From positions 2,238,501-2,302,500 of the forward strand of contig NZ_CP040517.1 of the NCBI RefSeq assembly GCF_005849285.1: a DNA stretch of 64,000 bases, written 5' to 3'. The notes beneath the pieces were generated by a model, which saw only the letters and a program-made list of their open reading frames with translations, was not told the DNA's origin and did no database searches. Position 1 is the first letter of the stretch; every line of letters begins with the position of its first letter. This stretch comes from Luteithermobacter gelatinilyticus. Its GTDB lineage: Bacteria > Pseudomonadota > Alphaproteobacteria > Sphingomonadales > Emcibacteraceae. Below are positions 1 to 64,000 of the stretch, in pieces. The translations under genes were made by a program, and so were the position numbers.

Positions 1-510
1 TAACGACAGCTGGGTGATGATTTCTTCGGAAATGCCATCACAAAACAGATCCGTTTCCTGATCCCCACTGAGATTGTCAAACGGTAAAACCGCAATGGCC
101 GGCCCCGTAGGTGGTGCAGCAGCGGCAGAAATCAGCGGATCGCGTGCCGGACTGACACCCGCCGGAGCGCGTTTTTCGATTTCCGGGATATAGGTTCCTT
201 TGGGCAGGGAAATGTGGATGGGATCATGCGTGCCCTCTTCCAAATAATAATGCTCCAAAAGCCGGCGCAGGCGGCCCGCCTCCACCCGCACGATGGCGTC
301 GGTTTGCGGATCGAAATCCTCATCCTTGTCAAATACTTCGATCCCCAGCGTATACCCCTTGAGAAGCTCCGCGCGCCCCTTAAGCGTTTCCTCCACCACA
401 TAGGTAAGAAAACGTTTCGGTCGGTTTTTGTTTTCAAAGAGCCGGCTGTTCAGGATACGGTCCAACTGGTCCTTGACCTGCTCAGGCGACAATGGGGAAG
501 CCGCTGACAT
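1..510 (-). CDS. Partial winged-helix/TolB-like regulator (N-terminus only)
   Basis: The gene starts at an ATG at 508-510 and runs off the left edge, so only about 170 N-terminal residues are visible. Residues 10-115 look like the winged-helix-type N-terminal domain found in alphaproteobacterial adenylate-cyclase-like/TPR proteins (motifs FLTYVVEETLKG, DPQTDAIVRVEAGRLRRLL, LPKGTYIP). From about residue 140 the TolB-type domain begins (IAVLPFDNLSGD, then CDGISEEIITQLS). Full-length relatives usually continue into TPR repeats, which would lie outside the window. The domain pair suggests a cytoplasmic signalling or transcription-factor-like protein; its target cannot be read here. Family assignment is by recognised motifs; the function is inferred. 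Confidence 0.75.
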   Translation of the reverse strand, partial: MSAASPLSPEQVKDQLDRILNSRLFENKNRPKRFLTYVVEETLKGRAELLKGYTLGIEVFDKDEDFDPQTDAIVRVEAGRLRRLLEHYYLEEGTHDPIHISLPKGTYIPEIEKRAPAGVSPARDPLISAAAAPPTGPAIAVLPFDNLSGDQETDLFCDGISEEIITQLSL

Positions 511-566
511 ACTTATTTTAATCCCTGCCTTCCGGGTCGTGGATGATCCCCCAAGATTATTACAGC

Positions 567-599
567 TTAACGGTGAAGGCAACACGCCCTCACCGTTAA
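567..599 (-). terminator. Strong hairpin downstream of the thiolase gene
   Basis: Perfect 10-bp arms TTAACGGTGA (567-576) and TCACCGTTAA (590-599), extended inward by further pairs to a loop of about 5 nt. It lies 48 bp past the thiolase stop on that gene's strand. There is no T-tract after it, so intrinsic termination is likely but not certain; it could also be an mRNA-stabilising hairpin. Confidence 0.5.
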
Positions 600-646
600 T
601 ATAACCTATACAAAGGCCTGTGCAAGAAATGGAAGGATGTCACCGC

Positions 647-1855
647 TCAACACAGTTCCACGGCCACGGCTGTGGCCTCGCCCCCGCCAATGCAGAGGCT
701 GGCGATACCGCGCGTTCCCCCATGGGTTTTCAGCGCGGAAATAAGCGTGACAATCAACCGTGCTCCGGTAGCCCCGATGGGATGCCCCAACGCACAGGCT
801 CCGCCATGTACATTCACCCGGTCATGGTCAAGCCCCAAATCCCGCATCGCCGCCATGGCGACCACGGCGAAGGCCTCGTTGATCTCATACAAATCCACAT
901 CCGCATCGTTCCAGCCGACTTTTTCATACAGCTTTTTAATAGACCCGATCGGCGCCGTGGTGAACCAGGCCGGTTCCTGGGCATGGGTGCTGTGACCGCG
1001 GATAATGGCCAACGGCGCAAGCCCCCGTTTTTCCGCTTCGGACCGGCGCATCATGACAAGCGCCGCCGCCCCGTCGGAAATGGAACTGGAATTGGCGGCG
1101 GTCACCGTGCCATCCTTGGCAAAGGCCGGGCGTAGAGTGGGGATTTTTTCAGGATTGGCCTTGCCCGGCTGTTCATCCGTATCTACCACCACGTCCCCCT
1201 TGCGGCTTTTGACCGTGACCGGGCTGATTTCATCCTTGAACCAGCCTTTTTCAATCGCTGTTTTGGCCCGGGTCAGCGAGGTAATCGCGTAATTGTCCTG
1301 ATCCTCGCGGGTAAACTGATAATGACTCGCGCATTGTTCCGCAAAAGTCCCCATCAGGCGGCCGGGTTCGTAGGCGTCTTCCAGCCCGTCAAGAAACATA
1401 TGGTCGTAGACTTTTTCATGGCCGATACGGGCGCCAGCACGCATTTTCGGCAGAATATAGGGGGCATTGGTCATGCTCTCCATACCGCCGGCCACCAGAA
1501 TATCGGCACTGCCTGCCAGCAAATGATCATGGGCCAGCATCACGGCTTCCATCGCGGACCCGCACATTTTATTCACTGTGGTACAAGCGCTCGCATAGGG
1601 CAACCCGGCCCCCACAGCCGCCTGACGCGCCGGCGCCTGGCCCAGGCCCGCCGGCAACACACACCCCATAAGCACTTCGTCAATGTCTTCCGGTTTGACA
1701 CCACTTTGGTCCAGCGCTCCCTTGATGGCCACGCTGCCCAGTTCAGGCGAACGGACGCCGGCAAAATCCCCCTGGAAGCCCCCCATGGGGGTTCGGCTCA
1801 TGCCGACGATGACTACCGGGTCCTTGTCCTGTTGATGTGTCTGTGACTCTGTCAT
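647..1855 (-). CDS. Acetyl-CoA C-acyltransferase (thiolase)
   Basis: 402 residues, the normal length for a thiolase. The nucleophilic cysteine is Cys98 in NKMCGSAME; the C-terminal active-site motifs are present as NEAFA, GHPIGATGAR (His358) and CIGGGEA (Cys388). It catalyses reversible condensation or thiolytic cleavage of acyl-CoA in the cytoplasm, either acetoacetyl-CoA formation or the last step of beta-oxidation; the substrate length cannot be told from sequence. The start is supported by GAGGAAA upstream of ATG at 1855. It is transcribed divergently from a TetR-type regulator across a 174-bp gap holding an inverted repeat, so control by that regulator is likely (inference). Confidence 0.93.
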   Translation of the reverse strand: MTESQTHQQDKDPVVIVGMSRTPMGGFQGDFAGVRSPELGSVAIKGALDQSGVKPEDIDEVLMGCVLPAGLGQAPARQAAVGAGLPYASACTTVNKMCGSAMEAVMLAHDHLLAGSADILVAGGMESMTNAPYILPKMRAGARIGHEKVYDHMFLDGLEDAYEPGRLMGTFAEQCASHYQFTREDQDNYAITSLTRAKTAIEKGWFKDEISPVTVKSRKGDVVVDTDEQPGKANPEKIPTLRPAFAKDGTVTAANSSSISDGAAALVMMRRSEAEKRGLAPLAIIRGHSTHAQEPAWFTTAPIGSIKKLYEKVGWNDADVDLYEINEAFAVVAMAAMRDLGLDHDRVNVHGGACALGHPIGATGARLIVTLISALKTHGGTRGIASLCIGGGEATAVAVELC

Positions 1856-1906
1856 AATGATTTTTCCTCATGGTTTAGCTGGCATTGTTTTCGCCGGAAC
1901 AATATG

Positions 1907-1930
1907 ATACGTTACTGGCTGGTAACATAT
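1907..1930. promoter_or_regulatory. Inverted repeat between thiolase and TetR gene, likely operator
   Basis: Arms ATACGTTAC (1907-1915) and GTAACATAT (1922-1930) match at 8 of 9 positions around a 6-bp centre. The left half-site GATACGTTAC recurs exactly at 1958-1967, 52 bp away, about five helical turns. Position and symmetry fit an operator for the divergently encoded TetR-family protein; no binding evidence is available. Confidence 0.5.
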
Positions 1931-2029
1931 ATTAGGTGATCTGGTCAAACTTGGCAAGATACGTTACATACAGCTACAAAGCATCATGATCGCAAAAACG
2001 AAATAAAAACAAGGCAGTCGGTACACTAT

Positions 2030-2629
2030 ATGAAACGGGAAGAAAAACGCCAGCAAAAGCTGGATGCCATATTACGCCATGCCGCCAAGGCCTTCATGGA
2101 AAATGGCTATTACAAGACGTCGCTGGATGACATTGCCAAAATGCAGAAGGTGACAAAACCGACGCTGTATTATTATATCAAGAACAAGGAAGACATTCTT
2201 GTTAAATGTGAAAATGTCGCGAGCGAACGCATTAACGGCCTCTTGGACGAGGTGGAAGCACGCGGCGGCACCGGGTTTGAGCAGCTTTATAATTTCGTGC
2301 GCGGTTATATCGAAATCATCACCGATGACATTATTCGTTGTCACGTGCGTCACCGCGGTCAGCGCGAAGATCCCGCCGCCCGCGAAGCCAGTCTGAAAAT
2401 GCACCGCGGCATCGAGCAACGGGTTCGCGGCATCATCGCCAAAGGGGTTGAAGACGGCTCCATCCGCCAGGACGCCCATCCCACCATCAACGCCATTTTG
2501 CTGTTTGACGCCATTAACGGCATTACAGCCTGGTACCGTGAAGACGGGGCACTGGACATGACTGCGTTGACCGAACAGATCCTGGCCCTGATTACCAAAG
2601 GGATGGAGGGCAATTGTCGGCAAGGATAA
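2030..2629 (+). CDS. TetR/AcrR-family transcriptional regulator
   Basis: 199 residues, typical TetR size. Residues 8-55 form the DNA-binding domain, with the helix-turn-helix around SLDDIAKMQKVTKPTLYYYI; the rest is a helical ligand-binding and dimerisation domain with no readable ligand. It faces the thiolase gene, suggesting it represses a fatty-acyl or related CoA pathway, as FadR- or PsrA-like TetR proteins do (inference from context). The following PilZ gene starts about 80 bp downstream and may be co-transcribed. The Shine-Dalgarno before the ATG is weak. Confidence 0.88.
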   Translation: MKREEKRQQKLDAILRHAAKAFMENGYYKTSLDDIAKMQKVTKPTLYYYIKNKEDILVKCENVASERINGLLDEVEARGGTGFEQLYNFVRGYIEIITDDIIRCHVRHRGQREDPAAREASLKMHRGIEQRVRGIIAKGVEDGSIRQDAHPTINAILLFDAINGITAWYREDGALDMTALTEQILALITKGMEGNCRQG

Positions 2630-2711
2630 AATCCTTTTTGCCTTGATCCGGAAAATCCGATATTATCCACTCCTCGGTTGCAACCAGGAAAAAAATGTAG
2701 AGAGAGCACCC

Positions 2712-3026
2712 ATGGATCAAAGCCATTTTCCGGAAAAAAAACGTGCAGATTCTCGCCTGGACGTATTCTGGGCGGCGGAAATGACCCTGGAGGGGAAAAG
2801 ATATCCCTGCCAGTTGAGTAATGTATCAACGGCAGGGGCGCTTTTGAAAAGCGAAGAAAACCTGGCCCTGAAACAGGAACTGATCCTGCATATACCAGAC
2901 TTCGGCGAAGCCGGCGGTATCGTTGTCTGGCGAAACGCGCCTCTTTACGGTCTGAAGCTGCTGATCGGGGATAATCTGAAACTGAAGGAATATGCCGACG
3001 AAGTTGGCCTTGACAACCATCGCTGA
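2712..3026 (+). CDS. PilZ-domain protein, probable c-di-GMP receptor
   Basis: A single-domain protein of about 104 residues if started at ATG 2712, which gives a compact PilZ fold; an upstream in-frame ATG at 2643 would add an unrelated basic extension. PilZ signatures are visible: the RxxxR motif (RADSR, residues 11-15) and the later (D/N)xSxxG-type motif (NVSTAGA), followed by beta-strand-rich sequence. These are the residues that bind c-di-GMP in the family. Stand-alone PilZ proteins act as adaptors in motility, biofilm or polysaccharide export. The partner is unknown. Confidence 0.75.
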   Translation: MDQSHFPEKKRADSRLDVFWAAEMTLEGKRYPCQLSNVSTAGALLKSEENLALKQELILHIPDFGEAGGIVVWRNAPLYGLKLLIGDNLKLKEYADEVGLDNHR

Positions 3027-3409
3027 AGATCCAATACCCCCGTCTTTCAAACGAAAAGCCAAACAATACCGGACCTGAAGCCCGGTATATGAACCATATC
3101 AAAGTGAATTGTGACGAGATGGAATTGTCATTGCCAGACGCGATAGCGGCGAAGCAATCCAGTGGACCGGAGAAATGGATCACCACGCCCGCTGACACGG
3201 GTTCGTGATGACGTTTCCCCCTGCGCCGTCATTGCCGCTTTTCCTACGTCATTGCCGCGTAGGCGGCACCCCAGCCCCTCGCCAACAATGCGGTCTGCAA
3301 GCTCTGGGCTCCCGCCTGCGCGGGAGCGACGGAAGGGGGGCTTCCAGGGGGGTCGATGACGGCCTAGCTTTTAACGTCATTGCGGGCGGAAGAGACGCAC
3401 CAAAACGAC
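3027..3409. repeat. Intergenic mosaic of dispersed hairpin repeats (copy 1)
   Basis: No gene is seen. The stretch holds REP/BIME-like modules: an ATTG...CAATCCAG hairpin at about 3127-3163, CGTCATTGCCGC-type modules at about 3228-3275, and a GCTCCCGC CTGC GCGGGAGC hairpin. The 34-bp segment 3302-3335 recurs identically at 21099-21132, with related flanks in the same order. It lies between the convergent PilZ and nucleotidyltransferase genes and may also end transcription. Confidence 0.7.
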
Positions 3410-4126
3410 CTACAGCTTGCCTTCGTTGACCAGCACAACAGCCTTACCGAAAGCCATCGGGTCATCCACGTCAAGCCACAGACGGCCTTCGATGTCGAAG
3501 GTGCGCGCCCGCCCCTGATGACCCAGAACATTCATGGCCCCGGAAATGCTTTCATCCCCTTCCCTGGCGCTTTGTTCAAGGGCCTCGAACATGGCCGGCG
3601 TGCAATAAAAGATGCCCGTATCAAACGCATTATAGTCCCGGATCACCTTGCCAATCTGTTCGATGCCGCGGGGTGTGCATTTGACCCGCGTCACATCCTC
3701 CAGATCAATGAGCGGATTATGAATATTATAATCCACACACAGGGTCACCGTGTCCGGCTCATGTTCCGTCGCCGCAAGCGCGCGCAGGATTTCCGGATCA
3801 AAGAGATGATCACACATGGTGAGGATAAAATCCCCCTCAATCACATCCTTTGCCGCATAGACGGACAGGCCGTTGGGGCGTTGCCACTCTTCATTAATGA
3901 TGTGGGTAATCTTGAGATTGTCACGTTCAGCCAGCCGGTCGAGGAAGGCGCGCACCTTGGTCCCACGATACCCTGTTACAACATAGATATCGTCAACGCC
4001 TCCCTTGACGGCATTGGTAATAACCCGTTCAATAAGGGGAGTGCCCAGCAACTCGATGAGCGGCTTGCTCTCCCCCTTTTCACGAAGTCGGCTGCCCTGA
4101 CCGGCAGCAACGATCAGCAGTTTCAC
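3410..4126 (-). CDS. Nucleotidyltransferase, probable inositol-1-phosphate cytidylyltransferase
   Basis: 238 residues, GTG start overlapping the stop of the preceding synthase gene (GTGA-type overlap at 4123-4126), so translation is coupled. The N-terminus has the nucleotidyltransferase signature AAGQGSRLRE followed by KPL, and later DH and D residues at metal-binding positions (TMCDHLFDP, WLDVDDP). The sequence resembles the cytidylyltransferase half of archaeal and bacterial bifunctional IPCT-DIPPS enzymes, which make CDP-inositol. Pairing with inositol-phosphate synthase supports that substrate. The membrane CDP-alcohol transferase that would use the product is not adjacent. A sugar- or choline-phosphate substrate remains possible. 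Confidence 0.68.
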   Translation of the reverse strand: MKLLIVAAGQGSRLREKGESKPLIELLGTPLIERVITNAVKGGVDDIYVVTGYRGTKVRAFLDRLAERDNLKITHIINEEWQRPNGLSVYAAKDVIEGDFILTMCDHLFDPEILRALAATEHEPDTVTLCVDYNIHNPLIDLEDVTRVKCTPRGIEQIGKVIRDYNAFDTGIFYCTPAMFEALEQSAREGDESISGAMNVLGHQGRARTFDIEGRLWLDVDDPMAFGKAVVLVNEGKL

Positions 4127-5244
4127 TCGGCCGCACTCGCCATAACCCGGTCCGCGATGAACTTTTCGGTCATTTCATAAGCCTGATCATCGGTATACTG
4201 AACCGGCGGATGTTTACAGAAATAGGCGGATGGCGCTTCCAGGATGCCACCTTCCCCACGATCCAGCGCCAGCTTACAGCAGCGAATCATGTCGATGGCC
4301 ACGCCGGCGGAGTTGGGGCTGTCCTCAACAGAAAGTCTCAGTTCCAGATTCATGGGCACACCCCCGAACAGGTCGCCTTCCATACGCAGGAAGCAGACTT
4401 TGTTGTCATTCTGCCAGGGGATATAATCGCTCGGCCCCACATGAATGTTTTCATCCGCCAGCCGCGCCCCGGCCACAGCCTGGACCGCTTCGGTCTTGCT
4501 TTCCTTCTTGGACGCCAGGCGGGACTGGTTTTTCATGTTTAGAAAGTCGGTGTTCCCGCCAGTATTCAGCTGATAGGTCCGCTCCAGGATCACCCCGCGC
4601 TTGGCAAACAGGTCGGTCAGCGTCCGGTGTGTGATCGTGGCGCCCAGCTGCGCCTTGATGTCATCACCGATAATCGGCAGGTTCTTTGCCTTGAATTTCT
4701 CGGCCCACTCCGGATTGGAAGCGATAAAAACCGGCATGTTGTTGATAAAACCAACACCAGCTTCCAGCGCACATTCGGCATAGAATTTCGCGGCTTCCTC
4801 GGACCCTACCGGCATATAGTTGAGCAGAATTTCAGCACCGCTGTCTTTCAGTTCCTGTACGATGCTTTCTTTGGTGCCTTCGGGCACATCGGCAATCACA
4901 AAAGTCCGGTCTTCATCATAATTGGCCATATGTTCGGACACACCGTCCAGAATTTTGCCCATTTTGACGGTGGTGCCACTTTTCGGCAGGTCGCCGCAGA
5001 ACACCGTTGTACAATTGGGTTTGGCGAAGATGGCGTCATTGACGTCCTGCCCCACTTTGCGTTTGTCCACGTCAAAAGCGGCAACAACCTCAATATCGCA
5101 GGGACGGAATCCGCCCACTTCCCAATGCATCAAACCCGGAACCTTGCCATCGGACACCCGTTCTGGGGTATAATAATAAATGCCCTGAATCAGGGAACTC
5201 GCACAGTTACCAATACCCGCAATGGCAATTTTGATTTTAGACAT
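4123..5244 (-). CDS. Inositol-3-phosphate synthase (myo-inositol-1-phosphate synthase)
   Basis: Converts glucose 6-phosphate to inositol phosphate using NAD in the cytoplasm. 373 residues from ATG 5244, preceded by AAGG at good spacing; a GTG three codons upstream is possible. The Rossmann motif GIGNCASSLIQG is at the N-terminus, and family motifs GDDIKAQLGATI and LELRLSVEDSPNSAGVAIDMIR are recognisable in the C-terminal half. The length matches bacterial and archaeal enzymes rather than the longer eukaryotic form. It overlaps the nucleotidyltransferase gene, giving a two-gene inositol-phosphate operon. Two AACTGTTACA repeats lie in its probable promoter. Confidence 0.9.
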   Translation of the reverse strand: MSKIKIAIAGIGNCASSLIQGIYYYTPERVSDGKVPGLMHWEVGGFRPCDIEVVAAFDVDKRKVGQDVNDAIFAKPNCTTVFCGDLPKSGTTVKMGKILDGVSEHMANYDEDRTFVIADVPEGTKESIVQELKDSGAEILLNYMPVGSEEAAKFYAECALEAGVGFINNMPVFIASNPEWAEKFKAKNLPIIGDDIKAQLGATITHRTLTDLFAKRGVILERTYQLNTGGNTDFLNMKNQSRLASKKESKTEAVQAVAGARLADENIHVGPSDYIPWQNDNKVCFLRMEGDLFGGVPMNLELRLSVEDSPNSAGVAIDMIRCCKLALDRGEGGILEAPSAYFCKHPPVQYTDDQAYEMTEKFIADRVMASAAE

Positions 5245-5696
5245 TTTTGTCACCTTATCTTTATGTAATTCTTTCTGATGTTCGTCTTACCGGATGAGTG
5301 AGGAAGAAAAGCGCCTCTGAATCCAAGTAGATAGGCAATCATCAATTTGCCACGGTTATATCACACAACTGTTACACAACAACAATATAACTGTTACATT
5401 TCGCGGCAAAAATGACTGCCTCCTTGTTTCTTTAAGTTATCTTTTCAGATAATGGCATGAATACGGCAAATCAATGGCTTACGCCCGTCTGTAACCGTTA
5501 CATGAGCTGCGATGTGCGGCATTTTACAACGCTATGCATATAAAACAGGCCCCCTGCCCCACTTTCCACAAAATTCTGCCCCAAACTTACCGCCATAAAT
5601 ATACGGGCTTCATAAATATACGGGCTTGGAGCCCCGGAGGTTTTAAGTTATACGAATAAACTAGACCCTTTAAATCTAGAACACTGGAGCTTTGGA
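5245..5696. promoter_or_regulatory. Divergent intergenic region with repeats and palindrome
   Basis: No gene seen. Direct repeats AACTGTTACA at 5367-5376 and 5389-5398 (22-bp period, about two helical turns) sit upstream of the inositol synthase gene and may be regulator sites. A perfect 13-bp palindrome TGTAACCGTTACA lies at 5490-5502. Two perfect 17-bp tandem copies of CATAAATATACGGGCTT fill 5594-5627, shortly before the FKBP gene. Confidence 0.5.
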
Positions 5697-6221
5697 ATGC
5701 TGAAACAGCTTACCCTTTTCCCTTCCCGACGCGGTAAAATTCTACTGGCGTTTTTGCTGGGAACATTTCTCGTAGCGTGTTCGGATCAGGACAAAACAGC
5801 TGAAAACAGTGATTCCACGGACCAAAACAAGGAAGAAAACGTGAGTGAAAACAAAAGTTTCCTGGAACTGAACAAAGACAAACCCGGCGTCATCGTAACC
5901 GAGTCCGGCCTGCAATATATTGTGCTTCTGGAAGGCACAGGCAAAAAACCCAAAGCCACCGATACCGTAACCGTCAATTATGAAGGCACACTGACCGACG
6001 GCACCAAATTCGACAGTTCCTATGATCGCGGTGCTCCGCTCAGCTTCCCGCTGAACCGAGTGATTCCCGGATGGACTGAAGGTTTGCAATTGATGAGAGA
6101 GGGGGCAAAATACAAATTCTTCATCCCCTCCGATCTGGCCTATGGCCCCCACGGGGCGGGAAATGTCATTGGTCCCAATGAAGACCTGATCTTCACGGTG
6201 GAACTGATCCGCGTAAATTAA
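5697..6221 (+). CDS. FKBP-type peptidyl-prolyl isomerase lipoprotein
   Basis: 174 residues. A signal sequence ends in the lipobox LVAC, so Cys28 would be lipidated and the protein anchored to a membrane on the periplasmic side. A hydrophilic Asp/Glu/Asn-rich linker (about 30-60) is followed by an FKBP domain (about 65-174) with VTVNYEGTLTDGTKFDSS, VIPGWTEGLQLM and IPSDLAYG, the canonical active-site strands. It accelerates cis-trans proline isomerisation during folding of exported proteins. A GGAG Shine-Dalgarno precedes the ATG. The next gene (DUF423) starts 37 bp later and may be co-transcribed. Confidence 0.9.
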   Translation: MLKQLTLFPSRRGKILLAFLLGTFLVACSDQDKTAENSDSTDQNKEENVSENKSFLELNKDKPGVIVTESGLQYIVLLEGTGKKPKATDTVTVNYEGTLTDGTKFDSSYDRGAPLSFPLNRVIPGWTEGLQLMREGAKYKFFIPSDLAYGPHGAGNVIGPNEDLIFTVELIRVN

Positions 6222-6258
6222 GTTTAAATTCACTCTCACATTCCCTGGGGAGGGATGA

Positions 6259-6690
6259 ATGACGTTCTGGCGGTTTCTTTTGATTATCACCGCAACGAGC
6301 GGCTTTCTTGCCGTATTGCTGGGTGCCGCCGGAAGTCATGCCCTGACCCCCCTCATGCAGACAGAAAAAGGACCGTCCCGTTTTGATATGGCAAGCCAGT
6401 ATCATATGTGGCACACGCTTGCCCTTCTCGGCTGCTGCACCATGGGATTAGGGCGGGAGCGGCTGGCCTCCCCGACGAGCCCGCCGAGCAAAACCCGGCC
6501 TTTTCCCTTTGATCTTCTGAAGCTCGCAGCCCTGATGTTCCTGCTGGGCATCATGCTGTTTAGCGGCAATCTTTATCTTCACGCCTTTCAGGAACCTTAT
6601 GCATTAAGCATTCTGATTCCTGTGGGGGGTATTTTCCTGATGGCAGGCTGGCTGATGCTGGCGCTCAGCGTGATTTGCCTGGAAAAATAA
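6259..6690 (+). CDS. DUF423 family small membrane protein
   Basis: 143 residues with about four hydrophobic segments. The family pattern is visible: an N-terminal helix with GAAGSHAL, then a SQYHMWHTLALL helix, then LFSGNLYLHA and IPVGGIFLMAGWLML near the C-terminus. A charged Pro/Arg-rich loop of about 25 residues follows the second helix. DUF423 proteins are inner-membrane proteins of unknown function, widespread in bacteria. A Shine-Dalgarno-like GGGGAGG is just upstream of the ATG. Confidence 0.85.
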   Translation: MTFWRFLLIITATSGFLAVLLGAAGSHALTPLMQTEKGPSRFDMASQYHMWHTLALLGCCTMGLGRERLASPTSPPSKTRPFPFDLLKLAALMFLLGIMLFSGNLYLHAFQEPYALSILIPVGGIFLMAGWLMLALSVICLEK

Positions 6691-6712
6691 AGAAACGGGA
6701 AAAGGAAAAGGT

Positions 6713-6791
6713 TTAAGCGGCCCCGGGGGTGCAACATGCACAAGATGTGGGGGAGGGGATTTTGCTACATATTAATCCCGGGACCGCTTAA
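6713..6791. repeat. 79-bp element bounded by 15-bp inverted repeats
   Basis: TTAAGCGGCCCCGGG (6713-6727) pairs with CCCGGGACCGCTTAA (6777-6791) with one mismatch. Inside are a small GTGCA ACA TGCAC hairpin (about 6729-6741) and an ATGT...ACAT pairing, giving a possible three-way junction. It lies between the ends of the convergent DUF423 and lipoprotein genes, so it may be a bidirectional terminator or a small non-coding or MITE-like element. No poly-T tract follows the arms. Confidence 0.45.
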
Positions 6792-6873
6792 CTCGAAAAA
6801 CTCCTGAACTCGTTCTGTAACTCCTTGACAAAAACTTTTGGCATCCGTTGCAAAATTTGCCTTACCGTCCTGT

Positions 6874-7347
6874 TTAAACGATTTCCCAGCTTCCGTCCGG
6901 CTGGCGGCAGGCTTTCCCATAGGCCTGTTCGGTCCTGCCGCCGATGGTGACAGTCTGCTGGTACTCCCGGCAATACCGGCCATCTTCATTCTGATACGCC
7001 GGCTGGGGCACAAATGTGCCGGAATTTCCCGTATCCGGATTGTGCCAGGTTACCGTCTCGCCGGAAGGAAACCTTTCCAGAGCGACCTGCCGGCTTTGTG
7101 CCATTTTGATCCGGTCCGCCTCATCAAGAGACTTGCCGATATTATTGCCAATGGCAGCCCCAGCGATGGCGCCGGCCGCAATGGCGAACCCTTTCCCCGG
7201 CCCGTCGCTGTCTCCGGCAATGGCGTTGCCGATGGCCGCGCCACTGATGGCCCCAAGAACGGTGCCAAACCCCTGCTTGGAGCCGGTTTCACATCCAGCC
7301 AGCCCCAGGGTCGAAGCCAAAACCGCGATGACGGCAACTTTTTTCAT
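6874..7347 (-). CDS. Glycine-zipper outer-membrane lipoprotein (17-kDa antigen-like)
   Basis: 157 residues. The signal sequence ends in the lipobox LAGC (Cys19). Residues 25-75 are a glycine-zipper region (GAISGAAIGNAIAG, AAGAIAGAAIGNNIG), which can form two membrane-associated helices. The C-terminal part (about 80-157) has the ERFPSGETVTWHNPDTGNSG and REYQQTV patterns typical of the Rickettsia 17-kDa surface antigen and related RT0821/Lpp0805 family. It probably sits in the outer membrane; its function is unknown. A good GGGAGAG Shine-Dalgarno precedes the ATG. It stands alone, convergent with DUF423. Confidence 0.85.
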   Translation of the reverse strand: MKKVAVIAVLASTLGLAGCETGSKQGFGTVLGAISGAAIGNAIAGDSDGPGKGFAIAAGAIAGAAIGNNIGKSLDEADRIKMAQSRQVALERFPSGETVTWHNPDTGNSGTFVPQPAYQNEDGRYCREYQQTVTIGGRTEQAYGKACRQPDGSWEIV

Positions 7348-7452
7348 TCATCTCTCCCTTGCGGCACGTCTTATTAACGCCTTAGCATCACGTCTTATGC
7401 GTTTAAGGTAGTCCATATAAACTGAACCGTGCATGAACAATAAATTCAGGTT

Positions 7453-8841
7453 TCAGGAAAAAGCCGCCGCCAGGGAAATTTTCACCAGAAGCCCCCGGTT
7501 TCCGGACTTTTCCTTCACGGAAAAGTGATCTCCCAGGGTAATTGACCCATCATACAAATCCACCAGATCCCGGACAATCGAGAGGCCAAGCCCGGCTCCA
7601 GGCTTGTTCTCATCCAATTTTTCCCCGCGGGCAAACACCGCCTCGCGTTCGGAACGGCTGATACCCGGTCCATCGTCCGCAACCTGAAGCAAGATCCTGT
7701 CTCCCTTACGACACACCGTCACCTCAATCTGTTCCTGAGCCCATTTGGCGGCGTTTTCCACAAGATTGCCGACGATTTCCTCAAGATCCTGTTTTTCCCC
7801 CCGGAACAGAAGCCGTTTTTCGTCTCCCTGAATGGTGACGTTAATCCGCCGGTTTTTATAGATGATCGACATGGCCCGGGCGATATCCCGAACCACCGGG
7901 GCGACCTCGGTGCGGCTGCCAATCACCTTGATGCTGGCGGCCACCCGGGCCCGTCGGAGATAATGGTCAATCTGACGCCGCATGAGTTCCGCCTGACGCG
8001 TCACCAGCCCTGCAAGGCCCACATCTTTTTGCAGTTCCGCCTCATTCATCAACACCGCCAGCGGTGTTTTCAATGCATGGGCCAAATTGCCCACCTGGGT
8101 GCGGGAGCGGGCAATGACCTCTTCATGATGTTCCAGAAGCGCATTCAGTTCATCAGCCATGGGCTGGATTTCGGACGGCAGGTTGTCAGGCAGACGTTTT
8201 TGCGCGCCGCTGCGAATTTGGGCCAACAGGGTTTGAATCCGACGCAGCGGTTGCAGGCCATAAACCAGCTGGAAAACCGATGCCAGAATCAACCCGGCCC
8301 CGAGAATCCCCAGAGACCAGATCAGAATCCGGTTAAAATCCTTTGCCTGCGCCTCAATTTCGGATTTGTCGATGGCAACGCTGTAGCGAAACGTGACCTC
8401 AGTGCCGGGCATGGAAATATCCTGTTCGATCACCCGGATCAACTGGTCCTCAGGACCGATCGCATCATAATATATCGGTCGCGGCCGGGGGGTTTCCAGA
8501 TCCGGGTTTAAACTTTGATCCCACAGGGAACGTGACCGGAACGGGGTATACCCGCGGGCGGAAATCTGCCAATACCATCCGGAATAGGGTTGTTCAAAAC
8601 GTGGATCAGACAGGGCACGATAGAAGCTGACATCTTCCTGAAATTCTGCATGGCTGATGCCGACAAGATTATCCAGAAAGCCGGCCAGCCGATCATCCAG
8701 ATTTTTTTCGATAATCCCCCGGAATGTAAGGGACAGGATATAACCGCCCACCAGCAGCACAAATACCGTCCAGATCACGGATACTGTCAGCAACCGAAAC
8801 CAAATGGATTTGTTTTTGGGGCGGGTCCTGGGCACAATCAT
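7453..8841 (-). CDS. Sensor histidine kinase (PhoQ-like)
   Basis: 462 residues. A transmembrane helix at about 15-38, a periplasmic sensor of about 140 residues, a second helix at about 172-195, then HAMP-like and kinase domains. The H-box is GNLAHALKTPLAVLMNEA; the N-box contains LVENAAKWAQ, and the G-boxes are VADDGPGIS and GAGLGLSIVRDL. It would autophosphorylate and pass phosphate to the response regulator encoded 73 bp upstream in the same operon. No ligand is evident; the association with a PepSY protein recalls PhoPQ-type envelope-stress systems. Confidence 0.9.
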   Translation of the reverse strand: MIVPRTRPKNKSIWFRLLTVSVIWTVFVLLVGGYILSLTFRGIIEKNLDDRLAGFLDNLVGISHAEFQEDVSFYRALSDPRFEQPYSGWYWQISARGYTPFRSRSLWDQSLNPDLETPRPRPIYYDAIGPEDQLIRVIEQDISMPGTEVTFRYSVAIDKSEIEAQAKDFNRILIWSLGILGAGLILASVFQLVYGLQPLRRIQTLLAQIRSGAQKRLPDNLPSEIQPMADELNALLEHHEEVIARSRTQVGNLAHALKTPLAVLMNEAELQKDVGLAGLVTRQAELMRRQIDHYLRRARVAASIKVIGSRTEVAPVVRDIARAMSIIYKNRRINVTIQGDEKRLLFRGEKQDLEEIVGNLVENAAKWAQEQIEVTVCRKGDRILLQVADDGPGISRSEREAVFARGEKLDENKPGAGLGLSIVRDLVDLYDGSITLGDHFSVKEKSGNRGLLVKISLAAAFS

Positions 8842-8914
8842 CCGTCGTGGTTATCTTCCTTTTTTACGGGATGGTTTGATGGGATGGCGTCAAAACTTCA
8901 TTTCAGCCCTGCCC

Positions 8915-9592
8915 CTATTCCGGGCTTTCTTCTTCGGGATTGATCAGCTGATAACCCATGCCCCGTATGGTTTTAATGATATTGACGCCAAGTTTTTTAC
9001 GTACCCGGGTCACAAAAACCTCAATGGTGTTGGAATCCCGGTCAAAATCCTGATCATAGATGTGTTCGGTCAGTTCGGTCCGGGAAATGACCTTGCCGGG
9101 ATGATGCATCATATAGGCCAACAGCTTGTATTCCTGTGCCGTAAGCCGAACCGGCATGCCTTCCACCGTCACCCGGCTGCTATTGGTATTAAGCACCACA
9201 GGACCGCAGACAATTTCGGGCGAGGCCTGACCGGCGGACCGGCGGATCAGCGCCCTCACCCGCGCCAACACCTCTTCCATCTTGAACGGTTTGGTCACAT
9301 AGTCATCCGCCCCGGCATCAAGTCCCGACACCTTATCGGACCATTCATCCCGGGCCGTGAGGATCAGTACCGGCACCGCAATCCCCGCCTGACGCCATTT
9401 TTTCAGCACGCTCAATCCGTCCATAACCGGCAGGCCAAGATCCAGGATAATAGCATCATAACTTTCGGTTTCACCGAGAAAATGGCCTTCTTCCCCGTCA
9501 TGGGAGACGTCCACGGCATAGCCGCTTTCTTCCAGCAGAAATTTCATCTGACGGGCCAGATCCCGGTCATCTTCGACAAGCAGAATACGCAT
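8915..9592 (-). CDS. OmpR/PhoP-family response regulator
   Basis: 225 residues. The receiver domain (1-115) has the acidic pair in VEDDRD, the phosphoacceptor Asp in IILDLGLPVMDG (about residue 51), the Thr in ILTAR and Lys in TKPF. The C-terminal winged helix (about 128-220) contains LTAQEYKLLAYM and the recognition helix region SNTIEVFVTRVRKKLG. It is a DNA-binding transcription factor switched on by the adjacent histidine kinase. It starts 5 bp after the PepSY gene ends, so the three genes form one operon. Confidence 0.93.
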   Translation of the reverse strand: MRILLVEDDRDLARQMKFLLEESGYAVDVSHDGEEGHFLGETESYDAIILDLGLPVMDGLSVLKKWRQAGIAVPVLILTARDEWSDKVSGLDAGADDYVTKPFKMEEVLARVRALIRRSAGQASPEIVCGPVVLNTNSSRVTVEGMPVRLTAQEYKLLAYMMHHPGKVISRTELTEHIYDQDFDRDSNTIEVFVTRVRKKLGVNIIKTIRGMGYQLINPEEESPE

Positions 9593-9597
9593 TAGTC

Positions 9598-10020
9598 TTA
9601 TTTTCCCCGTCCTTTTGGCCCCCGGACGCTGAGAATCCGGGCGGTTTTGGCATTTAACGTCACATTTAGAACCTGCCCCTCTGGGGTCAGCACCTTGACC
9701 ATATAGGTATAAGGCATACTCCGGCGACCACTTTCCAGAAGCTGTACATCAACAATGCGTCCCGGATAGGACTTCTGCACCGTACGGCGGATCACCCTGA
9801 GCGACACGATTTCCCCGTTCCTCAGGGCCTGCTGTACATTGTCATGCCGGTAAAATTGTGGCATGGGTTTTTTGTATGAGGGCCTTAATTGCTGCATGAC
9901 CGGTGGTGGTTTTTTGGGGTTAGCTTTGCGATGTTGCGCCGCAACTTCACCCGTCCCCGCCGCCATCACCAGCAGCAGAGCCAACACGCCCCCGATGATC
10001 CTCCGTCCGTTACCCATCAT
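9598..10020 (-). CDS. Secreted PepSY-domain protein
   Basis: 140 residues with a signal peptide (hydrophobic core GGVLALLLVMAAGTGEVAA, predicted cut near AAAQ). The mature part is basic and proline-rich for about 45 residues, then carries one PepSY-like domain (QALRNGEIVSLRVIRRTVQK, then YMVKVLTPEGQVLNVTLNAK). PepSY domains often regulate proteases or sit next to PhoPQ-like systems. As first gene of the operon with the regulator and kinase, it may modulate the sensor in the periplasm (inference). Confidence 0.8.
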   Translation of the reverse strand: MMGNGRRIIGGVLALLLVMAAGTGEVAAQHRKANPKKPPPVMQQLRPSYKKPMPQFYRHDNVQQALRNGEIVSLRVIRRTVQKSYPGRIVDVQLLESGRRSMPYTYMVKVLTPEGQVLNVTLNAKTARILSVRGPKGRGK

Positions 10021-10076
10021 ATTATACTCATACCCAGCCCCGGCTTAATCCAGGATGAATATCCTCACGACCCGAA

Positions 10077-11108
10077 TTATTTTACCCCCAGCCGGTCCTG
10101 CAAAACAGAACTGGTTGTGGTATAACCGCCGGCGATCTTGCGGTCGGGATAAGCATATTTGAAGGCCGCCCGCGCCATAACAGCCGCTTCATAAAATCCG
10201 GTCAAAATAAGTTTCAGCTTACCGGGATAATTACAGACATCCCCGATGGCGTAGATTCCCGGCGTCGAGGTGGCAAAGGTGGCAGGGTCCACATCCACAT
10301 GGTTCCGGGTCAGGTTCAACCCCCATTCCGCAATGGCGCCCAGGCTGATTTTCAGCCCCAGGAACGGCATCAGGATGTCGCACTCCTCCAGCACTTCTTC
10401 CCCGTTTTTTTTGTGAATATGCACGGCCTCAAGCTGCCCGTTCTTGCCAAAAAGCCCGGTGATTTCCCCCACATGGTGATCTATTTTTCCTTCTTCCGCC
10501 ATCCGGAGAACCCGCGCGGCGGAATCCGGTGCGCCTCTGAAAGCCTCACGGCGATGGACCAGTGTAATCCGGCGGGCCAGGGGATACAGATTCATCACCC
10601 AGTCCAAAGCCGAATCTCCGCCGCCGACAATCACCAATTTCTTGTCCCGGTAATTATCCATGTTTTTCACGGCATAGCGGACGGATTTTTCCTCAAACAG
10701 CTCCAGATCGGGATAGGGTGGTTTCTTGGGCACAAAACTGCCGGCCCCGGCGGCCACCACCACAACCGGCGCCTCGATCGCCACGTCTCGCGTTGTCTCG
10801 ATCCGCCAGTGACCGCTGGACAGTTGCCGCAGGGCGCCGGCCTGCTGCGAGAGGTGAAAACGCGGCTCAAAAGGACGGCATTGTTCAATCAGATTATCCA
10901 CCAGTTCCTGACCGGTCACCTTGGGACGAGAAGGGATGTCGTAAATGGGTTTTTCCGGGTAAAGTTCAGTACACTGCCCTCCCGGCCGGTCCAGATTGTC
11001 GATAAGATGGCATTTCATGCCCAAAAGTCCTGCTTCAAAAACAGCAAACAGCCCCACAGGACCGGCACCGATGATAATCATGTCGGTCTGGTACGTTTCC
11101 TCACCCAT
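10077..11108 (-). CDS. Ferredoxin/flavodoxin--NADP reductase, thioredoxin-reductase-like type
   Basis: 343 residues. FAD-binding motif GAGPVGLFAVFEAG at the N-terminus and the NADPH-binding motif GGGDSALDW in the middle; a second FAD motif is IYAIGDVCNYPGK near the C-terminus. There is no CxxC pair, which separates it from true thioredoxin reductase and fits the TrxB-like ferredoxin-NADP reductases (Bacillus YumC type). It would move electrons between NADPH and ferredoxin or flavodoxin in the cytoplasm. It appears to be a single-gene unit between the PepSY operon and the divergent beta-helix gene. Confidence 0.87.
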   Translation of the reverse strand: MGEETYQTDMIIIGAGPVGLFAVFEAGLLGMKCHLIDNLDRPGGQCTELYPEKPIYDIPSRPKVTGQELVDNLIEQCRPFEPRFHLSQQAGALRQLSSGHWRIETTRDVAIEAPVVVVAAGAGSFVPKKPPYPDLELFEEKSVRYAVKNMDNYRDKKLVIVGGGDSALDWVMNLYPLARRITLVHRREAFRGAPDSAARVLRMAEEGKIDHHVGEITGLFGKNGQLEAVHIHKKNGEEVLEECDILMPFLGLKISLGAIAEWGLNLTRNHVDVDPATFATSTPGIYAIGDVCNYPGKLKLILTGFYEAAVMARAAFKYAYPDRKIAGGYTTTSSVLQDRLGVK

Positions 11109-11285
11109 ACAGCTCCCCTTAACATAAAAAAATTACAGACACGGCCCCGATACCCTGTTACTTTTTCCGATAACCCGTTATTCTGATAATACTTTGTCGC
11201 GTCCTGAAAAACCAGAACAAAACCCTTTATCGGCCATAAGGCGGGCCGACGGATAAAGACAGAGCAGGAACAGTAAGGATAGGAA

Positions 11286-12290
11286 ATGCATAGATCCCGC
11301 CAAAAGCTCCCCTTCCTCGCATGGGCCCTGCTGGTTATTTTCCTGTGGCCCAAAGAACAGGGTATGGCCGCTCACCTCTATGTTGGGGCGGGGCATCAAT
11401 ATCAGACGGTTCGGGATGCCCTCAATAACGCCCAAAGTGGCGATACCATTCTCATTGAAGAAGGCCTTTATGAAGGAGAAACCGCGGTTATCCAGCAAAA
11501 TGACCTGCGGATCATCGGCCTTGGCAGCGGGGCCACAGGCCGGCCGCGTCTCATTGCGCCGGCTCATATTCCCAACGGCAAGGCAATCTGGGTAATCCGG
11601 GGCGACAATATCATTCTGCGCAACCTTGATCTGTCCGGTGCCCGGGTCCCCCACCTGAACGGCGCCGCCATTCGTCATGAGGGCGGGCATTTGCAAATCG
11701 AGAACAGCATCATCCATCACAACCAGATGGGCATCATGACCGCCAATCATGCCGGGACAAGCCTGTCGATTATCAACAGCACGATCCATTCCAATCATCT
11801 GAGCCAGGCAGGGCGGCGGATCGGTCACAATATCTATGTCGGCCAGATTTCCCGATTTGAGCTTCGCGGCAGCCATGTTTATAACGCCTGGATCGGCCAT
11901 AACGTCAAAAGCCGCGCCCGGGACACCCTGATCCGACATACCACCATTGAGGATAGCCAGAAAGCATCAAGCTACCTCATCGACTTGCCCAATGGCGGCC
12001 GGGTCACCATTGACAATTGTGTTTTGAAAAAGGGTGTTGAAAGTGAAAACAACGCGCTGATCAGTTTTGGGTCCGAAGGTCTGCCGGACGATCTGCACAC
12101 CCTTACCATCAGCAACACCCTGGCGCAGGCGGAAGGCCCCGGCAGAATTTTATTGCGCAATCACAGCGACATCCGCCCGGAATTCAGAAACAACGAACTG
12201 GTGGGCCTGAAGCCGTTCGCTGAGGAAAACAGTGGTCTGGGGCGATATTTCCGAGCATTCAAGACCATGATCAGGGATATTTTTAAATGA
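11286..12290 (+). CDS. Secreted right-handed parallel beta-helix protein
   Basis: 334 residues. A signal peptide (about 1-29, ending near GMAA) precedes YVGAGHQYQTVRDALNNA and DTILIEEGLYEGE, the usual start of pectate-lyase-like beta-helix proteins. Repeated coils follow (DNIILRNLDLSG, GHLQIENSIIHHN, TSLSIINSTIHSNH). The fold binds or cleaves polysaccharides; no catalytic residues are assigned. The next gene encodes an O-antigen-ligase-like protein, so a role in an exported or cell-surface polysaccharide is plausible. A Shine-Dalgarno-like AGGATAGG precedes the ATG. Confidence 0.78.
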   Translation: MHRSRQKLPFLAWALLVIFLWPKEQGMAAHLYVGAGHQYQTVRDALNNAQSGDTILIEEGLYEGETAVIQQNDLRIIGLGSGATGRPRLIAPAHIPNGKAIWVIRGDNIILRNLDLSGARVPHLNGAAIRHEGGHLQIENSIIHHNQMGIMTANHAGTSLSIINSTIHSNHLSQAGRRIGHNIYVGQISRFELRGSHVYNAWIGHNVKSRARDTLIRHTTIEDSQKASSYLIDLPNGGRVTIDNCVLKKGVESENNALISFGSEGLPDDLHTLTISNTLAQAEGPGRILLRNHSDIRPEFRNNELVGLKPFAEENSGLGRYFRAFKTMIRDIFK

Positions 12291-12359
12291 GGGGATCTCC
12301 ATCATCAAAGGAACATCCCGCCGCAGGCACGGGGGTGGACATCTCCCCTGGAAGATCAG

Positions 12360-12389
12360 GCAGAGAAAGATCATGCAGAGAAAGATCAG
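12360..12389. repeat. Tandem duplication, 15-bp unit x2
   Basis: GCAGAGAAAGATCA occurs at 12360-12373 and again at 12375-12388. It lies in the 177-bp gap between the beta-helix and O-antigen-ligase-like genes, and no gene is seen there. Confidence 0.8.
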
Positions 12390-12467
12390 GCCGAGGCCAG
12401 ATTGAAATCAGGGGGAAAACGCCTATGAAAGACGGCCTATGTTGCTGATAATAAAAACAGAGGGGGA

Positions 12468-14753
12468 ATGATGGTGACAAAAAAAATACTGCATGGGGGC
12501 GCGACCACGGTTTTTCTGCTGGCCGGGGGATATCTGGCCTGGGATTTCCCCTATGCCAGAACCGTTGTGTTCGCGCTCTCCCTGATCTGTTTCCTGGTTC
12601 TGCTGCGCAATGATAAGGCCTGGTTGTTTTTTCTGCCTGCCCTGTTACCGGTTTATGACCTTGGACTTTATTCCGGGCGGATCTTCGTGACGGAATTTGA
12701 CATCCTTGTCCTGTTCTGCCTTGCCGCGCTGCATGCTCGACATATGATCCGTCCCGCCCCTTCCCTGACCATCGGCAGGGAGGATGTGCTGGCTTCAGTG
12801 CTGATGATTTCCGCACTGACCAGTTTACTGATTTATTTTCCGTATGGCGCGGGAACAGACCCCAACAGTTTCAGCAGTTACAAAAGCCCCTATAATGGTC
12901 TTCGGGTGATCAAGGGGGTGATATGGATCTGGTTGTTCTGGCCCTTTTTAAAACGGGCCTATCGCCATGAACCGGACAAAAGCCGCCAGTATCTGATAAC
13001 CGGCATTCTCTGTGGCCTTGTGCTGATGGGCATTGGCGTGTTGTGGGAACGGGGGGTGTTCCACAGCCTGGTACAGGATCGCAATATCTATACAGTGCTC
13101 AGAACCCTGCTCGACTTTTCCGGCAGTTATCGCATCACCGGCCTATTTTCCAGCATGCATGTGGGCGGAACGGCCCTTGACGGTTATCTGGTCATGGTCA
13201 TTCCCTTTGGCTTTGCCGCCTTTTTTGCCCACGGCACATTTCGGGACCGGTTATTTTCCCTGATCTGTCTCAGTCTGGGCAGCTACGCCATTATGGTCAG
13301 CTTTTCCCGCGGGCTGTATATGGGCTTTTTTGTGGTGCTCAGCGTGTTGGCCCTATCCTATCTTGTCCTGCAACATCATGCCAAAACCATTTCCGTGCGC
13401 AGCATGGTCCTTGCCGCCTTGGGTTTTGTCGGCGGCACCCTGTATATGTACGGGCTTTTTCAGTATGGAGGATATCAGGTCATGCTGGCCGCCATCCTCA
13501 CCCTTGCCGGGGCGTTGCTGACGGCCCAGCTGTTTAAAAAACATCCGCAATATCTTGACGTGATCCTGCTGGTTTGCGGCACGCTTTTGATGATTTATGT
13601 CAGCTATGACGGTTTTATGGAAAGCCGCTGGTCCAGCAACAGCCGTCTCTTCTCCCTCGTCACAGCCGTGCTGTCCTGCAGTTTCTTGGCGCTGATCACC
13701 TACGGCCTGACCCCGAGGACGGCCCGCCGGCGCACCGTGGCCAACAGCGTCACGGTGGTCCTGATGGGCGCCATTTTTTGGCTGGCGGTTATTCCGTCTG
13801 TTTCGGGATACCGTATGAGCGCCCGTTTTTCCGCCTCCTCGGAAGACCTTGCCCACAGAACCGGTCAGTGGCTGAAAGCCCTCGATTTTATGGATAAGGG
13901 GATCAAAAGCACCCTTCTGGGCATGGGGACCGGCTCTTATCCCCTGCACTATTTTTATTATCACCTGGAAGATAACAGCAAAGTCCATTACAGTTTCCAC
14001 AAAACTGCCCAGACCAGCTATCTGGCGTTGGGGGCCGGCGATTTCAATATCATCCAGAAGGTCCCCCTCAAGCCGCACACGGATTACCTTCTCAGAGCCC
14101 GCCTCAAAACGGACCGCCCCTCAGGCGTGACATTCAAATTTTGCCCCAAACATATTATTTTCAGCGAGCGCTACACCCCGCAATGTATATCGCGACAGCT
14201 GAAATCCCCTGGCGGCGAAGACTGGGTCGAAGTGGAGACCACCTTCAATTCCCGCCATCTCGGGCAAAGCGGCCTTTTCTACTGGCCGACCACATTGCAA
14301 CTGCATTACGGCCGCACCGGCAGCATCGCTCGGATCACGGATATCCAACTGCTGGATGCCTTTGGCACCAATCTGATTGCCAACGGGGATTTTTCCCAAG
14401 GTGCGGATCGCTGGATCATGGTACGTGATTTTTCCCATGACGACTGGCACACCAAAAATATTTTCCTGCATTATTATTTTGAGCAGGGGCTATTTGGCCT
14501 TGGCGCTTTCCTGCTTCTGACCGGGGTTGCCCTGCGGCGTCAATATACAGCCACAAAAGCCGGCGACTCCCTGGCCCCCATTCTGTTTGCCGCGATCCTC
14601 GGCACCCTCACCGTCGGCTTTTTCGGCAGCATCATTGACAATCCGCGCATTGCTTTTCTATTTTACCTGCTTGTTTACTTGGGGCTCCTCAACAGGCAGG
14701 CGCGCCCGGCCACAGTATCTTCACAATCTTCCAATACAGAATCACAGCCATGA
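12468..14753 (+). CDS. O-antigen ligase-like membrane protein with large extracytoplasmic insert
   Basis: 761 residues, long for the WaaL/Wzy-like family (usually 400-450). Residues 1-445 form about eleven membrane helices, with SFSRGLYMGFFVV where the family has its conserved helix. After RTGQWLKALDF (about 465) comes a non-membrane stretch (about 500-650) that looks like a beta-sandwich, with GDFNIIQKVPLKPHTDYLL and LIANGDFSQGADRW, the latter resembling the opening strand of family 4/9 carbohydrate-binding modules. Membrane helices resume at about 680. It may polymerise or ligate a surface polysaccharide. The gene overlaps the downstream mscS-type gene by 4 bp (ATGA). Confidence 0.72.
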   Translation: MMVTKKILHGGATTVFLLAGGYLAWDFPYARTVVFALSLICFLVLLRNDKAWLFFLPALLPVYDLGLYSGRIFVTEFDILVLFCLAALHARHMIRPAPSLTIGREDVLASVLMISALTSLLIYFPYGAGTDPNSFSSYKSPYNGLRVIKGVIWIWLFWPFLKRAYRHEPDKSRQYLITGILCGLVLMGIGVLWERGVFHSLVQDRNIYTVLRTLLDFSGSYRITGLFSSMHVGGTALDGYLVMVIPFGFAAFFAHGTFRDRLFSLICLSLGSYAIMVSFSRGLYMGFFVVLSVLALSYLVLQHHAKTISVRSMVLAALGFVGGTLYMYGLFQYGGYQVMLAAILTLAGALLTAQLFKKHPQYLDVILLVCGTLLMIYVSYDGFMESRWSSNSRLFSLVTAVLSCSFLALITYGLTPRTARRRTVANSVTVVLMGAIFWLAVIPSVSGYRMSARFSASSEDLAHRTGQWLKALDFMDKGIKSTLLGMGTGSYPLHYFYYHLEDNSKVHYSFHKTAQTSYLALGAGDFNIIQKVPLKPHTDYLLRARLKTDRPSGVTFKFCPKHIIFSERYTPQCISRQLKSPGGEDWVEVETTFNSRHLGQSGLFYWPTTLQLHYGRTGSIARITDIQLLDAFGTNLIANGDFSQGADRWIMVRDFSHDDWHTKNIFLHYYFEQGLFGLGAFLLLTGVALRRQYTATKAGDSLAPILFAAILGTLTVGFFGSIIDNPRIAFLFYLLVYLGLLNRQARPATVSSQSSNTESQP

Positions 14754-15919
14754 ACGAAGACAGCCTTAAAGATTTCATCACCCTGGTCAAAGACGTCTGG
14801 ACCCACGGGGTCTATGGCGTCGACATCGGCAAAATAATTCTCGCGCTGCTGGTTCTGTCCCTGTTTTTTATGTTCAGGGGACTGTTCAGCCGTTTTGTCA
14901 TCAATCGTCTGAAAAGCCTTGCCCAAAGAACCAAAAGCGACATGGACGACGAGATTATCGACGCCCTCGGAAACCCGCTGCGGTTCATCCCGGTGGTCAT
15001 CGGGGTTTTTCTGGCGACTGAAGTGCTCACACTAAACGGCATCATGGAGACTGCCGCCTATAACCTGAACCGTTCGCTGGTGATTTTCACCATTTTCTGG
15101 GCCCTGTTTAAAATGGTTGGTCCGTTGAGCTTCGCCATTCGCAAGCTTCAGGACATTTTCACCATCAGCATGATTGAATGGATGGTCAAGGCCCTCAAGC
15201 TGCTGGTGATTTTTCTTGGCGGGGCGTCCATCCTGGAAATCTGGGGCATTGAGGTCGCCCCGCTGATCGCCGGGCTGGGCCTGTTCGGTGTGGCGGTGGC
15301 GCTGGGGGCGCAGGATTTGTTCAAAAACCTGATAGCCGGACTGTTTGTGATCGGCGAGCGGCGTTTTAACCCAGGCGACTGGATCCGGATCGACGGGGTG
15401 GTGGAAGGCACCGTGGAACATATCGGCTTTCGAACCACCACCATACGCCGTTTTGACAAGGCGCCGGTCTATGTCCCCAACTCCAAGCTGGCGGACAGCG
15501 CCGTGACCAATTTCAGCCGCATGACTCATCGGCGGATCTACTGGAAAATCGGTGTGGTCTATGATACGACCATCGACCAGCTCAGGGCCATTCGGGACGG
15601 AATCGAAAAATATATCCTGGAAAGTGACGATTTTGCCTCCCCTGACGAGGTCTCCACCTTTGTCAATGTGGACAGCTTCAACGACAGTTCCATTGATTTT
15701 ATGTTATACTGTTTCACCCGGACCACAAATTGGGGCGAGTGGCTGAAGATCAAGGAAGAGCTGGCTTATGCCGTCAAGGATATTGTTGAGAAGAACGGCA
15801 GCAGCTTTGCCTTCCCGAGCCAGTCCGTCTATTTGGAAAGCCTGCCGGACGGCGCGGAATACTTTCAGCCACCCGAAGACCGCCCGGCAAAAAAACTGCC
15901 TGCCGACGTAATGGCTTAA
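14750..15919 (+). CDS. MscS-family mechanosensitive channel
   Basis: 389 residues. Four hydrophobic helices lead to the pore helix and MscS signature (LIAGLGLFGVAVALGAQDLF, residues about 178-197), then the beta domain (ERRFNPGDWIRIDGVVEGTV, FRTTTIRRFD, VYVPNSKLAD) and a cytoplasmic alpha/beta domain. It would open under membrane tension in the inner membrane and release osmolytes. Translational coupling to the O-antigen-ligase-like gene (ATGA overlap) suggests co-expression during envelope remodelling. Confidence 0.92.
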   Translation: MNEDSLKDFITLVKDVWTHGVYGVDIGKIILALLVLSLFFMFRGLFSRFVINRLKSLAQRTKSDMDDEIIDALGNPLRFIPVVIGVFLATEVLTLNGIMETAAYNLNRSLVIFTIFWALFKMVGPLSFAIRKLQDIFTISMIEWMVKALKLLVIFLGGASILEIWGIEVAPLIAGLGLFGVAVALGAQDLFKNLIAGLFVIGERRFNPGDWIRIDGVVEGTVEHIGFRTTTIRRFDKAPVYVPNSKLADSAVTNFSRMTHRRIYWKIGVVYDTTIDQLRAIRDGIEKYILESDDFASPDEVSTFVNVDSFNDSSIDFMLYCFTRTTNWGEWLKIKEELAYAVKDIVEKNGSSFAFPSQSVYLESLPDGAEYFQPPEDRPAKKLPADVMA

Positions 15920-15953
15920 CCGTTTTGCAAGAACTCGCTGCTATAGCGAACTG

Positions 15954-16580
15954 ATGACCAGGAAACAAACATCCCCGGCAGCGGAACGCAACAAGGGCCC
16001 CATCCTGGAGGTTCTGAAAGACACGCTGCCCCGCTATGGAACCGTGCTGGAGATCGCCAGCGGCACGGGGCAGCATGCCGTTTATTTTACCGAACATCTG
16101 CCCCCGTTGCTCTGGCAACCCACCGACCCCGACCCCGAAGCCCGGACCAGCATTCGGGACTGGTGGTGGGAAGTGCAGCTCAAGAATATTCTGCCGCCGC
16201 TGGATCTGGATGTCTGCAAAACCCCCTGGCCAGTGGAAATCACTCCTCCGCCGGAACCAATTACGTCAATTGTCTGTATCAATATGATCCATATTTCCCC
16301 GTGGGCCGCCTGTGTCGCGCTGATGGAAGGTGCCGGACGCCTTCTGCCGCCCGAAGGAATCCTGTATCTTTATGGCCCCTATCGCCTTGATGGCAACCAT
16401 ACCGCCCCCAGCAATGCGGAATTCGATCGTTGGCTGAAAAACCAGAATCCGGAATGGGGGGTGCGAGATCTTGGCCACGTCCGGCAGATGGCCGCAAAGA
16501 ACGGTCTTGAATTTGTCAGAACCGTTGCCATGCCCGCCAATAACCTGTCGGTTATTTTCCGGAAAAATCCTGGGTTATAG
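15954..16580 (+). CDS. DUF938 family SAM-dependent methyltransferase-like protein
   Basis: 208 residues, the full family length. The N-terminus has the family signature SPAAERNKGPILEVLK, and motif I for S-adenosylmethionine binding is LEIASGTGQHAVYF. Downstream are WQPTDPD and NMIHISPW, also typical of DUF938. The substrate is unknown; the fold implies a cytoplasmic methyltransferase. It starts 35 bp after the channel gene and may be the last gene of that unit, followed by a hairpin repeat at 16588. Confidence 0.85.
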   Translation: MTRKQTSPAAERNKGPILEVLKDTLPRYGTVLEIASGTGQHAVYFTEHLPPLLWQPTDPDPEARTSIRDWWWEVQLKNILPPLDLDVCKTPWPVEITPPPEPITSIVCINMIHISPWAACVALMEGAGRLLPPEGILYLYGPYRLDGNHTAPSNAEFDRWLKNQNPEWGVRDLGHVRQMAAKNGLEFVRTVAMPANNLSVIFRKNPGL

Positions 16581-16587
16581 ACTCATT

Positions 16588-16623
16588 AGAGTGAATTGGG
16601 CCAACCTATTCACAATTCACTCT
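16588..16623. repeat. Dispersed hairpin element, copy 1
   Basis: AGAGTGAATTG (16588-16598) and CAATTCACTCT (16613-16623) are perfect 11-bp arms around a 14-nt loop. The same arms and the same loop length occur at 41741-41770 and 44638-44667. It lies 8 bp after the DUF938 gene, where a terminator would be expected, but lacks a clear T-tract. Confidence 0.7.
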
Positions 16624-16644
16624 AAATCCAAATCTGAGCCAGAT

Positions 16645-16689
16645 CCATAAAGCCTATGGCCATAAAGCCTATGGCCATAAAGCCTATGG
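16645..16689. repeat. Tandem repeat, 15-bp unit x3
   Basis: Three perfect copies of CCATAAAGCCTATGG. The unit is itself an inverted repeat (CCATA...TATGG), so each copy, or adjacent copies, can fold into hairpins. It lies between the ends of the convergent DUF938 and dihydroorotase genes. Confidence 0.85.
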
Positions 16690-16702
16690 ATCGCCACGCC
16701 CC

Positions 16703-18034
16703 TCACTCATGCCCCAGGGTTTCCTGGAAACGCACCGGCTGTCCCACAGGGGTTTCCGCGAGCGCACCTTCCCAGACCACCTTGTTGCCGCGCACGAAAG
16801 TCCCCACCGGTTTGCCCACGATCTGACGCCCTGTGAAGGGACTCCAGCCGCATTTGCTCTGCAGCCAGTCTTCTTCGATAACCCATTTTTTCTTCAGATC
16901 AATCAGGGTGAAGTCGGCATCATAGCCCACCGCCAGGCGGCCCTTGCCAGCAATATTGAACACCCGGGCCGGGCCGGCACTGGTCAAATCCATAAACCGC
17001 TCCAGCGACAAGTTGCCCTTGTTCACATGGTCAATCATCAGTGGCACCAAGGTCTGCACCCCCGGCATGCCGGACGGGCTCGCCGGATAATCCTTGGCTT
17101 TCATTTCCTTTTCATGGGGCGCGTGATCGGAACCGATCACATCCACAATGCCCACGGCCAGCGCCTTCCACAACCCCTGACGATGGCGTTCATCACGGAT
17201 CGGCGGATTCATCTGGGCATAGGAGCCCAGTTCCTCATAACAGTCCGGGGCGGACAGGGTCAGATGCTGTGGCGTCACCTCCACAGTGGCAATATCCTTA
17301 TAGGCGGCGAGGATGGCCATTTCATCCTCCGTCGTCACATGCAGCACATGGATACGCCGGCCGGTTTTGCGGGCGATACGCAAAATACGTTCGGTGGCCA
17401 GGATCGCCGTTTGTTCATCCCGCCAGACCGGATGCTGGGCCACGCCCCCCGTTTCGGCCAGCGCCTTGCGCTCAATCAACCGGCCTTCGTCTTCCGCATG
17501 GATCGCAATCCGCCGCGTGCCATTGGCCAGAACTTTTTCCAGCACCTCATCCTCCGCAACCAAGAGATCGCCGGTGGACGACCCCATGAAAATCTTGATC
17601 CCGGCACAGCCCGGCTGCCTTTCCAGATTGGCAAGGCGCGACACATTGCCGGCCGTAGCCCCCACATAAAAGGCAAAATCACACCACATGCGCCCCGTAG
17701 CACGTTGTATTTTGTCCTTTAGCGCCTTGATGGTGGACGTAGCGGGCTTGGTATTGGGCATTTCAAACACCGTCGTCACGCCCCCCATGACCGCAGCGCG
17801 ACTGCCGGATTCCAGATCTTCCTTCTGTTCCGCACCGGGCTCGCGGAAATGAACCTGTGTGTCAATAACCCCGGGAAACAGGTGCAGGCCATTAGCATTG
17901 ATCACTTCGGCTGCCTCCGCATGGCCCAAATGCCCCAACGCCACGATGATTCCGTCGCGCACGGCAATATCGGCAAGTTCCACCCCGTTATGGGACACAC
18001 AGACGGCATTGCGGATCAAAAGGTCTAGGGTCAC
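16703..18034 (-). CDS. pyrC: Dihydroorotase (class I), pyrimidine synthesis
   Basis: 443 residues from GTG 18034, chosen because AAAGGAC lies at ideal spacing; an ATG 15 codons upstream lacks a Shine-Dalgarno. Dihydroorotase cyclises carbamoyl-aspartate in the cytoplasm. Metal-site motifs: DTQVHFREPG, GIKIFMGSS (bridging Lys), AIHAEDEG, VLHVTTEDE and GSDHAPHE (catalytic Asp). The first motif is usually HxH; here the first His is Gln, which I recall as common in alphaproteobacterial members but cannot check. Other amidohydrolases (allantoinase, hydantoinase) are the main alternatives. No other pyr gene is adjacent. Confidence 0.82.
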   Translation of the reverse strand: MTLDLLIRNAVCVSHNGVELADIAVRDGIIVALGHLGHAEAAEVINANGLHLFPGVIDTQVHFREPGAEQKEDLESGSRAAVMGGVTTVFEMPNTKPATSTIKALKDKIQRATGRMWCDFAFYVGATAGNVSRLANLERQPGCAGIKIFMGSSTGDLLVAEDEVLEKVLANGTRRIAIHAEDEGRLIERKALAETGGVAQHPVWRDEQTAILATERILRIARKTGRRIHVLHVTTEDEMAILAAYKDIATVEVTPQHLTLSAPDCYEELGSYAQMNPPIRDERHRQGLWKALAVGIVDVIGSDHAPHEKEMKAKDYPASPSGMPGVQTLVPLMIDHVNKGNLSLERFMDLTSAGPARVFNIAGKGRLAVGYDADFTLIDLKKKWVIEEDWLQSKCGWSPFTGRQIVGKPVGTFVRGNKVVWEGALAETPVGQPVRFQETLGHE

Positions 18035-18253
18035 TGGAATGTCCTTTCTGTTTGCTTTTATTTGATTGGCATTCTGCAATATATATGCAACTATAGGGTG
18101 TTTTTATCACTGCTGCTACAGTTGTTACACTCCCCGGGCTCACAAATACCCGTATAAAAGTGAATACTATTCTTGGCCCGCAACAACAAGAACTTCTTGG
18201 GGCAGCGTGTTTTTCTGTAACGCAAAAGGATACTGAAAAAGCGCGAGGGAAAA

Positions 18254-19408
18254 ATGGGGGAAAAATACCGAGTGATGCTATGCGCCGGCTCCCGGCCGGA
18301 ACTGATTAAACTGGTGCCGCTCTATCGTCTTTTGCACCAGAACCGGATTATTCGTCCTGTGTTGTGTCTGACGGGACAACATCAGGATCTGCTGCAGCCG
18401 TTCCTGGCGGAATTTGGGATACAGCCGGATGTCATGCTCCAGGGGGAAACGGTGCACAGATCCCTGGAGGAATTAAACCGGCGGCTTTTCCGCCAGCTTC
18501 CCCATGCCATAAAAAGACATGCCCCTCATCTGGTTATTGTTCAGGGGGATACCACCAGCGCCCTGACCGCCGCCGTCGTCGCCACCCGGCTGTCTATCCC
18601 GGTTGCCCATGTGGAAGCGGGCTTAAGAACCTATGACGTCAATGCCCCCTTTCCGGAAGAAATCAACCGTCAGACCATCAGCACACTGGCCAGCTGGCAT
18701 TTTTGTCCCACCGAGCGCAACAGGCAGAATCTGCTGAATGAAGGCCGGCATCCCGCGCATCTGTTTGTCACCGGCAACACCGGAATTGATATGCTGCTCC
18801 AAACTCTGGGGCAGCGACAGAAAGATCCCCAAAATCCGGACCCGGCGCCCCCCCGTCCCTATTTCCTGATCACTCTGCATCGCCGGGAAAGTCACGGTTA
18901 CCCCCTGCGGCGTATTCTCAATGCGCTGCGAAAATTCGCCGAAGCCTGGACAGATTATGATTTTATTATGCCCGTTCATCCTAATCCCGCTGTCAAATCC
19001 GCGGTTCATGCCCTGTTTCAGGGACCGGAAAACGTCAGACTGCTGCCCCCTGTGGCTTATGGCCGGTTTGTGGGGTTGATGCAGAAGGCGTTCGCCATTC
19101 TCACTGACTCCGGAGGTATTCAGGAAGAAGCCCCGGCGCTTAATGTGCCGGTGGTGGTGCTCAGGGATAAAACTGAACGTCAAGAAGGAGTTCAGGCCGG
19201 TTGTTTGCGCCTTGCGGGGACCGGACCGAATGGAATTTTTACGGAACTTGCCTTGTTAATTCAGAACCCTGACCATTATATAAGAATAAGCCGTGCGCCA
19301 AATCCGTATGGCGACGGCCGGGCCAGTGAAAGAATTGGCGTTCATCTGAACAAGATACTGACAGGGCAACATTTCAACGATGACAAAGGCTTATACAATT
19401 CTGAATGA
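18254..19408 (+). CDS. wecB: UDP-N-acetylglucosamine 2-epimerase
   Basis: 384 residues, the family length. It interconverts UDP-GlcNAc and UDP-ManNAc for surface polysaccharide synthesis in the cytoplasm. Active-site segments are present: AGSRPELIKL, QGDTTSALTAA (Asp), HVEAGLRTYD (Glu), PFPEEINRQ (Glu), LHRRES (His) and TDSGGIQEE (nucleotide binding). Its 3' end overlaps the next gene by 29 bp, forming an operon with ygfZ and tag. With the O-antigen-ligase-like gene nearby, it supports an envelope-glycan theme. Confidence 0.93.
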   Translation: MGEKYRVMLCAGSRPELIKLVPLYRLLHQNRIIRPVLCLTGQHQDLLQPFLAEFGIQPDVMLQGETVHRSLEELNRRLFRQLPHAIKRHAPHLVIVQGDTTSALTAAVVATRLSIPVAHVEAGLRTYDVNAPFPEEINRQTISTLASWHFCPTERNRQNLLNEGRHPAHLFVTGNTGIDMLLQTLGQRQKDPQNPDPAPPRPYFLITLHRRESHGYPLRRILNALRKFAEAWTDYDFIMPVHPNPAVKSAVHALFQGPENVRLLPPVAYGRFVGLMQKAFAILTDSGGIQEEAPALNVPVVVLRDKTERQEGVQAGCLRLAGTGPNGIFTELALLIQNPDHYIRISRAPNPYGDGRASERIGVHLNKILTGQHFNDDKGLYNSE

Positions 19409-20210
19409 CCGCGCCGTGCTCACCCTTAGCGGACCGGACCGATATACATTCATGCAGGGACTGATCACCAACGACATTGAAAAGGTCAATGGCGGCAAAG
19501 CAATCTATGCCGCCCTGCTCACCCCCCAGGGCAAATATCTTTTTGATTTTTTTATTGTTGAGGCGGGTGACATTCTTTATGTGGATTGTGAAAAGGCACG
19601 GGCCGCAGACCTTATGCGCAAACTGATACTTTACAAACTGCGCTCTGATGTGGACATCCGGGATCGCACAGAAGAGCTGACCGTCATCGCCCTGGACCAG
19701 GCGGACAAGGACATCCCTCTATGCTTTGCGGACCCGCGTCATCAGAAGATGGGATACCGGGCCATTGTGGAAACCCTGCCCGAAGGATATACGCCCCAGA
19801 ACCCGACCGACTATGATATAAAAAGGCTTGCTCTTGGCTTGCCGGACGGGGCACGGGACTTTGTGGTGGACAAGATGCTGATCCTGGAAGGCAATCTGGA
19901 GGCGCTGAACGGCGTTTCCTTCAGCAAGGGATGTTATGTGGGTCAGGAACTCACCGCCCGCACCAAATATCGCGGTAATCTCCGCCGGAAACTTGTCCCA
20001 GTGCATATCGACGGACCGCTCCCCGAACCGGGAGCCCCTATCCTGAATAAAGCAGGACGGGAAGTCGGCTCTCTGCGCAGTGGCCGGGGGGACAAGGCCA
20101 TCGCCTGGATGCGCCTGGATGCACTTGAATTTGGAACCGCCTATCGCTGCGGCGACAGCCATGTGATCCCCCAACGCCCGGACTGGTGGCGCCACCTTGA
20201 GGAAGAATGA
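19380..20210 (+). CDS. ygfZ: YgfZ/CAF17-family tetrahydrofolate-binding Fe-S repair protein
   Basis: 276 residues. The family hallmark KGCYVGQELTAR is present at about residue 180, with the functional Cys. The N-terminus (AVLTLSGPDRYTFMQGLITND) is the GcvT-like folate-binding start. YgfZ helps maintain certain iron-sulfur enzymes in a folate-dependent way. The ATG at 19380 lies inside the wecB coding region (29-bp overlap) and the stop overlaps the tag start (ATGA, 20207-20210), so all three genes should be co-translated. Confidence 0.92.
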   Translation: MTKAYTILNDRAVLTLSGPDRYTFMQGLITNDIEKVNGGKAIYAALLTPQGKYLFDFFIVEAGDILYVDCEKARAADLMRKLILYKLRSDVDIRDRTEELTVIALDQADKDIPLCFADPRHQKMGYRAIVETLPEGYTPQNPTDYDIKRLALGLPDGARDFVVDKMLILEGNLEALNGVSFSKGCYVGQELTARTKYRGNLRRKLVPVHIDGPLPEPGAPILNKAGREVGSLRSGRGDKAIAWMRLDALEFGTAYRCGDSHVIPQRPDWWRHLEEE

Positions 20211-20806
20211 ACATGACGACAATACACAGATGCTGCTGGCCGGGTGAAGACCCCCTTTATTGCGCCTATCATGACGAAGAATGGGGTGTTCCCGTCTATG
20301 AGTCCCGGGCATTGTTTGAAAAACTGATTCTCGACGGATTCCAGGCCGGTCTGAGCTGGATCACCATCCTCAGACGACGAGATCATTTTATCCGGGCCTT
20401 TGACGGTTTCGACCCCCGGATTATTGCCGCTTATGACGAAAAGGACATTGAGCGGCTGATGCAGGATCCGGGCATTATCCGCAACAGACAGAAAATCATG
20501 GCGACCATTAAAAATGCGCGCGCCTATCTCGCCATCGAAGAGAAACAGGAGGGCGGTTTTGCCGATTTACTCTGGAGCTTCACAGATGGCAAGCCACGCC
20601 AGAACGAATGGCGCGAAGATCATCAGATTCCTGCTGAGACCGCGGAATCCCGGGCCATGAGCAAAGCCCTGAAAGAGCGGGGATTCGGCTTTTGCGGCCC
20701 GACAATCTGCTATGCATTCATGCAGGCCGTAGGCATGGTCAACGATCATGTGACAGACTGTTTCCGGTATGAGGAAATTCGTCGCCTTTCCTCCGGTACG
20801 AGGTGA
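20207..20806 (+). CDS. tag: DNA-3-methyladenine glycosylase I
   Basis: 199 residues. Removes 3-methyladenine from alkylated DNA as the first step of base excision repair. Family features: N-terminal CCWPGEDPLYCAYHDEEWG (zinc-binding Cys and His, with the conserved Glu region), FEKLILDGFQAGLSW, and the C-terminal zinc ligands in FGFCGPTICYAFMQA and NDHVTDCFR. It is the last gene of the wecB-ygfZ-tag operon, coupled by a 4-bp overlap; a second ATG two codons in is an alternative start. Confidence 0.95.
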   Translation: MNMTTIHRCCWPGEDPLYCAYHDEEWGVPVYESRALFEKLILDGFQAGLSWITILRRRDHFIRAFDGFDPRIIAAYDEKDIERLMQDPGIIRNRQKIMATIKNARAYLAIEEKQEGGFADLLWSFTDGKPRQNEWREDHQIPAETAESRAMSKALKERGFGFCGPTICYAFMQAVGMVNDHVTDCFRYEEIRRLSSGTR

Positions 20807-20860
20807 TAAGCAGAGCTGCCAGCACCACAATTATTATACTATTATACAGGAGATATCAGA

Positions 20861-20882
20861 AGAGGGGCCATCCGCCCCCTCT
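20861..20882 (+). terminator. GC-rich hairpin after tag
   Basis: AGAGGGG (20861-20867) pairs with CCCCTCT (20876-20882) around an 8-nt loop, 54 bp past the tag stop. No T-tract follows, so this is only a possible terminator. Confidence 0.35.
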
Positions 20883-21293
20883 GGATCGCCGCCCCCCTTT
20901 CCCAAGATATATGGCGCGGGTTCACGATGACGTTTCCCCTTCATTGTTCTTGCCGCTTTTTCTGCGTCATTGCCGCGAAAGCGGCAATCCAGCTCATCCC
21001 CAAAGACGTTCCCGCCCAGCTTGTCCGGGAGGGCTTTGTGTGAAAGGACACTTAGATAAGGACTCTTGAGAAAGAACTCTTGTAAAGACTCTTAAGGACT
21101 CTGGGCTCCCGCCTGCGCGGGAGCGACGGAAGAGGGCTTCGGGGCTCACGATGACGGCACAGCCTCAACGTTATTGCGAGGCGCAATAGCGGAGACGCAA
21201 TCCATTTTGCTGTAAAGATGGATCACCATCCCCCAAAATTTGGAAACATGGCGTGTCAGCGCCTACGCCCGAAAGGCCAACCCCCGTATCCCC
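20883..21293. repeat. Intergenic mosaic of dispersed hairpin repeats (copy 2)
   Basis: No gene seen. Modules match the block at 3027-3409 in the same order: CGGGTTC..GATGACGTTTCCCC at about 20926, a perfect ATTGCCGC GAAA GCGGCAAT hairpin near 20970-20990, the 34-bp identical segment 21099-21132 with its GCTCCCGC/GCGGGAGC hairpin, and an ATTGCG...CGCAAT hairpin at about 21173-21203. Between 21050 and 21100 an imperfect repeat of AAGGACTCTTGAG-like units occurs. Confidence 0.7.
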
Positions 21294-22442
21294 TCAGGCA
21301 AAGGCGCCGCCGCGGGAAATCATTGTATTTTTGTGGATTGCCACACACATGACAAACCCGAGTCCCACCAGCACAGTCAACATGGCCGACCCGCCATAGG
21401 ACACGAGCGGCAACGGCACGCCCACCACCGGCAACAGGCCCATGACCATGGCGATATTGATAAACATATATAAAAACAGTGTTACCGCCATGCCCAGTGC
21501 CAGAAGTCGGCTGAAATGACTGCGCACGCTCATACTGACCAATATGGCGTATCCCAGCAAAACAAGATACAGAAGAAGAAGTGTCAGCCCCCCGACCAAT
21601 CCGAACTCCTCCGCCAATACCGTAAAAATGAAATCAGTCTGTTTTTCAGGCAAAAAGTTCAACTGACTCTGGGTGCCCTGCATATACCCCTTGCCATAAA
21701 GACCACCGGATCCGAACGCAATCTTGGACTGAATGATATGATATCCAGCCCCTAAGGGATCCCGTTCAGGATCCAAAAAGGTGAGCACCCGTTCCTTTTG
21801 ATAAGGTTTCAAAAAGGACCAAGCCCCGAAAGCAGCCGGAATCATGGTAATAATCCCGGCCACAAACAGCCACATGCGCATTCCTGCAGCAAACAACACT
21901 GCAATCCCGCCAAAGGCGATCAGCAAGGTGGTGCCAAGATCCGGCTGCCGCACGACAAAAAACGCCGGCATGGCAATCAGCAACAGCGGCCAGATCAGGC
22001 TTTTATAGCGGCCCGTATCCTCGGGCGGCAGGCAGTGAAAATACCGCGCCAGTGCCAGAATAAGGGTAATTTTCATAAATTCCGAAGGTTGCAGATTCAT
22101 GAATCCCAGATTAAGCCAGCGCGTCGCGCCCATACCCGTGTGTCCCTTGATTTCGACAATCACCAGCAGGGCCAGAGACAGAAAATACAACGGATAGGCC
22201 AGAAACATCCAGATCCGGATATCTACCAGCGCGATCACCAACATCATCCCCAGTCCCAGCGCAAAACGGATCAGCTGTTTTTTGGCCCAGGGATCAAAAC
22301 TCCCCCCAGCTACGGAATACAGCAAGGCAATGCCCACACCGGTGATCATCACGACCACCAGCACAATCAGCCAGTTGATTTCAGAAATCTTCTGAAACAA
22401 GGGTCTGCTGCCACGGTTGTGGCCGGGGCTGAGTATGGTCAT
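21294..22442 (-). CDS. rodA: Rod-shape SEDS peptidoglycan glycosyltransferase RodA
   Basis: 382 residues, about ten membrane helices. It polymerises lipid II glycan strands in the elongasome together with PBP2. SEDS motifs are visible: GARRW-like GATRWLNLGF, QPSEFMKI, QPDLGTTLL, and the C-terminal PLPLVSYGGSAML. The ATG at 22442 touches the stop of the PBP2 gene, so the two are translationally coupled. Last gene of the mreB-mreC-mreD-mrdA-rodA cluster. Confidence 0.96.
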   Translation of the reverse strand: MTILSPGHNRGSRPLFQKISEINWLIVLVVVMITGVGIALLYSVAGGSFDPWAKKQLIRFALGLGMMLVIALVDIRIWMFLAYPLYFLSLALLVIVEIKGHTGMGATRWLNLGFMNLQPSEFMKITLILALARYFHCLPPEDTGRYKSLIWPLLLIAMPAFFVVRQPDLGTTLLIAFGGIAVLFAAGMRMWLFVAGIITMIPAAFGAWSFLKPYQKERVLTFLDPERDPLGAGYHIIQSKIAFGSGGLYGKGYMQGTQSQLNFLPEKQTDFIFTVLAEEFGLVGGLTLLLLYLVLLGYAILVSMSVRSHFSRLLALGMAVTLFLYMFINIAMVMGLLPVVGVPLPLVSYGGSAMLTVLVGLGFVMCVAIHKNTMISRGGAFA

Positions 22443-24295
22443 CAGGCCCGACGCTCCTTTCCAAGCTCCTGCTTTCTTTCCCGGTCCTGCTGCATCACAA
22501 ATTCCAATATATCACGGGCCACCGGCGCAGCACCGCTGGCGCCGCCCCCGCCATGCTCCACCAGAACGGAAACGGCATAACGCGGATGGTCAAGAGGACC
22601 ATATCCTACAAAAATGGCATGATCCCGTTCAATCCAGGGCTTTTCCTCATTCTTGCGGATGCCGCTTTCCCGTTCCGCCTTGCTGATGCGACGCACCTGC
22701 GACGTCCCGGTCTTTCCTGCAATCATCATGTTCTTGTCCCGGATGCGCGACCTGAAGGCCGTGCCCCGCGGATCGTTCATGACGTCTTCCATGCCCTTTT
22801 GTACCAGTTTAAGGTGATAGGGGGAGACACCAAGTTTTTCCGCCGGGGCCAGTATGTCATCTTTTGCACCACTGAGCAGGCGGGGAACCACTGCCCGCCC
22901 GCCATTGGCAAGGCGCGCGGTCATCACCGCCAGCTGTAACGGCGTTGCTAACACATATCCCTGGCCAATTCCCGCATTGACCGTGTCCCCGCCCTGCCAG
23001 CGCACCCCCTGGGTAGCCAGTTTCCAGCCTTCACTGGGAATAAGTCCACGGGCTTCGCCGGGCACGGTAAGACCATATCGTTCACCAAGACCGAAGCGCA
23101 GGGCCATTCGGCGAATTTTTTCGATTCCCACACGGCGCGCAACATCAAAGAAATACACATCACAGGATCTGGCAATCGCATCCACCAGATTCATATGGCC
23201 ATGCCCCTGCCGCCGCCAACAATGAAATGTGTGATTGCCAAGCTGATATTTCCCGTTACAGAAAATTTTTTCCTCTTCCCTCACCACCCCGTCTTCCAGG
23301 GCGGCCAAGGCTACAATCATTTTGAAAGTGGAGCCCGGCGGATATTGTCCAGTCACAGGCTTGTTAATCAAAGGTTTGCGCTGGTCATTGACCAGTTCAT
23401 TCCATTTCTTTTGACTGATGCCCAGATTAAAATCATTGGGATCAAAGGCCGGGGTCGAAGCCAAGGCCAGCACATCGCCGTTATGGATGTCCATCACCAC
23501 CGCAGCCGCGCTCTGATCCCGCAACCGGCCGGCGGCAAAATTCTGGATGTCCCGATCAATGGTCAGACGAATATCTGTGCCCGGCTGACTGTCCTGACGC
23601 GACAATTCCCGGATCACCCGGCCTAGGGCATTCACCTCCACGCGGCTGTTGCCGGCCTGGCCGCGCAGCAGATGCTCCAGTTCGCGCTCAATGCCGTTTT
23701 TGCCGATCTTGAACCCCGGCAGTTCCAGTAACGGGTCCTCCCCCTGGCCCAGATCCGTCTCACTGACCGATCCCACATATCCCACAAGGTGAGCGAAATT
23801 TTCCTTTTCCGGATAATACCGTGTGGTGCCCACATCCGGCTGAATACCCGGCAGATCGGGAATATTGATATTCACATTGGCAAAGGTTTCCCAATCAAGG
23901 TTTTCTGCCACCGCCACTGGCAAAAACGACCGCTGACGTTTTACCGCTTTGAGAATACGGCTATAATCCCGTTCCGTAAGGGGGATATAACGGGCCAGGG
24001 TGTTGAGAGTCTGGCGCACGTCATCTGCCTGTTCCGGAATGAGGTTAATGCGATAATCGGAACGGTTGAGCGCCAACGGACGGCCATAACGGTCCAGTAT
24101 TTTTCCCCGCTCCGGCGCCAGAAGCCTGAGGCTGATACGATTCTCATCCGCCAACAATTCATACTGATCCCGGCTGACCACCTGAAGATAATACATGCGC
24201 CCCACCAGCGCCGAGGACAAAACCATCATGCCGCCGGCAACAATTGTCGCACGACGGGTATAGGTTTTGTATTTCACTTCATCAGAAAAGGTCAT
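22442..24295 (-). CDS. mrdA: Penicillin-binding protein 2 (elongasome transpeptidase)
   Basis: 617 residues. N-terminal membrane anchor at about 15-38, PBP dimerisation domain, then the transpeptidase domain with the three catalytic motifs: GSTFK (Ser322, Lys325), SCD (377-379) and KTG (528-530). It crosslinks peptidoglycan in the periplasm during lateral wall growth. It begins 10 bp after mreD ends and its stop meets the rodA start. SCD in place of the common SxN is typical of PBP2 enzymes. Confidence 0.96.
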   Translation of the reverse strand: MTFSDEVKYKTYTRRATIVAGGMMVLSSALVGRMYYLQVVSRDQYELLADENRISLRLLAPERGKILDRYGRPLALNRSDYRINLIPEQADDVRQTLNTLARYIPLTERDYSRILKAVKRQRSFLPVAVAENLDWETFANVNINIPDLPGIQPDVGTTRYYPEKENFAHLVGYVGSVSETDLGQGEDPLLELPGFKIGKNGIERELEHLLRGQAGNSRVEVNALGRVIRELSRQDSQPGTDIRLTIDRDIQNFAAGRLRDQSAAAVVMDIHNGDVLALASTPAFDPNDFNLGISQKKWNELVNDQRKPLINKPVTGQYPPGSTFKMIVALAALEDGVVREEEKIFCNGKYQLGNHTFHCWRRQGHGHMNLVDAIARSCDVYFFDVARRVGIEKIRRMALRFGLGERYGLTVPGEARGLIPSEGWKLATQGVRWQGGDTVNAGIGQGYVLATPLQLAVMTARLANGGRAVVPRLLSGAKDDILAPAEKLGVSPYHLKLVQKGMEDVMNDPRGTAFRSRIRDKNMMIAGKTGTSQVRRISKAERESGIRKNEEKPWIERDHAIFVGYGPLDHPRYAVSVLVEHGGGGASGAAPVARDILEFVMQQDRERKQELGKERRA

Positions 24296-24305
24296 GCCGG
24301 TTCCA

Positions 24306-24818
24306 TTACCCGCCTTTCAGCCTTTTGCGTACCCCGCCCAGCACCCAGGTAATCACCGGAAACAGCGCGATGGTCAGCAGGCTTTGCCCCAGCGCATTCC
24401 AGAAATTCAGAACAGCCTTGTAATATAGTGACGCCAAGGCCCAGCTTACAGCCCCAAAGGCCAGAGAAATCAGCATAAAAATCAGCCAATTAAACAAAAA
24501 ATCCCGTTCCAGGAAATTACGTCCCTGCAAAAGCACGAATTGCCGCACCAACAACAGCAGCAACGCCATCATCCCCAGCGGTCCGCCGGATAAAATATCC
24601 TGCACCAGCCCGACCAGGAAAACCGCGCTTACTGGCAACAATTCCGGACGCACCACAGTCCAGTAATAGACCGCAATCAGAGTCAGAAACGGCATCAGAT
24701 TGACAAAATAGGGAATTTTATACGGCAGCACCATCACAATGGCCAAAAGCAGAACCGTGCCAACGGGTAAAATCCCCCGCAAGCCAACACCGGTTTTGTT
24801 TTGATCTGCGATGGCCAT
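24306..24818 (-). CDS. mreD: Rod-shape-determining protein MreD
   Basis: 170 residues with five to six membrane helices; the family is weakly conserved, but GLVQDILSGGPLGMMALLLLL is the typical MreD segment. It is part of the inner-membrane elongasome with MreC, RodA and PBP2. The start overlaps the mreC stop by one base, and mrdA follows after 10 bp. Identity rests on both the motif and the invariant operon position. Confidence 0.92.
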   Translation of the reverse strand: MAIADQNKTGVGLRGILPVGTVLLLAIVMVLPYKIPYFVNLMPFLTLIAVYYWTVVRPELLPVSAVFLVGLVQDILSGGPLGMMALLLLLVRQFVLLQGRNFLERDFLFNWLIFMLISLAFGAVSWALASLYYKAVLNFWNALGQSLLTIALFPVITWVLGGVRKRLKGG

Positions 24819-25705
24819 CAGTTCTGTCCCGTTTCCTTATCTTGCGGCGGCACAACCGCCTTCGTTCCCGCCTTTGTGCCGTTTCTGTCACGCGATGGAC
24901 CGGGCGGCGTTTCCGCAATATCATACGCCAGAACGGAGACATAATTCAAACGATCCATATTGGCGCTGAGCTTAACCCGGATACCCTCCGTTTCGCTGAC
25001 CTCAACCACCTGTCCAACCGGCAGATCGGGCGGGAACACCTTACCAAACCCGCTGGTCAATACAACATCCCCCACCATTACTTGTGCTTCCAGGGGCAAA
25101 AAGTTCAACCGCGGCAGACCCGAATTGTCCCCTTCCAAAATCATATTGATTCCACTTGATGCAATTTTCACCGGTACTCGGCTGTTCAGATCCGTCACCA
25201 GCAACACCCGGGACGTCCCGGGCCCCACATTGATGGTGCGCCCGACAATGCCTTCCTCATTGACCACGGCCATGCCTTTTTTAAGGCCATCCCGGGCACC
25301 GGCATTGATCAGAACACTTTTGAAAAACGGACTGCCGCTGTCAGCAACCACCCGCGAGGTAGCAATGGGGCGCACGCTCCCCTCCCGGATATTAAGCAGC
25401 TTTTTCAAACGCTGATTGTCAATGGCCATCTGCGACGCGGTGATATGTTCCTGGCGCAGCCGGATATTTTCTTCGCGAAGCCGTTTGTTTTCGGAATAGA
25501 CCAGCGCAATTTCCTGCGTCCAGCGCACCAGATTATCCGCCGCTTCGAGTGGCTTGGACAGAGTCTCCAGCACGACGGCAAACCCATCAAAAACCACTGC
25601 ACGGCCCCGGTCCAGTATTTCATGATGATTTCGCCCAATCAGCAGCAGAGCTACAGAAAGCATGATGAAGAAGATGGCTGAAAAACGTTGTCCAAACCCC
25701 TTCAT
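24818..25705 (-). CDS. mreC: Rod-shape-determining protein MreC
   Basis: 295 residues. One N-terminal membrane helix (about 8-25), a coiled coil (about 65-95, SENKRLREENIRLRQEH), then the periplasmic beta-barrel domain with VVNEEGIVGRTINVGPGTSRVLLVTD and VLTSGFGKVFPPDLPVGQV. MreC links cytoplasmic MreB to PBP2 in the periplasm. The C-terminal tail is proline/lysine-rich and not conserved. A 212-bp gap separates it from mreB, with a 14-bp tandem repeat at the mreB end. Confidence 0.95.
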   Translation of the reverse strand: MKGFGQRFSAIFFIMLSVALLLIGRNHHEILDRGRAVVFDGFAVVLETLSKPLEAADNLVRWTQEIALVYSENKRLREENIRLRQEHITASQMAIDNQRLKKLLNIREGSVRPIATSRVVADSGSPFFKSVLINAGARDGLKKGMAVVNEEGIVGRTINVGPGTSRVLLVTDLNSRVPVKIASSGINMILEGDNSGLPRLNFLPLEAQVMVGDVVLTSGFGKVFPPDLPVGQVVEVSETEGIRVKLSANMDRLNYVSVLAYDIAETPPGPSRDRNGTKAGTKAVVPPQDKETGQN

Positions 25706-25895
25706 ACTGTTTCTGATCCCTTACCTTTGAATAGGCCGGCCTTCCACCGCCGGTTCATGATTTCTGCCCAGACTTGTATAAATATCAACTACATTCCGCC
25801 ATTTTGACCATTACGATCTTCTTGAGCGCGATCCTCTTGCGCGGCGTAATGCCCCAAGAAACACAACAAACAAATGACGTGCCGTGCCGCCCCCC

Positions 25896-26961
<1,066 letters not shown>

Positions 26962-27003
26962 CTAGCCTATCCCAATACGATGCGCAGAATGAGCCCGCGC
27001 GCT

Positions 27004-27019
27004 GAAGTGTTAACACTTC
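27004..27019. promoter_or_regulatory. Perfect 16-bp palindrome upstream of mreB
   Basis: GAAGTGTTAACACTTC, perfectly symmetric, 49 bp before the mreB start and bracketed by GAGCC (26991-26995) and GGCTC (27021-27025), which can extend the hairpin. A TAGACT/TATAGT promoter-like pair with 16-bp spacing lies just upstream on the minus strand (about 27035-27065). It could be an operator or a 5'-leader hairpin. The rest of 26956-27311 shows no gene. Confidence 0.5.
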
Positions 27020-27164
27020 CGGCTCGGGCCGGTTAACTATAACGGAATCACTTATAAAGTCTATCTCTTAAGATAAGGTTTTTCGTGCCGCAATTTCATG
27101 ACAAAATCTGGGCACCCCCCCTAAAAAATAAAAAGTCAGGCCCTTGGTCTGCTCATTGGCACTG

Positions 27165-27280
27165 TCTGCGGCAATGACGGCCCGAAAGGCGGCTCCCCAT
27201 TAAGAGGAGCCTGGATAGGACGGCGATCCACAGGCGACAACCATGGATTGCGGCACTTCCGCCCGCAATGATGGAACCAT
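27165..27280. repeat. Dispersed repeat modules downstream of leuA (copy 3)
   Basis: Contains the CATTGCGGGCGGAAG-type module also seen at about 3380 (here inverted near 27250-27275) and a GGCTCC...GGAGCC hairpin (27191-27211) that could end leuA transcription, though followed by only a short T-run on that strand. Confidence 0.5.
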
Positions 27281-27311
27281 CTGAAAAAAACAAGGCAAAC
27301 GATATGTTCGC

Positions 27312-28862
<1,551 letters not shown>

Positions 28863-28983
28863 ACCTTCTTCAAATCTTAACGAAGTATATCATGTCGTCG
28901 CGCAAAAGACAGCTTGCGAACGTCGGGTGGTTGGCTCCCCTAAACGCCTGCTGGGTACACAGCTTGTCACAGGATAAAGGCGC

Positions 28984-29082
28984 TCAGGGGCGACTAAGTC
29001 GACCGAGGCTTAGCAGAAGAGATAGAAGAAGTGCGGAAGACAAAAAAGGCGCACGCCCGGAACCGTCTTTTCCGGCAGACAT
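28984..29082 (-). promoter_or_regulatory. Putative Leu-rich leader peptide ORF upstream of leuA (attenuator)
   Basis: A 32-codon ORF (ATG 29082, stop 28984-28986; an in-frame ATG at 29115 would give 43 codons) ending 121 bp before leuA on the same strand. Its second half has eight or nine leucine codons in about seventeen (SSALLLSLLLSLGRLSR), including the rarer CTA and CTT. The palindrome CGACTTAGTCG (28991-29001) overlaps its 3' end. This is the layout of a ribosome-mediated leucine attenuator, but I see no clean terminator with a U-run, and the Shine-Dalgarno is weak. Confidence 0.5.
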
Positions 29083-29328
29083 CAGTTCGTCAATGTGGCG
29101 CGTGCTTCGTATCATCTGTCTTCATTTCATCAGAGTCGACCTCTGTTTTACCCAATAAAATACGGTTTGTGAACCACAAAAATAAGGATTATGCGTCTCT
29201 TTCCGTCTGATTTACCCATCTCTCCGCCCGCGAATAAAACAAGAGCACGTTTATCCGGCAAATACAGGGCATCTGGTTCTGGTCGGTTTCAAAGATGGTG
29301 CCAGCCGGAATAAGTTTTTTCAATGGCG

Positions 29329-29356
29329 AAAAAAAGCCCCCGGCATAACCGGAGGC
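29329..29356 (-). terminator. Intrinsic terminator of the ilvC transcript
   Basis: On the minus strand, GCCTCCGG (29349-29356) pairs with CCGGGGGC (29336-29343) around a short TTATG loop, with one G-T wobble, and is followed directly by a run of seven T. It lies 28 bp past the ilvC stop. Confidence 0.88.
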
Positions 29357-29383
29357 CTTCCCACGTTTTGTGACAAAAATTTT

Positions 29384-30421
<1,038 letters not shown>

Positions 30422-30466
30422 CTAAAAATATCTGACAAAGTCTCTGCAATATCTTTTCTGCAATAC

Positions 30467-30985
30467 CTAAAGAGGGTCCCGGCCGCGGGTGAGCGCCGCA
30501 ACACCGGTCCGCACCAGTTCCACAAGTCCGAATTCCCCCATTAATTCAATAAATGCCTTGATTTTTTCCGTTTTCCCGGTGATCTCAAAAATAAAGCTGT
30601 CGCGGGTGCTGTCTACGACGCGGGCGCGGAAGGCGTCGGCGATGCGCTGGGCTTCATCCCGTTCTGTCCCTTCACAGCGCACCTTGATCAAGGCCAGCTC
30701 CCGTTCCACGGACGGCCCGTCCAGGGTCAGATCACCGACCCGATGCACCGGCACCAGCCGCTCCAGTTGCGCCTTGATCTGTTCAATGACCATGGGCGTG
30801 CCGGCGGTAACAATGGTAATGCGGGATTCCGCGCCTTCCAGATCCACGGGGGCCACGGTGAGATGTTCAATATTATAGCCCCGTCCTGAAAACAGCCCGA
30901 TCACCCGGGCCAGCACCCCGGCCTCGTTATCCACAATAACACTAATCGTGTGACGGGCGATCTCTTCCAGTTGTTTTGGTGTCAT
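30467..30985 (-). CDS. ilvN: Acetolactate synthase small (regulatory) subunit
   Basis: 172 residues. An N-terminal ACT domain (ISVIVDNEAGVLARVIGLFSGRGYNI, split here as ISVIVDNEAGVLARV and IGLFSGRGYNIEHLT) binds valine, and the C-terminal ALS_ss_C domain starts at about residue 85. It stimulates the catalytic subunit and confers feedback inhibition. It lies 85 bp downstream of ilvB and 63 bp before ilvC in one unit. The symbol ilvH is equally used. Confidence 0.95.
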   Translation of the reverse strand: MTPKQLEEIARHTISVIVDNEAGVLARVIGLFSGRGYNIEHLTVAPVDLEGAESRITIVTAGTPMVIEQIKAQLERLVPVHRVGDLTLDGPSVERELALIKVRCEGTERDEAQRIADAFRARVVDSTRDSFIFEITGKTEKIKAFIELMGEFGLVELVRTGVAALTRGRDPL

Positions 30986-31070
30986 ATTTCTGTCTTTCCT
31001 GTTGTATCGCAGCAGCTCTATTCCTTTTCTCCCGCTCCCGACCGCTTCCTCGCGGGCAAGCGGCAGGCCC

Positions 31071-32840
31071 TCAGACTAATGCCGCGCCCCCTTCATATTC
31101 CTCAAACTCTTCGTCATCAGGAAGGATCATTTCATTATGGGCTGCTCCGGATGGCACCATCGGGAAACAGTTGGCCAGTTTCGAGACCCGACAGTCAAAA
31201 ATCACCGGCTTGTTCACGTCCAGCATTTCCTGAATGGCGTCGTCCAGATCCCCCGGCTTGTCGCAGACAATACCGTGCGCCCCGTAAGCCTCCGCCAGTT
31301 TCACAAAATCAGGCAGGGATTCGGAATAGCTGTGGCTGTAACGGCTGCCGTGGTTCAATTGCTGCCACTGGCGGACCATGCCCATATATTCATTGTTCAG
31401 AATAAACAGCTTCACCGGCAGGTCATATTGCATGGCGGTGGCCATCTCCTGAATATTCATCTGGATGGAGGCTTCGCCGGCAATGTCGATGACCAAGGCA
31501 TCGGGATGCGCCATCTGCACCCCGATGGCTGCGGGAAAACCGTACCCCATCGTGCCAAGCCCGCCGGATGTCATCCAGTGATTGGGGTCATCAAAACCGA
31601 AATACTGTGCGGCCCACATCTGATGTTGCCCCACTTCGGTGGTGATATAGGGATTTTTGTCCTTGGTCAGGGCATAAAGCCGTTCCAGCGCATATTGCGG
31701 CATGATCTCATCGTCGCGCATTTTGTATTTCAAACAGTTGCGCGCCCGCCAGGACTCAATCGTGGCCCACCATTCCTTGAGACCGGTGTCATCCAGGCGA
31801 TGAACGCCGCTTTTCCAGATCTTGATCATGCTTTCCAGAACATGGGCCGCATCCCCGACAATGGGCACATCCACATGCACATTCTTATTAATGGAGGACC
31901 GGTCGATATCCACATGAATTTTTTTGGATTTCGGCGCAAAGGCATCCAGCCGGCCGGTCACCCGGTCATCAAACCGGGCGCCAATGCACACCATCACGTC
32001 GCAATCATGCATCGCCATATTGGCCTCATAGGTGCCATGCATGCCCAGCATTCCCAGAAACTGTTTATCCGAAGCCGGATACGCCCCAAGCCCCATCAGC
32101 GTCGAAGTAATCGGCGCCCCGGTCAACTGGACAAACTGGCGCAGTAATTGACAGGCCGCGGGACCGGAATTAATCAGCCCCCCTCCGGTATAGAAAATGG
32201 GTCTTTTGGCGGCGGCGATCATCTTGACCGCTTCTTCAATACGTTCCAGATCCCCCTTAACCTGGGGCCGGTAACTGCGATGCTCTACCCGCCCGCTATG
32301 GATTACATCGCTTTTGTCGATCTGAACGTCCTTCGGAATGTCCACCACAACCGGACCCGGCCGGCCGGAACCGGCCACAAAAAAGGCCTCATGAATGACC
32401 CGGGACAGTTCATCCACATCCTTCACCAGATAATTATGTTTGGTACAGTGCCGGGTAATGCCGACCGTGTCGGCTTCCTGAAACGCATCCGATCCGATCA
32501 GATGCACAGGAACCTGACCCGTAAGACAGATTACGGGAATGGAATCCATCATGGCGTCCGTCAGCCCGGTCACCGCATTGGTGGCTCCGGGGCCGGAGGT
32601 GACGAGAACGACCCCCGGTTTGCCGGTGGAACGGGCATATCCTTCCGCGGCATGGACGGCGGCCTGCTCGTGTCGCACCAGAACATGTTTGATTTTGTCC
32701 TGCTTGAAAATCTCGTCATAGATCGGGAGCACGGCACCGCCCGGATATCCGAAGATCACCTCCACCCCCAAATCCTGCAAGGATCTGAGAACGATTTCCG
32801 CGCCACTGATCTTGTTCGAAGACATTTGTCTACCTTTCAC
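31071..32840 (-). CDS. ilvB: Acetolactate synthase large (catalytic) subunit
   Basis: 589 residues. ThDP-dependent condensation of two pyruvates or pyruvate with 2-oxobutyrate, first common step to Val, Leu and Ile. Motifs: GYPGGAVLPIYDE and HEQAAVHAAEGYARSTGKPG (catalytic Glu) at the N-terminus, IGARFDDRVTGRLD in the FAD domain, and the ThDP site GEASIQMNIQEMAT...NNEYMGMVRQWQ; here GEAS replaces the more common GDGS/GDAS. First gene of ilvB-ilvN-ilvC, with a promoter about 240 bp upstream. Confidence 0.96.
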   Translation of the reverse strand: MKGRQMSSNKISGAEIVLRSLQDLGVEVIFGYPGGAVLPIYDEIFKQDKIKHVLVRHEQAAVHAAEGYARSTGKPGVVLVTSGPGATNAVTGLTDAMMDSIPVICLTGQVPVHLIGSDAFQEADTVGITRHCTKHNYLVKDVDELSRVIHEAFFVAGSGRPGPVVVDIPKDVQIDKSDVIHSGRVEHRSYRPQVKGDLERIEEAVKMIAAAKRPIFYTGGGLINSGPAACQLLRQFVQLTGAPITSTLMGLGAYPASDKQFLGMLGMHGTYEANMAMHDCDVMVCIGARFDDRVTGRLDAFAPKSKKIHVDIDRSSINKNVHVDVPIVGDAAHVLESMIKIWKSGVHRLDDTGLKEWWATIESWRARNCLKYKMRDDEIMPQYALERLYALTKDKNPYITTEVGQHQMWAAQYFGFDDPNHWMTSGGLGTMGYGFPAAIGVQMAHPDALVIDIAGEASIQMNIQEMATAMQYDLPVKLFILNNEYMGMVRQWQQLNHGSRYSHSYSESLPDFVKLAEAYGAHGIVCDKPGDLDDAIQEMLDVNKPVIFDCRVSKLANCFPMVPSGAAHNEMILPDDEEFEEYEGGAALV

Positions 32841-33077
32841 TTATTTTGTTACTCACAGGTTTTAATATATAAAATTCTGCTTTTTAAGCTTTTTCAGAAA
32901 AATATTTCAAACCGCCTTTTAATTCCTTTCATGCTGCCTCAGACCAACGTCCGGCACCTTTTCCCCGCCTATGGGGCCGGTTTTGTTCGTCGCCAGACCG
33001 GTTGTCTCAACGACCCCGTACGGTTTTCGGTTTTGGCTGCACTGCAACATCCCCTCGCACCTGCGGGAGAAGCCGGA

Positions 33078-33106
33078 AAAATATAGACATATAATTTCTC
33101 GGTCAA
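33078..33106 (-). promoter_or_regulatory. Sigma-70-type promoter for the ilv operon
   Basis: On the minus strand TTGACC (33101-33106) and TATTTT (33078-33083) are 17 bp apart; TATATT with 15-bp spacing is an alternative -10. The transcript would have a leader of about 230 nt before ilvB, long enough for attenuation or riboregulation. The rest of 32841-33155 shows no gene. Confidence 0.5.
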
Positions 33107-33155
33107 GTGGTTTTCTTGTAATATTAATACATAATGATCGAAAAATGTGTAATTT

Positions 33156-34076
33156 TTATTTCACTGGCGAAAAATCCGGTCCTTGGTGATGGATCCAATC
33201 CCTGCATTGATTGCGGAACCAGGTCATTTGCCGCTTGGCATATTGCCGGGTCGCTGTCTGCGCCTGCTGAATGGCCTCCTCCAGAGGCAGACGGCCTTCA
33301 AGATAAGCCGCCAGTTGCGACACCCCCAGTGATTTCATTACCGGCTGATCCGGGCTGTATCCCCTGGCCATGAGGGAACGCACCTCCTCAAGCGCCCGCC
33401 CCTCACGCACCATTTTCTCAAAACGCGCATCACACCGAGCATAAAGCCACTCCCGGTCCGGCATCAGTACATGTTTTTCCAAGGCCAGGTCCTCCCGCTC
33501 TTCAAGCCCCCCCTGACCCGGCTGACGTTGCCACCAGCTTAAGGGCCGTCCTGTGGACAGGGCAACCTCCAGCCCCCGTGCGATCCGCTGCCGGTCGGTC
33601 GGGGCAATTTTTGCAGCCCAGTCAGGATCAAGCGCCTTCAGGCGTATATGGGCGGCTTCGGCCCCCTCCGACGCCACCTCCTGCCGCACGGCCTGCCGAA
33701 TCTCCGGCGCTACGGATGGGATCGGAGACAGCCCCTGAAGCAAGGCCCGAAAATACAGTCCCGTCCCCCCGACCACAATTGGCACCCCGCCCCTGGCCCA
33801 AATATCCCCAAGAACATTCAGCGCCATTTCCCGCCAGGTTTCGGCAGAACAGGCATCATTGCCGCCCAGCACGCCATAAAGATGATGCGGCACCTGGCAT
33901 TCCTCCTCTTCCGATGGACGCGCCGTCAGGTCCCGCAATTCCGCATAAACCTGCATGCTGTCCGCGTTGACGATCTCACCGTCCTTTTCACTGGCCCACC
34001 GCAAGGCCAGTGCCGATTTGCCGCTGGCCGTCGGCCCCGCCAGAAGAATGATTTCTTTTCTGCTTTCCGTATTCAT
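33156..34076 (-). CDS. miaA: tRNA dimethylallyltransferase
   Basis: 306 residues. Adds a dimethylallyl group to A37 of tRNAs reading UNN codons. Motifs: P-loop AGPTASGKSALAL, then NADSMQVY, and VVGGTGLYFRALLQGL; the C-terminus has the QYAKRQMTWFRNQ motif of the family. A single gene, divergent from serB. Confidence 0.96.
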   Translation of the reverse strand: MNTESRKEIILLAGPTASGKSALALRWASEKDGEIVNADSMQVYAELRDLTARPSEEEECQVPHHLYGVLGGNDACSAETWREMALNVLGDIWARGGVPIVVGGTGLYFRALLQGLSPIPSVAPEIRQAVRQEVASEGAEAAHIRLKALDPDWAAKIAPTDRQRIARGLEVALSTGRPLSWWQRQPGQGGLEEREDLALEKHVLMPDREWLYARCDARFEKMVREGRALEEVRSLMARGYSPDQPVMKSLGVSQLAAYLEGRLPLEEAIQQAQTATRQYAKRQMTWFRNQCRDWIHHQGPDFSPVK

Positions 34077-34217
34077 CTTTTTTCACTTGTTCCACTTGCG
34101 CCGGGAACTGGTTTCCCCACAAAACCCTCAAAATTTTCATAGCCTTCCTGACCGACTTGGTGTACCGATAAGGCCACTGATCTCTTTTTGTTGTAACGGA
34201 TTTAAAAACCCTGCGCC

Positions 34218-35117
34218 ATGACGAATGTTCTGACCCTGATCTGTAATCCGGAAACAGCCACACTGGATACCACCGTGGCAGACAAATATTACGATGCCCT
34301 GCATGACGCCGGCCTGAGGCCGGCCGCGCCGATCTGGCTGGCGGCGGGGGAAGCGATGGACCTACCCTTTTCCGGCTCCTTGGACACCGCCCGGGAAACA
34401 CTGACACCGCTTCTTCAGGCTGAAGCCCTGGATTACGCCATCCAGCCTCAGGCAGAGCGTCGCAAACAGCTGCTGATCGCAGATATGGACAGCACCATCA
34501 TTCAGGTGGAATGCATTGACGAACTGGCGGATTTTGCGGGTCTGAAGGAAAAAGTGGCCGCCATAACCGAGGCCGCCATGCGCGGCGAACTGGATTTCGC
34601 AGCAGCATTGAAAGAACGGGTCAGCCTGCTCAAAGGCATAGACATCGCCGTACTGGACCGGGTCTTTCATGAACGGGTCCGCCTCACTCCTGGCGCTGTG
34701 GAAATGGTGCAGACCATGAACAAGACGGGCGCCATGACCATTCTGGTGTCCGGCGGGTTTACCTTTTTCACCCACCGGGTGGCAGAAGCCACCGGCTTTC
34801 AGGTGAACCGGGGCAATGTGCTGGGCATTTCCAATGGCAAACTGTCCGGCGAGGTGGTCCCCCCCATCGTGGACAGCTCCACGAAGCTCAACTCCCTGAT
34901 CGAATTTCGGCAGTCCTCCGCTCTCACGCCCCGCCAGACTCTGGCCGTCGGCGACGGCGCCAATGACATTCCGATGATCCAAGAAGCCGGGCTGGGCGTC
35001 GCCTATCATCCCAAGCCAGCTGCAGCCGCAGCCGCTGACGTGGTCATCCGTTATGGCGACCTCACTGCCCTGCTCTATCTTCAGGGTTTTCACAAAGAGG
35101 AATTTGTCACGGCGTAA
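34218..35117 (+). CDS. serB: Phosphoserine phosphatase
   Basis: 299 residues. Dephosphorylates phosphoserine, the last step of serine synthesis. The N-terminal 80 residues are an ACT-like regulatory region; the HAD core starts with DMDSTII (nucleophile Asp89, acid Asp91), followed by ILVSGGFTFFT and GDGANDIPMIQEAGLGVAYHP. The last 11 bp overlap the end of the convergent glpK gene, so no terminator lies between them. Confidence 0.95.
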   Translation: MTNVLTLICNPETATLDTTVADKYYDALHDAGLRPAAPIWLAAGEAMDLPFSGSLDTARETLTPLLQAEALDYAIQPQAERRKQLLIADMDSTIIQVECIDELADFAGLKEKVAAITEAAMRGELDFAAALKERVSLLKGIDIAVLDRVFHERVRLTPGAVEMVQTMNKTGAMTILVSGGFTFFTHRVAEATGFQVNRGNVLGISNGKLSGEVVPPIVDSSTKLNSLIEFRQSSALTPRQTLAVGDGANDIPMIQEAGLGVAYHPKPAAAAAADVVIRYGDLTALLYLQGFHKEEFVTA

Positions 35118-36603
35118 CAGAAAGGGTACGCACCACGGCCTGACGCCATCCGGCAAGCAACGCCTGCCGCATCTCTGGCTCCATACGGGGCTGATATTGC
35201 TTGCGAGCGGTCCAGCACCGGGAGATTTCCTGTACGCCGGACCATTCCCCTGCCGCCAGTCCCGCCAGATAGGCCGCACCCAATGCCGTGGTTTCGTGAT
35301 GCCGGGGCACTTCGACCGGCAGATCCAGAATATCGGCCACAAAAGCACAGAACCAGTTGTTAACCGACATCCCGCCATCAATGCGCAGGGCCGTGGGGGC
35401 CGCCGCCCCGTCCCGACGCATGGCGGTCATCAGATCATGACTTTGATACGCCACCGATTCCAACGCAGCGCGGGCCAGATGCGCTGGTGTTGTCTCCAGA
35501 GTCAAGCCGCAGATCAGGCCCCGGGCTTCGGGATCCCACCACGGCGCCCCCAGACCAACAAATGCCGGTACCATATAAACCCCGTGATGATCGGACAGGG
35601 ATCCGGCCAAGCCCTCCGTCTGGGCGGCCTCGTCAATGAGCCGCAAGCCATCCCGCAACCATTTCACGGCCGCCCCGGCGCTGAAGATTGCCCCTTCCAG
35701 AGCATAATTCATCTGCCCGCCCAGGCGATACGCCGGTGTGGTCAGAAGCCGCGCGGAAGAGGAGAGCGCCTTTTCCCCGGTATTCATCAGCATGAAACAG
35801 CCCGTGCCATAAGTTGCCTTAATCATGCCCGGCGCAAAGCAGGCCTGGCCAATCAACGCCGCCTGCTGATCCCCCGCCATGCCGGTCACGGGAACAGCGC
35901 GCCCCAGCACCGCGGAATCGGTTTCGCCAAACGCATGGGCATTGTCACAAACCTCGGGCAAAAGGGCAGCGGGAATGCGAAACAGCCGTAACAACTCCTC
36001 GTCCCAGCATTGCCGGTGAATGTCATAAAGCAATGTGCGGGATGCGTTGGTGACATCAGTGGCGTGAACCGTGCCGCCGGTCAGCCGCCAGAGCAGAAAG
36101 CTGTCGATGGTACCTACCGCCAGCGCCCCATTTTCGGCCTTTTCCCTGGCGCCGGACACATGGTCCAGCAGCCAGGCAATTTTTGTAGCGGAAAAATATG
36201 GATCCAACAAAAGTCCCGTCCGGGCCCGCACCATGTCTTCGACCCCCGCCTCTTTCAGACGCCCGCACACATCGCTGGTGCGCCGGTCCTGCCAGACAAT
36301 GGCCCGATACACAGGTTTTCCAGTTTTGCGTTCCCATAGGACCACGGTCTCGCGCTGATTGGCAATGCCAATGGCGCTGATGGCCCGCACCCCGCCTGGA
36401 ACCATTTCAAGGGCTTCCCGCGCTGTCTCCAGAACGTTTCTCCAGATTTCCTCCGCATCATGTTCGACCCATCCTGCTTTGGGGTAATATTGCGGAAATT
36501 CCCGTTGCGCCTGACTGACAACCTGCCCTGTCAGATCAAACACGATGGCCCGGCTGCTGGTGGTGCCCTGGTCCAGGGCGAGAATATGGCGTTTTGCCGT
36601 CAT
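35107..36603 (-). CDS. glpK: Glycerol kinase
   Basis: 498 residues, FGGY family. Phosphorylates glycerol with ATP in the cytoplasm. Motifs: LALDQGTTSSRAIVFD at the N-terminus, ATYGTGCFMLMN and the C-terminal RIDGGMSVNNWFCAF. The ATG at 36603 overlaps the glpD stop by 4 bp, so kinase and dehydrogenase are made together. No glycerol facilitator gene is next to them. Confidence 0.97.
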   Translation of the reverse strand: MTAKRHILALDQGTTSSRAIVFDLTGQVVSQAQREFPQYYPKAGWVEHDAEEIWRNVLETAREALEMVPGGVRAISAIGIANQRETVVLWERKTGKPVYRAIVWQDRRTSDVCGRLKEAGVEDMVRARTGLLLDPYFSATKIAWLLDHVSGAREKAENGALAVGTIDSFLLWRLTGGTVHATDVTNASRTLLYDIHRQCWDEELLRLFRIPAALLPEVCDNAHAFGETDSAVLGRAVPVTGMAGDQQAALIGQACFAPGMIKATYGTGCFMLMNTGEKALSSSARLLTTPAYRLGGQMNYALEGAIFSAGAAVKWLRDGLRLIDEAAQTEGLAGSLSDHHGVYMVPAFVGLGAPWWDPEARGLICGLTLETTPAHLARAALESVAYQSHDLMTAMRRDGAAAPTALRIDGGMSVNNWFCAFVADILDLPVEVPRHHETTALGAAYLAGLAAGEWSGVQEISRCWTARKQYQPRMEPEMRQALLAGWRQAVVRTLSVTP

Positions 36604-38180
36604 TGTTCGCTCCTCAGTAGGGTTTCATACCGGCCAAGAGCGCCGCTTTGACGGAGCGCGACCATATAACGGCTGAGCCGCTGCAGCGTCTCCGGCGGGA
36701 CATGCAGGCCGAGCTTGCTGCGCCGATACAGAATATCTTCCGGTCGACGCGCCCATTCTTTGAGCACCAGATAATCCACTTCTGCCTGATAAAGTCCACC
36801 GCCAAAATTCTCCCCCAGATCCTCCAACGAGACGGCTTCACCCAGCACTTCTTCCACCCGTGTGCCATAGGCCCGGCACAAACGTTCGGCCAGCACCAGT
36901 GGCACAAAAGGACGCCGGCGACGAAAATCTGCAAAGAATGCGTCAAAATCCGCATCCGGCATGTCCCCTCCAGGCAGGGGACTGGTTGCCGTCCAGGAGG
37001 GCACGTCACAGCCCAAATGAGGCGCAAGGCGGTTCACCGCCGCTTCGGCCAGTTTGCGATACGTGGTAATCTTGCCCCCATAGACATTCAGCAGCACAGG
37101 GCGAGCTGCCCCGCCCTCATGCGCGGCCTCTCCTTCCAGATCCAAGACATAATCCCGGGTGATCACTGACGGATTTTCGACGCCATGGTCAGGATCTTCA
37201 TCATAAAGCGGGCGGATTCCGGCATAGCTCCAGATGACATCCCCGGGTGTAATGGCATGGCGAAAATAACCATTGACGCTGTCACACAAATACCGGATTT
37301 CCTCGGGCGAAATCCGGGCCGGGCCAGGCGCTTCCTGCCACAGAACATCCGTAGTGCCAACCAGGCTGAAGGTCTTTTCAAAGGGGAGGACAAACACCAC
37401 CCGGCGGTCCGGGGTCTGAAGGATATAGGCATAATCTCCGTCATAAAGCCGTGGTACCACAATATGACTGCCCTTGACCAAGCGGATGGTTCGGGGGCGA
37501 TTGTCCCCCATACAGTCCTTTAACAGGTGGGCAACCCAAGGCCCAGTGGCATTGACCAGGGCCCGGGCCAGAACACGCCGGTCGGCGCCACTGTCCTCAT
37601 CCTTCAGCTCAACCTGCCAGAATTTCCCCCGCGGCACCGCTTTCACCAGCCGGGTGAAGGTCCTAATTATGGCTCCCCGTTCCGCCGCATCCAACGCATT
37701 CAGAATGACAAGCCGGCTGTCCTGTACTTGACAGTCAGTATATAAAAATCCGCGCCGAAGATCTGGTTTCAGCCCGGCCCCGTAAGGCGACCCCCTGAAT
37801 TTAATGCTGCGCGAGGGCGGAAAAGATCCGCGACCGCCCAAGTAATCATACAGGAAAAGCCCCAAACGGATGAGCCAGGCCGGGCGCATGCCCCGCTGAT
37901 GTGGCAATATGAACGTCAGGGGACGGATGATATGTGGCGCCAGCCGCCAGAGCCGTTCGCGTTCCTGAAGAGCTTCTCGCACCAGTCGAAACTGCCCCTG
38001 CTCCAGATACCTGAGTCCGCCGTGAATAAGCTTGGTACTGGCCGACGAGGTATACGCGCCAAGATCGTCCTGCTCCACCAGCATCACCGAAAGACCGCGC
38101 CCCGACGCATCGCGGGCAATACCGACACCGTTAATTCCGCCCCCGGCCACCAGCAGGTCCACAGAAGACTCACGCTGCAT
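36600..38180 (-). CDS. glpD: Glycerol-3-phosphate dehydrogenase (FAD-dependent)
   Basis: 526 residues from ATG 38180, chosen because AGGGGAGA precedes it; the ATG 13 codons upstream lacks one. Oxidises glycerol 3-phosphate to dihydroxyacetone phosphate at the inner membrane and feeds electrons to quinone. FAD motif GGGINGVGIARDASGRG; family motifs TSSASTKLIHGGLRYLEQG and VYGGKITTYRKLAE are present. Forms a two-gene operon with glpK. Confidence 0.96.
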   Translation of the reverse strand: MQRESSVDLLVAGGGINGVGIARDASGRGLSVMLVEQDDLGAYTSSASTKLIHGGLRYLEQGQFRLVREALQERERLWRLAPHIIRPLTFILPHQRGMRPAWLIRLGLFLYDYLGGRGSFPPSRSIKFRGSPYGAGLKPDLRRGFLYTDCQVQDSRLVILNALDAAERGAIIRTFTRLVKAVPRGKFWQVELKDEDSGADRRVLARALVNATGPWVAHLLKDCMGDNRPRTIRLVKGSHIVVPRLYDGDYAYILQTPDRRVVFVLPFEKTFSLVGTTDVLWQEAPGPARISPEEIRYLCDSVNGYFRHAITPGDVIWSYAGIRPLYDEDPDHGVENPSVITRDYVLDLEGEAAHEGGAARPVLLNVYGGKITTYRKLAEAAVNRLAPHLGCDVPSWTATSPLPGGDMPDADFDAFFADFRRRRPFVPLVLAERLCRAYGTRVEEVLGEAVSLEDLGENFGGGLYQAEVDYLVLKEWARRPEDILYRRSKLGLHVPPETLQRLSRYMVALRQSGALGRYETLLRSEQ

Positions 38181-38255
38181 CACGTCTCCCCTTCCTGACG
38201 GCATTGGTATGGGCGACACGGATCCTTTCTGTGTTATGGTGTTTCGGCCCCACGA

Positions 38256-38573
38256 TCACTCCGGTGGTTCCTCTTTGCGCCTGGGGGGACGGCGGATCAT
38301 GTAACGCGCTCCTAAAAAAGCCGGCACCACCATGATCAGACCCGCAACTATGCCGGCCCAAATCGTCTCCAACAGGCTCTGGGACTCTGATGATGTCCAA
38401 AAAAGCAGGGACACAAACAGCAGGGCACCCGCCTCAAGTACAATAAAAACCGTCACAAAAATCAGATAGGCTTCCACAGGTTTTAACTGAGGGTGCCGTG
38501 CATGTGTGGCGTAAGGCCAGGCCACACATAAAAAAGCAATCCAGCCAACCCAAGCCAACGCGCTGAAATCCAT
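38256..38573 (-). CDS. Small hypothetical three-helix membrane protein
   Basis: 105 residues, not recognised. Three hydrophobic segments (about 5-22, 33-60, 68-90) and a basic/acidic C-terminal tail RRPPRRKEEPPE. A strong GGAGGAGG Shine-Dalgarno stands right before the ATG, which supports translation. It lies 75 bp upstream of glpD on the same strand and could be the first gene of that operon. Function unknown. Confidence 0.6.
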   Translation of the reverse strand: MDFSALAWVGWIAFLCVAWPYATHARHPQLKPVEAYLIFVTVFIVLEAGALLFVSLLFWTSSESQSLLETIWAGIVAGLIMVVPAFLGARYMIRRPPRRKEEPPE

Positions 38574-38679
38574 GCCTCCTCCTTACCAATCCATTCCGTG
38601 CATCTGCCAGACATATTATATTGTATATTTTATCATAAACCAAAATGGCATCATTTCACCACATTTGTCTTGGGACACT

Positions 38680-38851
38680 TGTCTCGGGCTATATGTCTCG
38701 GGCTATATGTCTCTGGGCACACCGTCTTGCCGCCCGCCGTCAATCCCTATATAGTCACTTCAAAAACGGACAGGATTTTTACCCAGAACAGGGAACGGAT
38801 CGGCAAGATTGCCCGGGGATCATGCCTCAAAATCAGGGCCTCAAAATCAGG
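38680..38851. repeat. Two tandem duplications upstream of modA
   Basis: TGTCTCGGGCTATA is repeated at 38680-38693 and 38694-38707, with a partial third copy to about 38717. GCCTCAAAATCAGG is repeated at 38824-38837 and 38838-38851, just before the modA start. The gap 38574-38863 has no other gene, and I see no ModE-type box. Confidence 0.75.
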
Positions 38852-38863
38852 TAAGACGTAAAA

Positions 38864-39733
38864 ATGAGTCATCACAATTCGGTCATCCCTGAATATTCCA
38901 GCAACTTATCCAGAAGATTATCCAACAGGATGTTCAGAATGGCCCTGGGGATAATGACCTGTCTCATGCTGTGGGCCTGTCTCATGCTGTGGGGAAGTGG
39001 AACACATGCCCGAACCGAAGAGATTACCGTGGCCGTTGCTTCCAATTTTGCTGCCGCCATGCGGGATATTGCAAAAACCTATGAGGAACGGTCGGGGCAC
39101 AAGGTGGTTCTGGCATTCGGCTCCACCGGCAAACATTACGCCCAGATCCTGAACGGCGCACCGTTTGACGCTTTTTTCGCCGCCGACAGCACGCGGCCCC
39201 AAAAGCTTGAAGAACACGGCCTCACCGTGCCTGGATCGCGATTTACCTATGCCCGCGGCCGCTTGGCGCTCTGGAGTGCGACCCCCGGTTTTGTGGATGA
39301 TCGGGGAGACATCCTTGCCAAGGGAAAGTTTGCCCATCTGGCCCTGGCTAATCCCAAACTCGCCCCCTACGGTCGGGCCGCTAAGGAGACGCTAATGCGT
39401 ATGGGGCTCTGGAACAAACTCATGCCCCGTCTTATCCGCGGGGAAAATATCGGACAGGCGTTTCAGTTTGTCAAAACCGGAGCAGCTGAACTGGGATTTG
39501 TAGCCTATGCCCAGATCGTCACACTCACACTGCCCCTTTCAGGGTCATATTGGCTGGTGCCCGAACATCTTCATATGCCCATCGACCAACAGGCCGTCCT
39601 GCTCAATGACAGGCCCGCGGCTCGGGACTTCTTTGCCTTTATCAAAGGGGAAAGTGCACAAGAAATTATTCGGGCGTATGGTTACGACAGACAGGCGCGG
39701 CCCCTGAACAAGCCGGGGAAGGAGACAGACTGA
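38864..39733 (+). CDS. modA: Molybdate ABC transporter, substrate-binding protein
   Basis: 289 residues. Periplasmic binding protein with [15 protein letters not shown] and [20 protein letters not shown], which hold the molybdate-contacting Ser residues. The N-terminus is long; Met23 or Met26 could be the true start of the signal peptide. The signal region contains a perfect 18-bp in-frame duplication (38958-38993) that repeats the residues CLMLW. The stop shares a base with modB's start. It takes up molybdate or tungstate. Confidence 0.93.
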
Positions 39734-40413
39734 TGTTATCTGCCGAAGACCTCACTGCGCTGGGGCTGACCCTGAAACTGGCCGGCCTGACCACCTTGAT
39801 CCTGTTATTGCTGGGAACACCGCTGGCCTGGTGGCTGGCGCACAGTCGCTGGCGCCATAAATTTCTGATCGAAGCGGTCATTGCCCTGCCTCTTGTTCTG
39901 CCCCCCACCGTGTTGGGGTTTTATCTGCTGATTGCCCTGGGTCCGCAAGGCCCCCTGGCGGCGGTGTTTGATCTCATAGGCATTCACGCCCTCAGTTTTA
40001 CTTTCAGCGGTCTTGTCATTGGTTCGGTGTTTTATTCCCTGCCCTTTGTGGTCCAGCCCTTGCAGCACGCCTTTACCGCCATGGGGCAACGCCCTTTGGA
40101 GGTTGCGGCAACGTTGGGCGCAGGGCCTGTGGATCGGTTTTTCAGTGTTGCCCTGCCGTTAGCCCGCCCCGGTTATCTCACCGCCGCCGTGTTGGGCTTT
40201 GCGCACACTTTGGGCGAATTCGGCGTGGTACTGATGATCGGCGGCAATATTCCGGGCAAGACCCAGGTACTGTCCATCGCCATTTATGATCATGTAGAAG
40301 CCCTTGAATATACCCATGCGCACTGGCTGTCCGCAGGGCTTCTGGCGTTGTCTTTTACACTGCTGCTCGGTCTTTATGCGCTAAACCGCCGTTTTGGAGT
40401 GATGCCGCAATGA
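39733..40413 (+). CDS. modB: Molybdate ABC transporter, permease
   Basis: 226 residues with five membrane helices. The ABC coupling motif is [26 protein letters not shown]-terminal [20 protein letters not shown] is typical of ModB. It starts within the modA stop (TGATG) and its end overlaps modC by 4 bp, so the transporter is translated as one unit. Confidence 0.95.
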
Positions 40414-41480
40414 GCCTTGATGTGTCCCTCACCCTCACCCGCGGCACTTTTCGACTGAACGTAAATTTTTCTGCCCCCGGCCACGGCATCACCGCGCTGT
40501 ATGGCGTGTCCGGAGCAGGGAAAACCACCCTTCTGCGCGCCCTGGCCGGACTTGAGACAAACGCTCAGGGCCAGATCAGCGTCAACGGCCAGCTCTGGCA
40601 ATCCCCGAAGCAATGCCTGCCCCCGCATCAGAGGGCAGTGGGATATGTGTTCCAGGAAGCCAGTCTGTTTCCCCATCTCAGCGTACAGGGCAATCTGGAC
40701 TATGCCTTAAAACGCGCTCACCCCGCCCGCCGCAACCTCAATCGCAATGAGGTGATCAGGCTGTTGGGCCTGGAGCCGTTTTTGGGCCGCCCCCCCCATA
40801 CCCTGTCCGGCGGAGAGCGTCAGCGGGTGGCCTTGGCCCGGGCCCTGCTCAGCGGCCCTCGGCTGCTGCTGATGGATGAACCTCTGGCCGCACTCGACAT
40901 GAGCAGCAAGGCGGACATTCTGCCTTATCTGGAACGGCTGCACGACATTCTGTCCATCCCGGTATTGTATGTCAGTCATGCGGCCGAGGAACTGGCGCGA
41001 CTGGCCGACCATCTTCTGGTGATGGAAAGAGGACGTATTTCGGCACAGGGTCCGCTGAACGATATCCTCACGGCGCTGGAGGCGCCGCTAGCCCAACAGG
41101 AAGACGCCTTTAGCGTATTGCAGGGCCGCGTCATTACCCCTCGGAATGCCCACCATCTGACCCTGGTGGCTTTAGGTCGCCATGAAATTCGGCTGCCCCG
41201 TGTGGAGGCGAAGGAAGGGCAAGGTCTCCGCCTCAGGGTCTATGCACGGGATGTCAGTTTATGCCTGGACCCCCCGGGACGCACCAGCATCCTGAACGTA
41301 TTACCGGCCAGGATCGTCGCCATCAGCCCTGCCCGCGGGGACGGGCAGAGACTCATCCGCCTGATGATCGACGACCAGCCCCTGCTGGCTCACCTGACGG
41401 AATATTCCTGTGCAGCACTGGGGCTGGAGCCGGGACTGTCTGTATATGCCCAGATCAAGGCACTTGCCTTGCTCCGGTAA
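40410..41480 (+). CDS. modC: Molybdate ABC transporter, ATP-binding protein
   Basis: 356 residues. ABC domain (about 1-235): Walker [16 protein letters not shown], signature [15 protein letters not shown], Walker [13 protein letters not shown], switch His in VSHAAEE. A C-terminal Mop/TOBE domain (about 285-356) with [11 protein letters not shown] binds molybdate and is characteristic of ModC. It powers ModAB uptake. No terminator hairpin is evident directly after it. Confidence 0.96.
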
Positions 41481-41838
41481 GACCCGTCTCCGGGAAATTA
41501 TGTTTCGTCAAGAACAGGACGATCTTCCAGATTCTTGCAATTGTCATACAATATTCATTGAAAAAAATCTGAATATATATAATATATTCTAATATAAAAT
41601 CATACAAATAGCCGTAATGACTACGGCAATGACTGCGGCCGTCCGGCCCTTCCACACACAGTTTTGTATACCACCGAATCTTGCGAGTAGCGTCCCGAAG
41701 TTTCCAGAGTTCCATTTCTAGTATCAGTTAGCGCGTTGGGGTGAATTGAGGCAATTTGATCACAATTCACTCTAAAAAGAGGGCATCTCTACTTTTCTAT
41801 ACTTTTCTATCCGTCACCACTCACGAGGGGGCAACGGG
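41481..41838. other. Intergenic region modC to sigma-54 activator, with hairpin element copy 2
   Basis: No gene seen. AT-rich palindromic sequence at about 41570-41600, a GCCGTA ATGAC TACGGC hairpin near 41612, then the dispersed hairpin GTGAATTG (41741-41748)/CAATTCAC (41763-41770) with its 14-nt loop. Two perfect copies of ACTTTTCTAT follow at 41791-41810, just upstream of the activator gene. Confidence 0.65.
41741..41770. repeat. Dispersed hairpin element, copy 2
   Basis: Perfect 8-bp arms around a 14-nt loop; same core as 16588-16623 and 44638-44667. It lies 68 bp before the sigma-54 activator start, in its probable promoter or leader. Confidence 0.65.
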
Positions 41839-43314
41839 ATGATGTATCTGGAGTTTACGCACAGCAATCCAGAAACGGCAGAACATACACACACAAAAGA
41901 GAACAGCGACAGGGAAACATCGCTGCCAAACCGGCTTGTCCTTTTTTCCGCGCGGGGCGAGAAGGATTTAAAAAATCTTGCCTCCTGGTTTGACCAGCAC
42001 AACTACCTTGTGGCCGTCTTTAGCAAATTCCAGGATATGTGCCGTCACCTGGACCAAAACACTTGTATTGCAGTCCTCATTGACACCCATTCCAATGGAG
42101 ACGCCTTCCCCTGTTCCGAACAACAGCTTGCCCAGCTTATGGCCCGCTGGCCGCATTTGCGCCTGATCGCGCTCACCTCGCGCAATTTATCAAAACAGAG
42201 TAAATTAGGGAACCTGATCCGTCAGGGCTTGATCTATGACTTTCATACCTTGCCGGTAGACCGGACAAGACTGCTTTATTGTCTGGGCCATATCCAGGGG
42301 CTGGTCTCGCTGGAGAAAAACACCTGTCCGCCCTCACTTCACAACCGCAACGGTTTCGGTCATCTGCTTGGCGTCTCCGAGGTCATGAAACGTGTCTATC
42401 ACACCATTAACCGGGTGAGTCAGGTCAATACCCCGATTCTGATCACCGGCGAGAGCGGCACTGGCAAGGAGCTCGTCGCCCGGACCATTCACGATCATTC
42501 CCCTTTTCGGGAGGGGGAATTTGTCGCCATTAATTGTGCGGCTCTTCCCGTTTCGCTGATTGAATCGGAACTTTTCGGGCATGAAATCGGCGCCTTTACG
42601 GGGGCGTTGCGCCGCAAAACGGGCAAAGTGGAACTGGCGGATAATGGCACACTTTTTCTGGACGAAATTGGGGACATGCCCGCCGACCTGCAAACCCGTT
42701 TTTTGCGTTTCCTGCAAAACTCCACTTTTGAGCGGGTCGGTGGTTTGAAGAGTCATAACATCAATACCCGCATTATTGCCGCCACCAATGTCAATCTGCA
42801 GGAAGCCATTCAAAACGGCCGGTTCCGCAAAGATCTTTATTATCGCCTGAATGTTATTTCCATCATTCTACCCGCGCTGCGCAAGCGCGAGGAGGACATC
42901 CGTCTGCTCGCCGAGACATATCTTGAAAAGTTTAAAACCCGGTATGGCAAACCCCGGCTGATGTTTTCACAGGCCAGTTACGAACTCATGAATAAATATC
43001 CCTGGCCCGGTAATGTCCGGGAATTGATCAGTGCCGTGCGTCGCGCCACCATTCTGACCCGGGGACGGCTCATTCACCCGGAAGACCTGGCCTTGCATTT
43101 TTCCTTGAGAGAAGCCCGTGAAACCAGCATTCCCCTAACCCAGGCCCGGGCGGATTTTGATCGCCGCTTTATCCGCACCACCCTTATCCGCAACTGCTTT
43201 AATGTCTCCAAAGCCGCAGAGGACCTGAGCATTTCGCGAGCCGCCCTTTATCGTCTTATCAAACGCCTTGGACTTGACTTTACAAAAATGAAAGGGGAGC
43301 ACACCAATGTCTGA
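41839..43314 (+). CDS. Sigma-54-dependent activator with VpsR-like N-terminus
   Basis: 491 residues. Residues 30-155 look like a degenerate receiver (VpsR-type) domain. The AAA+ domain (about 173-400) has Walker A GESGTGKE (204-211), GAFTGA (251-256) for contacting sigma-54, and FLDEIGDMPADLQTRFLRF as Walker B. A Fis-type helix-turn-helix ends the protein (NVSKAAEDLSISRAALYRLIK, about 455-475). Unlike VpsR itself, GAFTGA is intact, so it should open sigma-54 promoters; one lies at 45083. The gene overlaps the barrel gene by 8 bp, coupling regulator and outer-membrane protein. It probably drives the secreted-protein genes downstream. Confidence 0.92.
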   Translation: MMYLEFTHSNPETAEHTHTKENSDRETSLPNRLVLFSARGEKDLKNLASWFDQHNYLVAVFSKFQDMCRHLDQNTCIAVLIDTHSNGDAFPCSEQQLAQLMARWPHLRLIALTSRNLSKQSKLGNLIRQGLIYDFHTLPVDRTRLLYCLGHIQGLVSLEKNTCPPSLHNRNGFGHLLGVSEVMKRVYHTINRVSQVNTPILITGESGTGKELVARTIHDHSPFREGEFVAINCAALPVSLIESELFGHEIGAFTGALRRKTGKVELADNGTLFLDEIGDMPADLQTRFLRFLQNSTFERVGGLKSHNINTRIIAATNVNLQEAIQNGRFRKDLYYRLNVISIILPALRKREEDIRLLAETYLEKFKTRYGKPRLMFSQASYELMNKYPWPGNVRELISAVRRATILTRGRLIHPEDLALHFSLREARETSIPLTQARADFDRRFIRTTLIRNCFNVSKAAEDLSISRAALYRLIKRLGLDFTKMKGEHTNV

Positions 43315-44614
43315 TTATAAGTCCCTGTTATTTCTGTCCGGCCTGATGGCGGGCAGCTTAACCCAGAATGTGACGGCTCAGGAAACCTCCACGCCGGATC
43401 TCGAAACCCTGCTCAAAATCCTCGAAACACAGGCCCAGCAAATCGACCGGCAGGCGCGTGAACTGGAACGCCAGCGCCTAGAGATTGCCATCCAGAAACA
43501 ACGGCTCGACCGCCTCACCGGCCAGGAAACAAACGCGGCCCCTTACCCGTCGGGGACGATCGCCTCTCCCCCGCCGGCACGGCTGATACGGACCAAAGCT
43601 GTGCAGACAGCCTCTGCGCCGGAAACCTCTGTCCCGGAAGATGCCGCCACCCGCCCCAGCGAGGAACAGCGCCCCCAACAGGAGATCACCGTAATTGCCG
43701 ATGTGGGCGGGGTACTCACCCCCAAAGGACAGCTGACCATTGAACCCACCCTGACGGCCTCTCATACCTCAAGCAACAGATTTTTCTTTCAAGGCGTTGA
43801 ATTTGTGGATTCCGTCCTGATCGGCGTGATTGAAGCCACGGAAACCCGCCGCAATTATATTTCCGGACAATTGGGGTTCCGTTACGGCCTGACCAACCGG
43901 ATGGAGGTTTCGACAAAGGTTCCTTTCATCTACCGGGATGACCGAGTGGAATCCACCATAGTCAGCGAACAAAACGATAATGACGGCAGCTCCACCACCT
44001 TGCAGGATCTGAGCGGAGAGGGATTGGGCGATATCGAATTCGGAATCCAGTATCAGCTGAATGACGGCCAGGAAAACTGGCCCTATTTTGTTGCCAATAT
44101 CCGCGCCAAATCCAGGACCGGTGAAGGGCCGTTCGAGGTGGACCGGGACGAAGACGGGCTGGAAACCGAATTGGCCACCGGGTCCGGTTTCTGGAGCGTG
44201 GAGCCCAGCCTGACCATGATTTATCAGACGGATCCGGCGGTGTTCTTCACCAATTTCGGATATATCTGGAATATTGGGCGGGACGTCAATTTTCAGAACG
44301 AAGATATCTTTATCAGCCATGTCGACCCCGGGGATGCCGTGACCGGGAATTTCGGCATTGGTTTTGCCTTGAATGAAACCCTGTCCATGAGCTTCGGTTA
44401 TCAGCATAACTATATTTTTGGTACCGAGACGGAAATCAATGGCCGTTTTACCCAATCCCGTGATTTTCAGGTGGGGTCACTGCTGTTCGGGCTGGCGCTG
44501 GGCCTCGGGGAACGCACAGGGCTCAGCATGAATGTGGCCGTGGGCGTGACAGATGATTCCCCGGATGTGGAATTCACACTCAGAATGCCCTTCTCCGTCA
44601 TGCTGTTTGAATGA
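43307..44614 (+). CDS. Outer-membrane beta-barrel with N-terminal coiled coil (FapF-like)
   Basis: 435 residues. Signal peptide (about 1-25, cut near VTAQE), a coiled coil at about 28-65 (QAQQIDRQARELERQRLEIA), a Pro/Ser/Ala-rich linker to about 125, then a barrel of amphipathic beta strands ending MPFSVMLFE with the terminal aromatic. This order and length match Pseudomonas FapF, the secretin-like pore of the Fap amyloid system; the barrel also resembles the phenol-MetA-type channel family. It would export the neighbouring secreted proteins. Coupled by overlap to the sigma-54 activator and followed by a hairpin element and a terminator. Confidence 0.72.
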   Translation: MSDYKSLLFLSGLMAGSLTQNVTAQETSTPDLETLLKILETQAQQIDRQARELERQRLEIAIQKQRLDRLTGQETNAAPYPSGTIASPPPARLIRTKAVQTASAPETSVPEDAATRPSEEQRPQQEITVIADVGGVLTPKGQLTIEPTLTASHTSSNRFFFQGVEFVDSVLIGVIEATETRRNYISGQLGFRYGLTNRMEVSTKVPFIYRDDRVESTIVSEQNDNDGSSTTLQDLSGEGLGDIEFGIQYQLNDGQENWPYFVANIRAKSRTGEGPFEVDRDEDGLETELATGSGFWSVEPSLTMIYQTDPAVFFTNFGYIWNIGRDVNFQNEDIFISHVDPGDAVTGNFGIGFALNETLSMSFGYQHNYIFGTETEINGRFTQSRDFQVGSLLFGLALGLGERTGLSMNVAVGVTDDSPDVEFTLRMPFSVMLFE

Positions 44615-44637
44615 AAAATATTAACCACCCTTCTAAA

Positions 44638-44667
44638 GTGAATTGAGCCAACCTATGCACAATTCAC
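44638..44667. repeat. Dispersed hairpin element, copy 3
   Basis: GTGAATTG (44638-44645) and CAATTCAC (44660-44667) with the 14-nt loop AGCCAACCTATGCA, nearly the loop of copy 1. With copy 2 it brackets the activator/barrel gene pair. Confidence 0.7.
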
Positions 44668-44673
44668 CCTAAG

Positions 44674-44700
44674 TCCCGGCCTTCTGGCCGGGAACTTTTT
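44674..44700 (+). terminator. Intrinsic terminator after the barrel gene
   Basis: TCCCGGCC (44674-44681), loop TTCT, GGCCGGGA (44686-44693), then C and five T. A textbook rho-independent terminator separating the activator/barrel unit from the sigma-54-driven unit downstream. Confidence 0.9.
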
Positions 44701-44757
44701 GTCTGTACCCGCAAAATTTTTCTTTCCATATTTCCTGAGGAGGCCAAGAATAAGAAT

Positions 44758-44775
44758 TGTAACCGAAAGGTTACA
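44758..44775. promoter_or_regulatory. Inverted repeat, candidate activator site 1
   Basis: TGTAACC GAAA GGTTACA, perfect 7-bp arms, about 310 bp upstream of the sigma-54 promoter. Could be an enhancer-type binding site for the activator encoded at 41839 or another regulator. Confidence 0.4.
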
Positions 44776-44913
44776 GTTTTAGCCAGCAAAACCGCAGAAA
44801 CTATATTTATATAATATTACCCTAAAGTACAGATATTATAAAAATTTCATAGATATCATGGGGCTACAAAGTTGTTCTCAGACAATAGTTCTCATTCTTC
44901 CTTTTCCCGCTCG

Positions 44914-44937
44914 CCTGACATCATTCTCCGTGTCAGG
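44914..44937. promoter_or_regulatory. Inverted repeat, candidate activator site 2
   Basis: CCTGACA (44914-44920) and TGTCAGG (44931-44937), perfect arms 10 bp apart, about 150 bp upstream of the -24 element. That distance is typical for sigma-54 enhancer sites. Otherwise 44615-45196 holds no gene. Confidence 0.5.
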
Positions 44938-45082
44938 ATTCTGCGTCTATTCCCTGAAAAGTCGCCGTACGTATACAGTTTGCTAACCATAATCTTCCTC
45001 TGACTTCCTCCCCCATCTTCAACCTTCAGAAAAAATCTTTTTCTTCTTTTATATTCAATAAGATAAACAAAATAATCCGCTA

Positions 45083-45098
45083 TGGCACGCTCATTGCA
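45083..45098 (+). promoter_or_regulatory. Sigma-54 (-24/-12) promoter
   Basis: TGGCAC (45083-45088), five bases, TTGCA (45094-45098): an exact match to the TGGCAC-N5-TTGCA consensus. It lies about 100 bp before the Asp-rich protein gene and downstream of an encoded sigma-54 activator, so it most likely drives the secreted-protein genes 45197-48972. Confidence 0.88.
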
Positions 45099-45196
45099 AC
45101 AGAGAAGGCGATGGGCACGACAGTCCTGTCACGAGCAAGAGGGCTCCGTATTTACTGCCGAGCCAGATTTCATTCACCATTGAAGTGGAGGACGAT

Positions 45197-46219
45197 ATGA
45201 ACAGACTAAAACTATTGGGCAGCGTCTCTGCCATTGCCTGTATCATAGGCTTGGCCAATATTACATATGCCCAGCCGGAACAGAACGCCGACGCCGATGA
45301 ATCTTCCCAGGCCTCAACAACAGGCGGGGAAAATGTGGCCGCGGGCGGTAACGCATCCAACGCGGGTGGTCAGACCGCCGGCAGCAATGCATCCGATGAC
45401 GGATCGCAGGCCGGGGATGGGGGGAACACCTCAGACTCTGACGGGCTGGATCTGGATCTTGCGCTGGATAATGTTGCCAATGACTATTCCACCACCGACG
45501 ACAATAGCGATGACGACGGTTACGATAATGACGGTACCATCGACAACAGCTATACCGAAGTCACCGACGACAATAGCGATGACGACGGCATAGACGTGGA
45601 TGCCCCGGTCAATATCGGCAATAGCGACGACAATAGTGATGACGACGGTTACGATAATGACGGCACCATCGACAACAGCTATTCCAGTGACGACAACAGC
45701 GATGACGATGGCGTCGATGTGGATGCGCCGGTTAATATCGGCAATACCGACGACAACAGCGATGACGACGGCATAGATGTGGATGCCCCGGTCAATATCG
45801 GCAACAGCGACGACAATAGCGATGATGACTGGCTCGACAATGACGGCACCATCGACAAAAGCTACACCGAAGTCACCGATGATAATAGCGACGATGACTG
45901 GATCGACAATGACGGTATGATTGATAAAAGCTATACCGACAACAGCGATGATGATGGTTTCGATCTTGACCTGACCATGGGCGACGTGGCCGTAAACCTG
46001 TCATCCCTGTCAAGCTCAGTCTCCGGTAACTATTTTGTCTATGACACCGCACGGCGGGGCCGGGTGACGGTTACCACCGGGGATATCCGGGATACCAGCA
46101 TCTCCAATGCCCGCGGCATCACGCAAATCAACCAGAACACTGGTATTGCGTCCCAGACCAACAACATTTCCATCAGCGCCAAGGTGGACATGGCTGGTGG
46201 TGGCGGAACAACCAACTAA
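45197..46219 (+). CDS. Secreted Asp-rich repeat protein (candidate fibre subunit)
   Basis: 340 residues from ATG 45197, preceded by GGAGG; a GTG at 45185 is less likely. Signal peptide (about 1-25, IACIIGLANITYAQ). A Gly/Asn/Ala/Ser-rich segment (about 30-85) leads to eight copies of a DNSDDD core (about 103-268) in two alternating unit types of about 20 residues: one continues DNDGTIDNSY, the other DVDAPVNIGN. The acidic DxDxD spacing suggests calcium binding. The C-terminus (about 275-340) has a non-acidic module with VTVTTGDI and NARGITQINQNTG, shared with the next protein. No Cys in the mature part. First gene after the sigma-54 promoter. Confidence 0.85.
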   Translation: MNRLKLLGSVSAIACIIGLANITYAQPEQNADADESSQASTTGGENVAAGGNASNAGGQTAGSNASDDGSQAGDGGNTSDSDGLDLDLALDNVANDYSTTDDNSDDDGYDNDGTIDNSYTEVTDDNSDDDGIDVDAPVNIGNSDDNSDDDGYDNDGTIDNSYSSDDNSDDDGVDVDAPVNIGNTDDNSDDDGIDVDAPVNIGNSDDNSDDDWLDNDGTIDKSYTEVTDDNSDDDWIDNDGMIDKSYTDNSDDDGFDLDLTMGDVAVNLSSLSSSVSGNYFVYDTARRGRVTVTTGDIRDTSISNARGITQINQNTGIASQTNNISISAKVDMAGGGGTTN

Positions 46220-46332
46220 GCGTTGTCTGGCACTTAAAAGACTGCCGCACTCATCCAATACTAACATGTCAGCGGTTTTATTCCGCTGGCATGTCCCACT
46301 TCCCGGTAACAACCTGATAAGGGACAAGGAAA

Positions 46333-46803
46333 ATGTTGTACATGCCTGACTTGCTTACGGTTGACTTACGCAGGGTCACGGCCTTGTGCGTCATATTCGG
46401 CTTTATGACCGGCGGTCTTGCCCAGACGGGATATGCTCAGGATAGCTCGAAACATTCACTCTCTTTGCCCCCATCACAGATGGCATCTTCTGTCCTTTCT
46501 TCAGAAACTGAAGTTCTCCCTGACGGTAGTTTTGACGAGAATTTTGCGGGCTGGACAACCCTGTCTGCCGCCGAGATGTCACAACATAATGGCGGGACTG
46601 AAATCAATCTGGGGGATGTCGGGGTTAATCTCGCCACCAACAATGCCGCGTTACTCGGTAATAGCGTCGACGGCACGGTAACCACCGGACAGATCAAGGA
46701 TCTGAACCTGAATGATGTGGGCGGTATTAACTCCCTGATGTTCAACACCGGAAACAATGTGAATTTTCAGAGTAACATGCTGATCAATATCTTCGTGAAA
46801 TAA
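46333..46803 (+). CDS. Small secreted protein with double-Gly motif and FapA/C-like module
   Basis: 156 residues; signal peptide about 1-36 (ending near YAQ). Residues about 60-95 read TLSAAEMSQHNGGTEINLGD, where LSAAEMSQHNGG fits the double-glycine leader pattern (L at -12, E at -8, M at -7, GG at -2/-1). The C-terminal half (NSVDGTVTTGQI, then GGINSLMFNTGNNVNFQSN) aligns by eye with the C-terminal module of the Asp-rich protein. Asn/Gly-rich, no mature Cys. Not a recognised family; size is similar to FapA. Possibly an export chaperone or minor subunit. Confidence 0.75.
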   Translation: MLYMPDLLTVDLRRVTALCVIFGFMTGGLAQTGYAQDSSKHSLSLPPSQMASSVLSSETEVLPDGSFDENFAGWTTLSAAEMSQHNGGTEINLGDVGVNLATNNAALLGNSVDGTVTTGQIKDLNLNDVGGINSLMFNTGNNVNFQSNMLINIFVK

Positions 46804-46873
46804 AATAACAGGTGGAAATGGCGGAATTGACTGAAGCCGTACCTCCTGACGCCCGACATGATTCCGCCAGAAC

Positions 46874-46956
46874 GGGTAAGATATCAATGGGTAAGATATC
46901 AATGGGGCGCCGGATAATGCTTTCCCCGAGAAAGCTTCAACAAGAAAGCTTCCAAA
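46874..46956. repeat. Two tandem duplications before the C39 peptidase gene
   Basis: GGGTAAGATATCAAT at 46874-46888 and again 46889-46903 (15 bp, perfect). AGAAAGCTTCAACA at 46929-46942 is followed by a near copy at 46943-46956. They lie in the 238-bp gap between the small secreted protein and the peptidase gene. Confidence 0.75.
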
Positions 46957-47041
46957 CATGACGCCCGGCAAACTCAAGAGCTTATTCCTGCGAAGGAAGA
47001 CAACGAAGACAACAAAACTTAAACGGAATACGAGACACCCC

Positions 47042-47782
47042 ATGCCCGCGTTGTACAAGAAAACCATGTCTGATAAAATCATAGCTGGCAAAACTCTGCT
47101 CGCATTTTGCACCGGCTTTATCTTTGCTCTAGTTTCCGCAAGCGCCCAGGCGGGAACGGTTTATCTACCTACACATCTTGGCGGACCGGCCAAAATAAAA
47201 GTTGTCAGCCTCAAGGAAGCCCGTTTCAAGACCGTTATCAAACAGCAGTTTGACTTTAGCTGCGGATCAGCCGCTCTAGCGTCTCTGCTCACATTTCACT
47301 ATAACCATCCGGTTTCCGAGATTGACGTTTTCAAGACCATGTTTGAAAAAGGCGATCAGGAACGCATCCAGAAATTCGGGTTTTCTCTTCTGGATATGAA
47401 AAAATATCTGGCCAGCATTGGCTTTAATTCCGACGGCTTTCGGGTGGACATTAACCGGCTGGAAAAAGCCGGCATTCCCGCCATTGTGTTGATTAACACC
47501 GATGGCTACAAACATTTTGTCATCATTAAGGGGATTTCCAAGAATGAAATTCTGGTCGGTGATCCGGCGCTAGGGGTGCGCATCATGGACCGGGAAGAAT
47601 TTATCCAGAACTGGAACGGTATCATTTTTGTCTTACGCAGCAACATCCGGCAAGGCCAGACCCATTTCAACATGGAAAAGGATTGGAAAGTCCGCGCCCA
47701 AGCCCCCTTTGGCAGCGCACTGAGCCGTCATAGCCTGGCCGGCTTTTCCGTGCATTTAACAGGAACACTTAACAGCTTCTAG
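47042..47782 (+). CDS. Periplasmic C39-type cysteine peptidase (FapD-like)
   Basis: About 246 residues from ATG 47042; ATG 47066 and 46958 are alternatives, none with a strong Shine-Dalgarno. A signal sequence (LLAFCTGFIFALVSASAQAG) precedes a C39 domain with the oxyanion Gln and catalytic Cys in KQQFDFSCGSAAL (Cys about 74), His in YKHFVIIKG (about 158) and Asp in VGDPALG (about 174). The triad is complete. It is not fused to an ABC transporter, unlike bacteriocin exporters; this stand-alone exported form resembles FapD of the Fap system. Adjacent secreted proteins carry double-glycine sites as likely substrates. Confidence 0.85.
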   Translation: MPALYKKTMSDKIIAGKTLLAFCTGFIFALVSASAQAGTVYLPTHLGGPAKIKVVSLKEARFKTVIKQQFDFSCGSAALASLLTFHYNHPVSEIDVFKTMFEKGDQERIQKFGFSLLDMKKYLASIGFNSDGFRVDINRLEKAGIPAIVLINTDGYKHFVIIKGISKNEILVGDPALGVRIMDREEFIQNWNGIIFVLRSNIRQGQTHFNMEKDWKVRAQAPFGSALSRHSLAGFSVHLTGTLNSF

Positions 47783-47790
47783 GTGTAACC

Positions 47791-48972
47791 ATGCCTCAGA
47801 AAACCGCATCATGCGTTACCTGTCCCGTCATACCCGGCGACGCTATCCATGCTCCCACCTCAAGCTTGCCGAAAAAAATAGCGCGCAGGCTTCTGCTGTC
47901 CATCTCTCTTCTGGCTTTCTCAACCGGTTCCCTACCCCGTGTTCAGGAAGATGGGTTGATCTGGCTTGAAGCCGCCCAAGCTGCCGGAGGGAGCCCCCAA
48001 GAGCTTTTTGCAGACCTTGCTCCCCTAGAAGATGATGATTTGGCCAGACAACGCGGCGGGTTTTCCGCCGGTGGTTTTGACATTGATGTGGGGGTCACGG
48101 TCACAACAACCATAGACGGCTTTGTGGAAGTCTCCACCTCTTATTCCTATACGTCCCCGGATGGCCTGGTTCATCTGGGCAGCGATGTCAAAACGCTGGC
48201 TCAGGACCTTTCCCAAAACATCAAAGCAGCCGTTAGTGAAACCGTTGCGGACGCCCAGCAGGAAAAGGTTAAAGTTGTTTCCGCGGCCGCCGCAACAGTT
48301 GCAGCCCTCAATCTGGCCGTGGAGGAAAGCAACAGTTATGATAACAATATGTCCGCCTCCGAACAGGCCACCGCCCCATCCGTTGCGGCCAATACATCCT
48401 CACCAGATCAGGGAGGCTCTCCGGTTCTGACATTATCGTCGGCACCATCATCTGGAGTAGCGCCATCATCTGGGGCGGCTCAGGCACCTGTCGCAGCTTC
48501 GTCCCCGACTTCTTCTGCACCGCCTGCGGCAGAGGAAACAGGGATAAAAGTGACGGTACAGAATACATCTTCCGGTCCGACCACGACGCCCGTACACGCG
48601 TCGGCAGCCGCTCAGTCCGAACAATCCCCAACATCCCCTGTCCCGATGTCATCGGAAGTTACCCCGCCGCAACCTGCAACTACGCCTTCTCCGGCCGTAA
48701 CAGCAGCCGCCGCCGTACCAGCCCCCACGGCATCCCAGGAACAGGAGTCCCCGGTCCCGCACGCCCCCGTGCCCACCACGGAAATTATTCACCAGAATGG
48801 TCAGGGACATACTACCGTTTTGACAAATACGCAAAACGGCATGTCAATCCGTCAGACCATCACCTACAACATTACTTTGCAGAATTTCTCCCAGATTCAG
48901 AAATTCTCCAAACTGCAAAACAGCCTGACCCACCTCGCCCGTCATATCAGCCTGTTCAGCCTGCGCCATTAA
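47791..48972 (+). CDS. Secreted Ala/Ser/Pro-rich protein with RGG double-Gly motif
   Basis: 393 residues, starting 8 bp after the peptidase gene with an AGGTG Shine-Dalgarno. An unusually long N-terminus (about 30 residues with two Cys) precedes a hydrophobic signal stretch RLLLSISLLAFS. At about 76-90 is LEDDDLARQRGG, a double-glycine-leader-like site, followed by FSAGGFDIDVGVTVTTTIDGF (a short beta-rich module). The middle is Ala/Val-rich helix, then a low-complexity Ser/Ala/Pro/Thr-rich linker (about 185-325), then a conserved-looking tail TITYNITLQNFSQIQKFSKL. Not a recognised family; possibly an FapE-like surface or tip component. Confidence 0.75.
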   Translation: MPQKTASCVTCPVIPGDAIHAPTSSLPKKIARRLLLSISLLAFSTGSLPRVQEDGLIWLEAAQAAGGSPQELFADLAPLEDDDLARQRGGFSAGGFDIDVGVTVTTTIDGFVEVSTSYSYTSPDGLVHLGSDVKTLAQDLSQNIKAAVSETVADAQQEKVKVVSAAAATVAALNLAVEESNSYDNNMSASEQATAPSVAANTSSPDQGGSPVLTLSSAPSSGVAPSSGAAQAPVAASSPTSSAPPAAEETGIKVTVQNTSSGPTTTPVHASAAAQSEQSPTSPVPMSSEVTPPQPATTPSPAVTAAAAVPAPTASQEQESPVPHAPVPTTEIIHQNGQGHTTVLTNTQNGMSIRQTITYNITLQNFSQIQKFSKLQNSLTHLARHISLFSLRH

Positions 48973-49116
48973 CTCTTCTCTCATTGCGCTGGACAGATTT
49001 AAAGGAAGGAGGTCGTCTACCGGCCCCCCTTCCTGTTTTATGCCCCATTTGTGGCCCTGTTTTATGCCCCGAACGCATTCAGGTGATATTCTTGTGTTAC
49101 TGGGCAACTCACATTG

Positions 49117-49172
49117 TTATACTTCCCGGGTTATACTTCCCGGGTTATACTTCCCGGGTTATACTTCCCGGG
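49117..49172. repeat. Tandem repeat, 14-bp unit x4, upstream of LuxR gene
   Basis: Four perfect contiguous copies of TTATACTTCCCGGG, ending 33 bp before the LuxR-type gene. Each contains the palindrome CCCGGG. They could be phased binding sites or another example of the short tandem duplications in this window. The remaining gap 48973-49205 shows no gene. Confidence 0.85.
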
Positions 49173-49205
49173 AAATCCATGATCCGTAACGTATCTTCGG
49201 AATAA

Positions 49206-51923
49206 GTGAGCAGCGAAAAACAGGCATCGTGTTTCATGAGTTCTTCAAACGCCCAACACTCCCGTTTTCCCAGATGGTTATTACGTTCCAAACTGTTGCC
49301 GCAAAAACAACTGATCTCCCTTTTGCCGCGCAAGGAGCTGCTGCGGCGTCTAAGCGAAGGACTGGAGCGGAAAATAACTGTCATTTCAGCTCCTGCCGGA
49401 TACGGCAAAAGCACCCTAGCGGCCTCCTGGCGCAAGGAACTGCAGGAGCGGGAGATTCTGGTGCCCTGGCTCACACTGGATAACGATGACAATGAGTTCG
49501 GAATTTTTGTAACCTATCTTGCCTACGCCTTCCATACAGGGGGATTTTCAGAGGAATTGGATGCCTTAGCCCCCGATGGTTTCAATATATCTCAATCCCC
49601 CCGGCAAGTAATCGGCCTGATCTGTTCCATGCTCACTGCCTCATCCCGCCGGGCCGTGCTTATACTCGACGATTTTGAAAAACTGTCGTCGCGCATCTGC
49701 CGGGAACTGATTGATCCCTTTATCGCCTATATGCCGGAAAATTTGCATCTGGTGGTGCTGTGCCGGGGACACCCTGCATTGTCGCTGAATCATCTCCGGC
49801 TTCAGGGGCAGCTCAATGAAATTGACGCCAGGGATCTGAAATTTACCCTTTTCGAAATTCAGGAATTTCTGCCGAAAGGATTTTCACGCCAGCATTTGCA
49901 GCGTATCACCGAACGCAGCGAGGGCTGGCCCGTGGCACTTCAGGTTCTGCGCCATACCCTGCATCAGAACCGCGACTATGAGGCCGTAATGGAAAAATTC
50001 TGTCACAGCAGTGAAATGACAGACGACTATTTTTCCGAACAATTTTTCAGCGGGCTGGAGGAAGAAACCCGGGACTTCCTGCTGGACGTTTCCATTCTGG
50101 ACAGAATCGACGCCAAAACGGCCGATTATATCCGCAACCGCCAGGACAGCGCCCGTTTTCTTGACGAACTCGGCGAACAGGAAACCTTTATTGTGCCACT
50201 GGAGACGGAAGACCCCAGTTTTCGCCTGCATCCTCTGCTGCGGGATTTCCTGATGGCGAAATTGTCGGTTTATCACGCAGAACGCAAACATGAGCTTCAC
50301 ACCCGCATGGCCGATTTTGAGGTGGCGCAAGGCCATCTGATCCGTGCCATGCGCCACGCTCTTGCCGCACATGATGCGCAAAGGGCAGGACGCATTCTGG
50401 AACGTGCCGGGGGAATTCTGCTCTGGAATCGGGAAGGAATGACCCGCCTGCGCCGGGCCCATGAACTCCTGCCCGATCATGTGGTCAACAGCCGCCCCCG
50501 CCTGCAACTGGTCCGGGCGCTGATTTACCTGAAGAGCGGGCAGATCAATGTCGGTCGCGATATCTATCATCATGTTCGGGCTGCGGCGGAATTCGAACGG
50601 TTGCATGACCCGCAGCTGGATTATGATCTGGCGCTGATTGCGGCCACACTGGCGGTTTATGAAGGCATGCCGCTGGACGATCAGATCTGCCGGATCCTCA
50701 TGGAACCCACGGGCCACATCCAACAGGATGATCAGGCCCAGCTTGGATTCGCGCATACCTTTCTGTGCGTTCAGCATCTGCAAAAAGGACATTTCGCCGA
50801 AGTGGAAAAAACCGGACGCAAAGCCATTGCCCTGTTCCGTCAGGTTAAATCCATTTTTGGGGAAGCTTATATTTATTTTCATCTCGGCGTCGCCGCCATG
50901 GCCGCCGGCCAACCGGACCAGGCCATGACTCATTATCACAGAGCCCAGGATATGGCCCGGCGTCACTTTATTGACGATCCGGAAATGAAACTGATCGCCA
51001 ATATCCTGATGGCTGAATGCCTGTATGAACAGAATGACATCCCCGCCAGCCACCGCCTGCTAACTGATGTGGTGCGCCGGCTGGAGAAACACGAAGCCTG
51101 GTACGAAATATATGCCGCCGGGTATATTACTGCCGCTAATATCACCTTCCTGAAAGAAGGCCTGGAACCGGCTCTCACCCTTCTGGACCAGGCTCAGGAT
51201 TATATCCAAAGGGAGCGTCTCACTCTGTTAAACAGGCTGGTAATCAGCCAGAAAGTTCATCTTCTGACCCTGGCCGGGAACCCCGCCAAAGCCCGCAGGA
51301 CGCTACAAAAGGCAGGATTGTCGCTCGAAGATTATACACAAAGCAATACCTCCATTCGGGAAACCTGCCACGTGGTTCAGGCCATCGGCCGGTTGTTGCT
51401 GAGCGAAGAACGCTATGATGACGTATTGCGTGAACTCCCGGCTTTCCGGGACAGGTTTCATCGCTGCGGTTATCCTTATGCCGCCCTGAAATTTGACATT
51501 TTTCTGGCTGTGGCATTGTACAAAACCGGGGCGATGGCAAAAGCTTTTGAACAATGCCGGGCGCTGTTTGCCACATTGCGCACTCACCGGCTTGTCCGGG
51601 TATTTCTGGACGAAGCGGTTTTGGTTCGGGATCTTCTTACGGCCTATATTGCACACTCCGACGCACAGGAAAAAGATCATGCTGCCTATCTTTTGGATCT
51701 TCTGGAACCTCAGGAGATCTCCGATATCTCAATATCCCTGAGCAAACGGGAAAAACAGGTGCTCGTACTTCTGGCGGAAGGGCATCCCGACAAGGTGATT
51801 GCCCGCCAGTTGGGCGTTTCGGAGAATACGGTCCGGTTCCACCTGAAAAACCTCTATGGCAAGCTCCGGGCTCAAAACCGCCTTCAGGCGGTCAATGAAG
51901 CGCGCCGGCAATCTTTGCTTTAA
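49206..51923 (+). CDS. MalT-like large LuxR-family ATP-dependent regulator
   Basis: 905 residues, GTG start (an ATG at 49236 is an alternative). N-terminal NTPase domain with P-loop ISAPAGYGKSTLAA and VLILDDFEKL, a long helical/TPR-like middle (about 390-830), and a C-terminal LuxR helix-turn-helix (LSKREKQVLVLLAEG, VSENTVRFHLKNLYGKL). This is the LAL/MalT class, which usually senses a small molecule and activates transcription. It follows the secreted-protein cluster on the same strand and may control it or the convergent permease genes. Its last 32 bp overlap the permease gene. Confidence 0.9.
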   Translation: MSSEKQASCFMSSSNAQHSRFPRWLLRSKLLPQKQLISLLPRKELLRRLSEGLERKITVISAPAGYGKSTLAASWRKELQEREILVPWLTLDNDDNEFGIFVTYLAYAFHTGGFSEELDALAPDGFNISQSPRQVIGLICSMLTASSRRAVLILDDFEKLSSRICRELIDPFIAYMPENLHLVVLCRGHPALSLNHLRLQGQLNEIDARDLKFTLFEIQEFLPKGFSRQHLQRITERSEGWPVALQVLRHTLHQNRDYEAVMEKFCHSSEMTDDYFSEQFFSGLEEETRDFLLDVSILDRIDAKTADYIRNRQDSARFLDELGEQETFIVPLETEDPSFRLHPLLRDFLMAKLSVYHAERKHELHTRMADFEVAQGHLIRAMRHALAAHDAQRAGRILERAGGILLWNREGMTRLRRAHELLPDHVVNSRPRLQLVRALIYLKSGQINVGRDIYHHVRAAAEFERLHDPQLDYDLALIAATLAVYEGMPLDDQICRILMEPTGHIQQDDQAQLGFAHTFLCVQHLQKGHFAEVEKTGRKAIALFRQVKSIFGEAYIYFHLGVAAMAAGQPDQAMTHYHRAQDMARRHFIDDPEMKLIANILMAECLYEQNDIPASHRLLTDVVRRLEKHEAWYEIYAAGYITAANITFLKEGLEPALTLLDQAQDYIQRERLTLLNRLVISQKVHLLTLAGNPAKARRTLQKAGLSLEDYTQSNTSIRETCHVVQAIGRLLLSEERYDDVLRELPAFRDRFHRCGYPYAALKFDIFLAVALYKTGAMAKAFEQCRALFATLRTHRLVRVFLDEAVLVRDLLTAYIAHSDAQEKDHAAYLLDLLEPQEISDISISLSKREKQVLVLLAEGHPDKVIARQLGVSENTVRFHLKNLYGKLRAQNRLQAVNEARRQSLL

Positions 51924-53181
51924 ACCATTTATGTCCGACCACATAGGCGAGAACGGCCACTATCACGGAATCGCAGGCAGCAATGCCGGTGGGTGACAGG
52001 CCAGTGAGAGAGCCAGCATAAGCCAGTCCCACCGCCAGTACCCAGACCAGCATGGCCCGAAGGGAAATGCCAGGGAGCGGTGTTTTCTTGTGGGGGGCAG
52101 CGTTCATCATAAAGTCCGTCACATAGATCCCGGCAATGGGGGGAACCGCCACACTGAGAAACACCAGAAAAGACACCAGATGCTCCATGATACCCGCTAC
52201 CGCCATAAGGCCGCCGATAGCCCCGGCACCAACCGTAATTTTCCAGGATGCGGCCCGCGGAAACAACTGGGCCATCCCTAGCGATGAGGAATACAGATTG
52301 CTGATATTGGTGGTGAGGGTGGCAAACACCATCACAAACAGTGCCGGCAGGCCAAGACCGCTCTTATACATCAGGGTGATCAGGTCACTGTCCCCGGAGA
52401 TCAGGGCCGGCAATCCCGCCCCGATCAGAATAAGCGGCGCCGCCAGCACATAACTGAGCAGCGAAGCCGGCACGGCGTCCCGCCGGCGGCGCAGAAAACG
52501 CGCCACATCCGGTACCACCGTGAGTCCCACCATGAAGGAGCCGACCATCAAAGAAATCCCGGCCCCGAGACCGGAAATCTGCGCCGAAGGCCGCCCATCC
52601 AGCGCCATCATCGGCATTTCACCAGCCGCTGACAACACATTGTACAGACCAAGTCCCAGGATAAATAACATAAAAGGCACCGTCAGGCGGCTCAGCAGAT
52701 CCATGGCCCGAAAGCCAAAGATGGTGATTACCGTCATCAAGGCACTGCCTGCCAGACTGAGGACAGCAGGAGACAGTGACAGATCAAAAATCTCCTTAAT
52801 CGCGGGGGCCAGAGCCCTGCCAAACAGGGAGGCTGTCACCCCAAACCACCCCAGCAATGTAAACGCAATAAAACCACTGACCATCCGGCTGCCCAGGTCG
52901 CCAAAAGCAAAAGCGAGAATCTGGTAAGTGCTCATCCTCAGGCGCGCCGCCAGTGACATATTGATCACGCCCAGAGCGCCCAGAATACTGCCCCCAATGA
53001 AAATCGCGATCATGCCGTTGACAGTGCCCAGCGCCGTCATGATTTCCGCCCCCACCAGAAAAGCGGGCAAGGTGATGGTGATCCCCGTCAAAACCAGGGC
53101 AATGTGCCAGCCCTGCACCGTCTGATTTTCGGGAACCCGGCTGTGGGTATAGTTGCTGTCGGCGGAAAAACTGTCTGTCAT
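51892..53181 (-). CDS. NCS1-family cytosine/purine permease (CodB-like)
   Basis: 429 residues with about twelve membrane helices. N-terminal motif SRVPENQTVQGWHIALVL and the ITLPAFLVGAEIMTALG helix are typical of the cytosine/purine NCS1 symporters. It imports a nucleobase or hydantoin-like compound with sodium or protons. First in line toward a TonB receptor and DUF917/HyuA genes on the same strand, so the transported compound is probably their substrate. Its 3' end overlaps the convergent LuxR gene by 32 bp. Confidence 0.87.
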   Translation of the reverse strand: MTDSFSADSNYTHSRVPENQTVQGWHIALVLTGITITLPAFLVGAEIMTALGTVNGMIAIFIGGSILGALGVINMSLAARLRMSTYQILAFAFGDLGSRMVSGFIAFTLLGWFGVTASLFGRALAPAIKEIFDLSLSPAVLSLAGSALMTVITIFGFRAMDLLSRLTVPFMLFILGLGLYNVLSAAGEMPMMALDGRPSAQISGLGAGISLMVGSFMVGLTVVPDVARFLRRRRDAVPASLLSYVLAAPLILIGAGLPALISGDSDLITLMYKSGLGLPALFVMVFATLTTNISNLYSSSLGMAQLFPRAASWKITVGAGAIGGLMAVAGIMEHLVSFLVFLSVAVPPIAGIYVTDFMMNAAPHKKTPLPGISLRAMLVWVLAVGLAYAGSLTGLSPTGIAACDSVIVAVLAYVVGHKWFKAKIAGALH

Positions 53182-53230
53182 GGACTTTCATGCCCGGCGC
53201 CGCACAAGACGCCGGGCCTTCCTGGTATGG

Positions 53231-55375
53231 TCAGAAACGCACTGAGGCTTCAATGCCGTAAGAACGCGGCAGATTGTTGGACCGGACAAATCCGATGCCG
53301 ATAAACCCGAAGTCATTAGCCTGGCGTTCGTCAAACAGATTATTCACAAAGCCGCCAATGGACCAGGTGTCGTTGCGGAACATCAGCCGGGCATTGACAT
53401 AATCCTTTTCGCCCACTTCAAAGGCCGTACCGGTGCCGTCCACAATCAGGAAGGTGCCCTGATGACGGTAGTCCACACGGGCATAAGCTTCCCAAACATC
53501 GGTGATCGGCTGGGTGTAACTTACCGACAGATTCAGGGTATATTCCGGGGTGGCCGGACTTTTATCCCCTTCTACGGTTTTCGCATCCGTGACGCCAAGT
53601 CCGCCGGAGACCTCCAACGCCTCGGTCACCAGCGCGGTCATTTCCAGTTCCAGCCCGTCAATATTGGATTCCGGAATATTGGTGGTCAGCCGGAACGGCG
53701 CCTCACCAATGACAGAAGTCAGTTGCTGGTCGGAATAATCAATATGGAACGCCGCCCCGTTGAGGCGCATCCGCCCCCCCGCCAAGGTTGACTTGAACCC
53801 AATCTCATAATTCTGGGTGCTTTCGGGCGCCGTCAGGTTGCCGGTGTTGAAGAATCCCGACCGGAACCCTTCGGCATAGGTCACATAGGTCATGAAATTG
53901 TCTGACCAGTCATAGGAGAGCTGCACCTTGGGCTGCCATTTGCTGTCATTGGCTGTCTGGGTCTCAACGCCGTCCGGTGTCGGCACCACGGTTTCCAGAT
54001 CCAGCCCCGTGAACTGGGTGGTTTCATAGTCGTTTTCGTCATAACGCAACGCCAGGGTCAGCTCCAGACGGTCGGTAATGTCATAGTTGGCCTGGCCGTA
54101 AATGCCCCACATGCTGTCCTTGCGCAGATCCGCCTGTTCCACCAGACGCAGCATATTTTCCTCAACCTTTTCCAGACCGCTCAACAAACCGCCGATGCTC
54201 AAAAAGTTGACCACTTCCCGATCCAGATAAGATGCCCCCACCAGCCACCGGAACCGCCCGTCCGAACGTGAGGTAAAACGCACATCCTGGGTGAAGGTTT
54301 CGATATTGTCAGCCAGATCCTGAAACGCGTCTGTGAACGGATCAGCCGGTCCGCCCACCGGACCCAGCAGGCTGATGGCCGGTGGTTTCTGCCAGGACAC
54401 ACTGCCGAACAGGTCCTGGTCGATATCGCTATACCCGGTAACGGAAGTAAAAGTACCATAGTCCGTGTCCCAGTCGATCTTGGCAGACAGTTCCACAAAC
54501 TGACGGTTTTCTTTGCCGATGATGCCCCGGGCCGGCCCCGGCGCAGCAGGCGTGTCAAACGCGTCAATCAGGTCAGCGCTGGTCACCAGTTCCTGGGTCG
54601 CGGCCCCGGCTTCGATATCGGAATAAGACGCCCGCAGATCAAACACAAGATTTTCGAAATCCGCGATCAGACGGCCACGGATGGTCGCCTGTTCCTCAAA
54701 ATCCAGTCCCTCTCCATCGGTGGACTCCAGGATGCCATCCGTATTACGGTAATAGCCATTCAGCCGGAACAACAGCTTATCCTGCACCATCGGCCCGGAC
54801 ACCGCCGCCGACAGTTTCAGGTCGTTGCCATTGCCAAAGGACGCCTTGCCGGCATATTCCATGTCGTTGGTGGGTTTTTTGGTCACCACATTGATGGCCC
54901 CGGCAATGGCGCCTGCACCATAAAGTGCACCTTGGGGGCCTTTCAGCACCTCGATACGCTCAATATCGGTAAGCGCCCCCTGGTTAATGGCATCCAGCGA
55001 GCCGGCCTGCACCCCGTCTACCACATAGGTCACCGGCGCCCACCCCTGCTGTCCGGTGGTAATGCCGCGAATGGTGATAAAAGTCACCCCGGCCCGGAAG
55101 GTTTCCCGCATGATGATATTGGGGGTGAGATCCACAAAATCCTGCACGTCGTCAATGCCGGCATTTTCAATGGCCACGGCGTTGAAGGCGGTCACGGAAT
55201 CCGGCACGTCCTGAAGGCTTTCTTCCCGTTTCCGAGAGGTCACGACGATTTCGTCCAGCACGATGCTTTCTTCATTTTCCCCGGCTAGTCCTTCTTCGGC
55301 CATTACCGGACTCGAGGGCAGCCATAAAGCCAGTGCCGCAGTGGTCAGCACACCCTGTCTGAAAGGTTTTTTCAT
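53231..55375 (-). CDS. TonB-dependent outer-membrane receptor
   Basis: 714 residues. Signal peptide (about 1-26), then a TonB-box-like EEIVVTS-type segment (LDEIVVTSRKREESLQDVP), a plug domain with GITTGQ, VYVVDGV-like TYVVDGVQAG and ERIEVLKGPQGALYGAGAIAGAINVVTK, and a 22-strand barrel ending in IEASVRF. It takes up a scarce substrate across the outer membrane using TonB energy. It is not obviously a siderophore receptor; its place between a permease and hydantoinase-like genes suggests the same organic substrate. Confidence 0.93.
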   Translation of the reverse strand: MKKPFRQGVLTTAALALWLPSSPVMAEEGLAGENEESIVLDEIVVTSRKREESLQDVPDSVTAFNAVAIENAGIDDVQDFVDLTPNIIMRETFRAGVTFITIRGITTGQQGWAPVTYVVDGVQAGSLDAINQGALTDIERIEVLKGPQGALYGAGAIAGAINVVTKKPTNDMEYAGKASFGNGNDLKLSAAVSGPMVQDKLLFRLNGYYRNTDGILESTDGEGLDFEEQATIRGRLIADFENLVFDLRASYSDIEAGAATQELVTSADLIDAFDTPAAPGPARGIIGKENRQFVELSAKIDWDTDYGTFTSVTGYSDIDQDLFGSVSWQKPPAISLLGPVGGPADPFTDAFQDLADNIETFTQDVRFTSRSDGRFRWLVGASYLDREVVNFLSIGGLLSGLEKVEENMLRLVEQADLRKDSMWGIYGQANYDITDRLELTLALRYDENDYETTQFTGLDLETVVPTPDGVETQTANDSKWQPKVQLSYDWSDNFMTYVTYAEGFRSGFFNTGNLTAPESTQNYEIGFKSTLAGGRMRLNGAAFHIDYSDQQLTSVIGEAPFRLTTNIPESNIDGLELEMTALVTEALEVSGGLGVTDAKTVEGDKSPATPEYTLNLSVSYTQPITDVWEAYARVDYRHQGTFLIVDGTGTAFEVGEKDYVNARLMFRNDTWSIGGFVNNLFDERQANDFGFIGIGFVRSNNLPRSYGIEASVRF

Positions 55376-55434
55376 TTTGTTTCTCCCTTGCTTATCCTGA
55401 AATTATCGTTTTGACAAAGTCGCATTTTCATAAG

Positions 55435-56526
55435 TCATAGTCGTTCGATGGGAACAAAATCCTCATCAAGGCCAAAAGCCCGCGGCCCCATGACCGCCAG
55501 TGATTCCGGCGTACGCATGATCGGCGCCGCGGAAACCCCCAACACCTTGAGCCGCTGGCCGAACCGCAATTGTTCCGCCGGCACCGGTTCCGCGGTTTCC
55601 CGGTCCACGGTACAGATCAGATCCGGCACAATCGCCTTGGTCACCCCCTCTTCCCGGGCCACCAGATGCTCATTCTGGAAAATCACTTCCAATTGCCGCC
55701 CGGACCCGTCCAGTGCTTCCAGCAGACAATGGCCAATGGACCAGCCCCGGGTAATCTCCCGGCGCATATCCACCACCTTGCCGTCAAAAATCACCTTGCA
55801 TTTGTTGTAATAGGGGGTGCTTCTGAGATAGGTTAGAAGATATTCGACAGGATCGCCCCCCGTGCGGCCTTCCCGGATGGCGCGACCGATGCCCAGCGCC
55901 AGGCTGAGCGTGCCCCGCACCGCGGCACGTTTGACATCCGCGCCGGTCATGGGATAAGGCGAGGTCATGGCGCTGGCGCCCATCTGTGTGGCAATGACGC
56001 GCGCAAATTCCTCCGCCTTTTTACAACTTCCCGTCTCCAGGATGACCGCATTCAGATGTTCGTCGGTCATCACCATTGGCGTGGCGGAAATGCCGTAAAT
56101 GTTAAAGGTCACCATGTCCAGTTCCGGGAAGGCCCGGCCCATGCCGTCCGCATCAATGATCGGCAGCCCCAGCCGGGCCGCAGCCATGATCGGCAGCATG
56201 GAATTGATCCCACCCATTTCCGCGGGCAAGATGGCCTCGGTCTTGCGGCCCAGATATTCATCAAGCTTGCGGATGGCCAGATCAATGTCATCGCCGCAAG
56301 CCCCTTTTTCCAGGATCACCGGCGGCGAGCCCAGCATGGCAGCCGTGGATACCGCCATATCGTCGTCCAATTCTTCCACCGGCAGAATCTCAGGCGCTCC
56401 GAATTCCCAGATGGCATTTTGGGCCAGAAGTTTTCCAATTAACGGATCGCCGCCGCCGCCAGCACCCAGAAACGCGGCCCCCGTGGCAATATCTTCCAGA
56501 TCTTCCAGATGAATTTTCATGATCAT
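55435..56526 (-). CDS. DUF917 (S-methyl-thiohydantoin desulfurase-like) protein
   Basis: 363 residues. N-terminal DUF917 motifs GAAFLGAGGGGDP and VSTAAMLGSP, then PAEMGGINSMLPIMAAARLGLPIIDADGMGRAFPELD (read as PAEMGGINSM and DADGMGRAFPELDM). The Pfam family is now named S-Me-THD, after an S-methyl-thiohydantoin desulfurase. It is paired with the HyuA-like gene (4-bp overlap at 56523-56526), a common arrangement. It probably acts on a hydantoin-type ring in the cytoplasm; the substrate here is not known. Confidence 0.85.
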   Translation of the reverse strand: MIMKIHLEDLEDIATGAAFLGAGGGGDPLIGKLLAQNAIWEFGAPEILPVEELDDDMAVSTAAMLGSPPVILEKGACGDDIDLAIRKLDEYLGRKTEAILPAEMGGINSMLPIMAAARLGLPIIDADGMGRAFPELDMVTFNIYGISATPMVMTDEHLNAVILETGSCKKAEEFARVIATQMGASAMTSPYPMTGADVKRAAVRGTLSLALGIGRAIREGRTGGDPVEYLLTYLRSTPYYNKCKVIFDGKVVDMRREITRGWSIGHCLLEALDGSGRQLEVIFQNEHLVAREEGVTKAIVPDLICTVDRETAEPVPAEQLRFGQRLKVLGVSAAPIMRTPESLAVMGPRAFGLDEDFVPIERL

Positions 56527-58106
56527 ACTCCCTGCTTCTCGCTGTCCTGTGCAGACCCGCCGATCAGGGACAGATCACCCGCGGCTTTCACCCGTACCCT
56601 GACCGCCCCGCCTGGTACATAGGCCAACGGAACCTCCTCCACATCCAGAATGGTGACACTGTTTTCTTCGGCTCCGGCGGCCACCGCCTGCCGGGTGGCC
56701 TCTGCCTTGGCTTGCGCAAGAGCGGTCTCCCGGCCCACCTCTTCATAGCTGAAGACCTTGTCGATCTCGCCGCCAATCTGGGCAATGGAAGCGCCGATGG
56801 CATTGGCGACCCCGGCATAATCGGGGATGATCACCTCACTGGCTCCGGCAATGTCCCGATCGACCAGAACCGCGCCCCCACCCACCAGGATCAAGGGCAC
56901 GGGATCGCCACTGGTTTTCATGCGATCCAGCCCCTCGGCAATCATGTCATGGATTTTCTGCACAGCAGTTTCGACCAAAGCCGGGGAAAGGTCCGCCACG
57001 CGGGTTTTGTCGCCCATTTCCGCATAGCCCGCCGCAACGGCGATGTCGCTGGTGGTCAGGGTTCCCCCTCCGAAAACCATCGCTTGTTCTGTCAGACGAT
57101 AGCCCACCGAGCGGGGACCGATGATCACCTGTCCGTTTTTATTCTGCACCAGGCTGCCGCCGCCCAGGCCCAGTGCCAGAATATCCGGCATACGGAAATT
57201 GGTCCGCACCCCGCCAATATCCACGGTGACCGAAGATTCCCGGGGGAACCCCTTATTCAGCACCCCGATATCGGTGGTCGTGCCGCCGATGTCCGCCACA
57301 ATGGCGTCTTCCAGTCCCGACAGGAAGGCCGCCCCGCGCATGCTGTTGGTGGGGCCCGAGGCAAAGGTCAGGACAGGATATTTTTCCACAAATTCAGCGC
57401 TCATCAGGGTGCCGTCATTCTGGCTGATATAAAAGGGCGCCGTAATATTCAGGTCCTTAAGCGCGGTCTGGAACGCGCCGACCACATGGCGCGCCATGTC
57501 CGCCAGCGACGCATTCATGATGGCGGCATTTTCCCGCTCCAATATGCCCAGCCGACCGATGGTGTGCGACAGGGTCAGGTTCACCTCCCCCATTTCCTCC
57601 TGCAAGATTTCCGCCGCCCGTTCCTCCATGTCACTTTTGACCGACGAAAACACCCCGGTCACGGCCACGGTCTGGATGCCTTTGCTTTTAAAATTTCGGG
57701 CCGCAGCCGCGACGGCCGCCTCATCCAGCGGCGCATACATGCGGCCGTCAAACTGATACCCACCGCCCACAAAATGCACATGGCCGCCAACCGCTTCGGC
57801 AATATCCGCCGGCCAGTCAATCATCGGCGGCAGCGCCCGCCCGGCCGGCAGACCGATCCGCAGCACCCCGACCGGCAGAAGGCCGCGCCGTTCCACAAAG
57901 GCATTGGTGAAATGGGTGGTGCCGATCATCACGCCGCTCAAACTTTGCGGATCAACCCCGGACTCACTGAGCACCTGACGAATGGCCATCTTGATGCCGC
58001 TGCCTACATCCGGGGTGGTGGACATTTTGGTCCAGGCCTTGACGTCCTTGCCGTCAATCAGCACCGCATCCGTGTTTGTGCCTCCTACATCTACGCCGAT
58101 ACGCAT
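56523..58106 (-). CDS. Hydantoinase/oxoprolinase HyuA-like protein
   Basis: 527 residues from ATG 58106, where RIGVDVGGTNTDAVL is the canonical family start; 28 extra codons upstream are not conserved-looking. Motifs: GTTHFTNAFVERRG, DIGGTTTDIGVL and GGGSLVQ, all part of the actin-like ATPase fold of ATP-dependent hydantoinases. It ends in a small domain near VPGGAVRVRVKAAGD. It forms a coupled pair with DUF917. Likely opens a hydantoin-like amide ring using ATP; the exact compound is open. Confidence 0.87.
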   Translation of the reverse strand: MRIGVDVGGTNTDAVLIDGKDVKAWTKMSTTPDVGSGIKMAIRQVLSESGVDPQSLSGVMIGTTHFTNAFVERRGLLPVGVLRIGLPAGRALPPMIDWPADIAEAVGGHVHFVGGGYQFDGRMYAPLDEAAVAAAARNFKSKGIQTVAVTGVFSSVKSDMEERAAEILQEEMGEVNLTLSHTIGRLGILERENAAIMNASLADMARHVVGAFQTALKDLNITAPFYISQNDGTLMSAEFVEKYPVLTFASGPTNSMRGAAFLSGLEDAIVADIGGTTTDIGVLNKGFPRESSVTVDIGGVRTNFRMPDILALGLGGGSLVQNKNGQVIIGPRSVGYRLTEQAMVFGGGTLTTSDIAVAAGYAEMGDKTRVADLSPALVETAVQKIHDMIAEGLDRMKTSGDPVPLILVGGGAVLVDRDIAGASEVIIPDYAGVANAIGASIAQIGGEIDKVFSYEEVGRETALAQAKAEATRQAVAAGAEENSVTILDVEEVPLAYVPGGAVRVRVKAAGDLSLIGGSAQDSEKQGV

Positions 58107-58221
58107 AAAACGGTTTTCCCTTCTGATGACTTTTTTTGTTGCCGTTTCTTTTTTTTGGAAGAAAACCGTCCTGTTCTCAATGCCGCTCACCGGTAGGTTT
58201 GGTGGTTATTCCGGTAGGTCA

Positions 58222-58250
58222 CAAAAAACAGGGTGCCGCGAAGGCACCCT
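58222..58250 (-). terminator. Intrinsic terminator after the 283-residue membrane protein gene
   Basis: On the minus strand AGGGTGCC (58243-58250), loop TTCGC, GGCACCCT (58230-58237), then G and six T. It ends the transcript of the gene at 58301-59152 and insulates it from the hyuA-like gene. Confidence 0.9.
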
Positions 58251-58300
58251 ACTAAAATCGGTAGGTTTTGAAAATTCTGAGGCCCCAACCTCCTTTCGAA

Positions 58301-59152
58301 TTAGGTCGAAACCGTTTCAGGATGGGAGGTATGTTCGTGCCATTTGAACAGATTCATTTCGATAAAGACGAACGCCATGATCCACAGGAAAGCATCCCAG
58401 AAATCCAGGAAATCCCCGAGAAAACCCCAGTAGATTGCCGCCATCAACAGGATACCATAGACCACAACCTTGAAAATGGTGCTGACTCTCAGCACCATTC
58501 CCTCATACATGCCCTTCAGCTGTAGCCAGACATCCACTTCCAAGATCACCACAACACCAATCCAGGCCCCGGCATTCAGCACATCGACCACCGCAAGGCC
58601 CCGAGTGTCCATGAGTTTGGCATGATCGGTAATCACCAGCTGGTCCCCCACCTGGTAGAACGGGGCCGTCAGTTGCCGGCAGGTCTCCATTGTCAGCGGC
58701 AGATAATCGTCCATATTCAACAGGATCGAATAACCTGCATGTACCAGGCTACACGGCTCCACGCTTCCCAGAGGCGTGACATTCAGGCTCATCAACAATT
58801 TGGTGATATAGCCGTAAAAGGCATAGACAATAAACCCGTAACACAGGAACCGTACAGCCATCAGGCTGCCCTTTACCACCGCCTTTTTCAGCACTCGATC
58901 CGGGATCACAAAGGTTTCCAGCTCAAACATCATCAGCAGCACAAACCAGAAAAAGGTATCTATAAATTGTGCAAAAGCGCTGATCAGCTGTCCCAGCCCG
59001 ACTTCCTCCCCAAACAGATGCCGGGACGTTTCCAGGTCTTCCCTAAAGAAAAAATAAACATTGCCCAGCAAGGAAAGATAGATGGCATATTTGAACAACA
59101 TATACAATCTGGCTTTCAGGACAGACGGCTCAGACATGACGTTCATCTGCAC
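58301..59152 (-). CDS. Conserved-looking hypothetical membrane protein
   Basis: 283 residues, family not recognised. About six hydrophobic helices, e.g. FKYAIYLSLLGNVYFFF, TFFWFVLLMMFEL, FLCYGFIVYAFYGYI, and three more near the C-terminus (WIGVVVILEVDVWL, VVVYGILLMAAIYWGF, FLWIMAFVFIEMNLF). A loop of about 60 residues between helices holds four Cys or Cys/Asp residues (PCSLVHAG, ETCRQLTAP). Acidic residues lie inside helices. It stands between hydantoin-type and polyamine-type genes and has its own terminator. No function assigned. Met1 or Met6 may start it. Confidence 0.7.
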   Translation of the reverse strand: MQMNVMSEPSVLKARLYMLFKYAIYLSLLGNVYFFFREDLETSRHLFGEEVGLGQLISAFAQFIDTFFWFVLLMMFELETFVIPDRVLKKAVVKGSLMAVRFLCYGFIVYAFYGYITKLLMSLNVTPLGSVEPCSLVHAGYSILLNMDDYLPLTMETCRQLTAPFYQVGDQLVITDHAKLMDTRGLAVVDVLNAGAWIGVVVILEVDVWLQLKGMYEGMVLRVSTIFKVVVYGILLMAAIYWGFLGDFLDFWDAFLWIMAFVFIEMNLFKWHEHTSHPETVST

Positions 59153-59255
59153 TCCCTTGTTTTTTCAATCTTATCACCCCAGCATATGATTTTAAGGACG
59201 GCCTTATCCGCTTTCTCTGCTTTTTCCTTTTATCCGCTTTCCCTGCAAAGACAAA

Positions 59256-59311
59256 GGGCCTGAAAGATAAGGGCCTGAAAGATAAGGGGAGGAAAGATAA
59301 GGGGAGGAAAG
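59256..59311. repeat. Tandem repeat, 15-bp unit, four variant copies
   Basis: GGGCCTGAAAGATAA twice (59256-59285), then GGGGAGGAAAGATAA (59286-59300) and a partial fourth copy (59301-59311). The last copies form the left arm of the hairpin at 59296-59331. Confidence 0.8.
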
Positions 59312-59331
59312 TTGCCTTTCCTCCCCTTATC
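59296..59331 (-). terminator. Perfect 16-bp hairpin after the aminotransferase gene
   Basis: GATAAGGGGAGGAAAG (59296-59311) and CTTTCCTCCCCTTATC (59316-59331) with loop TTGC, directly after the aminotransferase stop at 59333. No long T-run follows, but stem strength and place suggest the end of the polyamine transcript. Confidence 0.7.
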
Positions 59332-59332
59332 C

Positions 59333-60721
59333 TCACATCAACCCGAAATCCTTTGCCGTGAGATCCAGGCACAAACGCGCCTTTTCGATCAGTTCGTCAA
59401 TCTCGCTTTTGGTAATCACCAACGGCGGACTGGCAATCATGCTCTGATCCACCGCCCGCATGATCAGATTATTGCGGAAACAATAATCCCGGCACACGGT
59501 CCCGGCGTCTTCCTCGCCGCTGAAAATGGTTCGGCTTTCCTTGTCCTTGACCAGTTGCAAAGCCCCCATCAGCCCCCGCCCGCGGGCTTCGCCCACAATC
59601 GGGTGTGTCTCTGCCAGGTGGTGAAGCGCCGCCTGAAAATAAGGGCCCGTTTCCTCGCGCACCTGGTGCACCAGGTCATGCTCCTGCGTATAGCGGATGC
59701 TGGCCAACGCCGCCGCACAAGCAGCCGGATGCCCAGAATAGGTATACCCATGATTGATGTCCCCGCCTTCAATCAGCACCTCGGCCACGCGGTCATGGAT
59801 TCCGACGGCGGAAATCGGGATATAACCCGACGACATGCCCTTGGCCATGGTCATCAGATCGGGTTTGATGTCAAAGGTTTCCGACCCGAACCAGTTGCCG
59901 GTGCGGCCAAAACCGCAAATCACTTCATCAGCCACCAGCAAAATGTCGTATTTGCGGCAGATGCGCTGAATTTCCGGCCAGTAGCTGTCTGGGGGTACGA
60001 TCACGCCACCCGCCCCCTGAATGGGCTCACCAATAAAGGCCGCAACATTTTCCGCGCCAAGTTCCAGAATCTTGTCTTCCAGCTCCCGCGCCCGCTGGAG
60101 GCCGAACTCCTCCGGGCTCATCCCGCCACCTTCGGCATACCAGTAAGGCTGGCCAATATGTTCAAAGCCCGGCAGAAGGGACCCCCCCTCGCCGCCCATA
60201 TTGTGCATGTATTTCATACCACCCAGGCTGGTGCCTACAAGGGTGCTGCCATGATAGGCGTTCAGCCGGCTGATGAAGGTCCGTTTGCCGGGTTGTCCTT
60301 TTACAGCCCAGTAATGTCGGGCGAGGCGCACAATCGTATCATTGGCTTCGGAACCGGATCCCGCAAAAAAGAAATGATTAAACCCGTCCGGTGTGACCTC
60401 TGCCAAGAGGGTCGCCAGTTCAATCTGCGGGGGGTGGGAAGTCTGGAAAAAGCTGTTGTAATACGGCAGCTCCTTCATCTGCTCATGCACCGCCTCGATA
60501 AGCTCGCTGCGGCCATATCCCACATTGACACACCACAGTCCGGCCATGCCATCCAGAATTTTGTTGCCTTCGGAATCATAGATATAGACCCCTTCGCCGT
60601 GGGTAATTACCCGGGTGCCTTTACTGTTCAGCGCCTTGGGGTCGGTAAAGGGGTGCAGGTGATGCTCCCGGTCCAGTTTCTGCCATTCCGCCGTTGTATT
60701 GCGTATCATCATGTTCATCAC
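59333..60721 (-). CDS. Class III aminotransferase, probable putrescine/polyamine-pyruvate type (SpuC-like)
   Basis: 462 residues. PLP-dependent omega-aminotransferase. Motifs: GLWCVNVGYGR, GSGSEANDTIVRLARHYW, NAYHGSTL, DEVICGFGRTG (PLP-binding Asp) and the PLP lysine in MAKGMSSGYIP. The sequence resembles Pseudomonas SpuC, which converts putrescine to 4-aminobutanal; related enzymes use beta-alanine or other amines. It follows an aldehyde dehydrogenase and a glutamylpolyamine-synthetase-like gene on the same strand, supporting polyamine use. Met3-Met5 are alternative starts. Confidence 0.86.
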   Translation of the reverse strand: MMNMMIRNTTAEWQKLDREHHLHPFTDPKALNSKGTRVITHGEGVYIYDSEGNKILDGMAGLWCVNVGYGRSELIEAVHEQMKELPYYNSFFQTSHPPQIELATLLAEVTPDGFNHFFFAGSGSEANDTIVRLARHYWAVKGQPGKRTFISRLNAYHGSTLVGTSLGGMKYMHNMGGEGGSLLPGFEHIGQPYWYAEGGGMSPEEFGLQRARELEDKILELGAENVAAFIGEPIQGAGGVIVPPDSYWPEIQRICRKYDILLVADEVICGFGRTGNWFGSETFDIKPDLMTMAKGMSSGYIPISAVGIHDRVAEVLIEGGDINHGYTYSGHPAACAAALASIRYTQEHDLVHQVREETGPYFQAALHHLAETHPIVGEARGRGLMGALQLVKDKESRTIFSGEEDAGTVCRDYCFRNNLIMRAVDQSMIASPPLVITKSEIDELIEKARLCLDLTAKDFGLM

Positions 60722-60743
60722 ATTTACCTCACAACCTTATAGT

Positions 60744-62234
60744 TCAGGACAACTGCACCCAGGTGGTTTTCAGGTCCGTATATTTTTCCAGAGCATGCAA
60801 AGACTTATCCCGGCCAAAACCGGACTGCTTGAAGCCGCCAAAGGGGATGGTCATGTCCCCCGTCGGGTCCCAGCAATTGACCCAAACCGTCCCCGCCCGC
60901 ACAGCGCGGGCCATGCGATGCGCCCGGGAAATATCCCGGCACCAGATCCCCGCCGCCAAACCATAGATGGTATCATTGGCGATTCTCACAGCCTCTTCTT
61001 CCCCTTCGAAAGTCATAACGGACAGCACCGGACCAAAAATTTCTTCGCGCGCCACGGTCATGTCCGGGGTGACATTGTCAAAAATGGTAGGATCCACAAA
61101 ATACCCTTCCCTGTCCGCCGGGCGCGTGCCGCCCAGTTTCAACTCCGCACCTTCCTCCCGGGCCCTGTCGATATAGCCCAAAACCCGCTCAAGGTGTTTC
61201 TCCTCGACCAGGGCGCCCAGAGTTGTGGCAGGATCCAGCGGATCACCTACCACCTGTTTTCCGGCGGCCGTCATCAATTTGTCCATAAATTCGTCTTTGA
61301 TGGCCCTATCCAGAAGCAACCGCGATCCAGCGGTACAGACCTCTCCCTGATTGAAAAAGATCGCCCCCGCCGCCGCAGAGGCCGCCGCATCCAGGTCGGG
61401 ACAGTCACCCATGACAATATGCGGGGACTTGCCGCCGCATTCCAGGGACACCCGTTTCAGGTTGGACTGACCGGCATATTGCATAAAATATTTGCCCACT
61501 TCAGTGGAGCCGGTAAAGGCAATCATGTCCACATCCATATGCAGGCCAAGGGCGCGGCCGGCCGTTTCCCCAAAGCCCGGCACCACATTGAACACGCCGT
61601 CCGGCACGCCCGCCTCCTGCGCCAATTCCGCCAGCCGCAACACAGACAGCGGGGACTGTTCCGCCGGTTTGATCACGATGCTGTTGCCGGCCGCGAGCGC
61701 CGGGCCGATCTTCCAGCAGGCCATCAGCAATGGAAAGTTCCAAGGCACCACAATGCCGATTACGCCCAAAGGTTCACGGGTCACCATCGCCAGCGCGGAT
61801 GGATCCGTAGGGGCAATTTCGTCCATCAGCTTGTCGGCGGCTTCGCCGTACCAGTGCAAACACCGCGCGCAGCCCGGAATATCAATGGCCATGGCGTCGG
61901 AAATGGGCTTACCCATATCCAACGTTTCAAGAAGGGCCAGCTCTTCCCGGTTCTCCCGAACCAGATCCGCCAGTTTCATCAGGATGCGGCCGCGTTTGGC
62001 CGGGTGCATGCTTGCCCAGTGCCCCGCCTCGAAAGCCGCCCGAGCGGCTTTGACCGCCTCGTTGACGTCGGCCTCGTCACATTCCGCCACCTGCGTCAAC
62101 ACCTTGGCCGTGGCCGGATTGATATTTTCGAACTTTTTGCCGGACAGGGCATCCACAAAACGCCCATTGATAAATGCCTGACGGCGAAAGTTCAGTCCGG
62201 CCGCCTTTTCCACCCAATACTCACGCGTTGTCAT
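60744..62234 (-). CDS. Aldehyde dehydrogenase (PuuC-like, polyamine breakdown)
   Basis: 496 residues from ATG 62234, which has GGAG at good spacing; 41 upstream in-frame codons are not typical of the family. Motifs: VPWNFPLLMACWKIGPALAAG, FTGSTEVGK (cofactor), the general base Glu in LECGGKSPHIV and the catalytic Cys in QGEVCTAGSRLL. It would oxidise 4-aminobutanal or gamma-glutamyl-aminobutanal with NAD(P). The gene ends 23 bp before the aminotransferase start, so the two share a transcript. Confidence 0.9.
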   Translation of the reverse strand: MTTREYWVEKAAGLNFRRQAFINGRFVDALSGKKFENINPATAKVLTQVAECDEADVNEAVKAARAAFEAGHWASMHPAKRGRILMKLADLVRENREELALLETLDMGKPISDAMAIDIPGCARCLHWYGEAADKLMDEIAPTDPSALAMVTREPLGVIGIVVPWNFPLLMACWKIGPALAAGNSIVIKPAEQSPLSVLRLAELAQEAGVPDGVFNVVPGFGETAGRALGLHMDVDMIAFTGSTEVGKYFMQYAGQSNLKRVSLECGGKSPHIVMGDCPDLDAAASAAAGAIFFNQGEVCTAGSRLLLDRAIKDEFMDKLMTAAGKQVVGDPLDPATTLGALVEEKHLERVLGYIDRAREEGAELKLGGTRPADREGYFVDPTIFDNVTPDMTVAREEIFGPVLSVMTFEGEEEAVRIANDTIYGLAAGIWCRDISRAHRMARAVRAGTVWVNCWDPTGDMTIPFGGFKQSGFGRDKSLHALEKYTDLKTTWVQLS

Positions 62235-62396
62235 GATATTGCTCCATATCTTTATATCTTTCCTCTTCAGGCCCAAAAACATTCTGTCCGGAAAACAGTC
62301 TGGTCCGGGAAACAGTCTCACCCTGGGAAGCCCGCCCAAGGCAGGCTTACCTCTCATCGTTCCGGTGCCTGACGGTTGTAAAAATTAAGGTCTCCC

Positions 62397-63758
62397 CTAA
62401 ACGTTAAACAGCAGATATTTACTGTCCCAAGGGGACAAAACGCCTACATTAGCGTCATATTCCTGGCGTTTGATGTCCGCATATACATCCACAAACGCAT
62501 CTCCCAAAAGATCCCTGATTGGCTGACAGCTCTCAAATTCCGCCAGCGCCGACAGAATATGATCCGGCAATTTGTTGCTGTCCAGATCATAGGCCGGCTC
62601 ATCCATGGACGGACTTGGGTCGATTTTTTCGACCATGCCCAGATAACCACACAACAGCGTTGCGGCCAGGGCCAGATATATATTCACGTCCGATCCCGCA
62701 ATACGGTTTTCAACCCGGCGCGCCGCCCGGCCGCCAAAAGGCACTCGCAGGCCCACCGACCGGTTTTCCCGGCCCCAGTGGGTATTGGTCGGCGCACTCC
62801 AGCCACTTCCGATACGAAGGTAAGAATTTACATAAGGCGCCAATATGGGCATCACGGCCGGCAGATATTTCTGCATGCCGCCAATATGATACAGGAACAG
62901 AGGCGTATCCTTGCCGGCCTCATCGGCAAAAATGTTTTCTCCCGTTTTCATATCCACCACGCTTTGGTGAATATGCATGGCGCTGCCGTAATCTTCCGGA
63001 TAGGGTTTCGCCATAAAACTGGCAAACAGATCGTAGCGAATGGCGCATTGTTTGACGATGCGTTTGAAATAAAAGGATTGATCGGCAACATTCAGCGCCT
63101 CTCCATGCAGGACGTTGAACTCGAACTGGCCTGGCCCTGCTTCATGGATCAAAGTATCCACCTGGACATTTTGAATTTCACAATAATCATAAATCTTGTC
63201 AAACAGGTCCCCAAACTCATCCACGGCATCAATGGAATAGGCTTCCTGGGAACGGTCCACCTTGCCAGAGCGCCCGCGCGGCGGCAGAGGCGGGCTTTCC
63301 GCCACATCTTGCTTGGCCAGAAGGTAAAATTCAAACTCCGGCGCGACAATGGGCTTCCATCCATTATCCGCATAAAGTTCCAATACCCGGCGCAGCACCT
63401 GCCGGGGAGAGTAGCTGGCCGGCGTGCCATTTTCATGCACCACGTCACAAATCACCGACGCCGTGGGCGATGTCTGCCAGGGCACCATCACCAGAGTGCT
63501 GAAATCCGGCACCATGATCAGATCCTTTTCCAGCGCCGTCAGATGATCGTTGCGGATAAAGTCCCCATCCACCGTCATGGCAAACAGGCTGTCCGGTACC
63601 CGGTGAGAACGGGAGCGTATGCCATCCAGAAACTTGTCCCGCGGCATGGATTTGCCGCGACTTATTCCGGCATGATCGCAAATCATCACCTCCAGATCAT
63701 CGACGTCCCGTTCCACCAGCCATTTTTCGATTTCCTGCAACTGTTTTTCGTCACTCAT
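62397..63758 (-). CDS. puuA: Glutamine-synthetase family, probable gamma-glutamylpolyamine synthetase
   Basis: 453 residues. ATP-grasp-like glutamine synthetase fold: MICDHAGISRGKSMPRDKF near the N-terminus, catalytic APEFEFYLL, EAGPGQFEFNV and SAMHIHQSV, and NRSVGLRVPFGG. It is closer to PuuA/SpuI-type enzymes, which join glutamate to putrescine, than to GlnA: no adenylylation loop is seen. It heads the set with the aldehyde dehydrogenase (162 bp gap) and aminotransferase. PuuB and PuuD partners are not in the window. Confidence 0.82.
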   Translation of the reverse strand: MSDEKQLQEIEKWLVERDVDDLEVMICDHAGISRGKSMPRDKFLDGIRSRSHRVPDSLFAMTVDGDFIRNDHLTALEKDLIMVPDFSTLVMVPWQTSPTASVICDVVHENGTPASYSPRQVLRRVLELYADNGWKPIVAPEFEFYLLAKQDVAESPPLPPRGRSGKVDRSQEAYSIDAVDEFGDLFDKIYDYCEIQNVQVDTLIHEAGPGQFEFNVLHGEALNVADQSFYFKRIVKQCAIRYDLFASFMAKPYPEDYGSAMHIHQSVVDMKTGENIFADEAGKDTPLFLYHIGGMQKYLPAVMPILAPYVNSYLRIGSGWSAPTNTHWGRENRSVGLRVPFGGRAARRVENRIAGSDVNIYLALAATLLCGYLGMVEKIDPSPSMDEPAYDLDSNKLPDHILSALAEFESCQPIRDLLGDAFVDVYADIKRQEYDANVGVLSPWDSKYLLFNV

Positions 63759-63886
63759 GACTCACCTGTTATGTTTTTTTAGAGCTTGCTGAAGAAGATC
63801 AACCCTATCACGTTTCTCCGCTTCAAAGACGCAAAACTCAATTGTTTACCGAGTATGCCCGATTTCCAGGGAACTTTCCAGAAAAA

Positions 63887-63896
63887 TGTGATCACA
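63887..63896. promoter_or_regulatory. Palindrome upstream of the puuA-like gene
   Basis: TGTGATCACA, perfect 10-bp symmetry within AAAATGTGATCACAAAAT, about 130 bp before the gene start. A possible operator. The rest of 63759-64000 shows no gene. Confidence 0.35.
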
Positions 63897-64000
63897 AAAT
63901 GTAAATAAATCTTTGGACAAAGAAAAGACACTCCGAAACGTGGAAAACACGCTCCCCTCCGACTCTTGTATTCTGGACTGAATTCTATGGAGATGGACTT

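Follow-up and report, generated by a model that had tools for sequence, protein, structure and literature searches.

What does a C39 peptidase cut when it is encoded by itself, apart from any ABC exporter? The question is raised by a lone peptidase gene in a 64 kb stretch of Luteithermobacter gelatinilyticus DNA (the window), which is flanked by genes for two secreted proteins with double-glycine sites. We consider it probable, at roughly 80%, that the locus is Fap-like and that its FapD-like peptidase cuts the leaders of two neighbors, a FapE-like protein of 393 amino acids and a small protein of 156 amino acids. FapD activity is essential for the export of Fap amyloid, and the substrate of FapD has been described as undetermined (PMC6173800).

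A Fap-like locus

Positions 41839 to 48972 encode, all on the plus strand, a regulator, a FapF-like protein, a repeat protein, the 156 amino acid protein, the peptidase and the FapE-like protein. The first gene (41839-43314) specifies a sigma-54-dependent regulator with a VpsR-like N-terminal domain (Pfam Sigma54_activat, 1.6e-69; VpsR, 5.7e-9), and a similar ORF occupies the same spot in loci L057 and L058. It is followed at 43307-44614 by a FapF-like outer-membrane barrel with an N-terminal coiled coil, the putative export pore, which matches NCBIfam FapF (9.5e-48) over residues 28-429; the FapF structures 5o65, 5o67 and 5o68 were its only PDB relatives at E <= 0.01 (best E 7e-33), and it would fit the trimeric-type FapF barrel with its N-terminal coiled coil. 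The candidate major fiber subunit, encoded at 45185-46219, is an Asp-rich protein of 344 amino acids that is secreted in the Sec manner and contains DDNSDDDG tandem repeats. Its repeat units have DNA periods of about 60-123 bp and resemble calcium-binding loops, and a calcium-dependent fiber made from this protein is conceivable. The small protein with a C-terminal Fap-type module (46333-46803; recognized from its ORF, its orthologues and alignment A3), the peptidase (46958-47782) and the FapE-like protein (47791-48972) complete the locus. Whether a MalT-like LuxR-family regulator encoded downstream on the same strand (49206-51923; Pfam TPR_MalT, 9e-20; GerE, 4.5e-18) also belongs to it is uncertain. 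A 907 amino acid protein with a LuxR-like C-terminus is encoded near fapD in the FilB-type loci L104, L105, L106, L107 and L115, and a LuxR-type regulator is perhaps common to the window locus and several FilB-type loci.

The peptidase is 274 amino acids long as the longest ORF, with a probable start further in, and begins with a hydrophobic, Sec-type helix. A C39 domain (Pfam Peptidase_C39, 5.8e-23) was the only domain found in the ORF and is not fused to an ABC transporter. The match to NCBIfam FapD (8.2e-47) was better than that to FilB (2.6e-35). AlphaFold2 predicted the C39 core with a pLDDT of 94-98 by block, and the nearest folds to this predicted core were the peptidase domains of PCAT1, ComA and LahT. 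LahT, a double-glycine protease solved with a bound leader, was also the best PDB sequence match (6mpz, E 2.6e-16), and its triad aligns with Cys102, His186 and Asp202, confirming the complete Cys/His/Asp triad that an earlier note on this DNA had reported. Across 34 peptidase homologues Asp202 does not vary, and Gln96, Cys102 and His186 hardly do. The protein fits FapD as a Sec-exported, single-domain C39 peptidase with Cys, His and Asp.

Judged from sequence, this is a functional-amyloid secretion locus of the Fap/Fil type, a context that the earlier note had missed. We call it Fap-like rather than Fap because the FapD and FapF scores lie well below the curated NCBIfam equivalog cut-offs (159 of 330 bits and 163 of 700 bits, respectively). 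The fapABCDEF locus of Pseudomonas likewise has a periplasmic C39 peptidase of the FapD type, a FapF barrel and FapE following fapD. In the window, however, fapF lies ahead of the subunit genes, a small protein, the second with a leader, is encoded before fapD, and GG closes both leaders. The putative major subunit is built of Asp-rich DDNSDDDG repeats where Pseudomonas has those of FapC, and no FapA was recognized at the locus. The putative Fil pilus system (FilA, the C39 peptidase FilB, and FilC) also combines a lone C39 peptidase with a barrel, but the window proteins score higher against the FapD and FapF models than against FilB and FilC, and none of them matched FilA. PCAT1, ComA and LahT share with the window peptidase the C39 fold and triad, and a leader rule of Leu-12, Glu-8, Leu-7 and a hydrophobic residue at -4, then Gly (PMC6363468), whereas the window peptidase lacks an ABC domain and both it and its putative substrates, which are amyloid-module proteins, have Sec-type N-termini.

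Leader sites in the window

Both double-glycine sites described in the earlier note are present as written in the ORF translations, on either side of the peptidase. The first, LSAAEMSQHNGG, covers residues 77-88 of the 156 amino acid protein (46561-46596, plus strand) and has Leu-12, Glu-8, Met-7 and Gly-2, with His at -4, ending HNGG. The second, LEDDDLARQRGG, covers residues 79-90 of the 393 amino acid protein (48025-48060, plus strand) and has Leu-12, Asp-8, Leu-7 and Gly-2, with Gln at -4, ending QRGG. In both proteins a Sec-type N-terminus precedes the leader. Using a held-out leader matrix trained on beta- and gammaproteobacterial loci only, we scored all ORFs of the 64 kb, and LEDDDLARQRGG (20.6) and LSAAEMSQHNGG (17.8), in that order, took the top two places among 58,190 window positions, with the next best at 11.0. 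The 344 amino acid repeat protein has no leader (best leader score 2.6).

The predicted structure of the 156 amino acid protein was of low confidence overall (pLDDT 57) and no fold was assigned from it. At this low confidence, the sole helix predicted outside the signal peptide (79-86) lies inside the leader, and two strands are placed at 134-148. These strands lend some weight to the small beta-rich segment that the earlier note placed after each leader, although at such a pLDDT the support is weak.

Conservation of the leader beside fapD

FapD-like genes were gathered at the level of the family, the class and the phylum to which the window belongs. We read 60 of these loci, in most cases with 14-18 kb of surrounding sequence, and together with the window, L001 and L002 they make 63. 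A FapD-based scan of genome contigs yielded just two distant loci. A 14-column leader matrix was trained iteratively on the immediate fapD neighbors of alphaproteobacteria and tested on the remaining loci. It scored above 10 in 28 of the 45 same-strand, secreted, immediate fapD neighbors in held-out loci of other classes, compared with none of 195 secreted ORFs lying over 3 kb from fapD and 1.1% of shuffled neighbors. For a distance profile we used matrices cross-trained by clade and a threshold of 12.9, which was exceeded by 21 of 83 same-strand ORFs (25%) directly upstream of fapD and by 35 of 98 (36%) directly downstream, but by only 4 of 970 ORFs, and nowhere by more than 0.7% of them, beyond 2.5 kb. 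Flank scores of 8.5-12.9, such as those at L103 and L062, were counted as noise. We rejected chance as the origin of the window leaders on the strength of the held-out matrix scores and of the distance profile.

Across Proteobacteria, leaders of the same kind stand beside fapD in 47 of the 63 loci; since the loci are kin to one another, counts such as these do not represent fully independent events. Ten loci had no leader candidate, some of them having VTGQ-type leaders or lying at contig ends. The 156 and 393 amino acid proteins occur in the same three of 32 family genomes, all with a full FapD-like locus, and orthologues of the 156 amino acid protein were found solely in family genomes having the full locus. 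The earlier note had held that its proposal would fail if the GG motifs were not conserved among orthologues; both orthologue pairs retain the motif at 36-57% protein identity. For INDEPENDENCE, profiles were built from the mature parts alone, because candidates had initially been picked by the motif. FapE-like proteins outside the training set that were recovered in this way still had it (L081, LSDSELGQQRGRF; L093, VDPATLDDYRGGF; L063, LDEGELSGHRGGF), as did one in L084 with a sub-threshold score (IPDPELNLMRGRY).

Leader consensus

A consensus was derived from 64 distinct leader instances. Position -12 is Leu, Val or Ile; position -8 is mostly Glu (50%); position -7 is always Leu (48) or Met (16); position -4 is often Leu, Met or Val; position -3 is Arg in 44; and position -2 is always Gly (55) or Ala (9). 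Position -1 is Gly in 42, Arg in 15 and Lys in 5. This consensus matches the published C39 recognition pattern, in which the leader residues between -11 and -4 fold into two helical turns (PMC6363468).

In alignment A2, which comprised 31 FapE-like proteins including Pseudomonas FapE and whose members had been selected with the leader matrix, the only invariant residues were the Arg-Gly of the leader, corresponding to R88 and G89 of the 393 amino acid protein. In alignment A3 (26 proteins from fapD loci), the -2 Gly, G87 of the 156 amino acid protein, was nearly invariant. The leader of Pseudomonas-type FapE is LKDAEMAELRGRY and reads ELKDAEMAELRGRYV, and the predicted site in FapE of L077-L080 is Arg-Gly-Arg/Lys.

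Several observations stand against our main explanation, among them the ten loci that had no candidate and the short reach of the similarity between the 393 amino acid protein and FapE outside the leader. Arg or Lys occupies -1 in about 31% of the instances, a choice not used by standard C39 enzymes and differing from the PCAT and LahT leaders, and therefore either the bond cut or the specificity differs from standard C39. In addition, neither of the window residues at -4 (His and Gln) is hydrophobic. The earlier note's proposal that the lone peptidase matures its Sec-exported neighbors is upheld in direction by the leader conservation and the Sec-type N-termini, while the residue before the presumed cut is often Arg or Lys and not always Gly.

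Leader-bearing proteins and related modules

By hhalign, the 393 amino acid protein matched the FapE-like set at 98.5% and this set matched Pseudomonas-type FapE at 91.7%. The direct match of the 393 amino acid protein to Pseudomonas FapE was weak (35%), so that the relationship is bridged via intermediates, and outside the leader the profile similarity spans only about 30 residues. A FapE-like protein downstream of fapD is thus present, its leader and N-terminal segment being homologous to FapE via those intermediates.

Strong leaders were found on both sides of fapD in 18 loci, the window included. In these the upstream ORF encodes a small protein with a C-terminal amyloid-system module and the downstream ORF a FapE-like protein. 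The module, GI..xxxNTGNNxxxQxxxxINxx, resembles a segment of FapE and also ends the 344 amino acid repeat protein, from residue 267 on (mature-domain HMM, E 2.5e-4). The C-terminal modules of the 344 and 156 amino acid proteins are related, but the repeats of the former are of the DDNSDDDG type and not of the GNxGNx2AGx2NQQxN type of the subunits FapB and FapC. The 156 amino acid protein is a candidate minor subunit of the nucleator type.

The leader precedes differing sequences, namely those of FapE-like proteins, the small protein, the linker between coiled coil and barrel in some FapF proteins, and FilA/DUF6160-type proteins. Because unlike sequences follow the leader, while proteins sharing the module, such as the 344 amino acid protein, lack it, the leader behaves as a detachable tag. 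On FilA/DUF6160-type proteins of FilB-type loci, including the relative in L107, the analogous leader ends in VTGQ and not in GG as in the window. Leader-like motifs in the FapF linker were found in L066 (LSDDELGEARGG, score 24), L092, L095 and L097, which suggests that in some lineages FapD may cut the pore protein itself, as was previously suggested (PMC5557850). The FapF linker of L062, a locus among those with weak flank scores, also carries a leader-like motif. Upstream of fapD in L109 there are three ORFs with leaders ending in TAG (LNDSQMDNVTAG, LSAAQMDEVTAG and LSNAELDGVTAG), making L109 a possible multi-substrate FapD locus.

Published work on FapD

The earlier note had regarded a periplasmic C39 step separate from ABC transport as an inference from this locus. 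Such a step is supported here, but it is not new as such, being that of FapD in the Fap amyloid system: in Pseudomonas FapD resides in the periplasm, and the secretion of FapC depends on the FapD cysteine (PMC5557850). The same study described the Fap proteins as having no canonical C39 sequences, and its mass spectrometry detected no peptide from the N-terminal ~70 residues of FapE. A review of December 2025 goes no further than to say that FapD "is thought to" process both FapE and FapF (PMC12822426). In the open-access literature we found no published FapD leader or cut site. Since the predicted site in FapE of L077-L080 is a potential target of trypsin as well, trypsin mapping would be unable to tell cleavage by FapD from digestion and, going by those sequences, we infer that it would mask a FapD cut in FapE.

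What is probably new here is the generality of the leader and the pinning of probable FapD substrates and a site. If the broader reading given below is true, the long-sought substrate and site of FapD would be identified. With the conserved leader the site can be predicted exactly and a second class of substrate comes into view, so that the question of what FapD cuts becomes directly testable, and the leader can be used to look for what further lone C39 peptidases cut.

Proposed mechanism and alternatives

In the mechanism that we propose, Sec would export the pre-proteins and signal peptidase would remove their signal peptides. The periplasmic FapD-like peptidase would then recognize the leader helix, with its aliphatic -12, acidic -8, Leu/Met -7 and hydrophobic -4 residues, on the FapE-like 393 amino acid protein and on the small 156 amino acid protein, and would cut where the leader ends in Gly(-2)-Gly(-1). 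The matured minor subunits, resembling nucleators or anchors, may cross the FapF-like barrel or begin fiber assembly with the leader-less protein encoded at 45185-46219. Proteolysis would thus serve as a checkpoint for the minor subunits that initiate the fiber, and the major subunit would not be subject to it. The leader is present in the FapE-like and small proteins but absent from the repeat protein, and for this reason the cut probably controls the start or the anchoring of the fiber rather than bulk subunit supply. Across the loci the most likely substrates of FapD are FapE-like proteins, joined in many lineages by a second, small protein with the amyloid module, the cleavage being what we infer. 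With less assurance, we lean towards a broader reading in which FapD-type enzymes would be a widespread periplasmic branch of C39 peptidases whose recognition signal is a double-glycine-type leader on amyloid-system proteins exported by Sec, with fiber initiation held as an inactive precursor until the cut; this would include maturation of the small nucleator-like protein, of FapE (with RG[RK] as the site in Pseudomonas) and, in some lineages, of the FapF pore.

The leader might instead serve for docking only, with FapD acting as a chaperone or assembly platform for FapE-like proteins and the functional cut lying elsewhere, for instance in the FapF linker. C39-like domains that lack peptidase activity do tether substrates in HlyB-type exporters (PMC6173800, PMC5557850), and some FapF linkers bear the motif, as noted above. 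We nevertheless think this unlikely, as the matrix found no leader-type site in the linker of the window's own FapF, the triad of the window peptidase is intact and hardly varies from homologue to homologue, the C38A substitution in Pseudomonas FapD abolishes secretion (PMC5557850), and few leader positions are as strongly conserved as Gly-2, which adjoins the expected cut.

It is still less probable, and in our view improbable by a wide mark, that the motif is simply the conserved start of the FapE fold and has no proteolytic meaning. In FapE-like proteins RG[GRK][FY] does run on into a conserved, beta-like segment of 30 residues, but the motif also stands ahead of unrelated sequence in the small protein, in FapF linkers and in FilA-type proteins, and the C39 rule fits at -12, -8 and -7, upstream of the beta-like segment.

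A search of the Luteithermobacter genome for other C39 domains found one ABC exporter with a C39-type domain, an HlyB-like protein encoded near 1011949 (L124) in which Thr replaces the catalytic Cys. That the two GG proteins are substrates of such an exporter and lie beside fapD incidentally, as canonical GG leaders belonging to exporters of this kind might suggest, is hardly credible and was rejected, because the domain of this sole candidate is degenerate, Sec-type N-termini stand ahead of both leaders, and the leader tracks the position of fapD across the loci. The maturation of both proteins by the FapD-like peptidase remains our preferred reading.

The genome also encodes, near 2814609 (L125:915-2295), a second lone C39-type peptidase, a lipoprotein-like member of the PA2778 family with TPRs. 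Upstream of it lies a gene for a secreted PA2779-family protein (DUF6627) with a leader-like sequence, ALSDEEIRQIADQLESEPAGAG, before a membrane helix, and the two may constitute another periplasmic pair of C39 peptidase and leader.
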